A DNA stretch of 64,000 nt from Chaetoceros tenuissimus (taxonomy: Eukaryota; Bacillariophyta; Thalassiosirophyceae; Chaetocerotales; Chaetocerotaceae), in contig BLLK01000057.1 in NCBI GenBank assembly GCA_021927905.1, forward strand, positions 62,001-126,000. Direction: 5' to 3'. The notes beneath the pieces are model-generated. The model was not told the DNA's origin and did not search any database. It was given only the letters and a program-made list of their open reading frames with translations. The translations under genes and the position numbers were made by a program. Of this stretch, positions 1 to 64,000 are shown in pieces. Every line of letters begins with the position of its first letter. Positions within the stretch are counted from its first letter, which is position 1.

Positions 1-239
1 ATTTGTTTTTCGAATGCCTTACGATCGTGTACTTGAAAAGCCTTCCCATTAGGGTGCCATGAAATGATGCTAGAGAGTTCGGGTTTCCTCACATCGATAT
101 ATTCGAGAAGATCAAACAAACGTTGAGGGAAAGGGTACTTGCAGCCTCCTCTCTTTGAACGCTGCTGTTGACGGTATTCTCCTGTATCATCTGTAGATGG
201 TGTGAGCAGTGAAGTGTGTATGGTAGTATTTGGGGTCAT
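1..239 (-). CDS. HSF-type DNA-binding protein, copy A (3' part outside window)
   Basis: This is the N-terminal part of a heat-shock-factor-like transcription factor, read from the ATG at 239 down to the left edge (79 codons). It shows the short Thr/Ser-rich leader and the first half of the HSF DNA-binding domain (KYPFPQRLFDLLEY, then ISWHPNGKAFQVHDRKAF). It matches the other array members at protein level apart from one change in the leader (EYRQQQ where the others have EHRQQQ). The rest lies beyond the window, so the array probably continues to the left. HSF proteins bind heat-shock elements in the nucleus; the target genes of this copy are unknown. Confidence 0.85.
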   Translation of the reverse strand, partial: MTPNTTIHTSLLTPSTDDTGEYRQQQRSKRGGCKYPFPQRLFDLLEYIDVRKPELSSIISWHPNGKAFQVHDRKAFEKQ

Positions 240-376
240 ATTTGGAATTCAATAGATCATATATTTGTGAGAAGAAAAGAAGAACTCTCGCATTGGATTT
301 CTTGTTTAATTACCGGGGAGTAAGCCGTCGATACCCCGCTTGTTCCTTCCCGTTCATACTCCGTTGATGGTTCCCA

Positions 377-691
377 CTGAAAATGTTTCTGGTGTTCTAA
401 AGAAATATAGGAAACTTTACCTTTAAAAGTGTCTTATAATCCGAGCTATATCACGTCTAATGTCTATGATTCCTATGCCTCATTCCTACCAGTACTATTC
501 GGGGAATAAGCCGTTCATACCATGCCACGTTTGTTCCCTTTCCCCGTTCATACCACGTTTGATCCCAAGAAATATAGGAAACTTTACCTTTAAAAGTGTC
601 TGAAATAAGACATGAATTAGCTCGGATTACAAGACACTTTTACAGGTAAAGTTTCCTAGATTTCTTCAGAACACCAGAAACATTTTTAGAG
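377..691. repeat. Internally deleted long-TIR element in array spacer
   Basis: The left arm starts near 377 (AAAATGTTTCTGGTGTTC) and the inverted right arm ends near 691 (GAACACCAGAAACATTTTT). The arms share the blocks GGAAACTTTACC, AAAAGTGTCTTATAATCC and AGCTCGGATTA in opposite orientation. The middle of the element at 6465-6955 is missing and is replaced by short repeats of a CCGTTCATACCACGTTTGTTCCC type. The same block recurs in every array unit (for example 1860-2174 and 3346-3660). It lies upstream of the start codons, so it may be part of the promoter of these HSF genes. Confidence 0.75.
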
Positions 692-978
692 GGAACAAAC
701 GGCTTACTTCAAAAAATACAATACAAACATAGAACAATATCTAGTTTATTACAATTTCGAAAATATAATATGATTCGTCTGAACTTTGAGGGTTAAATAA
801 TCATTTAATTTGTGTCTGATCCTTTCCCCCGATTAGCTATCATTTCCATCCATCCTCCATAAATTTGCTAGTACTACTGCTGCTTGTCGCCGCTCATGAT
901 TCCTCGTTTTTCAATATTGTTACTATGTTCACTATCAATCGATCGATTTGTGCTTGCCTTGTTATTTATTTAAGATGA

Positions 979-1722
979 TCATTCCAAGAGGTACTTAAGA
1001 ATGTTGTCATCGTTGGCGCTCAGATAAGTAATTAGATCGTGAAACTCTCTATCGTCACTACTAGTTAAAGAAGAATCCTCACCGTTACTAGTATCTTGCC
1101 CATGCCCTTGTTGTTGTTGTTGGTCAAGCAGCTGCTCTGTTCTTCTCAGACGACTCTCTAACGACGAAGATAAACCTTCAAGCATAGTCATCTCTTGATT
1201 ACTTCTTGGTCTTGTTGTTGTTAAGCAGATTGAACCAAAACGAACAAGACTTACATCTCTTCCTTCAGACGAGACAACAGTAGTACTCCTTTTCGATGAC
1301 AATGATGTAATACCTGGTCCTTTGCTTCGATACATGGTGCAGCATAGGTTCCTATCATGACTCTGAAACAGTGGATGGAAATAACATGCACCAGCACGCT
1401 GATGAGGAATACGCTCAAAACCCCACAGGTTGAGCTGTCGATTAAAGGATCCATACTTCGATTGATTAAACATTTTCGGTTGAATTTGTTTTTCGAATGC
1501 CTTACGATCGTGTACTTGAAAAGCCTTCCCATTAGGGTGCCATGAAATGATGCTAGAGAGTTCGGGTTTCCTCACATCGATATATTCGAGAAGATCAAAC
1601 AAACGTTGAGGGAAAGGGTACTTGCAGCCTCCTCTCTTTGAACGCTGCTGTTGACGGTGTTCTCCTGTATCATCTGTAGATGGTGTGAGCAGTGAAGTGT
1701 GTATGGTAGTATTTGGGGTCAT
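979..1722 (-). CDS. HSF-type transcription factor, copy B
   Basis: This 247-residue protein has a full HSF DNA-binding domain at about residues 33-133. Visible motifs are ISWHPNGKAFQVHD, the recognition helix NQSKYGSFNRQLNLWGF (canonical HSF has LYGF) and CYFHPLFQSHDRNLCC. A short Leu/Arg stretch (LESRLRRTEQLLDQ) with a Gln run follows and may be a small oligomerisation segment; it is much shorter than the classical HR-A/B coiled coil. The tail DLITYLSANDDNILKYLLE is acidic and aromatic like an HSF AHA activation motif. It is intact, single-exon and nearly identical to its neighbours. It probably acts as a nuclear transcription factor, but no target can be named. Confidence 0.92.
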   Translation of the reverse strand: MTPNTTIHTSLLTPSTDDTGEHRQQQRSKRGGCKYPFPQRLFDLLEYIDVRKPELSSIISWHPNGKAFQVHDRKAFEKQIQPKMFNQSKYGSFNRQLNLWGFERIPHQRAGACYFHPLFQSHDRNLCCTMYRSKGPGITSLSSKRSTTVVSSEGRDVSLVRFGSICLTTTRPRSNQEMTMLEGLSSSLESRLRRTEQLLDQQQQQGHGQDTSNGEDSSLTSSDDREFHDLITYLSANDDNILKYLLE

Positions 1723-2461
1723 ATTTGGAATTCAATAGATCATATATTTGTGAGAAGAAAAGAAGAACTCTCGCATTGGATTTCTTGTTTAATTACCGGG
1801 GAGTAAGCCGTCGATACCCCGCTTGTTCCTTCCCGTTCATACTCCGTTGATGGTTCCCACTGAAAATGTTTCTGGTGTTCTAAAGAAATATAGGAAACTT
1901 TACCTTTAAAAGTGTCTTATAATCCGAGCTATATCACGTCTAATGTCTATGATTCCTATGCCTCATTCCTACCAGTACTATTCGGGGAATAAGCCGTTCA
2001 TACCATGCCACGTTTGTTCCCTTTCCCCGTTCATACCACGTTTGATCCCAAGAAATATAGGAAACTTTACCTTTAAAAGTGTCTGAAATAAGACATGAAT
2101 TAGCTCGGATTACAAGACACTTTTACAGGTAAAGTTTCCTAGATTTCTTCAGAACACCAGAAACATTTTTAGAGGGAACAAACGGCTTACTTCAAAAAAT
2201 ACAATACAAACATAGAACAATATCTAGTTTATTACAATTTCGAAAATATAATATGATTCGTCTGAACTTTGAGGGTTAAATAATCATTTAATTTGTGTCT
2301 GATCCTTTCCCCCGATTAGCTATCATTTCCATCCATCCTCCATAAATTTGCTAGTACTACTGCTGCTTGTCGCCGCTCATGATTCCTCGTTTTTCAATAT
2401 TGTTACTATGTTCACTATCAATCGATCGATTTGTGCTTGCCTTGTTATTTATTTAAGATGA

Positions 2462-3208
2462 TCATTCCAAGAGGTACTTAAGAATGTTGTCATCGTTGGC
2501 GCTCAGATAAGTAATTAGATCGTGAAACTCTCTATCGTCACTACTAGTTAAAGAAGAATCCTCACCGTTACTAGTATCTTGCCCATGCCCTTGTTGTTGT
2601 TGTTGGTCAAGCAGCTGCTCTGTTCTTCTCAGACGACTCTCTAACGACGAAGATAAACCTTCAAGCATAGTCATCTCTTGATTACTTCTTGGTCTTGTTG
2701 TTGTTAAGCATATTGAACCAAAACGAACAAGACTTACATCTCTTCCTTCAGACGAGACGACAGTAGTACTCCTTTTCGATGACACAGATGTAGTAGTACC
2801 TGGTCCTTTGCTTCGATACATGGTGCAGCATAGGTTCCTATCATGACTCTGAAACAGTGGATGGAAATAACATGCACCAGCACGCTGATGAGGAATACGC
2901 TCAAAACCCCACAGGTTGAGCTGTCGATTAAAGGATCCATACTTCGATTGATTAAACATTTTCGGTTGAATTTGTTTTTCGAATGCCTTACGATCGTGTA
3001 CTTGAAAAGCCTTCCCATTAGGGTGCCATGAAATGATGCTAGAGAGTTCGGGTTTCCTCACATCGATATATTCGAGAAGATCAAACAAACGTTGAGGGAA
3101 AGGGTACTTGCAGCCTCCTCTCTTTGAACGCTGCTGTTGACGGTGTTCTCCTGTATCATCTGTAGATGGTGTGAGCAGTGAAGTGTGTATGGTAGTATTT
3201 GGGGTCAT
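2462..3208 (-). CDS. HSF-type transcription factor, copy C
   Basis: This 248-residue array member has the same DNA-binding domain and C-terminal LSANDDN motif as copy B. It differs just after the DNA-binding domain, where GTTTSVSS replaces GITSLSS, adding one codon. That variant is shared with copy G (8225-8974) and with the intact copy at 56727-57494, so the array is not fully homogenised and sequence has been exchanged between copies. The reading frame is intact and has no intron. Confidence 0.92.
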   Translation of the reverse strand: MTPNTTIHTSLLTPSTDDTGEHRQQQRSKRGGCKYPFPQRLFDLLEYIDVRKPELSSIISWHPNGKAFQVHDRKAFEKQIQPKMFNQSKYGSFNRQLNLWGFERIPHQRAGACYFHPLFQSHDRNLCCTMYRSKGPGTTTSVSSKRSTTVVSSEGRDVSLVRFGSICLTTTRPRSNQEMTMLEGLSSSLESRLRRTEQLLDQQQQQGHGQDTSNGEDSSLTSSDDREFHDLITYLSANDDNILKYLLE

Positions 3209-3947
3209 ATTTGGAATTCAATAGATCATATATTTGTGAGAAGAAAAGAAGAACTCTCGCATTGGATTTCTTGTTTAATTACCGGGGAGTAAGCCGTCGA
3301 TACCCCGCTTGTTCCTTCCCGTTCATACTCCGTTGATGGTTCCCACTGAAAATGTTTCTGGTGTTCTAAAGAAATATAGGAAACTTTACCTTTAAAAGTG
3401 TCTTATAATCCGAGCTATATCACGTCTAATGTCTATGATTCCTATGCCTCATTCCTACCAGTACTATTCGGGGAATAAGCCGTTCATACCATGCCACGTT
3501 TGTTCCCTTTCCCCGTTCATACCACGTTTGATCCCAAGAAATATAGGAAACTTTACCTTTAAAAGTGTCTGAAATAAGACATGAATTAGCTCGGATTACA
3601 AGACACTTTTACAGGTAAAGTTTCCTAGATTTCTTCAGAACACCAGAAACATTTTTAGAGGGAACAAACGGCTTACTTCAAAAAATACAATACAAACATA
3701 GAACAATATCTAGTTTATTACAATTTCGAAAATATAATATGATTCGTCTGAACTTTGAGGGTTAAATAATCATTTAATTTGTGTCTGATCCTTTCCCCCG
3801 ATTAGCTATCATTTCCATCCATCCTCCATAAATTTGCTAGTACTACTGCTGCTTGTCGCCGCTCATGATTCCTCGTTTTTCAATATTGTTACTATGTTCA
3901 CTATCAATCGATCGATTTGTGCTTGCCTTGTTATTTATTTAAGATGA

Positions 3948-4691
3948 TCATTCCAAGAGGTACTTAAGAATGTTGTCATCGTTGGCGCTCAGATAAGTAA
4001 TTAGATCGTGAAACTCTCTATCGTCACTACTAGTTAAAGAAGAATCCTCACCGTTACTAGTATCTTGCCCATGCCCTTGTTGTTGTTGTTGGTCAAGCAG
4101 CTGCTCTGTTCTTCTCAGACGACTCTCTAACGACGAAGATAAACCTTCAAGCATAGTCATCTCTTGATTACTTCTTGGTCTTGTTGTTGTTAAGCAGATT
4201 GAACCAAAACGAACAAGACTTACATCTCTTCCTTCAGACGAGACAACAGTAGTACTCCTTTTCGATGACAATGATGTAATACCTGGTCCTTTGCTTCGAT
4301 ACATGGTGCAGCATAGGTTCCTATCATGACTCTGAAACAGTGGATGGAAATAACATGCACCAGCACGCTGATGAGGAATACGCTCAAAACCCCACAGGTT
4401 GAGCTGTCGATTAAAGGATCCATACTTCGATTGATTAAACATTTTCGGTTGAATTTGTTTTTCGAATGCCTTACGATCGTGTACTTGAAAAGCCTTCCCA
4501 TTAGGGTGCCATGAAATGATGCTAGAGAGTTCGGGTTTCCTCACATCGATATATTCGAGAAGATCAAACAAACGTTGAGGGAAAGGGTACTTGCAGCCTC
4601 CTCTCTTTGAACGCTGCTGTTGACGGTGTTCTCCTGTATCATCTGTAGATGGTGTGAGCAGTGAAGTGTGTATGGTAGTATTTGGGGTCAT
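3948..4691 (-). CDS. HSF-type transcription factor, copy D
   Basis: This 247-residue protein reads the same as copy B at protein level, including the HSF DNA-binding domain, the five-Gln run and the C-terminal LSANDDNILKYLLE motif. It is intact and single-exon. Its downstream spacer is the regular one, but its upstream spacer carries an unrelated insertion at 4968-5150. Confidence 0.92.
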   Translation of the reverse strand: MTPNTTIHTSLLTPSTDDTGEHRQQQRSKRGGCKYPFPQRLFDLLEYIDVRKPELSSIISWHPNGKAFQVHDRKAFEKQIQPKMFNQSKYGSFNRQLNLWGFERIPHQRAGACYFHPLFQSHDRNLCCTMYRSKGPGITSLSSKRSTTVVSSEGRDVSLVRFGSICLTTTRPRSNQEMTMLEGLSSSLESRLRRTEQLLDQQQQQGHGQDTSNGEDSSLTSSDDREFHDLITYLSANDDNILKYLLE

Positions 4692-4967
4692 ATTTGGAAT
4701 TCAATAGATCATATATTTGTGAGAAGAAAAGAAGAACTCTCGCATTGGATTTCTTGTTTAATTACCGGGGAGTAAGCCGTCGATACCCCGCTTGTTCCTT
4801 CCCGTTCATACTCCGTTGATGGTTCCCACTGAAAATGTTTCTGGTGTTCTAAAGAAATATAGGAAACTTTACCTTTAAAAGTGTCTTATAATCCGAGCTA
4901 TATCACGTCTAATGTCTATGATTCCTATGCCTCATTCCTACCAGTACTATTCGGGGAATAAGCCGTT

Positions 4968-5150
4968 CCTAAAATAAGAAATAAGAGTGTATCAAGTAGT
5001 TCATCTTAGCTTTGAAGTTGTATAGGGGCTGGATTTATTTTTCACCCCCATCTTTTTCTCGTGCAAAATTCTAGAGAAGAGTAGAGATTATCGATGACGT
5101 GTACCCGTCTGCATCGTTTTTTATTTCGGAATGATCAAGATTGACATTTT
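4968..5150. other. Unrelated insertion in the spacer between copies D and E
   Basis: The spacing between copies D and E is 1650 bp instead of about 1486. The extra sequence begins after GGGGAATAAGCCGTTC and ends before TTGTTCCCTTTCCCC. It replaces the short ATACCATGCCACG piece found in the other units. No reading frame, terminal repeat or known element was recognised in it. Confidence 0.7.
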
Positions 5151-5597
5151 TGTTCCCTTTCCCCGTTCATACCACGTTTGATCCCAAGAAATATAGGAAA
5201 CTTTACCTTTAAAAGTGTCTGAAATAAGACATGAATTAGCTCGGATTACAAGACACTTTTACAGGTAAAGTTTCCTAGATTTCTTCAGAACACCAGAAAC
5301 ATTTTTAGAGGGAACAAACGGCTTACTTCAAAAAATACAATACAAACATAGAACAATATCTAGTTTATTACAATTTCGAAAATATAATATGATTCGTCTG
5401 AACTTTGAGGGTTAAATAATCATTTAATTTGTGTCTGATCCTTTCCCCCGATTAGCTATCATTTCCATCCATCCTCCATAAATTTGCTAGTACTACTGCT
5501 GCTTGTCGCCGCTCATGATTCCTCGTTTTTCAATATTGTTACTATGTTCACTATCAATCGATCGATTTGTGCTTGCCTTGTTATTTATTTAAGATGA

Positions 5598-6341
5598 TCA
5601 TTCCAAGAGGTACTTAAGAATGTTGTCATCGTTGGCGCTCAGATAAGTAATTAGATCGTGAAACTCTCTATCGTCACTACTAGTTAAAGAAGAATCCTCA
5701 CCGTTACTAGTATCTTGCCCATGCCCTTGTTGTTGTTGTTGGTCAAGCAGCTGCTCTGTTCTTCTCAGACGACTCTCTAACGACGAAGATAAACCTTCAA
5801 GCATAGTCATCTCTTGATTACTTCTTGGTCTTGTTGTTGTTAAGCAGATTGAACCAAAACGAACAAGACTTACATCTCTTCCTTCAGACGAGACAACAGT
5901 AGTACTCCTTTTCGATGACAATGATGTAATACCTGGTCCTTTGCTTCGATACATGGTGCAGCATAGGTTCCTATCATGACTCTGAAACAGTGGATGGAAA
6001 TAACATGCACCAGCACGCTGATGAGGAATACGCTCAAAACCCCACAGGTTGAGCTGTCGATTAAAGGATCCATACTTCGATTGATTAAACATTTTCGGTT
6101 GAATTTGTTTTTCGAATGCCTCACGATCGTGTACTTGAAAAGCCTTCCCATTGGGACACCATGAAATGATGCTAGAGAGTTCGGATGATCTCATTTCGAT
6201 ATATTCGAGTAGATCAAACAAACGTTGTGGGAAAGGGTACTTGCAACCTCCTCGCTTTGAACGCTGCTGTTGACGGTGTTCTCCTGTATCATCTGTAGAT
6301 GGTGTGAGCAGTGAAGTGTGTATGGTAGTATTTGGGGTCAT
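5598..6341 (-). CDS. HSF-type transcription factor, copy E (mosaic)
   Basis: This 247-residue protein is intact. Its C-terminal two thirds match copy B, but the first half of the DNA-binding domain differs (IEMRSSELSSIISWCPNGKAFQVHDREAF). The ISWCPNGKAF form is shared with copy G and the distant 57-kb copy. The upstream region also changes at this point. The copy therefore looks like a recombinant between the array type and an older HSF type. A short Thr/Ser-rich leader, the LNLWGF helix and the LSANDDN tail are all kept. Confidence 0.92.
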   Translation of the reverse strand: MTPNTTIHTSLLTPSTDDTGEHRQQQRSKRGGCKYPFPQRLFDLLEYIEMRSSELSSIISWCPNGKAFQVHDREAFEKQIQPKMFNQSKYGSFNRQLNLWGFERIPHQRAGACYFHPLFQSHDRNLCCTMYRSKGPGITSLSSKRSTTVVSSEGRDVSLVRFGSICLTTTRPRSNQEMTMLEGLSSSLESRLRRTEQLLDQQQQQGHGQDTSNGEDSSLTSSDDREFHDLITYLSANDDNILKYLLE

Positions 6342-6464
6342 ATTTGGAATTCAATAGATCATATATTTGTGAGAAAAGAAGAACTCTCGCATTGGATTTC
6401 TTGTTGAATTACCGGGGAATAAGCCGTTCATACCACGTTTGTTCCCTTTTCCCGTTCATACTCC

Positions 6465-6955
6465 GTTGTTTGTTCCCTCTGAAAATGTTTTATGGTGTTC
6501 TAAAGAAATATAGGAAACTTTACCTTTAAAAGTGTCTTATAATCCGAGCTATATCACGTCTAATGTCTATGATTCCTATGACTCATTCCTACCAGTACTA
6601 TTACATACCTGCCTAGAACAAGAAATCTAGAAACACTGTCTTCCAAAATTCTTCCTATGATTTGGAAGGAAATGTATGTTCGTGTACAGAAGTTCTGTAT
6701 CGATATTTTTGAAGAGTATTTGACATATACCAAGAAGTACTTTTGTACAAAGGGATGAGAGATGAGTAGTAGTCCATTGTCGAGATTTCTTGTTCTTGGC
6801 AGGTATGTTATAGTACTGGTAGGAATGAGAGGCATAGAAATCACGTAGACATTAGACGTGATATAGCTCGGATTAAAAGACACTTTTCCAGATAAAGTTT
6901 CCTAGATTTCTTCTCAGAACACCAGAAATCATTTATAGAGGAACAAACGGCTTAC
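6465..6955. mobile_element. Complete long-TIR (foldback/MITE-like) element, about 490 bp
   Basis: The two ends are inverted copies of about 150 bp. The left arm runs from TTTGTTCCCTCTGAAAATG through GGTGTTCTAAAGAAATATAGG, AAAAGTGTCTTATAATCC and CCTACCAGTACTATTACATACC. The right arm ends in GAACACCAGAAATCATTTATAG. The centre of about 170 bp has no convincing gene. Related whole, folded or single-arm copies lie at 377-691 and its array repeats, 9060-9225, 53425-54250 and 56490-56605. It looks like a non-autonomous DNA element carried along with HSF duplications. Target-site duplications were not clear because the ends sit in short repeats. Confidence 0.7.
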
Positions 6956-7210
6956 TTCAAAAAATACAATACAAACATAGAACAATATCTAGTTTATTAC
7001 AATTTCGAAAATATAATATGATTCGTCTGAACTTTGAGGGTTAAATAATTATTTAATATGTGTATGATCCTTTCCCCCGATTATCATTTCCATCCATCCT
7101 CCATAAATTTGCTAGTACCTATGCTACTGCTTGTCGCTCATGATACGTTTTTCAATATTGTTACCATGTCTACTAACAATCGATCGATTTGTGCTTGCCT
7201 TGTTATTTAT

Positions 7211-7753
7211 TTAAGATGATCTTTCCAAGAGGTACTTAAGAATGTTGTCATCGTTGGCGCTCAGATAAGTAATTAGATCGTGAAACTCTCTATCGTCACT
7301 ACTAGTTGAAGAAGAATCCTCACCGTTACTAGTATCTTGCCCACGCCCTTGTTGTTGTTGTTGTTGTTGTTGTTGGTCAAGCAGCTGCTCTGTTCTTCTC
7401 AGACGACTCTCTAACGACGAAGATAAACCTTCAAGCATAGTCATCTCTTGATTACTTCTTGGTCTTGTTGTTGTTAAGCAGATTGAACCAAAACGAACAA
7501 GACTTACATCTCTTCCTTCATACTACGAGACGACATTAGTACTCCTTTTCGATGACTCTGATGTAATACCTGGTCCATTGCTTCGATACATGCTGGGATT
7601 CCTCACATCGATATATTCGAGTAGATCGAAAAAACGTTGAGGGAAAGGGTACTTGCATCCTCTTCGCTTAGAACGCTGCTGTTGATGGTGTTCCCCTGTA
7701 TCATCTGTAGATGATGTGAGCAGTGAAGTGTGTATGGTAGTAACTTGATTCAT
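7211..7753 (-). pseudogene. HSF pseudogene, copy F: DNA-binding domain deleted, in-frame TAG
   Basis: The leader begins at the ATG at 7753 and runs to the start of the DNA-binding domain (KYPFPQRFFDLLEYIDVRNP). It then jumps straight to the post-domain MYRSNGPG, so nearly the whole DNA-binding domain is gone in frame. A 3-bp insertion creates an in-frame TAG near 7525. The rest stays open in the same frame down to 7211. The normal TGA stop is changed to AGA, so three extra residues precede a TAA. The Gln run is nine long against five in most copies. Without its DNA-binding domain it cannot act as an HSF. Confidence 0.88.
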
Positions 7754-7852
7754 ATTTGGAATTGATGTATTTGTGAGAAAAGAAGAACTCTCCGATTGGA
7801 TTTCTTTTCGCCTTCGCAAGAAATCAATAATTATTATGGCCTCTTTAATCAT

Positions 7853-8100
7853 GTCTAATGTCTATTTCGATCATCGTAATGCCTAATCCAGTGACGCGTA
7901 GTAGAGAAAGCGGGAAGAATATTAATATGATGTTCGTTGGAAATCGGAGTTTTCACGTTGAAAGTAAGCATCGTCATCGTCTCCAATTTCATTTCACGTC
8001 ATGCTCACATATCTTTCCGACAATTTTCTGCGAATGCGGAAGTAAGAACGATTTTTTCACATTTCGAGGCAAACAAGATAGTATTAAGTATTCTTAGTTT
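7853..8100 (-). promoter_or_regulatory. 5' flank of HSF copy F, shared with the 52-kb HSF copy
   Basis: The stretch at about 7948-8045 is homologous, in inverted orientation, to 52190-52310 upstream of another HSF pseudogene. Shared blocks include ATCGGAGTTTTCACG, AGCATCGTCATCGTCTCCAAT and TCTGCGAATGCGGAAG. Both copies lie at the 5' side of their genes, so this is a duplicated promoter or 5' UTR and not random similarity. No transcription start can be placed. Confidence 0.6.
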
Positions 8101-8224
8101 TATACAACTATTTAGAACAGATGTGTTTATGCTGCTGTTTCTCCTATCATCTACTTTGTAAAGTAAACAATATATCTAGTCATTTGGCCTATCCTTTGAA
8201 AGTAGGTTTATTTATTTAAGATGA
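8101..8224 (-). other. 3' flank of HSF copy G, shared with the 57-kb HSF copy
   Basis: This segment reads as the inverted counterpart of 57497-57620, downstream of the intact HSF at 56727-57494. Shared blocks include TATACAACTATTTAG, TGCTGCTGTTTCTCCTATCATCTA and ATATATCTAGTCATTTGGCC. It shows that copy G and the distant copy descend from one duplicated segment with its 3' flank. Confidence 0.65.
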
Positions 8225-8974
8225 TCATTCCAAGAGGTATTTAAGAATGTTGTCATCGTTGGCGCTCAGAAAAGTAATTAGATCGTGAAACTCTCTATCG
8301 TCACTACTAGTTGAAGAAGAATCCTCACCGTTACTACTAGAATCTTGCCCATGCCCTTGTTGTTGTTGTTGGTCAAGCAGCTGCTCTGTTCTTCTCAGAC
8401 GACTCTCTAACGACGAAGAAAAACCTTCAAGCATAGTCATCTCTTGATTACTTCTTGGTCTTGTTGTTGTTAAGCAGATTGAACCAAAACGAACAAGACT
8501 TACATCTCTTCCTTCAGACGAGACAACAGTAGTACTCCTTTTCGATGACACTGATGTAGTAGTACCTGGTCCTTTGCTTCGATACATGGTGCAGCATAGG
8601 TTCCTATCATGACTCTGAAACAGTGGATGGAAATAACATGCACCAGCACGCTGATGAGGAATACGCTCAAAACCCCACAGGTTGAGCTGTCGATTGAAGG
8701 ATCCATACTTCGATTGATTAAACATTTTCGGTTGAATTTGTTTTTCGAATGCCTCACGATCATGTACTTGAAAAGCCTTCCCATTGGGACACCATGAAAT
8801 GATGCTAGAGAGTTCGGGATTCCTCACATCGATATATTCGAGTAGATCAAACAAACGTTGAGGGAAAGGGTACTTGCAACCTCCTCTCTTTGAACGCTGC
8901 TGTTGACGGTGTTCTCCTGTATCATCTGTAGATGGTGTGAGCAGTGACGTGTGTATGGTAGTATTTGGGGTCAT
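8225..8974 (-). CDS. HSF-type transcription factor, copy G
   Basis: This 249-residue protein has an intact HSF DNA-binding domain (ISWCPNGKAFQVHDREAF, NQSKYGSFNRQLNLWGF), a Gln run and the C-terminal DLITFLSANDDNILKYLLE motif. It is more diverged from array copies B-D than they are from each other, and shares several variants with the 57-kb copy. It is single-exon. Its 5' side carries a partial long-TIR element at 9060-9225. Confidence 0.92.
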   Translation of the reverse strand: MTPNTTIHTSLLTPSTDDTGEHRQQQRSKRGGCKYPFPQRLFDLLEYIDVRNPELSSIISWCPNGKAFQVHDREAFEKQIQPKMFNQSKYGSFNRQLNLWGFERIPHQRAGACYFHPLFQSHDRNLCCTMYRSKGPGTTTSVSSKRSTTVVSSEGRDVSLVRFGSICLTTTRPRSNQEMTMLEGFSSSLESRLRRTEQLLDQQQQQGHGQDSSSNGEDSSSTSSDDREFHDLITFLSANDDNILKYLLE

Positions 8975-9059
8975 ATTTGGAATTCAATAGAGCATATATT
9001 TGTGAGAAGAAAAGAAAAACTCTCGCATTGGATTTCTTGTTCTAAGCCGTTGATACCCC

Positions 9060-9225
9060 GTTGTTTGTTCCCTCTGAAAATGATTCTGGTGTTCTAAAGA
9101 AATATAGGAAACTTTACCTTTAAAAGTGTCTTATAATCCGAGCTATATCACGTCTAATGTCTATGATTCCTATGCCTCATTCCTACCAGTACTATTACAT
9201 ACCTGCCTAGAATTGATTCTGGCAT
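9060..9225. repeat. Left arm of the long-TIR element
   Basis: The sequence runs from TTGTTCCCTCTGAAAATG through GGTGTTCTAAAGAAATATAGG to CCAGTACTATTACATACCTGCC and then stops matching. Only one arm is present, so this is a truncated copy. It lies upstream of HSF copy G. Confidence 0.7.
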
Positions 9226-9292
9226 TCTTCTATTACTATTTGGAAGGAATCGTTCGTAAGTGAACCAGCAACATTAACTCCACATCAGCTGC

Positions 9293-9843
9293 TTATAGAA
9301 AGATGGCCTTGACAATGGCTAAACCTGTAAAAAGGTTGCAAAGCCACATTCTTTGCATGTGACTAGCACTGCTGGAGTTGGTCTCGTCATCATTGATGAT
9401 TCTATCATTTCCGTTACCACCCAACTCAAGTACTCCTACTACCCCAAAAACTTCATCTGTTATTACAATAAATTCGCCATCATTAATCCCTTTCGTAATC
9501 CATTCAGCAGCACTGCTTCCACTTTTCGTCGAATCAAGCGATGCATCCTCCATACTTGATCAATCGCTATAATCGCATCTGTGCGAATTTACACGTTGCC
9601 AAATAACTTCACCATCAAGATTTTTCTTGATGACAAAGCTCTGCCAATTACCTTCTTTTCTCAAATATGCTCCATCTCGTCTATCACCACGTCCAGCTTT
9701 ACAGTCGTCTCTATCTTGACCTGACAGTTCATTGCAGCGTCCATCTTCTATCCCTGTCCCAACAGCCTAAAACATATCCATCCATGACTGGCATAATCGG
9801 CCCCTTGTGGTGTAGCAACCAAAAGCAGGCACCTGAAAATATT
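9293..9843 (-). pseudogene. Decayed gene of unknown function
   Basis: One minus-strand frame shows protein-like sequence across the interval but is broken by at least two stops, a TAG near 9769 and a TGA near 9563. Recognisable stretches are DGRCNELSGQDRDDCKAG, EGNWQSFVIKKNLDGEVIW, then SSAAEWITKGINDGEF and ITDEVFGVVGVLELGG after the second stop. The Cys pattern and the alternation of Trp/Gly suggest part of a secreted or repeat protein, but I cannot name the family. Because the frame is preserved between the stops, loss looks fairly recent. The last piece could be read as an 86-residue ORF starting at 9553, but that start lies inside the old reading frame. Confidence 0.5.
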
Positions 9844-9954
9844 TGCGTCTACTAGACGTAGCGTTTGATTGTTATTTGGCTTCGTTTGAATTGCAGGAGA
9901 GTGTCGACTAGTTAGTTCTGACCCCTTGTCCCGACGAGAGAACCTGGGAACCAC

Positions 9955-10359
9955 CTATCTCTACATAAACCTACTAGGCACTTTGAATCATCTGCTGTCC
10001 GTAGCTAGATGTGCACTTTAGTATGGATTTGGGCCTAGAGCAGAAAGAGAAAGGAGGTTTTCCAAAGGTTTTACACAGGTACCGTACCTAAAGCGGACTT
10101 GTAGGTTTGTGTTCCATATGTTCTTGTCTTTGGGATTGAGATTGATCAATTTTGTTGGATATGTATATGTTTGTGCAGGGATTAGGCTTGGTCCAACCAA
10201 GAAAAGGATCAACTTTAGGATAAACATTAGATTTTTCTTTTCTTCATTGTAAAGATTTTTATAATTTCTTATTTTCAATTTTATGTATATTTTTTATTCC
10301 ACAGCAGCGAGAAAGTTCATGCGCAAATGACCAATGTCGCCTCTCTGGACATATTAGAA
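9955..10359. other. Intergenic, no gene recognised
   Basis: The short reading frames here look random and are AT-rich. No RNA gene or repeat was recognised. Confidence 0.5.
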
Positions 10360-10434
10360 TGACGTCATTAAAAACTCCCTACCTGACAAATGATAATAGA
10401 TACCTACGTCAACAGACAGACGAAGAAGATCAAA
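10360..10434 (+). promoter_or_regulatory. Shared upstream element, copy 1 (TGACGTCA box)
   Basis: The block starts with TGACGTCA at 10360-10367, then ACTCCCTACCTGACAA, then GTCAACAGACAGACGAAGA and AGATCAAAAC. Nearly the same order occurs at 12491-12558, in both cases a few hundred bases before a plus-strand start codon. TGACGT is the core of the CO2/cAMP-responsive elements described in Phaeodactylum, so a CREB/bZIP-type regulator is possible. That link is inference. Confidence 0.5.
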
Positions 10435-10609
10435 ACCTATGAAAGTGAAACAGCTCAATTTCGAGAAAAGAACAAAGCGGAAATAGTAAGATAGTTCATC
10501 ATGATATGTATATACCGTCTACTAGACTAGTTTATATAATTTCGAGAACAAAACGGAAATAGAGAAAGATAGTTGAAGTTCCATAAATTACACAACTAAG
10601 CTACCTAAA

Positions 10610-12115
10610 ATGAAAAATAGTAAAGAAAGACGAAAACATGACGAAATTCAGGCACGAATGATGAAAGGCAAAAAAAGAAACGAAAGGAAAGAACATTCTC
10701 ACCATGATGCCAAAGTAAACAAGGCAATTCAAGAACTTGATCAAGCAGAGTCATTATCAAAGAGAAATAGATTGGAAGAAGCAAGTGCTCTCTATCATTC
10801 ATCGATTGAGTATCTTCTTTCTTTTTTACGGGCTGCTCAAACAGATTCTAATAAGAGCACAGTTAGTACTGATGTATTGAAAGAAAGGATCAAAGTTGCC
10901 TTATCGGATGCAGAGAGAATAAAGGAGAGCCTACAAAAGAAAAAGAAGAAACAATCTGTTGGTAGAAGCCAATCTGAACGGATAAGACAGGATAAAGTTC
11001 AAATACCATCTTTGCAGACAACCAAGAGCACTGATAGTCATTTGACCAAGACAAAACAAAAGAGAACGGCAAATCTAGACTATGATAAAAATGATCCATT
11101 CATAGAACTAATCAAAAATGAAATATACATTGACTCCAAGTCAATTAATGTTAGCTGGTCTGATATCAGTGGTTTACAGAAAGCCAAGCAAGCTTTACAG
11201 GAAGCCGCAATTTTGCCTTTACTGCGTCCCGATCTTTATCAAGGTCTTCGATCTGCTCCAAAAGGTGTTTTACTATATGGACCGCCGTAAGTTACAAGTC
11301 AAACTTTGCATGGTCATTTGTTGTCTGATTTATTGTGTCATTAGTTCATAATCATATTAACAATGAAATTTTGAAACAGTGGCACCGGAAAAACAATGCT
11401 CGTCAAGGCAGTAGCGCATGAATCAAACTGCATTTTGTTTGCATGCACAGCTTCATCAATGACTTCAAAGTGGGTCGGTGAAGGTGAAAAGATTGTTCGT
11501 ACATTGTTCAAAATGGCAGCAGATGTTGCCCCAAGCATTATATTTTTAGATGAATTAGATTCTCTACTAGGGCGTAGAGGTGGAAACAGTTCTGGAGGAA
11601 ATGAACAAGAGAGTAGTAGAAGATTCAAGACAGAATTCATGATACAAATGGATGGTATCGCAACGAGGGCCAAAAATACATATGATATTGGGCACAAAAC
11701 ATTGCTTATAGGTTGCACAAACTGTCCATGGGATGTTGATGATGCAATTATGCGCCGATTCCAACGAAGGATATATGTCCCTCTTCCTGATAAAGCAGCG
11801 AGAACAATCTTATGGAAGAATCTCAAAATGAAATCGAAGGATATTCAATTAACTTCAAGAGACTTGGATTACCTTGCAAAAATCACAGAAGGCTATTCTT
11901 GTTCTGACATTGCTTCCATTGCACAAGATGCATCGTTTGGTCCTTTGAGAGAACTTGGAACTATAGATGCGATAAAAGATGTAAGAGCGAAAGATATCCG
12001 ACCTATACAAGTAAAGGACTTTTTGGATGCTCTAAAAGGTGCGAAAAAGAGCGTCACAGCTTCCTTGTTGAAAAAATATAATGAATGGGAGAATGGACAA
12101 GGCGCAGAAGTATGA
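10610..12115 (+). CDS. Spastin/katanin-type AAA ATPase
   Basis: There are two exons, 10610-11286 and 11380-12115. The 93-bp GT-AG intron falls inside the Walker A motif and joins GPP to GTGKT. The spliced protein has 470 residues. A basic leader precedes a helical MIT-like region (about residues 35-110: NKAIQELDQAESLSKRNRLEEASALY). The AAA core starts at INVSWSDISGLQKAK, with Walker A GPPGTGKT at 223-230, Walker B IIFLDELDSL, the RRFQRRI arginine-finger region, and a C-terminal helix (SLLKKYNEWE) typical of the meiotic-clade ATPases. MIT plus this core best fits spastin, which severs microtubules, although katanin p60 or a Vps4 relative cannot be excluded. The start is the first ATG of the frame. 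Confidence 0.85.
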
Positions 12116-12490
12116 TTTTCAAAATATTGAAAAATGATGAAAAGACTTTTGAAATTTTGTATTTTTCTACTTTCTTTCTAGTGCGGCACATAATTATAGT
12201 ACTGATTTAATCAGTTTTATGTGGTTACTAATTTACTACAGTACTATGAACGTTCGTTGTTTGTACCAATAGATATCTTCCTCTGGTAATTTTGCTTGGA
12301 ATTTAAAAATACTACTAGCCATGAAGTGTAGAAGCTGCTGACTGCTGTTCAGTTGGGCTAACTTCAACATCTTTTTCTTTAAATTCTAAGAATTCCATGC
12401 AAGTAGAAACCGCAATAAGATATTATTCTTGAAATGATGCATCAATAAATACCAATGCGCGCATCTTATTCCTCCCTGTCTACATATCAA

Positions 12491-12558
12491 TGACGTCAGC
12501 AAGACATCAACTCCCTACCCGACAAGATAAGTCAACAGACAGACGAAGGAGATCAAAA
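12491..12558 (+). promoter_or_regulatory. Shared upstream element, copy 2 (TGACGTCA box)
   Basis: TGACGTCA at 12491-12498 is followed by AACTCCCTACCCGACAAG, GTCAACAGACAGACGAAGG and AGATCAAAAC, matching the block at 10360-10434. It lies about 360 bp before the double-SET gene. A weaker third copy is at 15034-15100. Confidence 0.5.
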
Positions 12559-12917
12559 CACGAGACAAAAAAGCACAGAAAAAAAGTCCCTCTTTCCTCA
12601 TACATTAGTGCTGGATAATACATCTAATAGGTGGCTCAAGTGAATCATTACTCATACTAATAGCCAGTAAAATACAAGAGTGAATAGAATATGATAAGCT
12701 AGAGCTATATTTGAATCAAAAATTTACCATATTTTCAACCAAAAGTGACTTCACATTTTCATTTCCAAACCTGAAATGGATGGATCAACTTCAACGAGAA
12801 CCACACAAGATCAAAGAGCTAACAGCCCTCTGTAAGTATAAATTCTTATGTACTGGTAGTACCTTCGTTATTCATGTGGAAACAGTTTGTTTCTCATTGC
12901 TTTGTTCTAATTCTACC

Positions 12918-14747
12918 ATGAAACGCAATAGGCATAAAAGGAAAAGCAATGAATCTCGCAAAAATAAAAGTAAATCGCCAACGAATATTTCTTCGGATGA
13001 TTTGATGAATCATGACAGTTGCAAAACGAAGCAAGTGCAAAGATCTTTCCATCTTTATTTATACGCAGCGCTTATTTTAATTGTAGCAATTGGTATCCAT
13101 TATTTCCAAAGAAGCAGTGGTACAGATTCAACTCATGTCAATATGAGTGAGATGAGTGACAATGAACCAACTGGCATATCATCACCGAGTGAATCTTCGA
13201 TTCCTCCAAGTACATTCATTGCCAATCAATGTGGATTCTACCTGGCAAAGTCTAAAATTCCAAATGCTGGACTAGGAGTCTTCACTTCACGAGCTCTAGC
13301 TAAAGGCGACAAGGTGAATTTCAAAGATCCAGTTTTGCAAATATACGACTTGAATCCTTATTTTGGTCAGAGTATCGCTACCTTGCTTTATGATTATGCT
13401 TGGGATAGTGCACTCACTGGAGGACAGTATGAAGGTAAACATGTGTATAGCATCATGAGCGGTATTGGTATGCTTCCCAATGGTCATCAACACATGTATA
13501 ATATTGGATACTCTCATCGAAAAGGCGCTGTTGTAGATCATTCGGGTGTTACTAGAACGTCACCTAGTAGAGGTGCTTCCACTCATTATCATGACTTTGA
13601 ATTTACCGCTGCAACTAATATTGCAGCAGGTGGTGAGCTTCTTATTGATTATGGAGTGAATTGGTTCAAAGAACGGGAAATCAAAGGAAGAGTCAAAACG
13701 GTCGAAAATGTAAAGTCTCTATCATATTCCTTGAAGGAATTGTATGAGAATGGAATTTGCTTGGATCGCATGTATATAAAACAATCGGAAAAGGTCGATG
13801 CTGGTCGTGGAGCATTCGCATCAAGACCAATGAAAAAAGGAGAAGTTGTAGCTCCAGCTCCGGTTGTTCAGATTTTAGATAAAAGGTCTCTAGATGTTAT
13901 CCGTATCAAGCAAGGTCAAGCCAAGGAAGAAGAACAGGTTCTAAAACTGCAACTCCTTAATTACTGCTTTGGTCATCGAGACTCGAGTCTTTTATTCTTC
14001 CCATATTCTCCCATGGTGAATTATATTAACCATGATGACAAAGCTTCGAATGTAGAATTGAGATGGTCAACCTCGTCTCAACATGATCGAGCTGATGTTC
14101 ACAACATGAGTTTTCAATATATTAAAGATTTGGAACATGCTGGATTAATGCTTGAGTTTGTTGCCACAAGAGATATAGAACAAGATGAGGAAATATATCT
14201 AGATTATGGTCCACTTTGGCAAAATGCATGGGAAAGCCATGTACAAAACTTTGACTCAGACAACAACTCTAATCAAGAATACATTTATGCACATGAATTA
14301 AATGCCTCGGAAAAAGTGATTCGAACACAACAAGAACAACAGACTCATCCATATCCACAACATATTTTCATATCTTGCTACTACAATTATGAAGACGCTA
14401 TGAAACGAAATCAGAAAATCAATAATGAAGTTTATCTTTGGACACAGACATCAGACGTATACGATATATCAAATCTTCGCCCATGCATCATCCTTGACCG
14501 AAGAGAAACGAAACCTCAAGAATATGTGTACACAGTAGGAATCATGAATCACTTTGGACTAAAAGAAGCACAACGCATTCCACCTGGTCAAAAGCATATA
14601 ATTGCAATGGTACCTAGGAATGCAATCAAATTTTCTCATCGAATTTATACAACGGATCAACATTTGGAAGATTCCTTTCGTCATGAAATTCATTTGAAAG
14701 ATGAAATCTTTCCTACGCAGTGGTTGGACTTGAAAAAGGGAGAATAA
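12918..14747 (+). CDS. Membrane-anchored protein with two SET domains
   Basis: This 609-residue protein has a very basic N-terminus, one transmembrane segment at about residues 44-63 (HLYLYAALILIVAIGIHYF), and two SET-like units. The first is at about 100-250 (NAGLGVFTSRALAKGD ... AGGELLIDYG). The second is at about 285-430 (DAGRGAFASRPMKKGE, MVNYINHDDKASNVEL, ATRDIEQDEEIYLDYG). SET domains transfer methyl groups from SAM to lysine. The NHD and DYG residues are present in the second unit and degenerate in the first. The frame is open from an ATG at 12711, but I chose 12918 because the 69 added residues look like untranslated sequence and the basic leader plus anchor is typical. The substrate is unknown. 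Confidence 0.75.
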   Translation: MKRNRHKRKSNESRKNKSKSPTNISSDDLMNHDSCKTKQVQRSFHLYLYAALILIVAIGIHYFQRSSGTDSTHVNMSEMSDNEPTGISSPSESSIPPSTFIANQCGFYLAKSKIPNAGLGVFTSRALAKGDKVNFKDPVLQIYDLNPYFGQSIATLLYDYAWDSALTGGQYEGKHVYSIMSGIGMLPNGHQHMYNIGYSHRKGAVVDHSGVTRTSPSRGASTHYHDFEFTAATNIAAGGELLIDYGVNWFKEREIKGRVKTVENVKSLSYSLKELYENGICLDRMYIKQSEKVDAGRGAFASRPMKKGEVVAPAPVVQILDKRSLDVIRIKQGQAKEEEQVLKLQLLNYCFGHRDSSLLFFPYSPMVNYINHDDKASNVELRWSTSSQHDRADVHNMSFQYIKDLEHAGLMLEFVATRDIEQDEEIYLDYGPLWQNAWESHVQNFDSDNNSNQEYIYAHELNASEKVIRTQQEQQTHPYPQHIFISCYYNYEDAMKRNQKINNEVYLWTQTSDVYDISNLRPCIILDRRETKPQEYVYTVGIMNHFGLKEAQRIPPGQKHIIAMVPRNAIKFSHRIYTTDQHLEDSFRHEIHLKDEIFPTQWLDLKKGE

Positions 14748-15379
14748 TCTTCCAACCATTATAGTATATGAAATGAAATGCAGCTATCTCGAAAAATATT
14801 TGCAATAGGAACAATAAAGTATAAATTATCTATCGAAAAAGTATTTGAAATTATTTGAATAGAGTAGTCTTTGAGGGAACCTCGTTTTCATGCCTGTAGG
14901 CACTTCAAGATTGTTCTATAATATAGTTATAGTTATATAATGTCACTCTCAGTTTTCTACATTGAATGGAATCCATTTGACGTTCAAATTCCATCAAAGC
15001 GAAAAACGAAAAGAGACTCGACTCAGCAAAGGGTACGTCATTGAAAATACGGCAAATATGTTTACATCATCTCCCTACCCGACAACGATAGAAAACGCAT
15101 CAAGAACAAACTTCAAAGAAAAAACTGAAATAAGTTCATTCATCTTATTGAAATGATAGCTATACTCACAGCACTAACTTCAAGGCTTTTCAAGCACTAA
15201 TAGCTCTAGTAGACGATGAAGAGGAACCGGAAGGGTTGAAGCAGAAGCAGCAGATGGCGAGCTTTTTGCGTACCTTTTCAGTCTCATCAGCTTCAAAAAC
15301 AAAGAAAATGTTACACTAAAATTGTGGAGATAAAGATTTATATTTCCATAGCTGGACAATTAATCTCTACGACTTCCTT
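14748..15379. other. Intergenic with a weak third TGACGT/CTCCCTACCCGACAA element
   Basis: The piece at 15034-15100 (TACGTCATTGAAAA ... CTCCCTACCCGACAA ... CATCAAGAAC) resembles the upstream elements at 10360 and 12491 but faces no intact gene. The rest shows no gene. It may be the leftover promoter of a lost duplicate. Confidence 0.35.
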
Positions 15380-16075
15380 CACTGAATCATATCTACATAC
15401 GCCTTTGAAATGCAGAATCATCTCCAAACATTCCACCTGCAATCACTCGACATCTTGAAACTGAATGAATGCTCCCTCTTACTGCTTTTATCAATACTGC
15501 TTTCGCTTCCTCTTGCTTATCCATCGAGCTCAATAGGTGAATACCCAGTCCTACATACTGCAAATCTGCGATAGATCTAGCAACAACGTATCCCTATGCC
15601 ATCAGAATAATAATGATCAGATGTAAGCTCCACTTTGAAGCCAGCCTCGCTAAGACTCTCCACCATCTTTTTCTGAAGAGATTCAGCCTTGATATCACCA
15701 TCTAAATTTTCAACTTCTACTACCATGAGAATTCCTGGACTACGATTCTGAGTGCTATCAGCTTCACCATTTCACACACTGTCATGAAAGTGAGGCTGAG
15801 TTCCAAAGTCTTTCAAGCAACCACACACAAATTTTTGATCAAGTTCCAAACCAACCACAACTTCAAATGATCATGAAGAAGCATCGAGTCTCCTACACCA
15901 ACAAATAAAACACGCTTGATGCTTCCCTTTGGCTAAATCTTGCAGTTTGATGGACTGCAATACTCATGATATTGTCGACGATATGCACCACAGATATAAA
16001 TAGTAGCCTTCCTTCTTTTCGACCATCTCTTTCATCTCCTATCACCGCCGCTTTACCTTCCAAACTTGGTAACAT
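15380..16075 (-). pseudogene. Decayed gene of unknown function, several frameshifts
   Basis: Protein-like segments follow each other on the minus strand in alternating frames. In order they include GKAAVIGDERDGRKEGRL, NIMSIAVHQTARFSQ, VVVGLELDQKFVCGCLK, MVVEVENLDGDIKAESL, KMVESLSEAGFKVELTSD, YVVARSIADLQYVGLGI and KAVLIKAVRGSIHSVSRC. Stops and frame changes separate them, so no single long frame exists. The flanking genes are intact, which argues against poor sequence quality. The helical, repeat-like later segments could be from a TPR-type or signalling protein, but the family was not recognised. Confidence 0.5.
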
Positions 16076-16289
16076 AGCAATGAAGCAGTATAATGAAATT
16101 ATTACATACCAGGATGAGAGAGATGAGAGATGAGAGAGATCTTTTCTTTATTTTCCTTTTTGAATGGATGATAGGATGAGTACGTAGACAGGAAGCAGCC
16201 CAGTACAAGTTAATACGTACGAAAATATCCCCCCTCAAAATTGGAGCCAAAAGATATCTCCCGCACCAATGGGATTCTTTTTGACTAGC

Positions 16290-16382
16290 CATTTAATTTA
16301 ACACGAATTTGTTAGTCTCCCGCCTTTACGGGACTCAAGCAGATAGCCATTTAATTTAAGACGGAGTTGTTAGTCTCCCGCC
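16290..16382. repeat. Short direct repeat of about 38 bp, two copies
   Basis: AGCCATTTAATTTAACACG ... GTTAGTCTCCCGCC at about 16288-16322 recurs with few changes at about 16345-16382. The surrounding 16076-16811 shows no gene. Confidence 0.6.
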
Positions 16383-16811
16383 CATCGGCGGCAAAATTGA
16401 ATCCCATAACCATACTTTACCTTTTGGGTCACTGCCCTATTTAGGGGGACTTTCATAAAAGAATCTAAGATACGTACGTACAGTTCATCTTGTTCTCTTT
16501 CTACACGGACCACACAGATGAACCATCAACCATCATGCAATAAAACAAGAGTTCATCCATCTTTGATCAAAGACTAAAACAACAAATGTTGGCATTCAAA
16601 AACTTTAATCTTTGAAAATGGTGATTAACCTTCTTTTTTATGGATTTGGAAGAAGATTATAAGTGGCGGTGGTAGGAGATGACAGAATTGCCTTCTCCTG
16701 TGCCGAAAGAAGTAGGAATGGTGGTATATGATTCAAGAGTATAGGATGCTACGAGAGAAGGCAACGAGATAACCCTAACTCGGTCTAGAAGAATACTTCA
16801 TCTAAGTAGAT

Positions 16812-18095
16812 GTGTTTCTTCCTTCTTATATTGTACATGACTGCGTGATACCATTGACAACCTTCGAAAGAAAGTCAAATCTCGAAAGAACCTATAAAAA
16901 GATTGAATACAAATATACAGCAATAGAGGCACGCCTCATTAGAGATGAAGTGGAATGGGTGGCGGGTGGCAAAGGAAGAATCATACTTTTTCAAATTATC
17001 TGCAATGCAAGAACCACTATTGAAAATGTATGAAGAATATCCTGAAATGATTGCTCCAAAGTCGAGATTGAATGAACACGATGGGGCTCATGAAATATGT
17101 AGCAAATATTATCAGAAGTGGGCTCTTGAGTCTTGAGGCTAGATTTTCCTCTCATATCGGACAGGGCACTGATCCGGAGCGTAAGGAGCATGATCTACTT
17201 CATACCAAGGCACCTATTTTGAGTAAAGCTTTATTTCCAACTTTACTTCTGATAGATATTTACACCAGCCATTCCAAAAGGTACATACTTTGGTCAAAGA
17301 TAGACTAATTTCCAAGAAGAACAGAATTGCATTTGGCATAGGTGTGCGCTTCCCGGAGGTTGCTTTGGGTTTCAATGCAGTAAATGAGATTGAGAAGATG
17401 AATGGAGGCTTGGATGTAGTAGGCATTGTGGACGAGGGCTACAAATGGGCAGTCACTGTATGTCAACTTCGACGAGAAAATTTGCATAAGCATCTAGATT
17501 TAGATTGTCGAAAAGCTATCACTGCAATGCAGAAGGAAATTCTTTGAGGCAAAAGAATAGATTTAAGCAGTCAAAACTCTGAAATAATAATTAAAGACTT
17601 GGAAAAAGAAACAGACGTTAAATTCACTGATACTCGTATACAACTGGCATTTCAATTATCAAATTTCATGGCGAAGTATGGTACACATGTTATTATGGAA
17701 TGTTCTCATGGTTATCGAAAACTACAAATTGATCAAATCCATGTAGAAAAGAAGGCTGACTTTCAAAAATTTAAACTTGGTTTAGATGCGAAGCTGATGG
17801 AACTTCCAATCGCTTCTTGTGGTAATGAAAGGACGCAAAAGCAAGAAGCTGTGGATAGAAAGCAAAGTAATGATATCTTTTCGTTGGATCGCCACATTCT
17901 TTGAAGGAGGCACTGCTAGATACCTTGGGATATGATGATTGGACCAAAACATTATCTCGTACAGGAGATGCAAATGTAATCAGTCATGACAAAACTCTGA
18001 TGATAGCCGATATTTTAGAAGACGGGTATTCTATTGACAAACGAAACGGCGAGAAAACCTTCTGGAAAGATCTTTCCAAAATTTACCGGTTTTGA
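16812..18095 (+). pseudogene. MACPF-domain (perforin-like) gene, broken
   Basis: The frame 17290-17904 carries features of the membrane-attack-complex/perforin (MACPF) fold, including the signature-like YGTHVIMECSHG near 17680. It is followed in another frame by a FFEGGTA-type segment and a WTKTLSRTG ... VISHDKTLMIADIL stretch (about 17895-18060). It is interrupted by an in-frame TGA at 17545-17547, a frame change near 17880 and another near 18070. Upstream pieces (16812-17136) are fragmentary and in different frames. MACPF proteins form pores or act in adhesion; the role in diatoms is not known. I see no GT-AG introns that would remove the breaks, so I call it a pseudogene. No reconstruction is given. 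Confidence 0.6.
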
Positions 18096-18145
18096 TCAAT
18101 TGTTCATTTTCGAGATTTGCAACAAGGTGAGAGTCTCTAATTAAA

Positions 18146-19357
18146 ATGAATAGATTACACGGCATAGTCGCTCATTTGAATTATTTAACAGGCTGGAAGC
18201 AGCCTCTTTTTGCTTTTGCATACAGACTAAACTTTGCCAGTAACAATTGTTTCTTTAAAAAATGGCGAAACCTACGCGAAAGCTTTACATTCTGGACCGA
18301 TTTGACAGAGAAAAACGCTGTCCATTTTGACGTGTATGGAGAACAAGATGATAACTCCTGTGAGCACCATGACCGCTGGGGCAAGCCACAGCATGTAACA
18401 TCGGTTCTGAGCTCGAATGTAACCCATATAAAAATTTCGTCTAAGGATGGTGAGAAATATCTGAAAAATATCTTGAAGAGTGTAGACCTTTTTTTCCGAA
18501 GAATTCCAAGGGATTTGGATGGTCATAAATATGGTGAAGTGGTACATGTTACAGTTCCCTTCGAAAATGTCTCATTTCCAGCTGTAGAGATGGATTTTAA
18601 GTATTGTTACTGTACCCGTGCAATGGCTTTCGATCCAAAAAAAGAGAAGAAAAACTTTCACAGGATGAGTCCTAAGAAAAAAACATTGTTTCCTTTGCTG
18701 TGTGATTGCATGAAAGTGAAAGGAGATAAAGATATTGATCAAGGAGATACATTACCAGAACCAATTCAAGGAGCAGTCAACGGAAGCAGAAGCAATACAG
18801 CTGTTGATCCCAGCACTACAAACGATGGACGAGATGTATTGCCAGCATCGGGTGAGGATGTAGTAGCGAACGGAAGCAAAAACAATGCAGATGTCGATCC
18901 TAGCACTTCAAACAATATAAAAGATCCATTACCAGCACCGGACTTAGGAGCTACAAACAATATAGAAGATATATTGCCAGCACCGGACGAAGACTTAGGA
19001 GCTATAAACAATGGAGAAAATGGATCACCAGCACCGAAACAAGGGGCAGGAAATGGACGCACAAGTAATGCAGCTGTTGTTGATCCTAACACCAAACACA
19101 ATGGAGAAAATGCATTTCAAACACACACAAGTACCAAGAAAAAAACATTGTTTCCAGCTAAATTCCCTTTTCCGTGCGATTGCACGAAGGTAAATGAAGA
19201 CGAAAATAGTAATGGAGGAGATACTTCGCCAGCACAGACTCAAGGAGCAGCAAATGCAAGTACAAAAAAAATTGATGGCGAGAAGGATATTTATCAATAC
19301 ATGGAATATCAAGTAATTTCTGTTGTACACGCACGAGGCCTTGCTCTAGACTGGTGA
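18146..19357 (+). CDS. Low-complexity Cys/Asn-rich protein, probable 3' part of the MACPF locus
   Basis: This is a 403-residue open frame directly after the broken MACPF segments on the same strand. The first 170 residues look globular. Residues about 200-330 are a degenerate repeat of the type DVDPSTSNN..DPLPAP. A Lys-rich KKKTLFP..CDC.KV motif occurs twice, on either side of the repeat. The start at 18146 is only the first ATG after a stop; the frame may be the remains of the C-terminal portion of the preceding gene. No family was recognised for it, and expression is uncertain. Confidence 0.4.
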   Translation: MNRLHGIVAHLNYLTGWKQPLFAFAYRLNFASNNCFFKKWRNLRESFTFWTDLTEKNAVHFDVYGEQDDNSCEHHDRWGKPQHVTSVLSSNVTHIKISSKDGEKYLKNILKSVDLFFRRIPRDLDGHKYGEVVHVTVPFENVSFPAVEMDFKYCYCTRAMAFDPKKEKKNFHRMSPKKKTLFPLLCDCMKVKGDKDIDQGDTLPEPIQGAVNGSRSNTAVDPSTTNDGRDVLPASGEDVVANGSKNNADVDPSTSNNIKDPLPAPDLGATNNIEDILPAPDEDLGAINNGENGSPAPKQGAGNGRTSNAAVVDPNTKHNGENAFQTHTSTKKKTLFPAKFPFPCDCTKVNEDENSNGGDTSPAQTQGAANASTKKIDGEKDIYQYMEYQVISVVHARGLALDW

Positions 19358-19407
19358 ACGTTAGCAATTTCATAGTACATTTTATCAAAACTTAATTTCC
19401 TACATTT

Positions 19408-20190
19408 TTATTGCATCAAGTCTTCCATAGCCTTTGCAATATTCTCCTTCTCTTTATCACCATAACCCCATTTACTAAAGAACTCTATCCAATACTTGAC
19501 ATCCTCATCTTCACTATCTACCTCACCCTTTGCAACCTTTAAAATGGCTTGACATTGCTTCAACATTTCGACATTTCCACTTTCCTTATTCATGGCCAAC
19601 AAAGCCTTTGCTACAATAATGCCCCTCTTGGAAGTCATTTTCGAATTATTTGAAAGTTCTTCATCCGTATGCATAGTAATCATCCCCGTCGGCATAATCA
19701 CATTCATACAAGTCAAAGAAATGAGATCCGAAGAAGACTTTTGACTCTCTAATGCAGCCTTTAATGGAGCTGGAATGACTTCTTCATCAGCTGGCGATGG
19801 ACTGTCACCAGTTAGGTATGAAACAAAGAAACCTCGAATTCCATCTGAATGACTTAATAGAAAAGTCAGCCTCAAATGCACATATGAAGAAAGAAAGAGA
19901 AAAGATATTTTGTGTCCTTACCTCAATTGAGCTTCAATCATATCAGCTACATCAATATCCTCTTGACTCAAAAGCGGTACGTACTGAGATGCATATCCTA
20001 CTTGATCGATGAAAGAATCCGATTTGAGTTGATCAAGAGTCGGTAATGCAATCTCTTCTTCACTTGTCGATGCTGCGAAACGTGTCTTGGACGAGAGGCC
20101 ATTTATTGTTTGAGGGTAGAGGCTTGAACTTTGAAGCACAAAGCCATTGACTAATGATAGGGATGCTACTAGTATTAGAGATATTCTCAT
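19408..20190 (-). CDS. Small plastid-targeted protein, function unknown
   Basis: There are two exons, 20190-19922 and 19852-19408. The 69-bp intron has donor GTAAGG and acceptor TTAAG; other AG sites give an early stop. The spliced protein has 237 residues. The N-terminus MRISLILVASLSLVNG is a signal peptide, and the next residue is Phe followed by a Ser/Thr-rich stretch. That is the bipartite address of diatom plastid stroma proteins. The mature part contains HSDGIRGFFVSYLTGD and an acidic, helical C-terminus. No known domain was recognised. It faces the preceding locus tail to tail. Confidence 0.7.
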
Positions 20191-20457
20191 GCTTGCTGAT
20201 TGGTTTAGTGTCTCTATTGGCAGTGAGTTTTAATTCAATTGAAATAGAAAAGAAGATCTGTGATGTGCTGTGTTGTTCGTCGAAAATGAGTCCAAAACCT
20301 GCCGTTATACTTACTGTAACGGTTATTTCCCTCACAATTCTATATTTAAAAATAGAAAAAAAGAATGAATGTTCGCAAAGAATCAAGATAAGCAAACGTA
20401 TGGTACATCATCTATTTCCATATGCTTCTATTCAATTTTATTTTGATAGCTATTGAT

Positions 20458-22890
20458 TTATATACATAAATCAATACCATGAACACCATCGCATCCTTTG
20501 GGAGTGAACCAAACTAAACTATACCTCTCTCCTTTGAAAGGTCGGACCCAATGCCGTTCCGTCCATCCATTGAATTCAAGAGGTTTGTAACGTATATCAT
20601 TCTTGGCGCCTTCCACCATCAATTCACCACCTGTATAATTCCCTAATGCGACAATTAAACTTCTAGACTGACCAGCACCAGCTCCACTATCAATATGAGG
20701 TCGAAATTGGGCATTGCGATTGATGGCAATTGTAGAACTTGGTTCACGGTTTGGACATAATGCAATCTCCAATTCAAATGCTGCCTTCATTAATTCTGGA
20801 AATAAAGTATTGGCTTTAGGTTGATCGCATTGGCCTGGCATTGCTCCAACGGAAAAACTACCACTGGCTCCACCTTGACCTTCTTTGAAGGAATATGCGC
20901 ATGTTTTTTCAAATGTACCCGCTTGAGCTTTGAGTTGTTGTACGCATAATGATTTGGAAGTTGTACTTTCTTCATTTTCGTTATTGGTGGTGGATACCAT
21001 GACCAATTGTCTTTTGGCAGTTGTGGATGGCCATTGACCGCTTTCATCTGCTTTACGAAGTAATTCCAAAACTTTGGCATAGAGATGAGGTACTTCATTT
21101 GATATAGACGACAATGGTGGAGTTAGTATTTCCCAAACTGATGCATCTGGATTTTCACTATCCATTACTTCTTCTCTTGCTTTTTTCCATAGACAGTAAT
21201 CGTTGTATTGTTCGTTTGCACGCTTGGACCATGGTTTGAGGTATGTTTCTACCCATTCTTCAACAGCTGGTAAATCTCTTGAGAGTGGTACTTCTTCTCC
21301 ATTTGTATTCCAAGCTTTCGATATGGTCTTTTGTACTTCATACTCAAATTCATGGATCGCCTCACGAATGCTTACGGACTTCCATCCTTTTTTCCATGTT
21401 TCATTGAATCGAGGAGTCAGCACTGCATTCATACGTCCTTCCCAAGTACTGTAATTCATTTCTGAAGCATGAAATCCCGTAGTAGGGACAAACGGACAAG
21501 GGACCAAATTTGGATATTCTTCATCGAATACACATTCCACAATGTCGGCTGGAACATAACCTCTTACAATAGCTACAAATAAAGCAATCATAGCTCTCAC
21601 TTGTCCATCCAGAAATAAATCTCCCTTTGCAGATAATAAGACAAATGGTCTTGAACTTTCAGAATCACCATCAAACTTCACTGTGGCACGATGGAAGAAA
21701 CGATCCACACGTCGATAGGATAAGAATTCATGAGCCATCATGGTCCTTGTGAAATTGTGATACCTCTTTCTTTTCAGAACGCGCTCTTTCTCCCCTTTTT
21801 TCTCATTCTTCTCCTTTTTATCATCTACAATCTTTTGCAGTTGGTCGCCATCCTCTTCTAACTTTTTGGTAATATTCTTGCTACCTTTACCATACTTTGC
21901 ACGTTTCTGCTGATGAAATGCCTTTGCCAACACAGACGCTTCGTCATCTTCATCTACTTCAACAATAGGAGTACAAAATTTTTGCATCAGTTTCTTGAGT
22001 TTGTATATATATTTAAAATCTTGTTCATCCCCTTCTTGCCTATCCATATTCATTGCATTGACAGCATCAGTTCGTTTATGAGTAGGATAAAATTCCTTCA
22101 TTGACTTGAGAAATGTCTGTAAATCAACACCTATCGACTGCTGATCAATTCCATAGAGTAATTCAGCTGGAATTAAATAATCTATTCTACGGTGAGCAAG
22201 GTCCATTTCGGCATTGAACTTTTTAGGTGCAGTCAGTCTTCCAAATACGCGAATTTGACCAGCCTCTTGCGCAGGAACGCCATTCTCATTTGCTATTTTC
22301 GCAATCAATGTTTTCAATGTATCATTCACCTTGTTCACCCATTGAGCTACAAGTTCTTCATATTTCTGATCCTTTTCTTCTTCCGTCAAATCAGAAGAAA
22401 TAATGAATGGAGGTAATTTCGTTGTCAACATTTCTGTAGTAGCTCCTGTAAATTCATCTTGCTGGACCAAATCAGTAGCATGAGCCTGATAACTATACGC
22501 TCTATTCGGATTAGAGGGTATCTTTTTTCTCAAGGTGTCTTCATCAATATCTCCTTCATATGCAACAAGTTCAACTGCTTCATGAAGTAATAAAGCAGCA
22601 TGATGTCCACCCCTGACACCTTTTATATCTTCTTTATCTATATTCAACTTTTCATGGCAACTAGTTAGTCCACGCTTGAGATAATCCAATGCTGGAATGT
22701 ATCCATATAAAATCATAACTTTTTCCCGGTTAGCATCGGCATTGATGAAAACTTTTACGAAATCACTTCTTTCTTCGGGAGAAAAACATTTTCCCATTCC
22801 TTCTCGTAAATGTTTGAAAAGTGCAGATTTTGAAGGAAATGATGTTTTGCATCCAGTGCATTCTACCGGTTTAGCTGTGCTTTTGACCAT
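20458..22890 (-). CDS. Zinc finger / TruA-like pseudouridine synthase / 2OG-oxygenase-like fusion
   Basis: This 810-residue single-exon protein has three parts. Residues 11-35 form a C2HC zinc finger (C11, C14, H27, C35). Residues about 60-530 resemble the TruA/Pus1 fold: a HATD motif sits where family members have the catalytic GRTD, followed by RVFGRLTAPKKFNAEMDLAHRR, RYHNFT and GDLFLDGQVRAMIALFV. The C-terminal 90 residues resemble a 2-oxoglutarate/Fe(II) oxygenase: RPHIDSG at about 732-734 would supply two metal ligands, and a later His near 780 and GERYSLVWF would follow. TruA enzymes convert uridine to pseudouridine in tRNA. Whether either enzyme part is active is not shown. The fusion suggests an RNA-modifying role. 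Confidence 0.65.
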   Translation of the reverse strand: MVKSTAKPVECTGCKTSFPSKSALFKHLREGMGKCFSPEERSDFVKVFINADANREKVMILYGYIPALDYLKRGLTSCHEKLNIDKEDIKGVRGGHHAALLLHEAVELVAYEGDIDEDTLRKKIPSNPNRAYSYQAHATDLVQQDEFTGATTEMLTTKLPPFIISSDLTEEEKDQKYEELVAQWVNKVNDTLKTLIAKIANENGVPAQEAGQIRVFGRLTAPKKFNAEMDLAHRRIDYLIPAELLYGIDQQSIGVDLQTFLKSMKEFYPTHKRTDAVNAMNMDRQEGDEQDFKYIYKLKKLMQKFCTPIVEVDEDDEASVLAKAFHQQKRAKYGKGSKNITKKLEEDGDQLQKIVDDKKEKNEKKGEKERVLKRKRYHNFTRTMMAHEFLSYRRVDRFFHRATVKFDGDSESSRPFVLLSAKGDLFLDGQVRAMIALFVAIVRGYVPADIVECVFDEEYPNLVPCPFVPTTGFHASEMNYSTWEGRMNAVLTPRFNETWKKGWKSVSIREAIHEFEYEVQKTISKAWNTNGEEVPLSRDLPAVEEWVETYLKPWSKRANEQYNDYCLWKKAREEVMDSENPDASVWEILTPPLSSISNEVPHLYAKVLELLRKADESGQWPSTTAKRQLVMVSTTNNENEESTTSKSLCVQQLKAQAGTFEKTCAYSFKEGQGGASGSFSVGAMPGQCDQPKANTLFPELMKAAFELEIALCPNREPSSTIAINRNAQFRPHIDSGAGAGQSRSLIVALGNYTGGELMVEGAKNDIRYKPLEFNGWTERHWVRPFKGERYSLVWFTPKGCDGVHGIDLCI

Positions 22891-23238
22891 TATATATATA
22901 TTTTCTTTTTGTACAACTCTCCAATGAACAAAGTGTTATCTTTTAGAGAACAACACTCATTTTCATGTTCATTTGGTAAGGTGTTGGTTGAGTCCAGCTC
23001 AACCAAAAATGAATGGCTCAAGAAAAATGGCGCGAAGGAGCATCATGTCGATCCCGGTTTAGTTCGCAGAAAAGAAAATATCATTTTTTAGATGTTTCCG
23101 AGCAGACATCTGCTCGGAAACTTTCGCAGAACAGAATTCTAAAAATAGCTATGATATGATCTCCTGGATGAATATTGCCGATTGGTTGTATAAATTAGAA
23201 GTCAGCAATGCTAGTAATGCTAAATACCAACTTGACCA
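22891..23238. other. Intergenic with a 28-bp perfect-arm hairpin
   Basis: The sequence at 23094-23121 has 13-base arms, GTTTCCGAGCAGA and TCTGCTCGGAAAC, with a 2-base centre. Near-copies of TTCGCAGAA flank it on both sides. The rest holds no gene. The hairpin could be the remains of an inverted insertion or a structured RNA; it is not near a known 3' end. Confidence 0.6.
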
Positions 23239-23253
23239 CTAGGCCATCATCAC
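23219..23253. repeat. 35-bp copy of the tRNA-like element end
   Basis: This stretch, starting GCTAAATACCAACTTGACC, is identical over 35 bases to the inverse of 25556-25590. It overlaps the last codons and stop of the HSF pseudogene at 23239-23751. The 3' end of that gene therefore seems to have been replaced by the same tRNA-like element that interrupts its neighbour. Confidence 0.75.
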
Positions 23254-23751
23254 ATCTTCTTCTTGGAGACTGTTTGGTCCTTTCTTCGTCGAAGTAGCAC
23301 TACTACAAGTATCTGACTGCAACAGCTGCTGCTCTTTTGGTTCTTTCGTCTTTTCAGAAGAGCTGCCTTTCAGGACGAATTTGGATCGTTGAATGGTGCA
23401 ACATAGGCTCCTATCATGTCGTCGAAACAAAGGATGGAAAAAGGAGCCGCCATACTTTTTACTTCCTTCCTTAACGTGATATACTCTCTCAAAGCCCCAT
23501 AGGTTGAGCTGACGACGGAAGGATGCAAACTGGGACTGGTTGAAGTATTTATTTTGTTGGATGGATTCTTGAAATGCATCTCAATCATGTATAGTAAAGT
23601 ATCTTCCATTTGGACACCAAGATAGGATATAGGCAAGGTGAGGTTTGAGTGTATCAATTTCTTCGAGCAGATCAAACAAGCGTTCTGGAAATGGGTATTT
23701 CACACCACGTCTCTGCTTAGGTTTTGCATGATCTTTTCGGCTTTTATTCAT
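23239..23751 (-). pseudogene. HSF pseudogene with one in-frame TGA in the DNA-binding domain
   Basis: The frame runs from the ATG at 23751 through YPFPERLFDLLEEIDTLKP, ILSWCPNGRYFTIHD, a TGA at 23583-23581, then AFQESIQQNKYFNQSQF, FRRQLNLWGFERVYH and FFHPLFRRHDRSLCC, all in one frame of 171 codons. The TGA sits where other copies have Arg or Lys after IHD, fitting a CGA-to-TGA mutation. The C-terminal LSANDDN motif is missing and the end is formed by a tRNA-like sequence. It is the closest relative of the next HSF copy (24338-25801). Confidence 0.85.
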
Positions 23752-24337
23752 TGTTGCAATGATAACTTTTCTGATCTCAGGCCGCTTGTGTTTTATGTGT
23801 GTTTTGTGGATTTGATGTTCGTTCCGAGTTCTTCGCTGTCTGCTGTCTCTTGGGAAGCCAAAAAAAGATATATTCGGAATGTTGTTCACAAAGTTTCTGC
23901 TTCTGATCTTGGAATAGCCGTAAATTCGGAAAAACAGGCGTGAAATTCGAAAACACAATAATGAAATATCACTTTTAATCTGGTCAGAAAGTCATTACAA
24001 GCTATAATTCAACTGTAAGAAGCTGCGAAAGAGAAAATAAAGGCCTGTTGTTTCTTTTGAAATCATTGCATACATCACCTTAACCTTTTAAGGGACACCA
24101 TCTGCCTTCTCGATGATATTCTTCTCTTATTGTTTTTTCCAACACTCAATTTTTTTGCTACGGAATTTGCAGACGAGAGGGTTGCACAGCAACATTGAAG
24201 CAACAAGGATAACATGGCGTAACAATACTAATGAAAACGGAAAGTATGATTGATCTTTAAGAAGTAGAGCGACTACTCTTTTTATGCTATGTATGATGTC
24301 ATTATGCTGCTTATTCACATGTTTCTATTTTGAACTG

Positions 24338-25801
24338 TCATGGGGCATCGCCTGTCATGCATGCCTCGAGGATATCATTGAAATCTTGGCCTAAATCATT
24401 CATATAACTTCCACCAGTCTTTATTTCTTTCAAAAAGAGTTCGTTCATATCTTGTATTGTAGATAAATAGTATTCCTCATCTTGTCGTGGTCCTTGTATT
24501 GGCTCTAGCTCGTTGTACCACTGCTCATCCATTTCTTCTTCAATCACAGACGCCGAACAAGAATGAAGTGTTTGTCGTTGTAACAATTCTTTTTGTATAA
24601 TTGGGGTAGTATTCCTTGAAGAAGGAGGCTCCCCTTGGTAGAATATCTCTTCATTCTTCTCATATTGTGCCAACAAAGAACTGTTCCCTGTTGTATTCAT
24701 TTCTGCTCTTTTGTTATTTGACAGAAAGCTGCTCAGTGGTTTTTCAACTTCTGAAGAAGACGAATTTATGCTGCAAGCATCTTGATTGTCATCCGAGGAA
24801 GTGATCGAGGAAGAGGCAGGAAATGAAGAATTCGTAGTAGTAAGAAGAGAAGAGTTCATAAAGGACGAGCCACTACCGATACAAGTAGTCGCTCCTTTCT
24901 TGTTTTGCCTTCCTTCAGAAAAAGGGTTATTATTATCCTCATGATTAGAACCATGAATTGATGATGATGAGGAGAGACGATGGGTCGTATTTGTAGAAAC
25001 AGTTACTGCTTCCTTTGGAAAGAACAATGTATTCATCGAGGTTTGATCTGAAACAAAGGACATCAAAAGACTGTTGATTTCATTTGAACCTGAAAGCGCC
25101 TTAGATGTGCCCGTGGTAGTACTAATTGCATCAAGTTTTTTATCCTCGTCCTCGAGGGCTTTTCTTTGAGACACATCCAAGGCAGTAGCACTGTCCAGAC
25201 GAAATGAAGAACTATGAACCTCCTCCTGAGTGAATTCAAGCAATGGCTCATCTCCATTGTTCTCCTTATTCTTTTGTTTATTTCGTTTCATGGTGCAACA
25301 TAGGCTCCTATCATGTCGTCGAAACAAAGGATGGGAATAAGAGCCGCCATACTTCTTATGATTCCCATCCTGCTCGTCCTCATCATCATCATCATCATGA
25401 CGGTAAACTCTTTCAAAGCCCCAGAGGTTAAGCTGTCTTCGGAAGGATGCAAACTTGGACTGGTTGAAGTATTTATTTTGGATTGATTCTTGGAAAGCAA
25501 TTTTATCATGTATAGTAAATGCTAAATAACAACTTGACCACTAAGCCATCTTCACGTGATGATGGCCTAGTGGTCAAGTTGGTATTTAGCAAAAGTATAC
25601 AACAAATGGTCATGAGTTCGAGTACCGCCAGAGGCAAAAGTGTTTTCCATTTTGACGCCAAGAAATGATATTTGCAAGGTATGGTTTGAGTGTATCGACT
25701 TCTTCGAGCAGATCAAACAAGCGTTCTGGAAATGGGTATTTATTTCCCCCTCTTGTCTTGGGTCTAGTACTATTGTATTTTTTGTTTAGTTGTGAAGACA
25801 T
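24338..25801 (-). pseudogene. HSF gene split by a 117-bp insertion in the DNA-binding domain
   Basis: The N-terminal part starts at 25801 (YPFPERLFDLLEEVDTLKP, IISWRQNGKHF). It is cut at about 25637, and the domain resumes at 25519 with FTIHDKIAFQESI, FRRQLNLWGFERVYR and HPLFRRHDRSLCC. The tail of about 330 residues downstream is fully open, rich in Ser, Asn and Glu, and has no LSANDDN motif. The insert is a multiple of three but contains stops. Splicing it out with GT-AG sites does not restore the frame. Apart from the insert the gene looks undamaged, so the event is probably recent. If a spliced or edited form exists, it would be a larger HSF than the array type (about 450 residues). Confidence 0.85.
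25520..25636. mobile_element. tRNA-like (SINE-type) insertion with a near-perfect palindrome
   Basis: Reading the plus strand from 25556, TGGCCTAGTGG matches the pol III A-box and AGTTCGAGTAC resembles a B-box (mismatches at its edges). The spacing of about 50 bases is tRNA-like. The stem pairings of a functional tRNA are poor, so it is tRNA-derived rather than a gene. Its first 35 bases are repeated in inverted orientation at 25521-25555 with three mismatches, forming a 70-bp palindrome centred on CACGTG. A 3-base TTT may flank the insertion. Another 35-base copy ends the pseudogene at 23219-23253. Confidence 0.65.
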
Positions 25802-26260
25802 TATACAAGTGTATCAATTAGAATTTAAGAAGCAATGTGTGGAAAGAAAAGAATGGAAGGCTAGAAGTTCATGATGAATGCATGAGTGTGTTACGCGTTA
25901 TTACTTAAGCTGATGTTTTGCGGCCTACGACAGGCCTGTTTGCCATCTGCTTTGTTATGATCTGCAAGATGCACCTGGTAAATACTTACATACGTACAGT
26001 AGTTCAAGTTGAAGCCGTTCAAAAGAAAGGATATTCTATCTATCTGTTCTTTAACGGAAAGTATGTAGCCAAATAGGAAAAATAGTTAGCTAGATTTTCC
26101 TCTTTTCTCTAATGATGCATTCGGAGGAAAGAAGTCCTTTTCCCTACTTTTCCATATAATTTTTACATCCAGCGAGTAGAAAGTAGAAGAAAGTGCATTC
26201 TTTCATTTACATTCTTTCCTCATCTAGAAATTCAAAGCCAAAACCTAATTCTGTTTCATC
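25802..26260. other. Intergenic between an HSF pseudogene and selenoprotein K
   Basis: No gene or repeat was recognised. The last part serves as promoter and leader of the selenoprotein K gene. Confidence 0.5.
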
Positions 26261-26652
26261 ATGGTCTACATATCTTCAGACGGTTCTGTAAACTCCAAGC
26301 CAAAATTCACAATCGTAGGCTTCCTAACTGGCATTCTAAGTGGGATCTATAATTTCTTTGCCCTTTTTCTCTCAACCATTACAGGTAATCCTGCTCAAAT
26401 TCAAGTGAATCAAAATAAAAGGAGTACGGGTAGTAAATTAGGTTCTGGAAATGGTGCTTTCAAGCCGAATCGTAAAAGAGGAGGGAATATTCGTCAAGTC
26501 AAGAATTTAGGTGAGTCAATCGTGTTCTTCTTGAATGTATGTTTTCTTTTTACGAACTATATATGTGTTCTTTTCATGCAAGTGATCTAATACATTATGT
26601 ATACACAGGTTGTGCACAAGGTGCTGCTGCTGGAGGCGGGTGAGGACGGTAA
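26261..26652 (+). CDS. SELENOK: Selenoprotein K (UGA read as selenocysteine)
   Basis: There are two exons, 26261-26510 and 26609-26652, with a 98-bp GT-AG intron; the codon GGT is split. The protein has 97 residues and ends Gly-Gly-Gly-Sec-Gly-Arg, where Sec95 is the TGA at 26641-26643 and the true stop is TAA at 26650. It starts MVYISSDGSV, has one membrane segment (FLTGILSGIYNFFALFLSTI) and a Gly/Arg/Lys-rich tail. These are the hallmarks of SelK, a small ER membrane protein that works with p97/VCP in ER-associated degradation and with DHHC palmitoyl transferases in animals. A conventional caller would stop the gene at the TGA or miss exon 2. A SECIS-like fold follows at 26860-26945. Confidence 0.93.
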
Positions 26653-26859
26653 AGCCGCAGCACTGTAGTCGTTGAAAGGTTCTCTCTTTTTTGCTAGGGT
26701 AAATATTTTCCCTAGCTAGCTATTTGAATCTTGCTTCGTTTTTGAAAGAAGAAGAATTGACAAAGAGATGAACATCAAGCTTTCAACGACAATCGCAGTG
26801 ACTGTGGCGGCATGATGAATTGTGAAATGAAATATTTTCTATACATGCAAGGTGATGTA

Positions 26860-26945
26860 TAGGTGAATGACGTTCATAGATGGAATTGTCCAACGTTCGG
26901 AAGTACTTGGATGAGTTATCATGAACTGAGAAATGATGTTTCATT
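26860..26945 (+). promoter_or_regulatory. Candidate SECIS element of selenoprotein K
   Basis: The quartet side ATGA is at 26867-26870. Helix II pairs GTTCAT (26872-26877) and GAT (26879-26881) with ATC and ATGAAC (26918-26926). An AA at 26884-26885 lies in the 5' bulge, and helix III pairs TCCAA (26889-26893) with TTGGA (26907-26911). The opposing TGA is at 26927-26929, immediately after helix II. The order and the 12-base gap from ATGAC to AA fit the eukaryotic SECIS pattern. It lies about 210 bases after the stop codon. The lower helix is weak by eye. Confidence 0.65.
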
Positions 26946-27082
26946 TTCACACAAAGTTTATCATGTATATGTGTACAAATAAGGTACTAGAAAAAATAAA
27001 CTAGATTAGTTTGACTTTGTTTAAAATTTGCGTTAGTAATTACATTTCATGTCTAGAAATAGAGCAACCATAAGGGACACCC

Positions 27083-28837
27083 TTACTTCTTATTCTCAAG
27101 CTTGCGGAATGCATCAAGAACTGCAATCTTGAGGATTCTTACAGCAGTATCAATGTTCGCCTTGGACTGCTTTGCTTGAATCGTCATTCTCAATGCTGGA
27201 GATGGAATCATGTGCAAATGATGACTCACATGCTGTCCAGTAGATACAATCATGACTCCCTTGTGAAGACACGTGGATGCAATTGTATCGAGGATCTCAA
27301 CTTGTTCTGCTCTCGACATTCCTTGACTTTCCTCTGGACTCAACTGAAGAAATACCAATGGAGACAATCCCACTGCACTGGTCACTACGAGTCTAGATGG
27401 CATCAATCCTGCCTTGTCTCCAAGTTCCAATTGCAATGCTTTGTAAAAGTAGTCAACATTCTCCTTGAGGGTTTCGAGAATAACAGGTTCAGTCTCCATA
27501 CGCTTCAAACTTGCTTGTGCTGCTGATGCAAGGAATGGTGGCAACGATGCAGAAAAGATGTATCCCGCACCGGATAGACGTTGATGATCTACAATTTCAA
27601 AATTTCCAATGGAAACACCTCCAATAGCTCCCATGGAATTCTCAAGATTGATGGTGATAATTTCTGCGTGTTTCATTGGTTCTAGTCCAAAATGTTCCAG
27701 TCCTCCTCTACCAGTTTTCCCCATGACTCCGAATGAATTAGATTCGTCCAAAATCAATCTGTAGCAAAATTCTTCCTTCAACTTGACGAGTTCATCCAGT
27801 GGACATACGGTACCATGATTTCTATACAAAGCTTCCGCAACAATAAATCTTCTTTGGTCATTTGACTTTCGTCCAAGTGATTCATCCGTAGCCTGTACTC
27901 TCTCCAAAACACGTCGAAGATCTTGCATATCATTATGTTTGAAATACTTGATGTTTGCTCTGGAAAGAGTCACACCCGTCCCAAGCGCTTCATAAATACC
28001 TTCATCGACAACCAACAAGTCACCACGTTTCGCAAATGCTGCCACAGAAGATGCAGCACAAGAAGCACCATCCGAATACAAAATAGCTCCATCTGTCTTC
28101 ATAAAGTCTGCCATAGCCTTTTCCAACTCCAAATGCGCATCAATCGTTCCATAAAAAGCTCTCGGACCACATGATCCACAACCATACTTTGACAAAGCCT
28201 GAATACTCGCTTCCTTGACAACATCCCTCTTGAATAGTTTAGGATCAGGACAAGACATGCCCAAATAGTCATTAGTTGCAAAATTCAAAGCCGTCATTGA
28301 TTCATTCTTTTTCGAGTTTTGAATACAAACAGTCAATTCTACCCCCTTGACTTTTTCAATAATGACTTGTTCCTTGGACTTTGGAGGAATGGAAATGCTT
28401 TCTTCTTCTGCATGATCTTCAGCATAAATGTCAGTATTGTCATAGGCAAGAGGTAACCTTCCATTCTTTTTCCAGTCTTCTAGTAAAAGTTCAATTTCAG
28501 AATCAGAAAGTCTATCCTTCATTTTCTTTCTCGTTTCTTTTTTCTTTTGGTAAAAGATTAGATATGCCAAAAAAGATACCAATATGGTTTCAATGAGGAC
28601 ATGGATTGGATCCTTTTGTACGAGATTCAGCCACCAGTCTTTGTAGGATCGTAAAAGTGATTTACAGAGAGATACGAGGTTTACATCTTTGAGTGATAGG
28701 TCTGTAAAGAGTGAATCATTGGATAGGTAGAATTGATGAAGAGATTGGCCTGTCGTCTTTCCAAGTAAAAAGATTCTAGAGGTGAGAGAATGCGTCTCGA
28801 TGAAGGAGAAGAAACTGACGAGAGATGTTTCTGTCAT
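27083..28837 (-). CDS. LCB1: Serine palmitoyltransferase subunit 1 (LCB1-type)
   Basis: This 584-residue member of the alpha-oxoamine synthase family has an N-terminal membrane segment (VLIETILVSFLAYLIFY). The catalytic fold follows with NFATNDYLGM, YGCGSCGPRAFYGTIDAHLELE, LDESNSFGVMGKTGRGG and the region ITINLENSMGAIGG. In LCB2 that last region would carry the PLP-binding Lys. Here no Lys is present, which marks the non-catalytic LCB1 subunit. With LCB2 it forms the ER enzyme that condenses serine and acyl-CoA, the first step of sphingolipid synthesis. It is single-exon. The gene tail faces the selenoprotein K gene. Confidence 0.93.
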   Translation of the reverse strand: MTETSLVSFFSFIETHSLTSRIFLLGKTTGQSLHQFYLSNDSLFTDLSLKDVNLVSLCKSLLRSYKDWWLNLVQKDPIHVLIETILVSFLAYLIFYQKKKETRKKMKDRLSDSEIELLLEDWKKNGRLPLAYDNTDIYAEDHAEEESISIPPKSKEQVIIEKVKGVELTVCIQNSKKNESMTALNFATNDYLGMSCPDPKLFKRDVVKEASIQALSKYGCGSCGPRAFYGTIDAHLELEKAMADFMKTDGAILYSDGASCAASSVAAFAKRGDLLVVDEGIYEALGTGVTLSRANIKYFKHNDMQDLRRVLERVQATDESLGRKSNDQRRFIVAEALYRNHGTVCPLDELVKLKEEFCYRLILDESNSFGVMGKTGRGGLEHFGLEPMKHAEIITINLENSMGAIGGVSIGNFEIVDHQRLSGAGYIFSASLPPFLASAAQASLKRMETEPVILETLKENVDYFYKALQLELGDKAGLMPSRLVVTSAVGLSPLVFLQLSPEESQGMSRAEQVEILDTIASTCLHKGVMIVSTGQHVSHHLHMIPSPALRMTIQAKQSKANIDTAVRILKIAVLDAFRKLENKK

Positions 28838-29166
28838 TTTATATTTATTTTTGCAAACTCTTTTTCAGAAACAAGAAAAAGGAAGCTTGTGCTGACTTGA
28901 TTACTACCTTGAATGCAAAAAATAGATGCTATGCAGTACTATGAGTATGAGTACAAAGATGCATTAGAATGTGCTTTCTCACTTCATTTCGTTCGTTTTT
29001 GGAGTTCTGATGACGATGTATGTAACGGTCGATATGTATTTTCTTCTTCTCCCCTTCTCTTCTCTACTCACTTCTAATCTTTTAGTCCCGCTTTATAAAT
29101 TGGAGCATTGGTGTTGGTAATATCTAACTATTGTTATTGATATGTACTACAGTTTGCACTCTTGCA
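28838..29166. other. Intergenic, no gene recognised
   Basis: This is the upstream region of the LCB1 gene and the downstream region of the 7TM gene. It contains a pyrimidine-rich run near 29040-29080. No RNA gene was recognised. Confidence 0.4.
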
Positions 29167-31181
29167 TCACACTACTTCTTCATTGCAAACCTTACCAAAA
29201 TCTTGTTCTATGAAAGCCAAGTCCTCGTTCTGTACTTTGTCAAGAACGATGTTTCCTGTTTCTTCAGTGTTATCCAGACCAAGAGAACTTGTACTTTGCT
29301 TTTCTTCAATATCACGCTTTCTAGGCTCATTATCTTGTTTCTCAATATCATCATTCTCATTTTCATTCATTGCATTTTCATCCGAATCAATGTCATCAAG
29401 ATCATCATACTTTGGATTTAGCAATGAGGTTAGACCTTTGCTGACTGTGATATTTGATGTTCTATTTTGAGCATACTGTACTTCTGACTGGGGATACTTG
29501 CTAACAAGAGATCTCATTATTGCCACCATTCTGCTTCTCAAAGATATTCTCCTCCTAGCAGGTTCTGTTGAAGTACTTTCTCGGCTTTGTCTCCTTTTCA
29601 CATTGTCGCATCCTGCTATTACAACTATTTTCAGAGCTGTGAAATAGGACATTGTTTTGTTATGTTTTGTACGGAGTTGCTGTACTCTCGGTAAAGTGAA
29701 GATGAATGCATTGATAACTCCATGGAGTGGTCGAAGAATCCTAGCTACAAAGAGGACAGCAAATGGAGGACTGCTTCTATCTGGATTAAGCACTGTCATG
29801 ATAGAGACTTTTGGAGAGAGTGTGAGATCATTGGAACGTGAACAGAAATCTGTACAGCAAGAGGAAGAAACAAAACAAAGTAAAACGTACTTATGATCGT
29901 CGGTAGGTGGCATATGACAAATGCTACAACATAATAAGCAGCCTGAACAAAGAAGATTCTATATCTCTCGCAGTTCTTCTTCTTCCTTTCTGATCTTGTT
30001 TTGAAATTGGTTCTTCTAAGACTTGTCCTATTCGAACCATCTCTTTCACGAATCTTTTCAGAAAACGTGACTGAGACTCTTCGAATGCGATGGCGATTAG
30101 TTCGACTATCCTTTTCTTTCACAACCATACCAATGCGTATCAATAATGAAACATTGGCAATCATACAGATAGTCAAAAGAAGACCAAGGATCACTCCGAG
30201 AATGAGAGCAGCATCACCTTTTCCACATGGAACTTGTTTGTCGCTTTTGCATTGGAAAGGATAAGGACTCACCCAATATTCTTGAAGTATAGGATGGTAA
30301 TTCAAGCTTTGCGTCGACAAGAGTATCACTGATACTAGCAAAGAGAAGACTATCGAGGACAGGATGTAAATGAAATAGTATTAGGCAAACTCAGGCAAAA
30401 TCTTTATTCATAAAATCATATATTTAAAGAACATCAAAGACGAAAATGAAGCACTTACCAAAGGAAATCGTATGAAGATATGGTTCAACTTCCTTCTTGA
30501 TTTTTCGATCCCTATAATTATGTACTACCACATAATAGTAATAGATTGACAAGCATAGGTTGTATGTTTGCGACCCTACAATCCCAAAAATCAATATTGT
30601 TGTAAGAGTTACAGCAGAGGAATGGTTTCCTTGAGAAGCCCATGATGACGATGATGTTACTACTAGCTCTTCTTGTGCCCCGAAATGATCTAGATTACTT
30701 TTATTCGTTCGGAATACAATCATCATCGATGCAAAATCTGATATTAACACATATGAAGTCATGGCAAATATAATTCGTCGAAAGGAGGTCTAACAAAGAA
30801 AAAAGAAAAAAGGTATGAGTGATAAATGAATTCCATGTCGTTGTATACGAGGAGGTGATGCATCATGATATGTCTAACAATTATGATCTGGCTGGTAAAA
30901 ATTTCTCTATTTTCTGTTTCATTTAGCTATCTGTTTCTTTCGTCCAGTCTACTTATGCAAAATGAAAACCAGTCAAGATGAATGATGACAACTTCGGATC
31001 CATGAAGTCCACAACAACTTGGGCTTCTTACCTTTAATTTGTATTTAGATCTATACATTGCAATACAAACAGTCATTCCAATCACTACTGATATGAATGA
31101 ACTTGTCATAGTACCAACTGCCAAGGCCATAATTTCATCAAACGCAGTTTGATTGTTTGTATCGTTGTTGGAGGATGGCAT
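29167..31181 (-). CDS. Probable seven-transmembrane receptor (GPCR-like)
   Basis: I assemble four exons: 31181-31032, 30789-30459, 30349-29891 and a last exon ending at 29167. The last exon starts at either 29792 (98-bp intron) or 29849 (41-bp intron with a stronger pyrimidine tract); both keep the frame, giving 521 or 540 residues. Seven hydrophobic segments follow in order: MALAVGTMTSSFISVVIGMTV, a second in IIFAMTSYVLISDFASM, a third in LTTILIFGIVGSQTYNLCLS, FSLLVSVILLSTQ, GVILGLLLTICMIANVSLLI, AAYYVVAFVICHLPTIIS, and FVARILRPLHGVINAFIF. The last resembles TM7 of class A/E-like protist receptors. A long Arg/Ser- and acid-rich cytoplasmic tail follows. Ligand and coupling are unknown. Confidence 0.6.
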
Positions 31182-31742
31182 AATTAGCGGTGAAAAGTTT
31201 TATGTGCTTAGTGTTCGCTCTGAATTATGAAGACCTGGGCAGCTGGCTTCGCCGACCAAGGGATTGTTCCAAATGATTTTACTTCAACTAAATGCAAACA
31301 GATTCTGGCAACTGGTGGAGAAAAAGTGGAAAATTGATGATTTTCCTTCAATTTTGTGAGAAGATTTCGTTTTTTCAGAAAGAATGTCATCTACAGATCA
31401 TACCAAAGGTTCGCGTATCTTAATGATAAAATTAGGAAAACGCAGCTTGACAACAGCTGCACTGCGGAATGTCAACTACAGATCATAACTAGGCTTCCCA
31501 ATAGAACTTCAACTCTGATGCATACTTCGTAATTAAAAAAATATCATTGTTGTTAGGTGTATAGGTTATGAGCATCATCAGCTTCTCTGCTCTCTGCTGT
31601 CCCTCCGATCTTTTCTCGCTTTTCTCTCTATGTGAATATGAAGGTAATTAAAAATTAGTACATGTACTATGTAATTACTATTTCCTTTTGTTTATATAAT
31701 AGAAATAAAACATTACTATTCTACACCAGTTATAGAGATATC
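31182..31742. other. Divergent intergenic region
   Basis: It separates the minus-strand 7TM gene from the plus-strand DUF4239-like gene. A short direct repeat CTACAGATCATA occurs near 31391 and 31472. No gene was seen. Confidence 0.4.
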
Positions 31743-32882
31743 ATGCAGTTTCCAGTCACAGCAATTTTGCTTTGCCTCTTTTCTCCGTTATCCGATGCCT
31801 TTCAGTTCACATCCTTGTTCATCAACAAAAGAGCAGCAGTAGCAAGTACAAGCATTTCCCACAACACGAGATATCATCCTGCAGCAAGAATCACAAAGCC
31901 AATTTACAAATCGAATATATCACCTCTCTTTTCATCATCGACGACCTCGACTAGTAATAATGCAGAAAATCTTATTGAAAACTTGACAAATGCGGCACCA
32001 CTCTCATCTGATCGACAAAGATACAACCTCAAAACTCTCTTGTCAGTAGGCATCCCATCCATCATATCTGGTATAGCAGCTACATTCCTATTTCCTTTTA
32101 TGGCTTTATTCCTAGCATCTATAGTAAACGATGCAGGTGTATTCGCAGTCTTATCTCAAGATTCATCACAATTCGTACAAAATTTCTTGACAGTCTCTGG
32201 ACTCTTATTTTCCATATTGATTGGACAAACCTATGCCTTTTTGTATACACAACAAGAATCTGTATTTTATGCACTCTTTCAAGAAGTTACAGAAGCAAAG
32301 TCACTCTTGGAACAAGTTGCATTGGTATGTCAAGGTCGATCCATGTACAACCGTGTCTTGGAGAGTATTTCCAAATATGTCCAAAAGGACTTGAAGCAAC
32401 TCAAGGCTGATCCTGCTGTTTTGATTAGTAGTCGACCTGTTGATGATCCTTTGGAAAGTATCATGTATTTGACTTCGGTGGGTGTGCCTAGTTCGGTATA
32501 TGATACTGTTCGGAGTTTACGTCAAGCTCGTGCGCAGAGATTAGGTGCTTTGCAGAGAAAGTTGCCAAAGGTTCATTTTGTGCTGTTGTGGATTTTGGCT
32601 GTGATTGAACTTATTTCGTTCCCATTGTTGGGTGCTGGTACACAGACTATTGGTGGATATAATATTTTGACTGTAGAAGGGATTTTGTTTGGTGTCATGA
32701 CTTTTGGGATTGTCATGACTATGAAAGTGATTGGAGAATTGTATAGGCCTGGTGGAGGTGCATACAATGTGGACGGAGTATTGAATGTCATGATTCAAGG
32801 TTTGGAAACTGAGTTGAAGGAAAGAATGGAGGGAAAACGAAAGCAAGTTGCAAATGAAATGCCTTCCCTTCCGAATGAGTAA
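31743..32882 (+). CDS. Plastid membrane protein, DUF4239/bestrophin-like
   Basis: This 379-residue protein starts at MQFPVTAILLCLFSPLSDAF; an upstream in-frame ATG at 31662 would bury the signal peptide, so I chose 31743. Signal peptide plus Phe at the presumed cleavage region and a Ser-rich stretch suggests plastid import. Membrane segments lie at about residues 103-130, 147-165, 285-310 and 325-345. The block between them (FYALFQEVTEAKSLLEQVALVC ... LESIMYLTSVGVPS) fits the DUF4239 family, which is distantly related to bestrophin channels. Its function in plastids is not established. Confidence 0.65.
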   Translation: MQFPVTAILLCLFSPLSDAFQFTSLFINKRAAVASTSISHNTRYHPAARITKPIYKSNISPLFSSSTTSTSNNAENLIENLTNAAPLSSDRQRYNLKTLLSVGIPSIISGIAATFLFPFMALFLASIVNDAGVFAVLSQDSSQFVQNFLTVSGLLFSILIGQTYAFLYTQQESVFYALFQEVTEAKSLLEQVALVCQGRSMYNRVLESISKYVQKDLKQLKADPAVLISSRPVDDPLESIMYLTSVGVPSSVYDTVRSLRQARAQRLGALQRKLPKVHFVLLWILAVIELISFPLLGAGTQTIGGYNILTVEGILFGVMTFGIVMTMKVIGELYRPGGGAYNVDGVLNVMIQGLETELKERMEGKRKQVANEMPSLPNE

Positions 32883-33012
32883 GATCGAGAGAAGGATGGA
32901 AGGAATAAATTGCTAGCTAAAGTTTAATTCTATTGGTAAAAGATTGTTTCTTATAAAAGTTATTTACAAATTGTCTTCAAAATTTTTGCTAGCTTTGCTG
33001 CACTGCAAACTG

Positions 33013-33888
33013 TTACTTAAGTTGATCCCCCAAATCCAAATAACTCGATGTCTTATGCGGAGCGGCTTTATTGCGAAGACTACTTCGAATGTTACGATGT
33101 ACTGACGTCTCTTCAGTTTGCATGGATTCATGCATAGAATTTATTTTTCCATTTACCGCAGTATAGAATAGAAATGCGTGAATTATATACAACACTGATC
33201 CTGAAATCATCAATTTCGCTTGCAAATCAGAAAACTCTTGAGCTGTATACTGTGCCTCTTTGTATCGGATAAAGTCTTCATATACAAATACTTTTGTGAT
33301 AGTCAATTCTTTTGTAATGTGGTCTATTCCTAATATTCCTCTGGCTATGGCAAACAAAAGTGATGCAATTATTGCAGGAATATAGGCAAACCACATTGAT
33401 AACGTTTTGCAGAGGTACATTTGTCCAATCATTATCGCAATTCCCCCGACAATCCACAGTGCCGCTGCAACATTCGTATGTACGTCGGCCATTTCAATTT
33501 CCATAACAGCAGCTATCCAAAGTAATATAATCCCAAGAGAATACTCTGCACACATGATATGATGTATCCGTTGCGGTTGTTTAATATATATTTTGTAGTA
33601 GACCCAAATCACTTCTAGAATGAAGGTTCCAAGGAACACGATAGCTCCACCAACCAAGAATCCATATCTGTAATTCTTCATACAATCTAATATTTCGTCT
33701 TCATCGCTACAGCTCCATTTATCACATTTGTGGCATGTCTTGGACAACCGATCTTCTAGGCCTGAGTATTGAAACACAGAGCCAGTTGTGAATAATATTG
33801 AATAGAATAACTTCAATAGTGACGTTATTACCAATGAGAATTTAAGCTTCTTTGTAGTCTTCGTCAGTTGTTGTGGTGATGACGACAT
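33013..33888 (-). CDS. Six-TM protein of a tandem family, copy 1
   Basis: This 291-residue protein has six predicted membrane segments (for example SLVITSLLKLFYSILFTTGSVF, YGFLVGGAIVFLGTFILEVIW, WFAYIPAIIASLLFAIARGIL). Between the first two is a Cys-rich loop, CHKCDKWSCSDEDEILDCM, conserved in copies 2 and 3 as CxKC...W.C....C. The position suggests a disulfide-bonded extracellular or lumenal loop. I do not recognise the family. Copies 2 and 3 at 34567 and 36161 lie on the same strand, so the group arose by tandem duplication. This copy is the most diverged. Confidence 0.75.
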   Translation of the reverse strand: MSSSPQQLTKTTKKLKFSLVITSLLKLFYSILFTTGSVFQYSGLEDRLSKTCHKCDKWSCSDEDEILDCMKNYRYGFLVGGAIVFLGTFILEVIWVYYKIYIKQPQRIHHIMCAEYSLGIILLWIAAVMEIEMADVHTNVAAALWIVGGIAIMIGQMYLCKTLSMWFAYIPAIIASLLFAIARGILGIDHITKELTITKVFVYEDFIRYKEAQYTAQEFSDLQAKLMISGSVLYIIHAFLFYTAVNGKINSMHESMQTEETSVHRNIRSSLRNKAAPHKTSSYLDLGDQLK

Positions 33889-34566
33889 TCTTCTATGTCT
33901 TATGAATGGAACTAATGAAAGTTATTACATTTAAGGTTTATTTATGTATCAGTAGTGTTATAAAAGTGGCACAGTAGAAGATTCATTTATTTCACCGCTT
34001 CCTTCCAGACTCCCCCAACTCCCAACGCATGCTGGAAACACGGAGTTTTTTCCGTCAGAACGTCAGAACGTCAGAACGGACAATCAAAAGTGAAGTTTCT
34101 CAAAATGTCAAAAACAGAATCGAATCTGAGATCTCAAAACTTACACGTTTTTTTTAATTCAATACATAAATTTTACATTGATACGTATTTCTTTTTATTC
34201 CTTGTCTTCAGCAAAGATTCTAGGTAGATATATTTCCATTGTTTTTGAAATTGTGTTCATTGATTTCAAAAGACTCTAAAATGTCACATTTCGATAGGAC
34301 GTTAAGAGCCGTTATCGCATATGACATTGCAATGATTGGAATTTAAAATTCAATCGATGACTACGTCGAAGAGTATCTTTTGCATGCAACATTTTCATGT
34401 AGTAATAAAAAAACATATTTTATAATAAATATTTATTTATAGAGTTATATCTTTCTACGTATTTCCATTCACTGACACAATTTATAATCTGCCAGACGCA
34501 AGTCATCTTAAAAGATTAGATTCACAATTTGAGCATTTCCTGGCTTCTATTTCATGCATAACATTT
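33889..34566. other. Intergenic, no gene recognised
   Basis: It contains a triplicated CGTCAGAA run near 34052-34078 (AGAACGTCAGAACGTCAGAACGG) and AT-rich sequence. The part from 34370 to 34560 is the 3' flank of copy 2 and is similar to 35700-35925. Confidence 0.5.
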
Positions 34567-35460
34567 TCATGCTTCCCCCACATCATCTACGTCATTTTTT
34601 CCAGCATCCTCCTCTTCCTCATTCTCAACAGCAACAAAGTCATGACTCTTTGCAGTTTCATATACCGCACCAAACCAAAACAAACCATGAATAATATACA
34701 AAACCGAAGCTGAAATCATGAGATCCGCTTGAAGCTGTACATAATCCGTAGCTTTACTATCCACTATAATTAAATCCAACTCCCCATCGTTGCCAAATAC
34801 ATATCTTTCAAACACAGAATCAATACCCAAAACTCCTCGTGCAATCATCCACAAAATCGAAGCAACGATTGCTGGAATATACGCCAACATTACCAAGAAA
34901 TTTTTAGATTTCAACTCCCATGCCCAATATAACTGACTGATTGCACAAACAATCCCACCGAAAATCCACAATCCAGCTTCTAAGTTTCTAAAATCCATAT
35001 AATCATAATACCCACGAATTTTATCCATTTCAATTTCCAAAATGGCCGCCACCATAATCACAAGACTTCCAACAGAATAGACTCCACACAAGATGTGGTT
35101 CACTGTAGTAGGTTTGAAATACAAGGTATAATCTACCCAAAAAGTTTCAATAATAATGGATAAAAAGAATACAATCGCTCCACCAATCAAAAATCCAAAT
35201 CTATAATCTTTGATACATTCTTGTATTTCATCATTACCGGAGCATCTCCATTCATCGCATTTATAACACATGGTGGCCAAGTCATTAGCTAGGTCAGGAT
35301 GCTGATAGACTGTTCCGCATGTGAATAAAATACTGAATAGTAGTTTGAGGACTGTAGTGAATAAAATAGAACATTTGTTTTTAGATGCTTCATCAGTCCT
35401 CTCTCTTTCTTCCGTTGAATTCGTCATACTTTCTGAATGTGTGCTATTCAATTTCAACAC
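34567..35460 (-). CDS. Six-TM protein of a tandem family, copy 2
   Basis: This 297-residue paralog of copy 1 has the Cys loop CYKCDEWRCSGNDEIQEC and the segments YRFGFLIGGAIVFFLSIIIE, VMLAYIPAIVASILWMIARGVL and LMISASVLYIIHGLFWFGAVY. The acidic C-terminus (VENEEEEDAGKNDVDD) is unique to this copy. It is very similar to copy 3, including ETFWVDYTLYFKPTTVNHILCG. The start is the first ATG of the frame. Role unknown. Confidence 0.75.
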   Translation of the reverse strand: MLKLNSTHSESMTNSTEERERTDEASKNKCSILFTTVLKLLFSILFTCGTVYQHPDLANDLATMCYKCDEWRCSGNDEIQECIKDYRFGFLIGGAIVFFLSIIIETFWVDYTLYFKPTTVNHILCGVYSVGSLVIMVAAILEIEMDKIRGYYDYMDFRNLEAGLWIFGGIVCAISQLYWAWELKSKNFLVMLAYIPAIVASILWMIARGVLGIDSVFERYVFGNDGELDLIIVDSKATDYVQLQADLMISASVLYIIHGLFWFGAVYETAKSHDFVAVENEEEEDAGKNDVDDVGEA

Positions 35461-35509
35461 TACAATACGATGCTACGATGCTACAAGAATAGAATCTAGT
35501 AGTATGCAG

Positions 35510-35672
35510 AAAGGTCTGCACTCTTTTGTTTTGAATGGAAATAGAAACGAAAAAAAAGATACCATCACACCATCACATCAAGAAGGCCCTATATGAATAT
35601 CCCAATCCGACATGAAAATCTTGGCAACTTCAATATCCTTCTCTCTCTCTCTCTCTCTTTCCCTTTTCTATG
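35510..35672 (-). promoter_or_regulatory. Upstream region of six-TM copy 2, duplicated at copy 3
   Basis: Blocks CTGCACTCTTTTGTTTTG, AATGGAAATAGAAACG, ACCATCACATCA, AAGGCCCTAT, CCCAATCCGACATGAAAATC and a CTCTCT run occur in the same order at 37026-37170 upstream of copy 3. Duplication therefore included the promoter. The CT run differs in length. Confidence 0.7.
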
Positions 35673-35699
35673 ACACTCTACTGATAATTAGAATTTCAA

Positions 35700-36055
35700 A
35701 TTCAACTGACGGCTATTATATACATGAGCAGCTTTTGTATGCAACATCATTTATCTGAAAATTAAATATATAAATATTTTCTTTGATAAATATGTTTATA
35801 GAGTATTGTCTTTTATTGCATTTTCATTCACTATACTAAAAATAAGATTGGATTCACAGATTGCGCATTGGCTAATGTCGATGAAAAGCTTCAAAATAAA
35901 ACAAAAACTAGCTATTTCATGAATATTCCGATTATGCTTCCACATCATCTTTATCATTTCCAGAGTCCTCCTGAACAGCAACAAAGTTGTGACTTGTATC
36001 GATTTTGGTTTATTTTCATAACGTACCCGTAGTACCATATACGATGCCCGAATGA
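35700..36055 (-). pseudogene. Remnant of a fourth six-TM gene copy (3' end and flank)
   Basis: The interval 35926-36000 (TATGCTTCCACATCATCT ... CAGCAACAAAGTTGTGACT) matches the coding end of copy 2 near 34570-34650. The preceding 35700-35925 resembles copy 2's 3' flank. The body of the gene is gone after about 36055. The duplication tract therefore once held four copies. Confidence 0.65.
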
Positions 36056-36160
36056 AGGGCAAGATGAAGATGTGAAATGACTTGATTATTATTTAAATTT
36101 AGTTATTATTACATGTATGTAGTATGGTACGTTTTTACGCAAACTGGCTGTTAAAAATGA

Positions 36161-36985
36161 TTACTTCATAACTTTCAATCCTTCTTCCAATTGTGCTTGT
36201 GCTTGAGACTTTAACTTTGATTGACTGCTGACAGTTCCGTAGACCGCACCGAACCAAAACAAGGCATGGAAAATATACAAAACCGAAGATGAAATCATAA
36301 GATCCGCCGGCAATGTAGTATTGTCATTGAATTCTCCTGCAATAATCCAAAGAAGCGTAGCAGCAATCGCAGGAATGTATGCCACCATTACCAACAAATT
36401 CTTAGATTTCAAAATCCATGCCCAATATAACTGACTGATTAAACATAAAATCCCCCCAACAATCCATACCGCTTTAAAGTTTTGGAAAGCAATATTATTA
36501 TCATAATATTCATCCATTTCAAGTTCCAAAATGGCCGCCACCATAATCACAAGACTTCCTATCGCATATACACCACACATGATGTGGTTCCCTGTAGTAG
36601 GTTTGAAATACAAAATATAATTTACCCAAAAAGTTTCAATAATAATAGACAAACAGAAAACGATCGCTCCACCAATCATAGGTCCAAATTTGTAAGATTT
36701 CATACATTGTTCTAGAACTACAATGTCATCTGTACAACTCCATGATTCCCAAAACGAATCCTCCTCACATTTGCGACACACGCTGTCATTAGCTAGGTCA
36801 GGATGCTGATAGACTGTTCCGACTGTGAATAGAATACAGAAAAGTAGTTTGAGAACTGCAGTGAATAGAAAGGAACGTTTGTTTTTAGACGCTTGGTCAG
36901 CCCTCTCTGTTACACTCTCTTCTGCTTCGTCAGCATCCTTCTTCTCCTCCAACCCTAACTCTTGAGCTAAGGTTTTCGCATACAT
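36161..36985 (-). CDS. Six-TM protein of a tandem family, copy 3
   Basis: This 274-residue copy has the Cys-containing loop CRKCEEDSFWESWSC ... LEQC, slightly longer than in copies 1 and 2, and shared segments such as FGPMIGGAIVFCLSIIIETFWVNYILYFKP and VMVAYIPAIAATLLWIIAG. It lacks the ARG(I/V)LGID segment and the loop after it, so it is shorter. Its N-terminus is acidic. It shares a duplicated promoter with copy 2 and lies head to head with the Nup85-like gene. Confidence 0.75.
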   Translation of the reverse strand: MYAKTLAQELGLEEKKDADEAEESVTERADQASKNKRSFLFTAVLKLLFCILFTVGTVYQHPDLANDSVCRKCEEDSFWESWSCTDDIVVLEQCMKSYKFGPMIGGAIVFCLSIIIETFWVNYILYFKPTTGNHIMCGVYAIGSLVIMVAAILELEMDEYYDNNIAFQNFKAVWIVGGILCLISQLYWAWILKSKNLLVMVAYIPAIAATLLWIIAGEFNDNTTLPADLMISSSVLYIFHALFWFGAVYGTVSSQSKLKSQAQAQLEEGLKVMK

Positions 36986-37025
36986 ACTAGGAGTCTAAAT
37001 CTGTGTTTGCTTTTTGTTTTATTTC

Positions 37026-37170
37026 GATAAGTCTGCACTCTTTTGTTTTGAATGGAAATAGAAACGAAAAAAAAATACCATCACATCAAAAGGCCCTATC
37101 CTTATCCCAATCCGACATGAAAATCTTGACAACTTCAATATCCTTCTCTCTCTCTTTCCCTTTTCTATCT
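37026..37170. promoter_or_regulatory. Bidirectional promoter between six-TM copy 3 and the Nup85-like gene
   Basis: It is the second copy of the 35510-35672 block. It lies between a minus-strand start at 36985 and a plus-strand start at 37290, so it probably serves both genes. No clear TATA box or start element was identified. Confidence 0.5.
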
Positions 37171-37289
37171 GTTTCTCTTTACATATCCAGCCAGAAAAAC
37201 ACAGTTTTTTACATAAAAAAAATCATTTCTATTTCCTATTTCTTCTCTAATTATATAGTTCATTACCAAGCTACTAATCCCCTCTCAAG

Positions 37290-39614
37290 ATGTCTCTCGC
37301 ATTTGACCCAAAGTCTCCTTCTTCTTTAATCTTCACTACAGCACCAGCTTCCTCCCTCCACAGTCATCAAGTGGAGACAGGAGTAGGATGCACACCTGAA
37401 GAAACTTCCACTCTCATGAAACTCCTCTCGGCTCGTCAATTCCATTTGGAAAATAATCAACTCGATCAAACATCTCAAGTGATTCAATCATACAGAATTG
37501 AACTATTGGAATGTATTCATGAATGGTCATCGAGAATAAATGAAAAGGATGAGAATCTCGATTTGTTAATGTTATCTCAGGCCTTTTTACACCTCAGTCA
37601 GATATTTTTATCTGCTGGAAATAATAAAACGAGTGATTTTGTACGATATTTGCGTTACAATGCCAATTCCATGGATGAGTATGTCAAAGTCCTCCTTTCG
37701 GAAGATCAACTCGATATGGAATCTTTGTTATCAAAAGATCAACCTGAATACTACACTCCTCATGGGGATGCTTTAACTGGTATGACGCCTTATTGGGCTC
37801 TGATTCGAAAATACACGCTCAGGGGATGTTTGAAGGATGTATGGTCGGCACTCACTCATCATTCTGCTTTGAAGCGATGTCGTACTGGGAGAAATTATAT
37901 GGATCCTACTTTGGAACAGGATAATGAAGCCTTTGCGTTAGTGCAAGCCATTCTCTTATCGGCACCATTACCAGGTGGAAGAGATGAAGAGGGGGATGAA
38001 TCCATCGGTCAAAAGATGGAAGAAGAAGATATGGATGAATTACTAGCGGGGATACCACCCAACGCCTATTTGCAATGGGATACACTTGACGAAAGTATGA
38101 ATATACACGCCATTAGTAATTTACATCGACAGTGGAAACATTCCGTTCAAAATTTCATCACGACCAATATTCCATTGAGAAATTTATTACGACGTATTCC
38201 ACTTTTGAAACAGTGTGTGTTTGATATCATTTTAAATACTTTTGAAAGTTTTACACAGGAGGATACATGGGAAGAACGCATGATTGCCGAACTTGTATAT
38301 TTGCAACCGACCATTCCACAAGAGGATATTCATATCCGAGCACAAGATCATATGCAGCAATCGCAAGCTACCGAAGTTCAAACTCTGTCTGTGGCGATTA
38401 TGAAGGGGAATGCGGGGATTGTGATTCAAGCTTTGAGTGAATTTGGAGGGAATTCCATGGCGGCATTACCGGCTACTTTGACTGCGTTGCTTTGTGATTT
38501 ACTAGTGGAATCGGGTCAGATTGAATTAAGTCAGTTGAGTTATGACATTGATACGGAATTGAATGTCAATGCTGCTTCGGCAATTTTGGCATCGTTTGCC
38601 AAAGAACATCATTATGATGTAGGTGTCAAACTTGCCACGCAACTTTTGAGTCCGCATGTCGTTCCTGAGAATCCAATCATTACTGCGTATGTAGCGGATA
38701 TGCTTGGGAGACATTATCCAACCACTGATGCGGAATGTAAAGCTTTGTTGGAAATTTGTCAAGATGCTGTGGAAAGGGGAAGTAGACGTATTTTGGAAGC
38801 ATGTGATTCTTTAGCTTTTGCTAGAAGTAAACATCATGAAACTACCAATCGCTATGATAAAGTCATTTTCAATCTTGTGCTGGGTGTTGAAATGGCTGCG
38901 GGATTTGGTTCTGCGGGTGAGGATACTCTATCGTATGCGACTGCATACCTCCGGACTACTTGCTACCGTCGCATCACTGAAATCTGTTGTGATGTGTCTA
39001 CTTCTATTTTGAAGGAAATCTACAAAACCTTCTCGGCATCCATTGGAGAACTTGATGTAGTAGCAATGACAAACGTATGTGCTAAAGGGAAAATGATAGT
39101 AAATGGTCTTTCACACGGTGAATCATCCCAACTTTTTGATTCGGATAATTCGGTAGAGTTGCTCAAGAATGTTGTCAACCTCGGATTGAGTCTTGCACAG
39201 AGTAAGAATGAAGACGCGGCAAAAGCCATCATCAATTGTTTGGCAGCCAAGGATGATGATCATGCTTCCAAGATTATTCCTGCGCACTCCAATCTTTACA
39301 AGTACTTGCTATGCTCGGCATTTGATATTCTCTCTGCAGAGGATACTGGATCAAGTCTTTCAGAAGCAGCTGCTTCGTTTGATGTGGGAGGGATGCAGAT
39401 TCTGTTTACAAGATTTATGCAACTTGCGCAAAAGTTTGAACAAGAAAACTTCGATCTACGTGTAGATATTACAGCAACCAAAATGAGAGAAGCTTTGGGT
39501 AAGGGTCTCATGAGAGCATTCCTTGGAGAGAATGCCAAGATTGCAAAGAAAGAAGATTCTGTATTAGAGTCGTCTGAACCAAACATTGAATTACTACTTG
39601 GGCCTTCTCTATAA
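37290..39614 (+). CDS. NUP85: Probable nucleoporin Nup85
   Basis: This 774-residue, all-helical single-exon protein has the block PYWALIRKYTLRGCLKDVWSALTHHSALKR near 170-200. A linker then runs to LHRQWKHSVQNFI, NIPLRNLLRRIPLL and later helices (ALSEFGGNSMAALPATLTALLCDLL). This order resembles Nup85/Nup75, an ACE1-fold member of the Y (Nup107-160) complex of the nuclear pore. The identification rests on a remembered pattern, and other alpha-solenoid scaffold proteins are possible. Confidence 0.55.
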   Translation: MSLAFDPKSPSSLIFTTAPASSLHSHQVETGVGCTPEETSTLMKLLSARQFHLENNQLDQTSQVIQSYRIELLECIHEWSSRINEKDENLDLLMLSQAFLHLSQIFLSAGNNKTSDFVRYLRYNANSMDEYVKVLLSEDQLDMESLLSKDQPEYYTPHGDALTGMTPYWALIRKYTLRGCLKDVWSALTHHSALKRCRTGRNYMDPTLEQDNEAFALVQAILLSAPLPGGRDEEGDESIGQKMEEEDMDELLAGIPPNAYLQWDTLDESMNIHAISNLHRQWKHSVQNFITTNIPLRNLLRRIPLLKQCVFDIILNTFESFTQEDTWEERMIAELVYLQPTIPQEDIHIRAQDHMQQSQATEVQTLSVAIMKGNAGIVIQALSEFGGNSMAALPATLTALLCDLLVESGQIELSQLSYDIDTELNVNAASAILASFAKEHHYDVGVKLATQLLSPHVVPENPIITAYVADMLGRHYPTTDAECKALLEICQDAVERGSRRILEACDSLAFARSKHHETTNRYDKVIFNLVLGVEMAAGFGSAGEDTLSYATAYLRTTCYRRITEICCDVSTSILKEIYKTFSASIGELDVVAMTNVCAKGKMIVNGLSHGESSQLFDSDNSVELLKNVVNLGLSLAQSKNEDAAKAIINCLAAKDDDHASKIIPAHSNLYKYLLCSAFDILSAEDTGSSLSEAAASFDVGGMQILFTRFMQLAQKFEQENFDLRVDITATKMREALGKGLMRAFLGENAKIAKKEDSVLESSEPNIELLLGPSL

Positions 39615-39651
39615 TTATATTCTAAGAAATTATATATAGTATTGAATTATT

Positions 39652-41184
39652 TTAGTATAGGTTTAATCTCTCCATGATTTTGTTGAATTTCTCATTGGCT
39701 GTTGCTTGGGTTCGATTGGACTCTTTGTTGGAGGTATTATTATTAATGTAAGAGGCTGCGTTTGAGGAAGTAACTTTATTTGACCTCGGAGGAGGTTGCT
39801 TTGCTCTAGATCTTGTTGACTTATTCGATTCTCCAGAATTTCGAGAAATACCGCTGGTCGACTTACGAAGTTTTGGATTCGGTCTAGTTGTAGCAGTTGG
39901 CTTCGTCTTGTTGCCAAGAGGAGATAGAGTGAGATTCACCGTATTGAGAATATTCTTCTTTTTGCCCTTCTTTTGTTTGAGGGGTCTCTGTGGAGGTACA
40001 GCTTCATTGACTTTTCTACTAGTAGTAGAAGGTTGCACTTGTGCTGCCTTATTTGATTCTTTCTTTTGCTTTGGAATACAATCCTTCTTTGGGATATCTA
40101 CAGAAACCTCATTCTTGGACGAGGTCATCGCCTGAGTTTCTTTCAACAACTGTAATTCTGTCTGTAGCTCTAAAATCTTTACATTTGCCTCATGAAGGCG
40201 CTGAGCTTGTATATGAAAAGAATCTTCAAAAGCGTCGTCATCAGATTGATTCTCCCATGTTGATACTTTCTTGATAAGTTCGTATGCTAGGTTTATTCTC
40301 TCTCGTTTCCATGAAAACGTTTTACTCTGCTTGAGCTCTTTGGACAGATAATCTAGTATAGTAAAATGTTCTCTAGTATCAATTGGATTCCCAATCTCAA
40401 TATCAAGAGCACATAGTCCTTCATAACTTTTCAACTTCGAATATGACAATACAAACGGATGGTCTATGAGAAAAGTTACAAACTCCGAAGGACATTCTAC
40501 TAGCGATTGTACAGAATCAAAGGCTCTCGATATGTTGTTGTTAAGTACAAATTGGGTCCTTTTCTTACTAGGCATCAACACCGTTGGTGTACGATATGCA
40601 GCTTCATTTAACTCTATCCATGCACTCACTAAGTCTATCTCAAAGTCTTGTACTGAAGAAATTGAAAGAGGATAGGTTATTGCTTGACTTTTATGGAGAT
40701 GCTGTCGATTCTGAACGGATGCAGTCTTCAAAAGACCTTCAAACTCTTTTGGACCAATCAAACCCATTTCCTTCAAAATATAAACAACTTCCTTGCCATC
40801 TACTTCGATAACTGAACGTTGCGTTTTGCATTCCAAGTAAATGTTGAGTAATGGTGCCTCTCGTCTTCTCTTTGTCGATTGATTTGATTCTGTCTGAGTC
40901 GAGCATTCTAGAAGTAAAGGTGATTGCGTTTGGCAGGCAATAGATTCAACTGAACACTCTTCATCTTCTACTACTCTTACTTCTTCCACTTGACAGCCAA
41001 TGGAAATCTTTTCATCACACCAAAAAGACTTTCGAATGATGATTCCTCTACTCCTGGCTTGAATTAAAGTTGCTGCTGCATCCTTGGCCAAAGATTCAAT
41101 CAAATCTGGTTGCCTCTTTTTCGATTGTCGAAAGCCTCGTTCGTTCTTTAGAAGTGTACTTGAGAGAACCTCGACTGTCACCAT
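39652..41184 (-). CDS. IQ-motif, coiled-coil protein
   Basis: This 510-residue protein has an IQ-like motif at about residues 36-50 (AAATLIQARSRGIIIRK), which could bind calmodulin or a myosin-light-chain-like protein. A helical middle part follows, then a coiled coil near 330-360 (LHEANVKILELQTELQLLKE) and a very basic Ser/Thr/Asn-rich tail with many Lys-Arg pairs. This is the composition of a microtubule- or basal-body-associated protein, but no family was recognised. It is tail to tail with the Nup85-like gene, 37 bp apart. Confidence 0.6.
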   Translation of the reverse strand: MVTVEVLSSTLLKNERGFRQSKKRQPDLIESLAKDAAATLIQARSRGIIIRKSFWCDEKISIGCQVEEVRVVEDEECSVESIACQTQSPLLLECSTQTESNQSTKRRREAPLLNIYLECKTQRSVIEVDGKEVVYILKEMGLIGPKEFEGLLKTASVQNRQHLHKSQAITYPLSISSVQDFEIDLVSAWIELNEAAYRTPTVLMPSKKRTQFVLNNNISRAFDSVQSLVECPSEFVTFLIDHPFVLSYSKLKSYEGLCALDIEIGNPIDTREHFTILDYLSKELKQSKTFSWKRERINLAYELIKKVSTWENQSDDDAFEDSFHIQAQRLHEANVKILELQTELQLLKETQAMTSSKNEVSVDIPKKDCIPKQKKESNKAAQVQPSTTSRKVNEAVPPQRPLKQKKGKKKNILNTVNLTLSPLGNKTKPTATTRPNPKLRKSTSGISRNSGESNKSTRSRAKQPPPRSNKVTSSNAASYINNNTSNKESNRTQATANEKFNKIMERLNLY

Positions 41185-41337
41185 GTTTCGATAAAGAGTG
41201 CCAAGGAATTTTTGGTGATGCTCGTCAGAGTTTCAAATCAAATTCGAAACTGGTTCAAGTGTTTTTATATTTTCAAATACAGTGAATGTAAAAAGGTATA
41301 TAGATTTTAAATATGCGTTTATGTAAGTGAATCATTT

Positions 41338-42074
41338 TCACCATTTACCATAGTTATGAAAACTACTAGACGAATCTGTACTCCATTTTGTTTCACGTGA
41401 GTATGTGGGATTAGATAACCAATCCGTTGCATACCCCACAAACACTGCCTCTTCCAAACTCAAATCAGGTCCATACTCAACAGTCTCGGCATAAAGGTCT
41501 CTGACCATAAGAGGCTTTTTCTTTTTGATGGAGTAGAACTTGAAGACAAGATTACCGCAAACCGTAGGGTCTGGACAGCAGCATATCAAAGAAGTAGAGA
41601 CTGAAGGATTTGTACAGCGCATGAAATCGTCGTAGGAATTATTACTCTTTCGTGTATTTAGCTTCTTGAATTTGTAATCTTTTCTTCCGGTACCAGCACG
41701 AAGTTCCATAGTACGTGGAACTTTCTTATAGTTACTTGGACTAACAACTTCATAGCTTGAATAAGGTGTAGCGGTGAACATATCATTCCAGGTCTCGGCT
41801 CTGAAAGTATGTGAAAAATATTCTCATTGGAACAATGATCAATAAAATCCACCGCTATTTTTGACGTTGGATTCAGACGTAAACCCTTGTACAAGTAGTC
41901 CCACCACGAATTTTAAAAAGTATTACCATTCAAATTCTTAACAACTTCTTCCCTTAACCCCCATCTGGTTGCAATTGGTAATTTCAAAGTCTTCCAGCTT
42001 GATTTAAAGGAGCTTTTTAAAGGTGTCGCACTATTGTTTGGATCACAAACTTGCTTATTTATTTCGTCATTCAT
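41338..42074 (-). pseudogene. YAETVEYGP-family pseudogene, copy 1
   Basis: It is homologous to the intact gene at 44441-45172. The ATG at 42074 is followed by SSWKTLKLPIATR. A TAA near 41916 and a frame change near 41800 break the frame before MFTATPYSSYEV. The C-terminal half, from 41781, is open and keeps the signature LMVRDLYAETVEYGPDLSLEEAVFVGYATDWL. The family is unnamed here; see the intact copy. Confidence 0.75.
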
Positions 42075-42575
42075 TTCTATATTTTATGAGCTATCGCTAT
42101 CTAATACATTTTTCGCTTTTCTCAGATGTGGTACTTGTGATTTCAATTGTTCTCTTCATAGCGCGCAATTTTCCAATGACTCGTCATGACGTACGCTTCC
42201 CCACCCTGTCAAGACAATTTCATGAGTACGTCATGATTGAGAATCTTCATGGTTAAGCAATAGGCTGTCTACTACTGCCTAGAAAAACTATTTGTACGCG
42301 TCATCTGTTATCACCTAAGGCAGTGCTGCTAAATCTGCCATAAAACAAAAATCGACCAAAATAGCTATCATGCGGATTTTTATCAGCACTGCCTTACCTT
42401 GAAATACTATTGCTAGTAGGCCATTTAGGCCATTAGAAGCTTTTCTTGAGGAATCACTGGATAATCGGGCAATTATCTCTTCCTCATGTGAGGCAAGCAT
42501 GCGGCTTCATGCGGCTATGCGGCTCCTGATCTGTTTCTTCTTATCATAAAATCAACCATATGTTGAATCTCAAAC
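42075..42575. other. Intergenic with a 13-bp perfect inverted repeat
   Basis: TAAGGCAGTGCTG at 42315-42327 is the exact inverse of CAGCACTGCCTTA at 42384-42396, with 56 bases between. A few bases on, TGCGGCT occurs three times at 42500-42530. No gene was seen. It may be the remains of a small inverted-repeat element. Confidence 0.6.
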
Positions 42576-43449
42576 ATGAATCCAATTAATACCAAACACA
42601 CTTCAATTACACCACCTACAGATGATGAAGGCAAACAGCATCATCAGCATCGTTCAAATAGAGGAGGTTGCAAGTACCCTTTCCCAGAGCGTCTTTTTGA
42701 TCCACTCGAAGATATCGATTTGAGGAAACCCGAACTCTCTTGCATTCATCTCATGGCACCCCAATGGAAAATCCTTCCAAATATTCAATCGTAAAGCACT
42801 CGAAAAAGTAATTCAAAGGAAATACTTTAATCAATCCAAGTATGCATCCTTTCGTCGACAGCTCAACCTATGGGGTTTCAAGCGTTTTCCTGATCAGTAT
42901 GCTGCGAAAGAAAGAGAACACTTTGGTGGATGTTATTTTCATCCATTGTTTCAACGATGTAATAGGAGCCTATGTTGCACAATGTTTCGGGTGGTAGGAA
43001 GAGATGGGAGCAAGAAACTCAGATCTGTATCTATCTCCTCAAATGGTGATGATGATGCTCCTAATGCTATGAACTTCAATTCTGAAGAACAAGATGGTTC
43101 TTGTACAGGTGCTTTGTTCTCTTCTTCTCCTTTTCCTTCTATGATCTCCTCTTCCTCCTTGTTGGAAGACAATCTTGAGGCTCCTCTAGAACCAATTGTA
43201 CTTCCAGAAATGATTTCCTCAATTGGTATTCTTGATGCTCGCGAGAATGAAGCCATTGGAATTGGAGACGAGTCGTTGGAGATTGAGGATCAACTGCAAC
43301 AAGAAGAACAAGGAGAAATATCAACCACGCCAACCAATGCCAATCCTGCTTTGTTCTCTTGTAGAACTGCTAACGACTATCAATTCGAGTTACTGATTAA
43401 TTTTTTGAGTGCCAATGATGATCACATTTCCAAGTACTTATTTGGATAA
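42576..43449 (+). pseudogene. HSF gene with one frameshift in the DNA-binding domain
   Basis: The first frame runs from the ATG at 42576 through CKYPFPERLFDPLEDIDLRKPELSC. A one-base insertion at about 42741-42750 then shifts it. In the new frame the domain continues with ISWHPNGKSFQIFNRKAL, FNQSKYASFRRQLNLWGF, CYFHPLFQRCNRSLCCTM and the C-terminal LLINFLSANDDHISKYLFG. No other damage is visible. It is either a young pseudogene or a sequencing error. It belongs to the older HSF type related to the copy at 50381. Confidence 0.8.
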
Positions 43450-43671
43450 TAGTTCATGAAGCCATTTTTCAAAGCTTTTTGAAGCAGCAAGTACATATTA
43501 CATATCCTGACTTCCTGTTACGGGTAGATAAAAAGAAAATAATTATAATATTTAATTCTTTTTATCAGTCCCTTGCTCTCCATAGTTCATATATTCTTTT
43601 GTTCCATTTCTCTCCACATCTTCTAAAGAAATCGAAATGGAGGAAAAGTTATCAATTATCCAAGACAAAAA

Positions 43672-43808
43672 CATTCCTTTTTCCTCCTTTCTGTGGAAGG
43701 TGCTGCCATAGAATTATCTGAAAATGTGTGATGGTTCGCGAATATTCCTTTTTCCTCCTTTCTGTGGAGGTGTTGCCATAGAATTATCTGAAAATGTGTG
43801 ATGGTTCG
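43672..43808. repeat. Direct repeat of about 68 bp ending in GATGGTTCGCG
   Basis: ATTCCTTTTTCCTCCTTTC ... CATAGAATTATCTGAAAATG and TGTGATGGTTCGCG occur twice in tandem, with one indel and a few changes. The end motif GATGGTTCGCGTCAGGC occurs again at about 49905 and 50011, upstream of another HSF gene. Confidence 0.75.
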
Positions 43809-43964
43809 CGTCAGGCCATTTTACCCTACATCGGAATAGGAGGCTGGACTCTCTTTCTTATTCTTACTCACTTCTGGTGTTACATACATCGCGTTTGATG
43901 CATTTCAGGTGGTACAGTTTCTCAACCAACAGGAACAGCAAGCTGCATATGGACAAGGGGAATG

Positions 43965-44140
43965 AAAATAGTTCATACGTAATCCTACCACGAATTGCCA
44001 TCCAAATCAACAACTTTGTCCTCTGAATTCATTCTTGTTGCCATGGGAAGCTTCACAGTCTTCCCCAACTTGATTTATAGGAGCTCAAAGGTACGGAATT
44101 TTTGCTTAGATCATAAACTTTGCTTATTGGTTGTTTCCAT
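43965..44140 (-). pseudogene. YAETVEYGP-family N-terminal remnant
   Basis: Blocks matching the first 60 codons of the intact neighbour gene are present (CATCCAAATCAACAACTTTG, GTTGCCATGGGAAGCTT, AACTTGATTTATAGGAGCTC) with small deletions and no intact start. It is a leftover of a tandem duplication of the gene at 44441-45172. Confidence 0.7.
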
Positions 44141-44440
44141 ACCCGTACACGTCATCGGAAGGCCTTGAGGATTGGGTTTTTTCATATTCTTATTACTTTG
44201 TACATAGTTGATCAAGCGTTTTCAACCAAGAGGTCCTTTATGAAATTCCATGGTATGTCAAATCTTTTCAATGAAATAACATTTTAAATTTTTCATTGGA
44301 TTGTTAGATCCACTATGTCGTATAAAGGATTTGTTGAAGTGTTCTCTTCGTTTGTAGCGTGCATTTTTCGAAATTTTTGAAATTAAATTATGAATTTTAT
44401 GAGAAATTTTTACGGTCTTTTATTTATTAGATGATAAGGT

Positions 44441-45172
44441 TTAAATACTGAGCAATTGATCAAATACTTGTTTTGTAATTGGGTCTTCCTTAGGAAAAGT
44501 CAACCAGTCCATTGCATATCCAACAAATACTGCCTCCTCCAAACTCAAATCAGGCCCATACTCAACAGTCTCTGCATAAAGGTCTCTGACCATAAGCAGC
44601 TCTTTCTTTTGGAACAGCTTCCCGACGGAGTAAAACTCAAAGACAAGATTACCACATGCTGTAGGGTCTCCGCAGCCGCATATCAGAGAAGTAGCCACAG
44701 AAGGATTTTTGCAGCGCATAAAAACTTCGTATGAATTATTACCCTTATGCTCATTGCGTTTCCTGAAATTGTAATTCTTTCCAGCGGCACCAGCGAGAAG
44801 TTCCATAGTATGTGGAACTTTCTCATAATTATTTGGACTAACATTATAGCTTGAAAAAGGTGTAGCGGTGAACATATCATTTAATAGTTTCACTCTGAAT
44901 GCACGTGAAATATGAAAAAGAATCTGGTCAGAACGAGGATCAATGAAATCCACCTCAATCTTTGATGATGGATTTAGATATGAAAGTTGTTCATGCGTAA
45001 TCCCACCGCGAATTTTCAAAACTGTATTACCATCCAAATCAACAACTTTGTCCTCCGAATTCATTCTGGTTGCCATGGGTAGCTTTAAAGTCTTCCAACT
45101 TGATTTATAGGAGCTCAAAGGAACGGCATTTTTGCTTAGATCGTATACTTGCTTATTGATTGTTTCATTCAT
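44441..45172 (-). CDS. YAETVEYGP-family protein (unknown function), intact copy
   Basis: This 243-residue protein starts MNETINKQVYDLSKN, with SSWKTLKLPMATR, VVDLDGNTVLKIRGG, MFTATPFSSY, FMRCKNPSVATSLICGC and MVRDLYAETVEYGPDLSLEEAVFVGYAMDWL. It has no signal peptide or membrane segment. The order of a short 'DLDGNTVLKI' strand pair, a variable middle and a final strand-helix pair recalls the LURP-one/tubby-like beta-barrel fold, but this is a weak guess. Five related loci lie in this window (41338, 43965, 44441, 51620, 58152), each next to an HSF copy. This is the only one with a fully intact frame. Confidence 0.7.
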   Translation of the reverse strand: MNETINKQVYDLSKNAVPLSSYKSSWKTLKLPMATRMNSEDKVVDLDGNTVLKIRGGITHEQLSYLNPSSKIEVDFIDPRSDQILFHISRAFRVKLLNDMFTATPFSSYNVSPNNYEKVPHTMELLAGAAGKNYNFRKRNEHKGNNSYEVFMRCKNPSVATSLICGCGDPTACGNLVFEFYSVGKLFQKKELLMVRDLYAETVEYGPDLSLEEAVFVGYAMDWLTFPKEDPITKQVFDQLLSI

Positions 45173-45427
45173 GTTTTTCTTTTAATGAATGTATTGACAA
45201 CCATGCATATGCTTCGCATTCTGATGGAATTTGTGATTGAATTTCATCATCTACAAGAATAAAATTGAAGTGCAAGTGTTCTCTTCACAGCGCGCATTTT
45301 CAAATGACATTGGACTTCTCTGTATTTGATTTCAGCCAAAATTGAGACGAAAACATCATAACGGTTCAATATTTCTTCCTTTATAATACAAGATAACATA
45401 CATTATTTAAAAGTTATCAAAAATATT

Positions 45428-47808
45428 TTACATGACTTCAATTGGGTCTGAACTGTCTAAACTTTTGAGGTCCAGAAATCTGTCATCGAGTTCTAGCTTC
45501 AACTTTAGAATAGCAATCGTTTGTCCAAATATTTCCTTCTGTAAAAGTAAAGAGGAGTATCAATACATGTATCAGTAGAACTCTAAAACCTAAGCAAATT
45601 CCTTACCTGTTCCAATCTAGCTGCCTTATTCGCTTTCAAATTTCGCTCCTCTTCTCTTAGCTTTTCAATGAGAGTTGCTTGTTTCAACTCTTTATCTTCG
45701 CACATTTCTTGAAGGCATTGATAATCGTCGCTAAAACGAGAGTCTCCGTCAATGTATTCTTTCTCCTTTTCCACCTTTTCGAGATTGGAGGTAAGGGCCT
45801 CAACACTTCGACAAAGTGAGGTATAGGTATTTTGTTTCTCGTTAAACTCAGTTTCCAAACGCGAGCATTCATCCTCTAGATCTTTTCGCTGCTCATAAAG
45901 TTCATTCGCCTGCTCTTGAAATACTTTCTTTTGAGAATCGTATGAGCTTTTAAGTGTCTTGAATTCTGCTCTTTTATCTTTGAGGTTTGTAATCTAAGTC
46001 GGCTGAGTTAGAGAGAATATCCAAGATGTAAAGTCGAAATTATCACTTTCAATATCGAAAACTTACCAATGGTTGCAACAAAGCTCTCTTCTCTTTGAGT
46101 GTCTTCCTCATCTCTTCTACAATATCAGTGATTTCTTGTAGTGTATTTCCTTTTACCTCGTTTACAGCTAATGATTCCTTTTCAATCTTACTCAATGCTT
46201 GTTGCGAGTCGTGATATCCCTTGACCCCAGCCCTTTCCTCTTGCACTTTGATAAATTCTTGAAACTGTGTGTATTTCGATCTACACAATTCAAGGGTATC
46301 GTCAAGAGATGCATTCTCTTTTACTCTAGTCTCGATTTTGCTTTGTAAAACGCTTAGCGTTTGTTGATTCTCTTTGCAGGCAGCACGAAAAGCATTGATC
46401 TCTTGCCCTTGCAACACAGTTCCATCAGGCAATTCCACTGTTCTAGCATTCATCTCGGCTTCTCGTTCCATCTTCTTCTCTTTGAACTTCTGGTGCTCCT
46501 TCTCTAGCTCTTCAAGCTCTTTATACGTTTTGTCCAGAATCTGTTGCTCTGTCTTCACCTTTCGAGCAGAAGTATCTGCATGCTAACATATTGTAGAAGT
46601 AAGGAAAAGAAGGGGAAGAGAATAAACGAACCGAGTCGCAATCAAAACTGTCTTTGCCCTACCTTCTTAAACATTTGAATACTTGCAAACGACTTTTTCT
46701 GCTTCTCCATCTCCAATTGACTCTCCATTTCATTCATTCGATTCTCGATTTGATGGCGCTTTGTCTTTACTTCGTAGAGGTCGTCCTCGGTACAAATTGG
46801 CCTATCCCTCAACTCTGAGAGCTCTTGGATCCTCTTTTCAACCTGCAATTTATCTGCAACGATATCTGAACGTACAACCATGGCTACATCAGCAATTTCT
46901 TTTCGAATAGCATTCATGATTGCCTCCATGGAAATCTCATCACCGTCACTACAAGAAGAACGAATGGTTTCATACTTTCGTTTCATTTGATCCAACTTGA
47001 TTACATTTTCATCCAACTCGACATGTTGATCCTCCATATGCTTCTTGAGTCGAACCTCCTTTTCTTCTTCTTCACGTAAAAGCATGACAACATGTAGCAT
47101 GTGCTGATACAAATCTTCTTCACGACTATTCTCTACGTTCCTTTCAAATTCTTGAAGTTTCTGAATCAAGAGATTCTTTTCATTTTGCAAAGCCTTGACA
47201 TCCATCATTTTTGCATTCTCTTGCAACTCTAAATACTCCTTCTTCTTTTGACTGTAAAGTTGATACTCTTGCATAAATTCTTGCTGTAAATCTTGATATT
47301 CCTTGGCAAGTTGATTCAATTCATCATCACTCCTCAAAGTCATGGAAATGTCGAGTGGGATATGAATCGGATCTTGGAAAGGAACGAGATAAATCTGTTC
47401 ACACAAGGATGGACGATTCTCGAGACAATAGTGTAGAATCGAGTAGACAATATCCTTGTCACCTTGTGCAATGTTTCGAATAAACTTGTCCATAACTTCC
47501 TCTTCAGTTGGAAGATGAGGATAGGAAATGGTGGAAAGAAACGGAATGATTTTGGATTGTACAAGTTGTTCATTGTTTCGAAAGTCATTATGATTTGCAA
47601 AGGTATTCTTGTCGATAGATACTAGGACGGAATGAAGAGTTTCCAATTCATCTAGCTTGGAAAATTCAATCTAAATGGTCCGACATTAGAAGACAATGGA
47701 AGTAAACTTTTGCATTGAATCGAATCAATCGGCACTTACCAGACGAATATTGAAACTAAAAGGTTCCTCATTCAGATGATGTACAATCGTTTCAATGTCG
47801 TAAGTCAT
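45428..47808 (-). CDS. IFT81: Intraflagellar transport protein IFT81
   Basis: I join five exons: 47808-47740, 47670-46663, 46582-46067, 45993-45607 and 45538-45428, all phase 0, with GT-AG introns of 68-80 bp. The protein has 696 residues, close to the 676 of human IFT81. The N-terminus (about 1-130: VYSILHYCLENRPSLCEQIYLVPFQ) matches the tubulin-binding CH domain. The rest is long coiled coil, with LNQLAKEYQDLQQEF as in IFT81. IFT81 pairs with IFT74 in the IFT-B core that carries tubulin along flagella. The last acceptor is uncertain: an alternative AG two bases earlier gives a shorter tail. Its presence implies a species with a flagellated stage. Confidence 0.85.
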
Positions 47809-47984
47809 GGTGCTTTCTTTTCGTTTATTTTTGGAAGAGTTCCAGCGCTTGCTTTGTTTTGAAACATAAAAATAGAATTCGATTCGATTTGAGTTTCACT
47901 CGTATTCTTTCTACGTACAGTAGGATTTACCAAAGAATGCAATCATATATATCTATAGAAATAAATTTTACTTTTACATTGCGA

Positions 47985-48075
47985 TTCAATAGTGCTTTTC
48001 TCAGAGCCTCATTTACTAAATTCAAATATTAGTATCTTTCAATGAGCCTTGTCATTCCAGCATTCCAATAAATCA
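47985..48075 (-). promoter_or_regulatory. Candidate form-II SECIS element
   Basis: Read on the minus strand: ATGA at 48055-48052, then 12 bases to AA at 48039-48038. Helix II is CTCATT (48046-48041) with AATGAG (48013-48008). Helix III is TACTAA (48034-48029) with TTAGTA (48019-48014). The opposing TGA is at 48003-48001. On the 3' side helices III and II are directly joined, so the AA lies in a 5' bulge, the form-II layout. TGCT and AGCA may form the lower helix. It begins about 30-50 bases after the TAA of the upstream frame. Confidence 0.65.
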
Positions 48076-48104
48076 ACACGTAGTATAGCAAGCGATCTAC
48101 TTCT

Positions 48105-48845
48105 TTATACATCCTTTGGAATACGATCCTTCAATAGATAAAGAGCAGCAAGTACAAAACTAGCCGCACTCAATTTAGCACAAAACTCAGTTGGCAAAAG
48201 AGCATATCCTGTAGCAATCAAGGCAGCATCCCGTCCCGAGTTCAAATTCATAGCATTTGTCTTTTCCAAAAAGGCCCTAGCAAGTGATTCATCTTCAATA
48301 GCACGTATTCCAGTACCATCGACATCCCACTTGCCATCTTGGGCTATATTTCATAATCCCTCTTGTCCCGATTTGGTATACCCCACTGCAAAGAACAATG
48401 GAAGGACAATGAGAAATCTCGAGAGTGGATCTTGTAAAAAAAGTCCTGCAAAAATAGCATAGGCTACTGAAATTTTATAAGAAATATTTCCAGCATAGAT
48501 TCTTCGATCACGTTCCTCTTGATTTATATTTACCATGTCTGCAGAAGCCTTCTGACGCAGTTTCATTTGTTCTTCAGTCGATGGATAATCTTTTGGATCC
48601 AGATTTTTGGCCGGTCCATAGAAGGTGGTAGTGCCTTCTTTGAATCCAAGTACTTGAAGAAACGGTTGCATGAAAAAGAACTTTCCATCATTTACAAATT
48701 CTTTACTTGCTGCGAGTGAGGTTGATGTTCTTTGAAAAGAAGGAGTAGGTGCTCTACTTTGTGTCAATGGTTGTAAACTTGTTTGAAAAGCTGTCGAGTT
48801 TGCAGTCACATAAAGTAGGACGAAACTTATCGATTGAAACTTCAT
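48105..48845 (-). CDS. Plastid membrane protein with in-frame TGA: candidate new selenoprotein
   Basis: The frame begins at MKFQSISFVLLYVTANSTAF (48845), a signal peptide with Phe at the presumed cleavage site and a Ser/Thr-rich stretch, the diatom plastid address. It continues with KEFVNDGKFFFMQPFLQVLG and two hydrophobic segments (about residues 127-162). Residue 165 is a TGA at 48353-48351 (EGL-TGA-NIAQDGKWDVDG). After it the same frame stays open for 81 codons of protein-like sequence, including a third hydrophobic segment, to a TAA at 48107-48105. Total 246 residues. No other lesion is present, and a SECIS-like fold lies just downstream. I infer Sec at 165; a simple nonsense mutation is the alternative. 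Family and function were not recognised. Confidence 0.68.
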
Positions 48846-50380
48846 GAGTCCTTGATACAATCCTAATATTACTCGTACATGTACTTTCTTTTTGTGTGTG
48901 CAGTGTGCAGAGCTAGAGTATATATATGTATATTGTATTAGTAATTAGGTCTAACTTTTGCAGTGTGTGAGTGTGTGGAGTGGAGAGTGCTGTTAGCTGA
49001 GTTGTTAGCTGAGTTGGAGACGTTCCGATAGAGACCGACGAAAAGATCGACCAACCGACCATACCTCTTGCATCTTGGATTTGATATGTCAGAGTCTACC
49101 TACCGCTAGATTTTTATGGGACTGAAAGGGGCTTAAGTAAAGTGCTATTTCTACGACATTTTCTTCAAAACGAAGTTGGTTAGCATTGAAAAACATTGTA
49201 TTCCTAATGAAACTATGATAATAGAACCTGCTACAATCAATGATCTGTTTTTATTGACTCTTACCTACTGAAGAAGCAGGATGGATTTGTCATAGGTATT
49301 TTTTTTATTAGATTTTTCAGCTCAAGTGAGAACCAACTTCGTAGGACTCACCTTCACACAAAACAAATGTAAAAATCAAGTGATCATTATTTTTTCATTT
49401 TTTGTATGAGAATCAAATCACTATACATAAATCGATATTATATATATTAAAGAGCATCGTGGAAGTGTTCAATATAAAATTTTGTTGATATATGATTTTC
49501 ATAAGCAAAACTCTATAGTGCAGATGTAGTGATAAATATCTTATGCAATTTTCAATGAAATTTTTCCTTTCTGCCTTCTGACATACAAAGCAGATGGTGA
49601 AGAATACATTGCCGAGCAGAAAGGAAAAAAATATTTTGTACACCATTTGTATTTTATGATTTTCTATTTTTAATGCAGTCATTGGATTTTTCATACGACA
49701 TCCGTACGTATTGAAAATACCTTTTGTTATCCCTAAAGGCAATGGTAGAAAATTTTCACTTTGTCGCACCAACTTCGTACAATAGCCCTCAAACACGACT
49801 GGACACGACTGGCAATGTAGCGGTAGGTAGAGTCAGCTGTTCCTAGACGGTTAGTAAGAGGTACGTACAATAAGATATTTGGCCTGTAAAGTAAAGCCGT
49901 AAACGATGGTTCGCGTCAGGCTTCCTTATGTAATATCCAGCTGCTTGTGAAGTTCTGACAAGTGTTCCGGGTTGAAAGTGAATGAGTTTGGCCTGGAAGT
50001 TCCGGTGAACGATGGTTCTCGTCAGGCCATTACGTTTGCCTTCTTCAGCAATTTGTCAATTTAGACCTTTCGCTACCACCATCTGCTTTTGTTTCAGAAA
50101 ACAGATGCAACTTCGGCATTCTGCACAACAGCTTCATTGCCTGCAGGCTCTAAATTTTGACATTTTGTTTTCATTTTATCTGCTTTTTGTGTCAGAAAAC
50201 ATTTGGCATGTTCAAACCCTTCTTTATCTGACGTTTTGTTTTGATTTACGTCGCGAAAAGAACATAACATATGCATTCCTTCAGGCTCTCCGGATAAACC
50301 GCACAACACACAGCCAACACACAGCCAACACACAACTCACATAATATTTTTCTAATTCATTACCATACACCCTATCAAAC
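48846..50380. other. Long intergenic region with dispersed GATGGTTCGCGTCAGGC motifs
   Basis: No gene was recognised. GATGGTTCGCGTCAGGC occurs near 49905 and, with one change, near 50011; related copies are at about 43728 and 43799. A short ACACAGCCAACACACAGCC repeat lies at 50308-50333, just before the HSF start. The region 50000-50380 is the likely promoter of that HSF gene. Confidence 0.5.
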
Positions 50381-51301
50381 ATGAATCCTCTTACCAAACA
50401 CACCTCAATCACTCAATCTGAAGATACTGCTCCAATGCACAATCAGAAACAACATTCTAAGCGAGGAGGCTGCAAATACCCTTTCCCACAGCGTCTCTTC
50501 GATCTACTCGAGAAAGCTGATGATGTCAGGGAACTCTCCATCATCTCATGGAGTCCTAATGGAAAATACTTTCGAGTACACAATCGTAAAGCATTCGAAG
50601 ATTTGATTCAAAAGAAACACTTTAACCAATCCAAGTATGCGTCCTTCCGTCGGCAGCTCAACCTGTGGGGTTTCGAGCGCATTCCTGACCACGAAGTACA
50701 AGACCCTTATTTGGAAAGATCGTTGTATGGTGGTTGCTTTTTCCATCCCTTGTTTCAACGTCATGATAGGAGTCTCTGTTGTACCATGTCTCGGACAGTA
50801 GGGAGGAATGGTAGAAAAGAACTCAGTAAGAACTTTGTTGTGTCTACAGGAAGTAGTCGTTCTTTCGGTTCAACAGGAAGAAGTGATGCTCATGTTCATG
50901 ATGAGCTTGCTTCTCCTTCTTCTCTCAGTACTATAGGAAACCAACCTTTTTTCTTCAATGCGATCTCTGTGTCTCCGCCACTTTCAGATGGTCTTGATGG
51001 ATTAGAGCCATATTCTATCCATCATGATTCAATAAAATCTTTTATTAATCAAGATGATACGACGACGATTGATGCTGATACCCAACTTTCGTTACTGAAT
51101 CATAGTAGTCCTCCTCAAGAAGAAGAAAGTCATCCCATTCCTCTCGGGGAAGAACTGTTGCTCGATCAGCCACAACAGGGATATGAACAAGGCAAAGGGG
51201 ACGATTCTTCTTCTTCTACGGATGAAAAAGAGTTCCAAGAGCTGATTACATTTCTTAGTGCCAACGATGACAACATTCAAAAGTACTTATTCGAATCTTA
51301 A
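50381..51301 (+). CDS. HSF-type transcription factor, 306-residue type
   Basis: This is an intact single-exon gene. The DNA-binding domain covers about residues 30-135 (CKYPFPQRLFDLLEKADDV, IISWSPNGKYFRVHNRKAF, FNQSKYASFRRQLNLWGFERI, GCFFHPLFQRHDRSLCC). A long Ser/Asp/Glu-rich region follows. The end ELITFLSANDDNIQKYLFES matches the C-terminal motif of the array copies, although the middle differs, so the motif is under selection. It is related to the broken copy at 42576. A 43-bp triple repeat begins in its last codons. Confidence 0.93.
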   Translation: MNPLTKHTSITQSEDTAPMHNQKQHSKRGGCKYPFPQRLFDLLEKADDVRELSIISWSPNGKYFRVHNRKAFEDLIQKKHFNQSKYASFRRQLNLWGFERIPDHEVQDPYLERSLYGGCFFHPLFQRHDRSLCCTMSRTVGRNGRKELSKNFVVSTGSSRSFGSTGRSDAHVHDELASPSSLSTIGNQPFFFNAISVSPPLSDGLDGLEPYSIHHDSIKSFINQDDTTTIDADTQLSLLNHSSPPQEEESHPIPLGEELLLDQPQQGYEQGKGDDSSSSTDEKEFQELITFLSANDDNIQKYLFES

Positions 51302-51416
51302 AACATTGCTACAAAGCTATAGCTAGCCAGTATTCGAATCTTAAAACATTGCTACAAAGCTATAGCTAGCCAGTATTCGAATCTTAAAACATTGCTACAA
51401 AGCTATAGCTAGCCAG
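51288..51416 (+). repeat. Three perfect 43-bp tandem repeats at the HSF stop codon
   Basis: Units 51288-51330, 51331-51373 and 51374-51416 are identical, beginning TATTCGAATCTTAA and ending AGCTATAGCTAGCCAG. The first unit contains the last codons and TAA stop of the HSF gene. Each unit therefore repeats the stop region in the 3' UTR. Confidence 0.95.
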
Positions 51417-51619
51417 AGCAATGATGAATGAACTGTATGTAGGAATCCAATTTACAATAAACAATCTTTTTTATATATTTTTGCTATTCCTATGACACCT
51501 CTGTATCTTTTCTTCGATTCCTGGTTGCCTTTGCAGTGGAGCAAAGTCTACAACAAGCAACCTTCTCACATTTGGTTTCATTGATATGAAAATCAAAATG
51601 ACTTTCATAGTAACAAAGC

Positions 51620-51900
51620 ACTTCTCATATATTGGCAAAACCATTCTATGTACCCTTTATTTTCGAATGACAGCATATCCAGTATCTTGTCCGTGGCGCA
51701 AGCGATAATTACTTCTTTTTCGAATATTACTTCAGATCTATACTCCATTGCCTCTGCAACGAAATCTCTTCTAACAATCAAGAAAAGATTCTTTTTGATT
51801 TGCTTCCTTTTCTTTAATGGAAAATTTGAATACACGACTAGTCACCACACTTACATAGGGATCACAACAGCAAAAATAGAGCTAATGGCTTCTAGAGGCT
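51620..51900 (-). pseudogene. YAETVEYGP-family C-terminal remnant
   Basis: A minus-strand frame contains LFLIVRRDFVAEAMEYRSEV and EKEVIIACATDKILDML, aligned by eye with LLMVRDLYAETVEYGPDLSLEEAVFVGYAMDWL of the intact copy. Before it, in another frame, is CDPYVSVVTSRVFKFS, similar to GDPTACGNLVFEFYS. The N-terminal half is missing. Highly diverged. Confidence 0.5.
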
Positions 51901-52189
51901 ATGTATAAATTCTAATTTGCATAGCTTTTATGTGTAATTCTCTTATCTTCATCATTCTTTATGCAATGAAATACAGTAAAAGCTATGACTCTTTTATCAA
52001 TTCCAAAATGACTTTATCATAGACTGTCGAAGTGTTCGAATTCAGAAACTATCAAACCGATTGATAAAAATATGTCGATTCGATCGTACATTGTATGCTT
52101 GCTTTGGTTTGTGATACTCTGAATTTCGTTCAAGGGGCGCTATGAACTCCGTTGTTGCCAGCGCGCAAGAAGAATCAATCGTGCAAAAT

Positions 52190-52310
52190 CCAAAACGTTC
52201 TTGAAAAGTATTCTTCCGCATTCGCAGAAAAGAGGTATGTGAGCTGACGTCAAATGACATTGGAGACGATGACGATGCTAATTTTCACCGTGAAAACTCC
52301 GATTTTTATT
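52190..52310 (+). promoter_or_regulatory. HSF 5' flank shared with copy F, with TGACGTCA
   Basis: It is the inverse counterpart of about 7948-8045 and lies upstream of the HSF pseudogene at 52430. TGACGTCA occurs near 52238 in this copy and is changed in the other. The conserved order of blocks points to a functional promoter segment in the ancestral copy. Confidence 0.55.
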
Positions 52311-52429
52311 TGGAAGCTTCTCAAACCTTTTTGCTTAGTCATCTTTCTTTATGTATGAAAATTGAGATTTCTTTCTGCACTTTTTTGTTTCACATAAAAA
52401 ATCAACATCCATATACTTCGCATAAAAAC

Positions 52430-53168
52430 GTGAATACTCTTATCAAGCACTCTTTAATCACTCAATCTGTGAAGATACAGTGCCACCACAGCATAATCAG
52501 CAAACGTTCTAAGCGAGGAGGCTGCAAATACCCTTTCCCTCAACGTTTGTTTGATCTACTCGAATATATCGATGTGAGGAAACCCGAACTCTCTAGCATC
52601 ATTTCATGGTGCCCTAATGGGAAGGCTTTTCAAGTACAAGGCATTCGAACAACAGATTCAACCGAAAATGTTTAATCAGTCCAAGTATGGATCCTTTAAT
52701 CGACAGCTCAACCTGTGGGGTTTTGAGCGTATTCCTCATCAGCGTGCTGGTGCATGTTATTTCCATCCACTGTTTCAGAGTCATGATAGGAACCTATGCT
52801 GCACCATGTATCGAAGCAATGGACCAGGTATTACATCATTGTCATCTAAAAGGAGTACTACTGTCGTCTCTGAAGGAAGACATGGAAGTCTTGTTAGTTC
52901 TGGTTCAATCTGCTTCACAACGACAAGACCAAGAAGTAATCAAGAGATGACTATGCTTGAAGCTTTTTCTTCCTCGTTAGAGAGTCGTCTGAGAAGAACA
53001 GAGCAGCTGCTTGACCAACAGCAACAACAAGGGCATTGGCAAGATACTACTAGTAGTAACGGTGAGGATTCTTCTTCAATTAGTAGTGCTGAAGATAGAG
53101 AGTTTCACGATCTAATTACTTATCTGAGCGCCAACGATGACAGCATTCTTAAGTACCTCTTGGAATGA
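52430..53168 (+). pseudogene. Chimeric HSF pseudogene (8-bp deletion, start codon lost)
   Basis: The leader resembles that of the 50381 gene, but the start ATG is GTG at 52430. From the DNA-binding domain on, the gene matches the array/57-kb type. After KAFQV an 8-base deletion (TGATCGGA, relative to 56935-56945) shifts the frame near 52636. The remaining domain and the tail with LITYLSANDDSILKYLLE continue open to 53168. The switch of type between leader and domain implies gene conversion or unequal crossing over between HSF lineages. Confidence 0.88.
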
Positions 53169-53424
53169 TCATCTTAAATAAATAACAAGGCAAGCACAAA
53201 TCGATTGATTATTAGTGAACATGGTAACAATATTGAAAAATGTATCATGAGCGACAAGCAGTGGCATAGGTACTAGCAAATTTATGGAGGATGGATGAAA
53301 ATGATATTCAGGGGAAAGGATCAGACACAAATTTAATAAATATTTAACCCTAAAAGGTCAGAGGAATCATATTATATTTTTGAAATTGTAATAAACTAGA
53401 TATTGTTTTATGTTTGTATTGTAT

Positions 53425-54250
53425 TTAGTAAGCCGTTTGTTCCCTCTAAAAATGATTCTGGTGTTCTGAGAAGAAATCTAGGAAACTTTACCTTGAAAAG
53501 TGTCTTATAATCCGAGCTATATCGCGTCTAATGTCTATGATTCCTAATAATAAGAAAATCTTTACTGATATTAATCACTACGCTATTGAGCATCAACATC
53601 ATTACATCGGCCCGTGAGGGTGGATGAAAAGGAAAGAAGATTATGTTGTTGTATATGTTGTGATCAGTGACGGTGCAAGGTATGCCTTCGTCGCTGTCCA
53701 TGTCGCGATCCAATCTCTCATTCGATCTAGAGGTTGTGACAATAATGACTCCGTTGTAACTGGTATTTGGCGGGTAAAAGCTATGTGGTCTGGTCTACTC
53801 TCTGCAAGTAATTTCTGTATCTTTTTCTTTGCTTTGTCTCTATCACGTATGTATTCTTTCGCTGTGATGGCTGTATGCGCCACCTCGTTGTGAACTTGCC
53901 ATCTGTTGAGGGCTATATACGTTGATTCTTGTATCAGCATTTTTGAGAATACTGTCGCTTTGTAATGTGCCGGTAGCTTCGAGTTTTTAGGTAGCTGTGA
54001 TGCCAGCCTCGAATACTCTTTCTAATGTCTATGATTCCTACTTGTATGCCTCATTCCTACCAGTACTATTACATACCTGCCTAGAACAAGAAATCTCGAC
54101 AATGGACTACTACTCATCTCTCATCCCTTTGTAGAAAAGTACTTCTTGGTATATGTCATATACTCTTCAAAAATATGATACAGAACTTCTGTACACGAAC
54201 ATACATTTCCTTCCAAATCATAGGAAGAATTTTGGAAAGAAAGTGTTCGT
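53425..54250. mobile_element. Long-TIR element interrupted by a nested insertion
   Basis: One arm starts near 53425 (GTTTGTTCCCTCTAAAAATG) and matches to 53546. The match resumes at 54021 with the arm end and centre (CATACCTGCCTAGAACAAG, TCATCCCTTTGTAGAAAAG) to about 54240. The interruption is flanked by a 20-base direct repeat. The far arm is absent, so the element is also truncated. Confidence 0.7.
53547..54020 (-). mobile_element. Nested insertion with a 20-bp target duplication and an open frame
   Basis: TCTAATGTCTATGATTCCTA occurs at 53527-53546 and exactly again at 54021-54040, bracketing about 474 bp. On the minus strand a frame is open from near the insertion edge (SRLASQLPKNSKLPAHYKA) through EVAHTAITAKEYIRDRDKAK to a stop at 53641, about 125 codons with helical, charged composition. 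A target duplication that long is typical of target-primed retrotransposition, so a truncated retro-element or a retro-copied gene fragment is likely. The protein family was not recognised. Confidence 0.55.
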
Positions 54251-56480
54251 CAGAAAAAGCGCATTATCCAACTGCACTTTTATCATTCAATCATAACATG
54301 GAAAATATACATTGACTTGACAATAATATCATAGATAGATCATGTTTTTCATAATAGCTCATATGAGCAGTGCAGATGACTTATATTTTCATCGCGAATG
54401 ACGGACTCTTTCTTCTTGAAATGACTTATATTATTAAATGAATGAAATGAGGACAATATTACCGTGACTGACTTAAACAAAGCTAAATGATACTTTTCTG
54501 CGATCCCATTATGCTGTTTTAGCCAGACTCTTATTTGTCGAGCGTTGAATGAAGAATCTTCTACTACGTCAACAAACAGCACAACACTTTATTTCACATC
54601 TTTTCCTTCACAGCGTTTCACCTATAGCAAGAAAAAATTGCAAATTTGATACCCAATATATACATCAACGATATATGCACCTATTTGATCCTTGGGCGAG
54701 TGGCAGTTTTGGAGATTTACTTTTATCGATGAGCTAGACGATAGATTACAAGATTTGGTGAGACGGAAAAGAGAGCCGAGTAATGAAGTGTTTCGGTACT
54801 GAATGAGGATTGGAGAGTTTTAGAATGCTGAGAAAGGGCGATGTTTTGATATCATATGTATAGTCAACTCACTGTGGCTTCGGATAACGGACTGATGCCT
54901 TTTCAAGCGAGATTGAGAGTCGGATCCACCTTCAAATTTGAATTTTGAGGTCGACAATGGAATAGAAAGTGCAAAAATCAACTTTTTACTCAACAGAATT
55001 CGATGCTGTATAGCTCAAAACGTTGGTCTAGGTATTGAAGAAGAACGGTGTATACAGCAAGCAGACTTTTTCATATGGATAGGAGTTCGAATCAACTTGT
55101 GAAAAAAATTGCTCGGAAATAAGAACAAACTGAAATTCAATCGATATGCAACCCGATGACACATCTAGCGATGACACTGAGGATCCAGACCACAAACCAT
55201 CCTCGCACTATACTTTGAATTAAAGCATTGTAGTTTTACTTCTTGCCTAGAGTAAATATTACTTGAGTAAATCTAAATAATGTAGTCAATTTCCTACCTC
55301 AAAAAGTAAATATGTATATCATTGAAGTATAATCTAAATATGCAATTCCTTGAACTTCATTAGTATTCGCTTTTTCTATATAAATAATGAGGATCACGAG
55401 CTCGAGCAACAAATTTAAGCTTATCTTCACATAGCATAGCTGTAAAACGTTATTTTTGCGATATTCCAACATTATTTTTTCGTATGGTTTGATCTGTAGT
55501 GGTCTCAGAAGCTCCAAAAGTTCGTCAGAGTATCTGTTTGTAATGGTGGTTCGCAATTGCTACGAATTATAGCTCTATCTATTCGATTAGTGAAATTATA
55601 CACGCCGATAGCTTATTTTGACCAAAATTTAAAGTCTTAGTGAAGGAACAAGTAGCTTGAGAAAAGTATGGAGACGTTCTCAAAAAGACACAGGTAGGAT
55701 ATAAAAGGCATTAGATATGTATGGGCTCAAAGTATAACCGCTCAAAAAACTTCAACTATACAAAATGCGCGATTTGGGTACATATTTACCTCCAGAAAGG
55801 GTCGAGGTAAGTCATCTTTAACTCAGCGACTCTTAAAGTTATGAATACGCCTCCTCCACTTTACTTCTCTCGTTAAAAATCAACTTTAATGGTTCTTAGG
55901 TAGATGTTATGCTGTCCTATAATCGATTTTTGGCTCGATACAAGTTTGGAGGAGCGAAAGAAAGGATTTAAGTATAAATACCAATGACGGTCGAGTCATA
56001 TGTGAAATACATAAGTATCAATAAATGAAACTAATGACGAATTAGAAGATATATAACATAATATTAATAAAAAGCTATACTTGTATGAATGTACTTTTCG
56101 ATGCTGAATTACTTGTTTCTATTTTATTATTTTTCTAATACATGAGTATAACTTTTAACAGTTATGCAGACGTTGCAAATACGTCATATTACCAAGGCAT
56201 ATACGTACACAAGATTTGAATTAGTGTCAACACGGAGAAACGGTCATTCTGATTCAAAAAAGCGCAGAGCAGAAGCCCACAGCAAACGACACATAAATCA
56301 ATTCATTCAACACACCTCCACTTCACAGCATAATATGATCAAAAGCAATACACGCTAATACATAAGAGATACAGAAATATATTCTTAGTATGTATGGAAA
56401 AGAAGGGCGAGGATAGCTACTGTTGCATCTAGTTTCTTGGTGAGTAACAGTGACGATGGAAGATTTGTTTCTTGTGTAAT
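54251..56480. other. Gene-poor stretch
   Basis: Only short, random-looking reading frames are present (for example 55299-55556 minus and 56164-56358 plus). No RNA gene, intron-containing gene or repeat was recognised in about 2.2 kb. Confidence 0.45.
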
Positions 56481-56489
56481 AGTACTGGT

Positions 56490-56605
56490 AGGAATGAGGC
56501 ATAGGAATCATAGACATTAGACGTGATATAGCTCGGATTATAAGACACTTTGAAAGGTAAAGTTTCCTATATTTCTTTAGAACACCAGAAACATTTTCAG
56601 TGGGA
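56490..56605. repeat. Right arm of the long-TIR element
   Basis: The sequence runs from AATAGTACTGGTAGGAATGAGGC through GATATAGCTCGGATTATAAG to GAACACCAGAAACATTTTC, just upstream of the next HSF gene. It is in the same relative position as in the tandem array, so this arm moves with the HSF promoter. Confidence 0.72.
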
Positions 56606-56726
56606 ACCATCAACGGAGTATCAAAGGGAGGGAACAAGCGGGGTATCGGCGGCTTACTCCCCGGTAATTCAACAAGAAATCCAATCGGAGAGTTCTTCTT
56701 TTCTCACAAATACATCAATTACAAAT

Positions 56727-57494
56727 ATGAATCCAGTTACTACCATACACACTTCACCCCTCACACCATCTACAGATACAGGAGAACACCGTCAACAGCA
56801 GCGTTCAAAGAGAGGAGGTTGCAAGTACCCTTTCCCTCAACGTTTGTTTGATCTTCTCGAATATATCGATGTGAGGAAACCCGAACTCTCTCGCATCATT
56901 TCATGGTGCCCTAATGGGAAGGCGTTTCAAGTACATGATCGGAAGGCATTCGAACAACAGATTCAACCGAAAATGTTTAATCAGTCCAAGTATGGATCCT
57001 TTAATCGACAGCTCAACCTGTGGGGTTTTGAGCGTATTCCTCATCAGCGTGCTGGTGCATGTTATTTCCATCCACTGTTTCAGAGTCATGATAGGAACCT
57101 ATGCTGCACCATGTATCGAAGCAAAGGACCAGGTACTACTACATCAGTGTCATCTAAAAGGAGTACTACTGCCGTCTCTGAAGGAAGACATGGAAGTCTT
57201 GTTAGTTCTGGTTCAATCTGCTTCACAACAACAAGACCAAGAAGTAATCAACAGACGTCGATGTTGTTGAACGAATCTACTACTACTCCTTGGTCGTCGT
57301 TAGAGAGTCGTCTGAGAAGAACAGAGCAGCTGCTTGACCAACAACAACAACAAGGGCATGGGCAAGATACTACTAGTAGTAACGGTGAGGATTCTTCTTC
57401 AACTAGTAGTGACGACGATAGAGAGTTTCACGATCTAATTACTTATCTGAGCGCCAACGATGACAACATTCTTAAGTACCTCTTGGAATCATAA
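56727..57494 (+). CDS. HSF-type transcription factor, 57-kb copy
   Basis: This 255-residue intact protein starts MNPVTTIHTSPLTPSTDTGE. The frame is open further upstream to 56550, but that part is the long-TIR arm and promoter repeat, so I chose 56727. The DNA-binding domain has IISWCPNGKAFQVHDRKAFEQQ and FNQSKYGSFNRQLNLWGF. The middle has an extra NESTTTPWSSLESR segment. The tail is DLITYLSANDDNILKYLLES. Its flanks match those of copies B-G, on the opposite strand and about 48 kb away. Confidence 0.93.
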   Translation: MNPVTTIHTSPLTPSTDTGEHRQQQRSKRGGCKYPFPQRLFDLLEYIDVRKPELSRIISWCPNGKAFQVHDRKAFEQQIQPKMFNQSKYGSFNRQLNLWGFERIPHQRAGACYFHPLFQSHDRNLCCTMYRSKGPGTTTSVSSKRSTTAVSEGRHGSLVSSGSICFTTTRPRSNQQTSMLLNESTTTPWSSLESRLRRTEQLLDQQQQQGHGQDTTSSNGEDSSSTSSDDDREFHDLITYLSANDDNILKYLLES

Positions 57495-57646
57495 ACCTAC
57501 TTTCAAAGGATAGGCCAAATGACTAGATATATTGTTTACTTTACAGAGTATAGATGATAGGAGAAACAGCAGCATAAACACATCTCTGCTAAATAGTTGT
57601 ATAAAACTAAGCATACTTAGTATACACAACAGTTGCAAGAACAAGT

Positions 57647-58168
57647 CTATGCAAGGTAGTTGTAAAGCTGAGAATCATCAGCACTACGCTCCAAGTATTC
57701 TCTGTCAATCAAACTTTCAATTCTCTTCTTGATAGCACGTGGGTTTGGTTTGAAGAATGCAAGCTGGGAAAGAACCTCTGCCACAAGTTGCTGATGCTTG
57801 AGTGCCTTTCTAGCCTTCATAGTTCCTACAATCGATGCCTCGATAGCATAGTTTCTATCTTCATCTACCTTCTTGGCATTATGAGTAGCGTCAAGAGATG
57901 CCATAGGAATACGGATCTTTCTTGTGTTACTCGAGAACTTTGCATTTGCAACAAAGGAGTCGGTACTATTGATCTTGTTGCTTGCAGGCGACTTTGAGAT
58001 AACCTTGTACTTTCCACAGGATAGAGAATGCATCAATGGTTTGAGTACACTATCATCAAGTCTCAATTCTTGCTTCAGTTCTTCATAGGTCTTTTTCTTT
58101 CCTCCGTTCATGAGGTTGAGTGCGATTGCTTGGAGACTTGTTACATTCAGATCATATGTCAATGGCAT
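57647..58168 (-). CDS. Cullin C-terminal fragment (winged-helix/neddylation region)
   Basis: This 173-residue frame matches only the end of a cullin: LNVTSLQAIALNLMNGGKKKTYEELKQ, LMHSLSCGKYKVISK, ASIVGTMKARKALKH with the Lys at about 118 in the NEDD8-acceptor position, and the family ending IESLIDREYLERSADDSQLYNYLA. Full cullins have over 700 residues, so the N-terminal adaptor-binding repeats and most of the C-terminal domain are absent. Its 5' end abuts and overlaps by 17 bp the YAETVEYGP-family copy at 58152. It looks like a truncated duplicate cut at a recombination breakpoint. Whether it is expressed is unknown; without the rest it could not scaffold a ligase. Confidence 0.75.
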   Translation of the reverse strand: MPLTYDLNVTSLQAIALNLMNGGKKKTYEELKQELRLDDSVLKPLMHSLSCGKYKVISKSPASNKINSTDSFVANAKFSSNTRKIRIPMASLDATHNAKKVDEDRNYAIEASIVGTMKARKALKHQQLVAEVLSQLAFFKPNPRAIKKRIESLIDREYLERSADDSQLYNYLA

Positions 58169-58796
58169 AACCGAAGAATGCAGCTTCTACCAAACTTATC
58201 CCGGGCCCATATTCAACGGTTTCATTATAAAGATCTCTAATCATGATAAGTTTTTTTTTTCTATTCGTAAGAGAGTAAAATTTGAAGATGAGATTGCCAC
58301 AGACCTTTGGATTCATAGAACAGCATAACAATGATGATGCTACTGACGTATTTTGGCATCGCATGAATTTTTTGTAGGAATTAGCGTGGTATGGATCAAC
58401 TTTTTTCAAGGTATAATTTCTACAACATGGACCTTTAAGAAGTACCATCGTATGCTGCAAAGTTTTAGAACCTCTAGGCGGAGTGGCTGTAAACAGTTCA
58501 TTCCAAAATGTGGAAGCACGTGATATACGTAAACGAATCTTGTTCGTATTGGGATCTATGAGATCTATTTCAATCATTGATGTTCATATCTTTAGATAAT
58601 CGCGAGTAATCCCACCATGAAGTTTCAGAACAATATTTCCATCCATATCTACAATGTTATTTTCATCATCTGGTCTCATCAGCGTACTTGCCAAAGGAAG
58701 CTTTATGGTCTTCCAACATGATTTGGTAGAAGCGCTTGGTGATGGTGCAGCATATTTGCTGTTATCTTTCAAATGTTTCATTGCTGTATCCTTCAT
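58152..58796 (-). pseudogene. YAETVEYGP-family copy with one in-frame TGA
   Basis: The frame starts at 58796 (MKDTAMKHLKDNSK) and runs through SCWKTIKLPLAST, VDMDGNIVLKLHGGITRDYL to a TGA at 58586-58584. It then continues in the same frame with MIEIDLIDPNTNKIRLRIS, FMRCQNTSVASSLLCC and IMIRDLYNETVEYGPGISLVEAAFFGYAIDI. The stop falls in a variable loop with no Cys in the intact paralog, so selenocysteine is unlikely. It is a young pseudogene or two separate pieces. Confidence 0.72.
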
Positions 58797-59131
58797 TTTG
58801 TGTGAATGTTTTATGAACCTCGCTCTCATCACTATGTTGGCTAATACTTCGCATTCATTCGTGATGCCAACTTCTATTCTAAAATGGCGCGTATCTTTCC
58901 CAACGACATTGACTCCTATCAATAGTACCAATTTAGCCTCTTTGACGTTATCATTGAACCAAATCTTTCAAAGATACGACATTGTACGACATGAACACGT
59001 ATTTTACTTGACCCACGAAATCCAAAATCTGCTGCTTTCATCGCTCATCGCCAACAAACAACGAAATGTATCTTTCTCATCATCTGATTGCATTCTCAGT
59101 CATCACTAGCTATAGCCTGTATATATTCAAT

Positions 59132-60151
59132 ATGAAGCACTTCTCTTTAACACATGTTCTATGCTTGCAAAGTTGCTTCCATCTGTTAGTAGATGCGGCT
59201 ATGCATCGTCCTCTCTCGAGACTCGATTCAAGATACAGAACAAATGGGTTTCCTCTCACTCGATCGTTGAAGCAATCGAAAGAATGTCTCAAGGTGGTCT
59301 ACATTCTAGGCTTCGATTCTGCAACCATGACTGATATCGTTCTACAAGAAGATACTTTAGATCCTTCCATCGCACAAGAGGTTTCAGCAGCTTTAGAGAA
59401 TATCTTGAAGGAGGATTTAAAAGAAATCAATGGTGATTGGGAAATGGAACCGGAAATCAGTGTCGATCATGTCAATGTAGAGTCTAGGTTGTGTCCAGAA
59501 ACATTTGAGGATCGTATAATTTGTTACAGAATCGACACAGAGTTGGATATTGCATTTGACATGTCTCGAAAAGAGTTGGAAGCAAACGTTAGGGATAGTT
59601 TAAAATCGAGTATGGAAAATGGAGACTTTCTCAATAGAATACAAGATGACTTCTTGTCGGAAATATTTGTTCGCAGTGTTACTTATTGCGGAGAGGAAGA
59701 AGAAGGGTTTACCAGTGATCATGCCGTTGTATTGAGTACATTAGCTATCATGGTCATGACTTTGGTATTATTATTTATAAGCAAGAGAAGATCGAGGAAA
59801 CGAGATGCCGATGTGAAAGAAGTTCCACAAGAAGAAGATGAGGAAGTAGAACCTGAACCAATCAAAGTAGGCTTTCGAAATAGAGTCAGTGTGATTGTTC
59901 CAGAAGGTGAAGCTAAAAATTATGAGGAATTGAAAACGGAAAGAGTTGTGAATAAGTTTCGAGGTTCAGTCATACCAACCAATGTAGTCATGGATGATGA
60001 AGATGATGAAGAAGAGGAAAAGAGAGAAGTCGATGACCATCACATGGACTTGGAAGTAGTAAATGTGCGAGTACAAGAGGAATTCTTGCCGACGTCTGAA
60101 TCTACTAGCACAAGGTCCTTAATGACAGGATCTGTGGCTTATAATGTATGA
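59132..60151 (+). CDS. Single-pass membrane protein, unknown family
   Basis: This 339-residue protein begins MKHFSLTHVLCLQSCFHLLVDAA, a probable signal peptide; the frame is open from 59066 but the later ATG gives a clean signal. A folded lumenal or extracellular part follows with a few Cys (SRLCPETFEDRIICYRIDTEL). One membrane segment is at about residues 202-222 (VVLSTLAIMVMTLVLLFI), then SKRRSRKR, which fixes the cytoplasmic side, and a very acidic tail (MDDEDDEEEEKREVDD). This layout is common among diatom surface proteins. No function can be assigned. Confidence 0.65.
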   Translation: MKHFSLTHVLCLQSCFHLLVDAAMHRPLSRLDSRYRTNGFPLTRSLKQSKECLKVVYILGFDSATMTDIVLQEDTLDPSIAQEVSAALENILKEDLKEINGDWEMEPEISVDHVNVESRLCPETFEDRIICYRIDTELDIAFDMSRKELEANVRDSLKSSMENGDFLNRIQDDFLSEIFVRSVTYCGEEEEGFTSDHAVVLSTLAIMVMTLVLLFISKRRSRKRDADVKEVPQEEDEEVEPEPIKVGFRNRVSVIVPEGEAKNYEELKTERVVNKFRGSVIPTNVVMDDEDDEEEEKREVDDHHMDLEVVNVRVQEEFLPTSESTSTRSLMTGSVAYNV

Positions 60152-60236
60152 AATTAATAATTCCAAAGGGGAGATGTAAGGGTAGCAATATTATACAGCT
60201 ATACGAATAGCATTTATATTTTATTCAGGATCAAAA

Positions 60237-63200
60237 CTAAGAATCTCCATATAGTTGATCTGTCTGACTTTCAAATGTGTGGACTATCTTCTGGAAGCCA
60301 TTTGATATGAGGGGATCGGAAAGAAATTGGAAAATGTAATGCTCTTTTGTTTCCCCGCACATTCGTTGTAATTTGCTAAATTGCAGGTTTTCAATAGCTC
60401 TCCATTTCATAGCATTTCCATTCACTTTGACAATATTTTCAATCTCAGTGGAGCCAGAAAAGATAGAGCCTATGGTTTGAATTTTCTCTTTTTTAGTGGA
60501 CAATTCATATATATGGCACGTAATTCCTTGCTCATTTTTTACTTCGATTAGAATAGAGTTGCCGTTTCTTCTATTACTGTGACTTTCAATCAACCCTACA
60601 GCTTCTGATTGATAATGATTACTCTTGTAGTCGAATCGCAATGTCTTCACACTACTGCCAAGACCTTGACTATCCACAAATACAACCAAGTCGTTGAGGC
60701 ACTTCGAGGTGAACTCAAGCATATGACGCGACATGTTCAGAGTCAAGAAGCGAAGACACGAGGATGAGTGCTCCAAATTGGAAGGGACGACAAAATCTTT
60801 CACTTTTAAACGGTCCTTGAGTTTACCTTCTGTGCAAACATCAGAAAGGAGACGTACAAACATCTGTGGATCACAGTCCCTAGAAAGCATCTTTTTAGTA
60901 TCCGTTTGATTCTTTGGTGAACAAAGTAATCGCTGCACAATCTTGTTATAAAGTGTTGATAAAGACATTTCCATTATATGATCAATCATTTCATCATGTG
61001 AATAATTAGCAAATTGATCAAATAGAAGACATAGAGCATCATATAGCGAACCATGATCTTCATCTAGGTGTATGTCATCTTCTTTCGAATGGATGGATCT
61101 TATTTGTTGAATTTGAACCAAATCTTCCTACGAAGAGTGCAGTTGTGAGAAGATGATAGAATCAAAAATGATACATAATCAAAATAAACTCACCGCTACC
61201 TGCATCAAGAAGGCAGTCCTATATGGCCAAAATTCAGCTAATAAAATAACTTTGATCATCTTCCGCTTGAATGAATCATCGTTTGTATAGTTTTGCAGCA
61301 AATGTTCAGCCACATAGCGAGCAAGATTATAAATATTGACAACTCTAGTTATCGATCTCGCTTTCCCAACCACAAAAGGTGCAAAATCTTTGAACCATTT
61401 CCTCTCTTTTGGAGTTACCATGGAGGCAAACGGTGCAATGTTTATCATGTCTTTAGACAGTTCACTTGTATTATCGTCATTTGGTCCGACTTCTTCCACG
61501 TCTTCAAAGACATCAATATCATCTTCGTCAATTTCTTCCTCTTGCACATCCTGTTTCGATTCAGGCTCAGGGGTCGTGATCTCCTTCACAACAGGACTTT
61601 TTACCAGTTCCTCAGTTACGCTTGGGATTTCTCCCAACAAAACCGGAGTGGTCTTAATTTCTTGAATTTGCTGCAAATAGCTAGCAATATTGACGAGAAA
61701 TGATTCCTTTTTCGAACCGTCAGACCCAAGGAGAGCTGTGACATCACAATTAGCAAAATAGACTTTCTGCGTTTCAGTCATAAAAACCTTACTCTTCTCT
61801 AGATTTGTAACGAATTGTTCCACGAGGTACTGAAAAGCTCTTTCGCTATTCATGCTATCAGGAGGAGCTTCGAGTGTTTCAGCTTGTAGATAAGTACCTT
61901 CTTGTTGAAGTAGAGAAATTGTATCACAAATTTTTGTGGGTTGGAGGCTTACAATTTCTCCCGAAATAGATCGCTCCAATTCTTGAATATGCTGTAAAAA
62001 GCTAGCAACCATGAAAAGAAATGATTCCTTTTTCGAACCGTCAGAATCAAGAAGTATTGAGGCACCGCAATTAGTAAAATAGACTTTCTGTGTATCAGTC
62101 ATAAAAAATTTCTTCTTCTCTAGATTTGTAACGAATTGTTCCACGAGGTACTGAAAAGCCTCCTTTTCACTATTCATATGAGTAGGAGGAGCGTCGAGTA
62201 TTTCAGCTTGTAGATAAGTACCTTCTTGTTGAAGTAAAGAAATTGCATCACAAATTTTTGTGGGTTGGAGATATGCACTCAGAAACAAATGCTCCATAAA
62301 CTTAACTTTCTTTGAATCAGAAAGATCAGGAATACCTTTTACACAATTTGCACAAAAATCAGTTTACTTAAAAAGACACAGTACCAAAAGCATATTCAAT
62401 TACTTACAGAATGGTAATTGTACAATCTTTTCGAGAAAGTCATACCCATTGATTCCAGCCCGATCATGAACAGTATAGTGCTCGTCAATACTGGCAACTA
62501 CGAGTCGAGTATCAATTGCCAAATAGCACGTTATCGGGCTCTCACTTAAAAGAAGAAACACTGCCTCAAGCACAGATACAACAGTTTGGGAGTTACAGCG
62601 ATCGAGGTCGTCTACGAATAAGCACATCCGTACTCTTCTAGAAGGTGAGTTCCTTTCTCTTAGATAATCAAATAGATATTCGGCTTCTTTCTTGATTTCA
62701 CCCATATAACCCATATCTTGTGAGAAATCTCGACGAGAATGTTGACCTCCAAGGAGCGCTGCTTGGAATATCTCTTTAGAATTTCTTCGGAGATAAGGGA
62801 GTACATCACGTTTGAAGATGAATACCTTATTCCAGAATGGAATAGGACTAATGGTGAGAGATATGATTCCTCCTATCCATTTATGAGAACGATTGTTTTT
62901 AAAATCAAATATTGCTTTGGAAACAAGAAGCCAAATACCAATAGATGTTCCAGCGACAGCAAGAATGAATGATATAATAGACCAAATATAAAACTCCTGA
63001 AGCGCCTTCTTTCGCTTCTTCTGCTTCGTATCCCAGTCATCATTCTCATCTTCATTGGAAAGGGCAATGCTAGCTCGATGCAATCTTATTTCGTTGGAAG
63101 TGAACTCACTTTCAATAGCAGACCAGATATTTTCCATGAAAGATGCCCACAGGTTGTCAGTTCCATTGTAAGTCCATGCATTGAACTCAGCAAAGATGTA

Positions 63201-64000
63201 TTTTGTCTTTTGCTTCTCAAATATCCTCTCTGTACTAGAGCCCTTGTTTTGTTGTACCTCGCTCAATTGAAGTTTCTCCTTGATGAGTGTCCATAGCTTG
63301 GACTTTCCACAGCCCCATGGTCCAAAAAGTCCAACACAAAAGTACGCATCCGATTTCTCGGCTTGTTGCACAACATATGTGATTCCATCCGCGAATACCT
63401 GATAACCAAGTCTGTCTGGCGTCTTTTTTGGATCATCGTTAAGCCCAGTAATTTGGCTGTTGAAGCAGACTTTCATTCTGTTTTTTTGGCGAATAGTGTT
63501 GCCATAACCATCACCAAACTTAGAACAAACATCTAGCAAACTTCTTCCTTCACTGTTTGTGCATGATATTAAGTCTCTAAATTTATCCAACAATTCATCA
63601 AATATATCCTTCGGAAGATAAGGAGAAGAAGCAATATCAAATAAAATGGAGCTTCCAAGATTTTCTTGATCATCGCCAACGAGAATGGATCTATGTTTTT
63701 GGATTGCTTTAAGCTTTTCTTCCAAACTTATCATTGGGTTGAAGAATAGACAGTGGAGTGGAGTGAGATTACAATCATCCTCTTGTGCCCAATCATTAGC
63801 AGTGAATTCCTGACTGAGAGTTGGATCCTCACTACTGCAGATTGTATGGAGTGGGAATTCATCATGGCGGGATTTGATCCATGCGTTGACTCTTAAATTG
63901 TTCTTGTTATAATCACCTTTTTCATCTACTTCAATTGGAGACTTCTTTATCAATGCTGTATCGGCAATTATATATTCACCAAGTTGAGTGTGCTGTGAAG
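60237..64000 (-). CDS. KAP-family P-loop NTPase (5' end outside window)
   Basis: Three exons are visible: from the right edge to 62408, 62335-61194 and 61127-60237, with introns of 72 and 66 bp; at least 1207 residues. An ankyrin-like stretch (DDCNLTPLHCLFF) precedes the KAP domain: Walker A CVGLFGPWGCGKSKL, two membrane segments between Walker A and B (FILAVAGTSIGIWLLVSKAI; IISLTISPIPFWNKVF), Walker B MCLFVDDLDRCN, and QLPFCIP formed across the first intron. This order is diagnostic of KAP NTPases such as Kidins220, which organise membrane signalling complexes. The C-terminal 700 residues include a tandem duplication (see 61656-62270) and an acidic linker. The specific role is unknown. Confidence 0.85.
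61656..62270 (-). repeat. Internal tandem duplication in the KAP gene (324-bp unit)
   Basis: Two adjacent units of about 100 residues repeat LQPTKICD.ISLLQQEGTYLQAE, AFQYLVEQFVTNLEK, TQKVYF.NC and SDGSKKESFL. The offset is 108 codons. Most differences are conservative, so both copies are probably constrained. Confidence 0.92.

Follow-up and report, generated by a model that had tools for sequence, protein, structure and literature searches.

On the minus strand of the 64,000-nt stretch of Chaetoceros tenuissimus DNA analysed here (the window), a frame of 246 codons (48845-48108) is interrupted by a lone stop, a TGA at codon 165 (48353-48351), beyond which 81 further codons lead to a TAA (48107-48105). 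The question raised by this locus is whether the TGA ends a protein or is read as selenocysteine. A sequence-only reading had argued for selenocysteine from the otherwise clean frame, the 81 codons and third hydrophobic segment that follow the TGA, a SECIS-like fold downstream, and a SelK gene nearby. Its account of the frame is borne out: there is one stop in 246 codons, and the 81-codon part ends in TAA. The range that it assigned to the locus, 47985-48845, does contain both the gene and the SECIS, but coding ends at 48105 and the SECIS is a separate element at about 47992-48064. We conclude that this locus is very probably a eukaryotic selenoprotein gene in which the TGA at codon 165 is read as selenocysteine.

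Table 1. Features of the candidate gene and of the SelK gene, in window coordinates.
Feature	Position	Strand	Basis
Coding frame, TGA as codon 165	48108-48845	-	translation
Signal-peptide-like residues 1-19, ending ...NSTA before F20 (ASAFAP-like)	48789-48845	-	by eye
Transit-peptide-like residues 20-47; F at +1, S/T/P-rich, no acidic residue	48705-48788	-	by eye
Hydrophobic segment 1, about residues 118-139	48429-48494	-	hydropathy
Hydrophobic segment 2, about residues 140-158, directly ahead of the Sec codon	48372-48428	-	hydropathy
In-frame TGA, proposed selenocysteine 165	48351-48353	-	translation; also present in decayed copy
Hydrophobic segment 3, about residues 220-238, past the TGA	48132-48188	-	mean Kyte-Doolittle 1.58
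Cys222, the frame's only cysteine codon	48180-48182	-	translation
TAA, proposed true stop	48105-48107	-	sequence
SECIS: short helix I, core, helix II, 5' bulge with AA, helix III	47992-48064	-	folding, log-odds score
SECIS 5' core AATGAC	48051-48056	-	sequence and fold
SECIS 3' core TGAGAA, C before it	47998-48003	-	sequence and fold
SelK domain	26264-26491	+	Pfam match
SelK TGA	26641	+	C-terminus AAGGG-TGA-GR-TAA
SelK SECIS	26866-26932	+	CTGAGAA pattern

The openness of the frame past the TGA was compared with that of other ORFs. The window has 24 ATG-initiated ORFs of 100 codons or more that terminate in TGA, and of these only the candidate stays open for 60 codons or more past its stop. The same test gave 1 of 19 for ORFs ending in TAA and 1 of 4 for those ending in TAG; since long extensions also follow TAA- and TAG-ended ORFs, extension length alone is unremarkable. 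At the local stop frequency, 81 open codons have a probability of 1.3%. Among the window's 93 open stretches with lengths of 80-149 codons, the 81-codon part has the top codon-usage score, which its +1 frame equals once stops are skipped; the codons flanking the TGA also score as coding. By themselves, openness and codon usage are modest evidence for coding after the TGA; judged by these two measures, the in-frame UGA has coding sequence on both sides.

A partial, inverted and decayed copy of the gene lies on the same contig, about 53 kb away (G000:C43:56602-56919; L002:1502-1819). The alignment starts 14 bases before the TGA and covers 333 columns at 89% identity. A second block, at 78%, extends into the downstream gene, and about 210 bp between the two blocks, including most of the SECIS, are missing from the copy. 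The copy retains the TGA, which is therefore not a base-calling error and is older than the duplication. Over 242 coding nucleotides, copy and candidate differ by 15 substitutions (7, 3 and 5 at codon positions 1, 2 and 3), of which 4 are synonymous, 10 change an amino acid and 1 creates a new stop; the copy also has a one-base deletion followed by a 14-base gap. These counts are close to the neutral expectation of 26% synonymous changes, 71% amino-acid changes and 3% stops. The substitutions look neutral, and the comparison does not reveal any selection on the C-terminal frame.

The same genome holds no relative of the candidate besides this copy and a 59-bp stretch (G000:C34:3239520-3239578, L004) that is 86% identical to the candidate's transit-peptide region, at a locus with nothing related to the rest of the gene nearby. 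A match of 28% identity at C54:1166795 had an E of 0.68. No relative was found in viral or prokaryotic contig collections, neither of which holds other algae; part of this search used six exact 8-residue patterns, the reach of which is limited to close relatives. A looser pattern gave at least 120 stretches and one weak tblastn match (E 0.61, L111), which was rejected as a GC-rich viral protein that shares the WDVDGTG letters used as the search pattern.

The genome carries other selenoprotein genes. Family searches placed a TGA at the expected site in SelK, SelM, SelT, GPx (L009, L010 and L011), three SelU-type proteins and MsrA (L028 and L029), in the context AAGGG-TGA-GR in SelK and G-TGA-xxC in the SelU-type proteins. 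The names of this genome's selenoproteins rest in part on Pfam matches. The SelK gene that had been placed about 21 kb from the candidate is indeed there, on the plus strand, with its domain, TGA and SECIS. AATGAC occurs in the 3' flank of 10 of 11 inspected loci (L027 lacks it), at 49-91 nt past the stop in nine loci and at 217 nt past the true TAA in SelK. Five places in the genome exceed the Rfam cut-off for tRNA-Sec, which would be a high number if all are genes, and ARAGORN classes the two of these five that were inspected as tRNA-Sec, with TCA as their anticodon. SepSecS has one match, of 380.9 bits. Machinery for selenocysteine is thus present, as judged by tRNA-Sec with a TCA anticodon and SepSecS. 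The tRNA-Sec matches include sites on G000:C27, on C34 (C34:1126986-1129872) and at C54:1808110, two of them lying about 2.8 kb apart on C34.

The SECIS-like arrangement proposed for the candidate's 3' flank (ATGA, 12 nt, AA, two stacked helices and a 3' TGAG, in form-II order) is present in both sequence and fold. Its core begins 52 nt past the TAA; known elements of the genome begin at 49-93 nt, and that of SelK at 217 nt. The candidate ends in CTGAGAA, as do SelK, SelT and one SelU, and the TGAGAA 3' core with its preceding C is also common to a Prx, a GST and the locus L030. Helix I beneath the core is short (UGCU/AGCA). In helix II, 7 of 9 positions pair, with a G-G mismatch inside and an A-C mismatch at the first position, which is paired in all 12 elements used to train the model described below. 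The 73-nt RNA has an MFE of -13.8 kcal/mol and a z of -2.14, with 9 of 200 shuffles folding as well, and a 91-nt version has a z of -1.65; the corresponding values for elements of the same genome are -1.50 for SelK, -1.53 for SelT and -0.23 for one SelU. SelK and SelT have stronger inner hairpins than the candidate (-10.4).

Rfam, which includes SECIS models, gave no SECIS match for the candidate at E <= 10 and, at gathering scores, none anywhere in the window, SelK included. The negative result at the candidate is uninformative, because six other selenoprotein loci (L005, L006, L009, L017, L020 and L033) give no SECIS at E <= 10 either. A generic SECIS search that demanded AA or CC in the bulge recovered only a small share of the known elements and was abandoned in favour of the genome's own signature. 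Passages of an earlier report describe hundreds of false matches per genome for generic SECIS searches, with 675 strict hits for 16 genes (PMC2375036); for this reason, a genome-specific test was needed.

For this purpose, a log-odds model was built from the 5' core, the 3' core and nine helix positions of 12 training elements, with the candidate left out. The training elements come from genes of the same genome that have a TGA at the selenocysteine site and an AATGAC...TGAN hairpin. The set excludes the MsrA matches L027 (AATGAC absent from the 900-nt flank) and L029 (3' core ambiguous), as well as the GPx gene L011 (3' end not seen); for the GPx gene L009, the 3' core TGAA was picked by eye, and the best unconstrained folds close elsewhere. 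The model is biased towards the CTGAGAA ending, since that pattern was the source of three of its 12 elements; the other nine are independent of the pattern. The candidate scores 27.5, and the leave-one-out scores of the 12 range from 19.4 to 31.0. Over both strands of the window, the SelK SECIS is the only site above the candidate, at 29.7 (28.0 when left out), and the next-best site after these two scores 16.8. In 3 Mb of simulated Markov-1 sequence, there were no sites at 27.5 or above.

The pattern AATGACN{33,60}CTGAGAA was also searched across the 41.0-Mb genome, where it has 83 matches, compared with 56 for a reversed-pattern control. Folding was applied to the 74 distinct strings, with 9 exact repeats left unfolded, and 10 of the 74 gave a closed hairpin with an MFE of -6 or below: the candidate and nine others. 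Six of these nine follow selenoprotein genes (SelK, SelT, SelU, Prx, GST and, as judged by eye, L030). The remaining three have no recognisable selenoprotein gene; the hairpins of L031 and L034 sit within long open frames without a TGA, and at L035 there is no recognisable gene at the hairpin. The proposed SECIS thus stood up to both the genome-trained score, with its 12 elements, and the genome-wide pattern-and-fold test.

Several of these loci were described individually. Two were found through the SECIS pattern: a peroxiredoxin (Redoxin) with TPT-TGA at L032, and a GST at L033 with a TGA in its N-terminal domain (NSGV-TGA-PFAQRP). L030 (G000:C44:287900-290500) encodes a small membrane protein with the C-terminus PKSA-TGA-GPSSCA-TAA, which has no Pfam match and which we take to resemble SelS/SelK. 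Its hairpin is the most stable closed one in the CTGAGAA set (-17.8), and its SECIS sequence is present again on the same contig, at C44:302085-302140. At L035 (G000:C27:1524900-1527400, minus strand), a weak SECIS-like hairpin (-6.2) lies 84 nt downstream of the end of a 73-codon open stretch whose last codon before a TAG is TGA.

A simpler rule, consisting of AATGAC, a closed hairpin of -6 or below and a 3' TGA, gives 50 hits by chance in a 4-Mb simulation (1.25e-5 per nt); 13 of the 50 are as stable as the candidate, and one of them also ends in TGAGAA. This rule recovers 8 of 10 known elements, missing L009 and L029, and gives 12 hits in 26 other loci, 8 of which are known elements. Its four hits in the window are SelK, the candidate, 42177 on the plus strand (-16.6) and 19637 on the minus strand (-7.6). 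The latter two sites are without a known gene, and 42177 is more stable than the candidate. An AATGAC...TTGAGAA hairpin of -16.6 kcal/mol spans window positions 42175-42243 on the plus strand; it is outside the eight best log-odds sites, and no clean TGA-interrupted ORF was seen just upstream of it.

These results bear on three other explanations of the TGA. If it were a true stop, the protein would have 164 residues, the following 81 codons would be a relic or a chance frame, and the hairpin would be unrelated. Given the probability of about 1.3% for 81 open codons, some genes across the genome must show such an extension by chance, and the window itself has one TAA-ended and one TAG-ended ORF with a long open extension. 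However, both the score of the hairpin and its distance are those of a real SECIS, and the extension adds a hydrophobic segment and has the best codon score of the 93 stretches, so that termination at this TGA appears very improbable. There is scarcely any credibility in reading the TGA as an assembly error or as a nonsense mutation of a gene in decay. In favour of this reading, the partial copy on the same contig is clearly decayed, with an extra TGA, deletions and its 15 substitutions, but the presence of the same TGA in that copy means that it is neither fresh nor a base-calling error; moreover, the frame in the window has no other lesion, and the SECIS is intact.

An intron could also remove the TGA: 38 in-frame GT-AG pairs that span 40-400 nt would allow its excision without any stop remaining. 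The best-scored of these (GTAAAT donor, GAG acceptor, pyrimidine share 0.73) deletes 348 nt together with both of the first membrane segments, and each of the next 11 of the best 12 of the 38 has a weaker donor or a pyrimidine share of 0.27-0.67. Codon scores around the TGA are those of coding sequence, and an intron would leave the SECIS match unexplained; we regard the probability of splicing around the TGA as negligible. Selenocysteine at residue 165, as the sequence-only reading proposed, is supported by the SECIS score of 27.5, the genome-wide test, tRNA-Sec (UCA) and SepSecS.

The predicted selenoprotein has features of a membrane protein with a possible plastid address. A third hydrophobic segment does follow the TGA, at residues 220-238 (mean Kyte-Doolittle 1.58). 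Passages of PMC4329603 give the rule for diatom plastid addresses as a signal peptide, then F, W, Y or L at +1 and a hydroxyl-rich transit peptide. Compared by eye with this rule, the N-terminus (NSTA-FQTS) resembles a bipartite plastid address. The product is probably a plastid membrane protein, of the envelope or the thylakoid, a location made plausible by the motif read by eye. Database searches gave no significant Pfam, NCBIfam or PDB match, and there was no significant Pfam profile match to GPx, Rdx, SelK, Sep15/SelM, AhpC-TSA_2, PMSR, GST or Redoxin. The matches to DUF874 (E 0.22) and Macro_2 (E 0.11) in Pfam and to 1r3u (E 0.86) in PDB were taken as chance, and DGKWDVDGTG was inspected by eye as a possible degenerate EF-hand, a reading that was set aside. 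AlphaFold, run on the single sequence without an alignment, gave an unusable model (pLDDT 45.8).

By analogy with established eukaryotic selenocysteine insertion, the candidate mRNA, in which the UGA is codon 165 and a form-II type SECIS lies 52 nt past the TAA, would be decoded with a SECIS-binding protein, eEFSec and Sec-tRNA, such that UGA is read as selenocysteine. Translation would then continue for 81 residues past Sec165, including the third membrane segment, and the bipartite N-terminus would direct the product to a plastid membrane, with Sec165 placed just after the second membrane segment. Because residues 165 and 222 are the only Sec/Cys positions of the product, we tentatively suggest that Sec165 would most likely have a role at the membrane surface, either as a nucleophile or in redox relay; possibly, Sec165 and Cys222 might work as a Sec-Cys pair. 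The more specific proposal of an undescribed family, namely a small nuclear-encoded, plastid-imported three-helix membrane selenoprotein of the photosynthetic membrane or envelope, without a thioredoxin-type fold and with a Sec165-Cys222 redox switch at the surface, is one that we consider rather unlikely.

The candidate shares its in-frame TGA and AATGAC...TGAN 3' hairpin with SelK, SelT, SelM, SelU, GPx, MsrA, Prx and GST of the same genome. In those eight known families, the TGA lies at recognisable family sites, whereas the candidate has no significant match to an annotated family or structure. Algal MSP (membrane selenoprotein) and the "Hypo" or hypothetical selenoproteins are likewise membrane or unannotated proteins (PMC2375036, PMC7539508). 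MSP and hypothetical proteins 1-3 are listed in passages of PMC2375036 for Ostreococcus (MSP also for Dictyostelium) and not for Thalassiosira pseudonana, for which the same passages give 16 selenoproteins, none described as a plastid membrane protein. The main text of a later survey puts the number of algal selenoprotein families at 42 and that of genes in diatoms at 20-44, and presents the known algal selenium proteins as mostly redox-fold families; the words plastid, chloroplast and transmembrane are absent from that text (PMC7539508). The phrases "plastid selenoprotein" and "chloroplast selenoprotein" were not found in the literature searched, a body that lay outside subscription papers, supplements and databases. 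The Sec-MsrA L029 of the same genome has an N-terminus (SAAHA-FVSQSS) that is likewise plastid-address-like by eye, so this genome may have more than one plastid-addressed selenoprotein; unlike the candidate, L029 belongs to a known enzyme family (PMSR).

The candidate is probably a new selenium protein, and its product may work in the photosynthetic compartment. Selenium stimulates, or is required for, growth in several diatoms, according to passages of PMC6254913. If the present interpretation is true, a membrane selenoprotein that is addressed to the plastid and has no known fold would tie selenium supply directly to the photosynthetic compartment. The AATGAC...CTGAGAA hairpin signature offers a simple route to more selenoproteins in such genomes where Rfam is silent.
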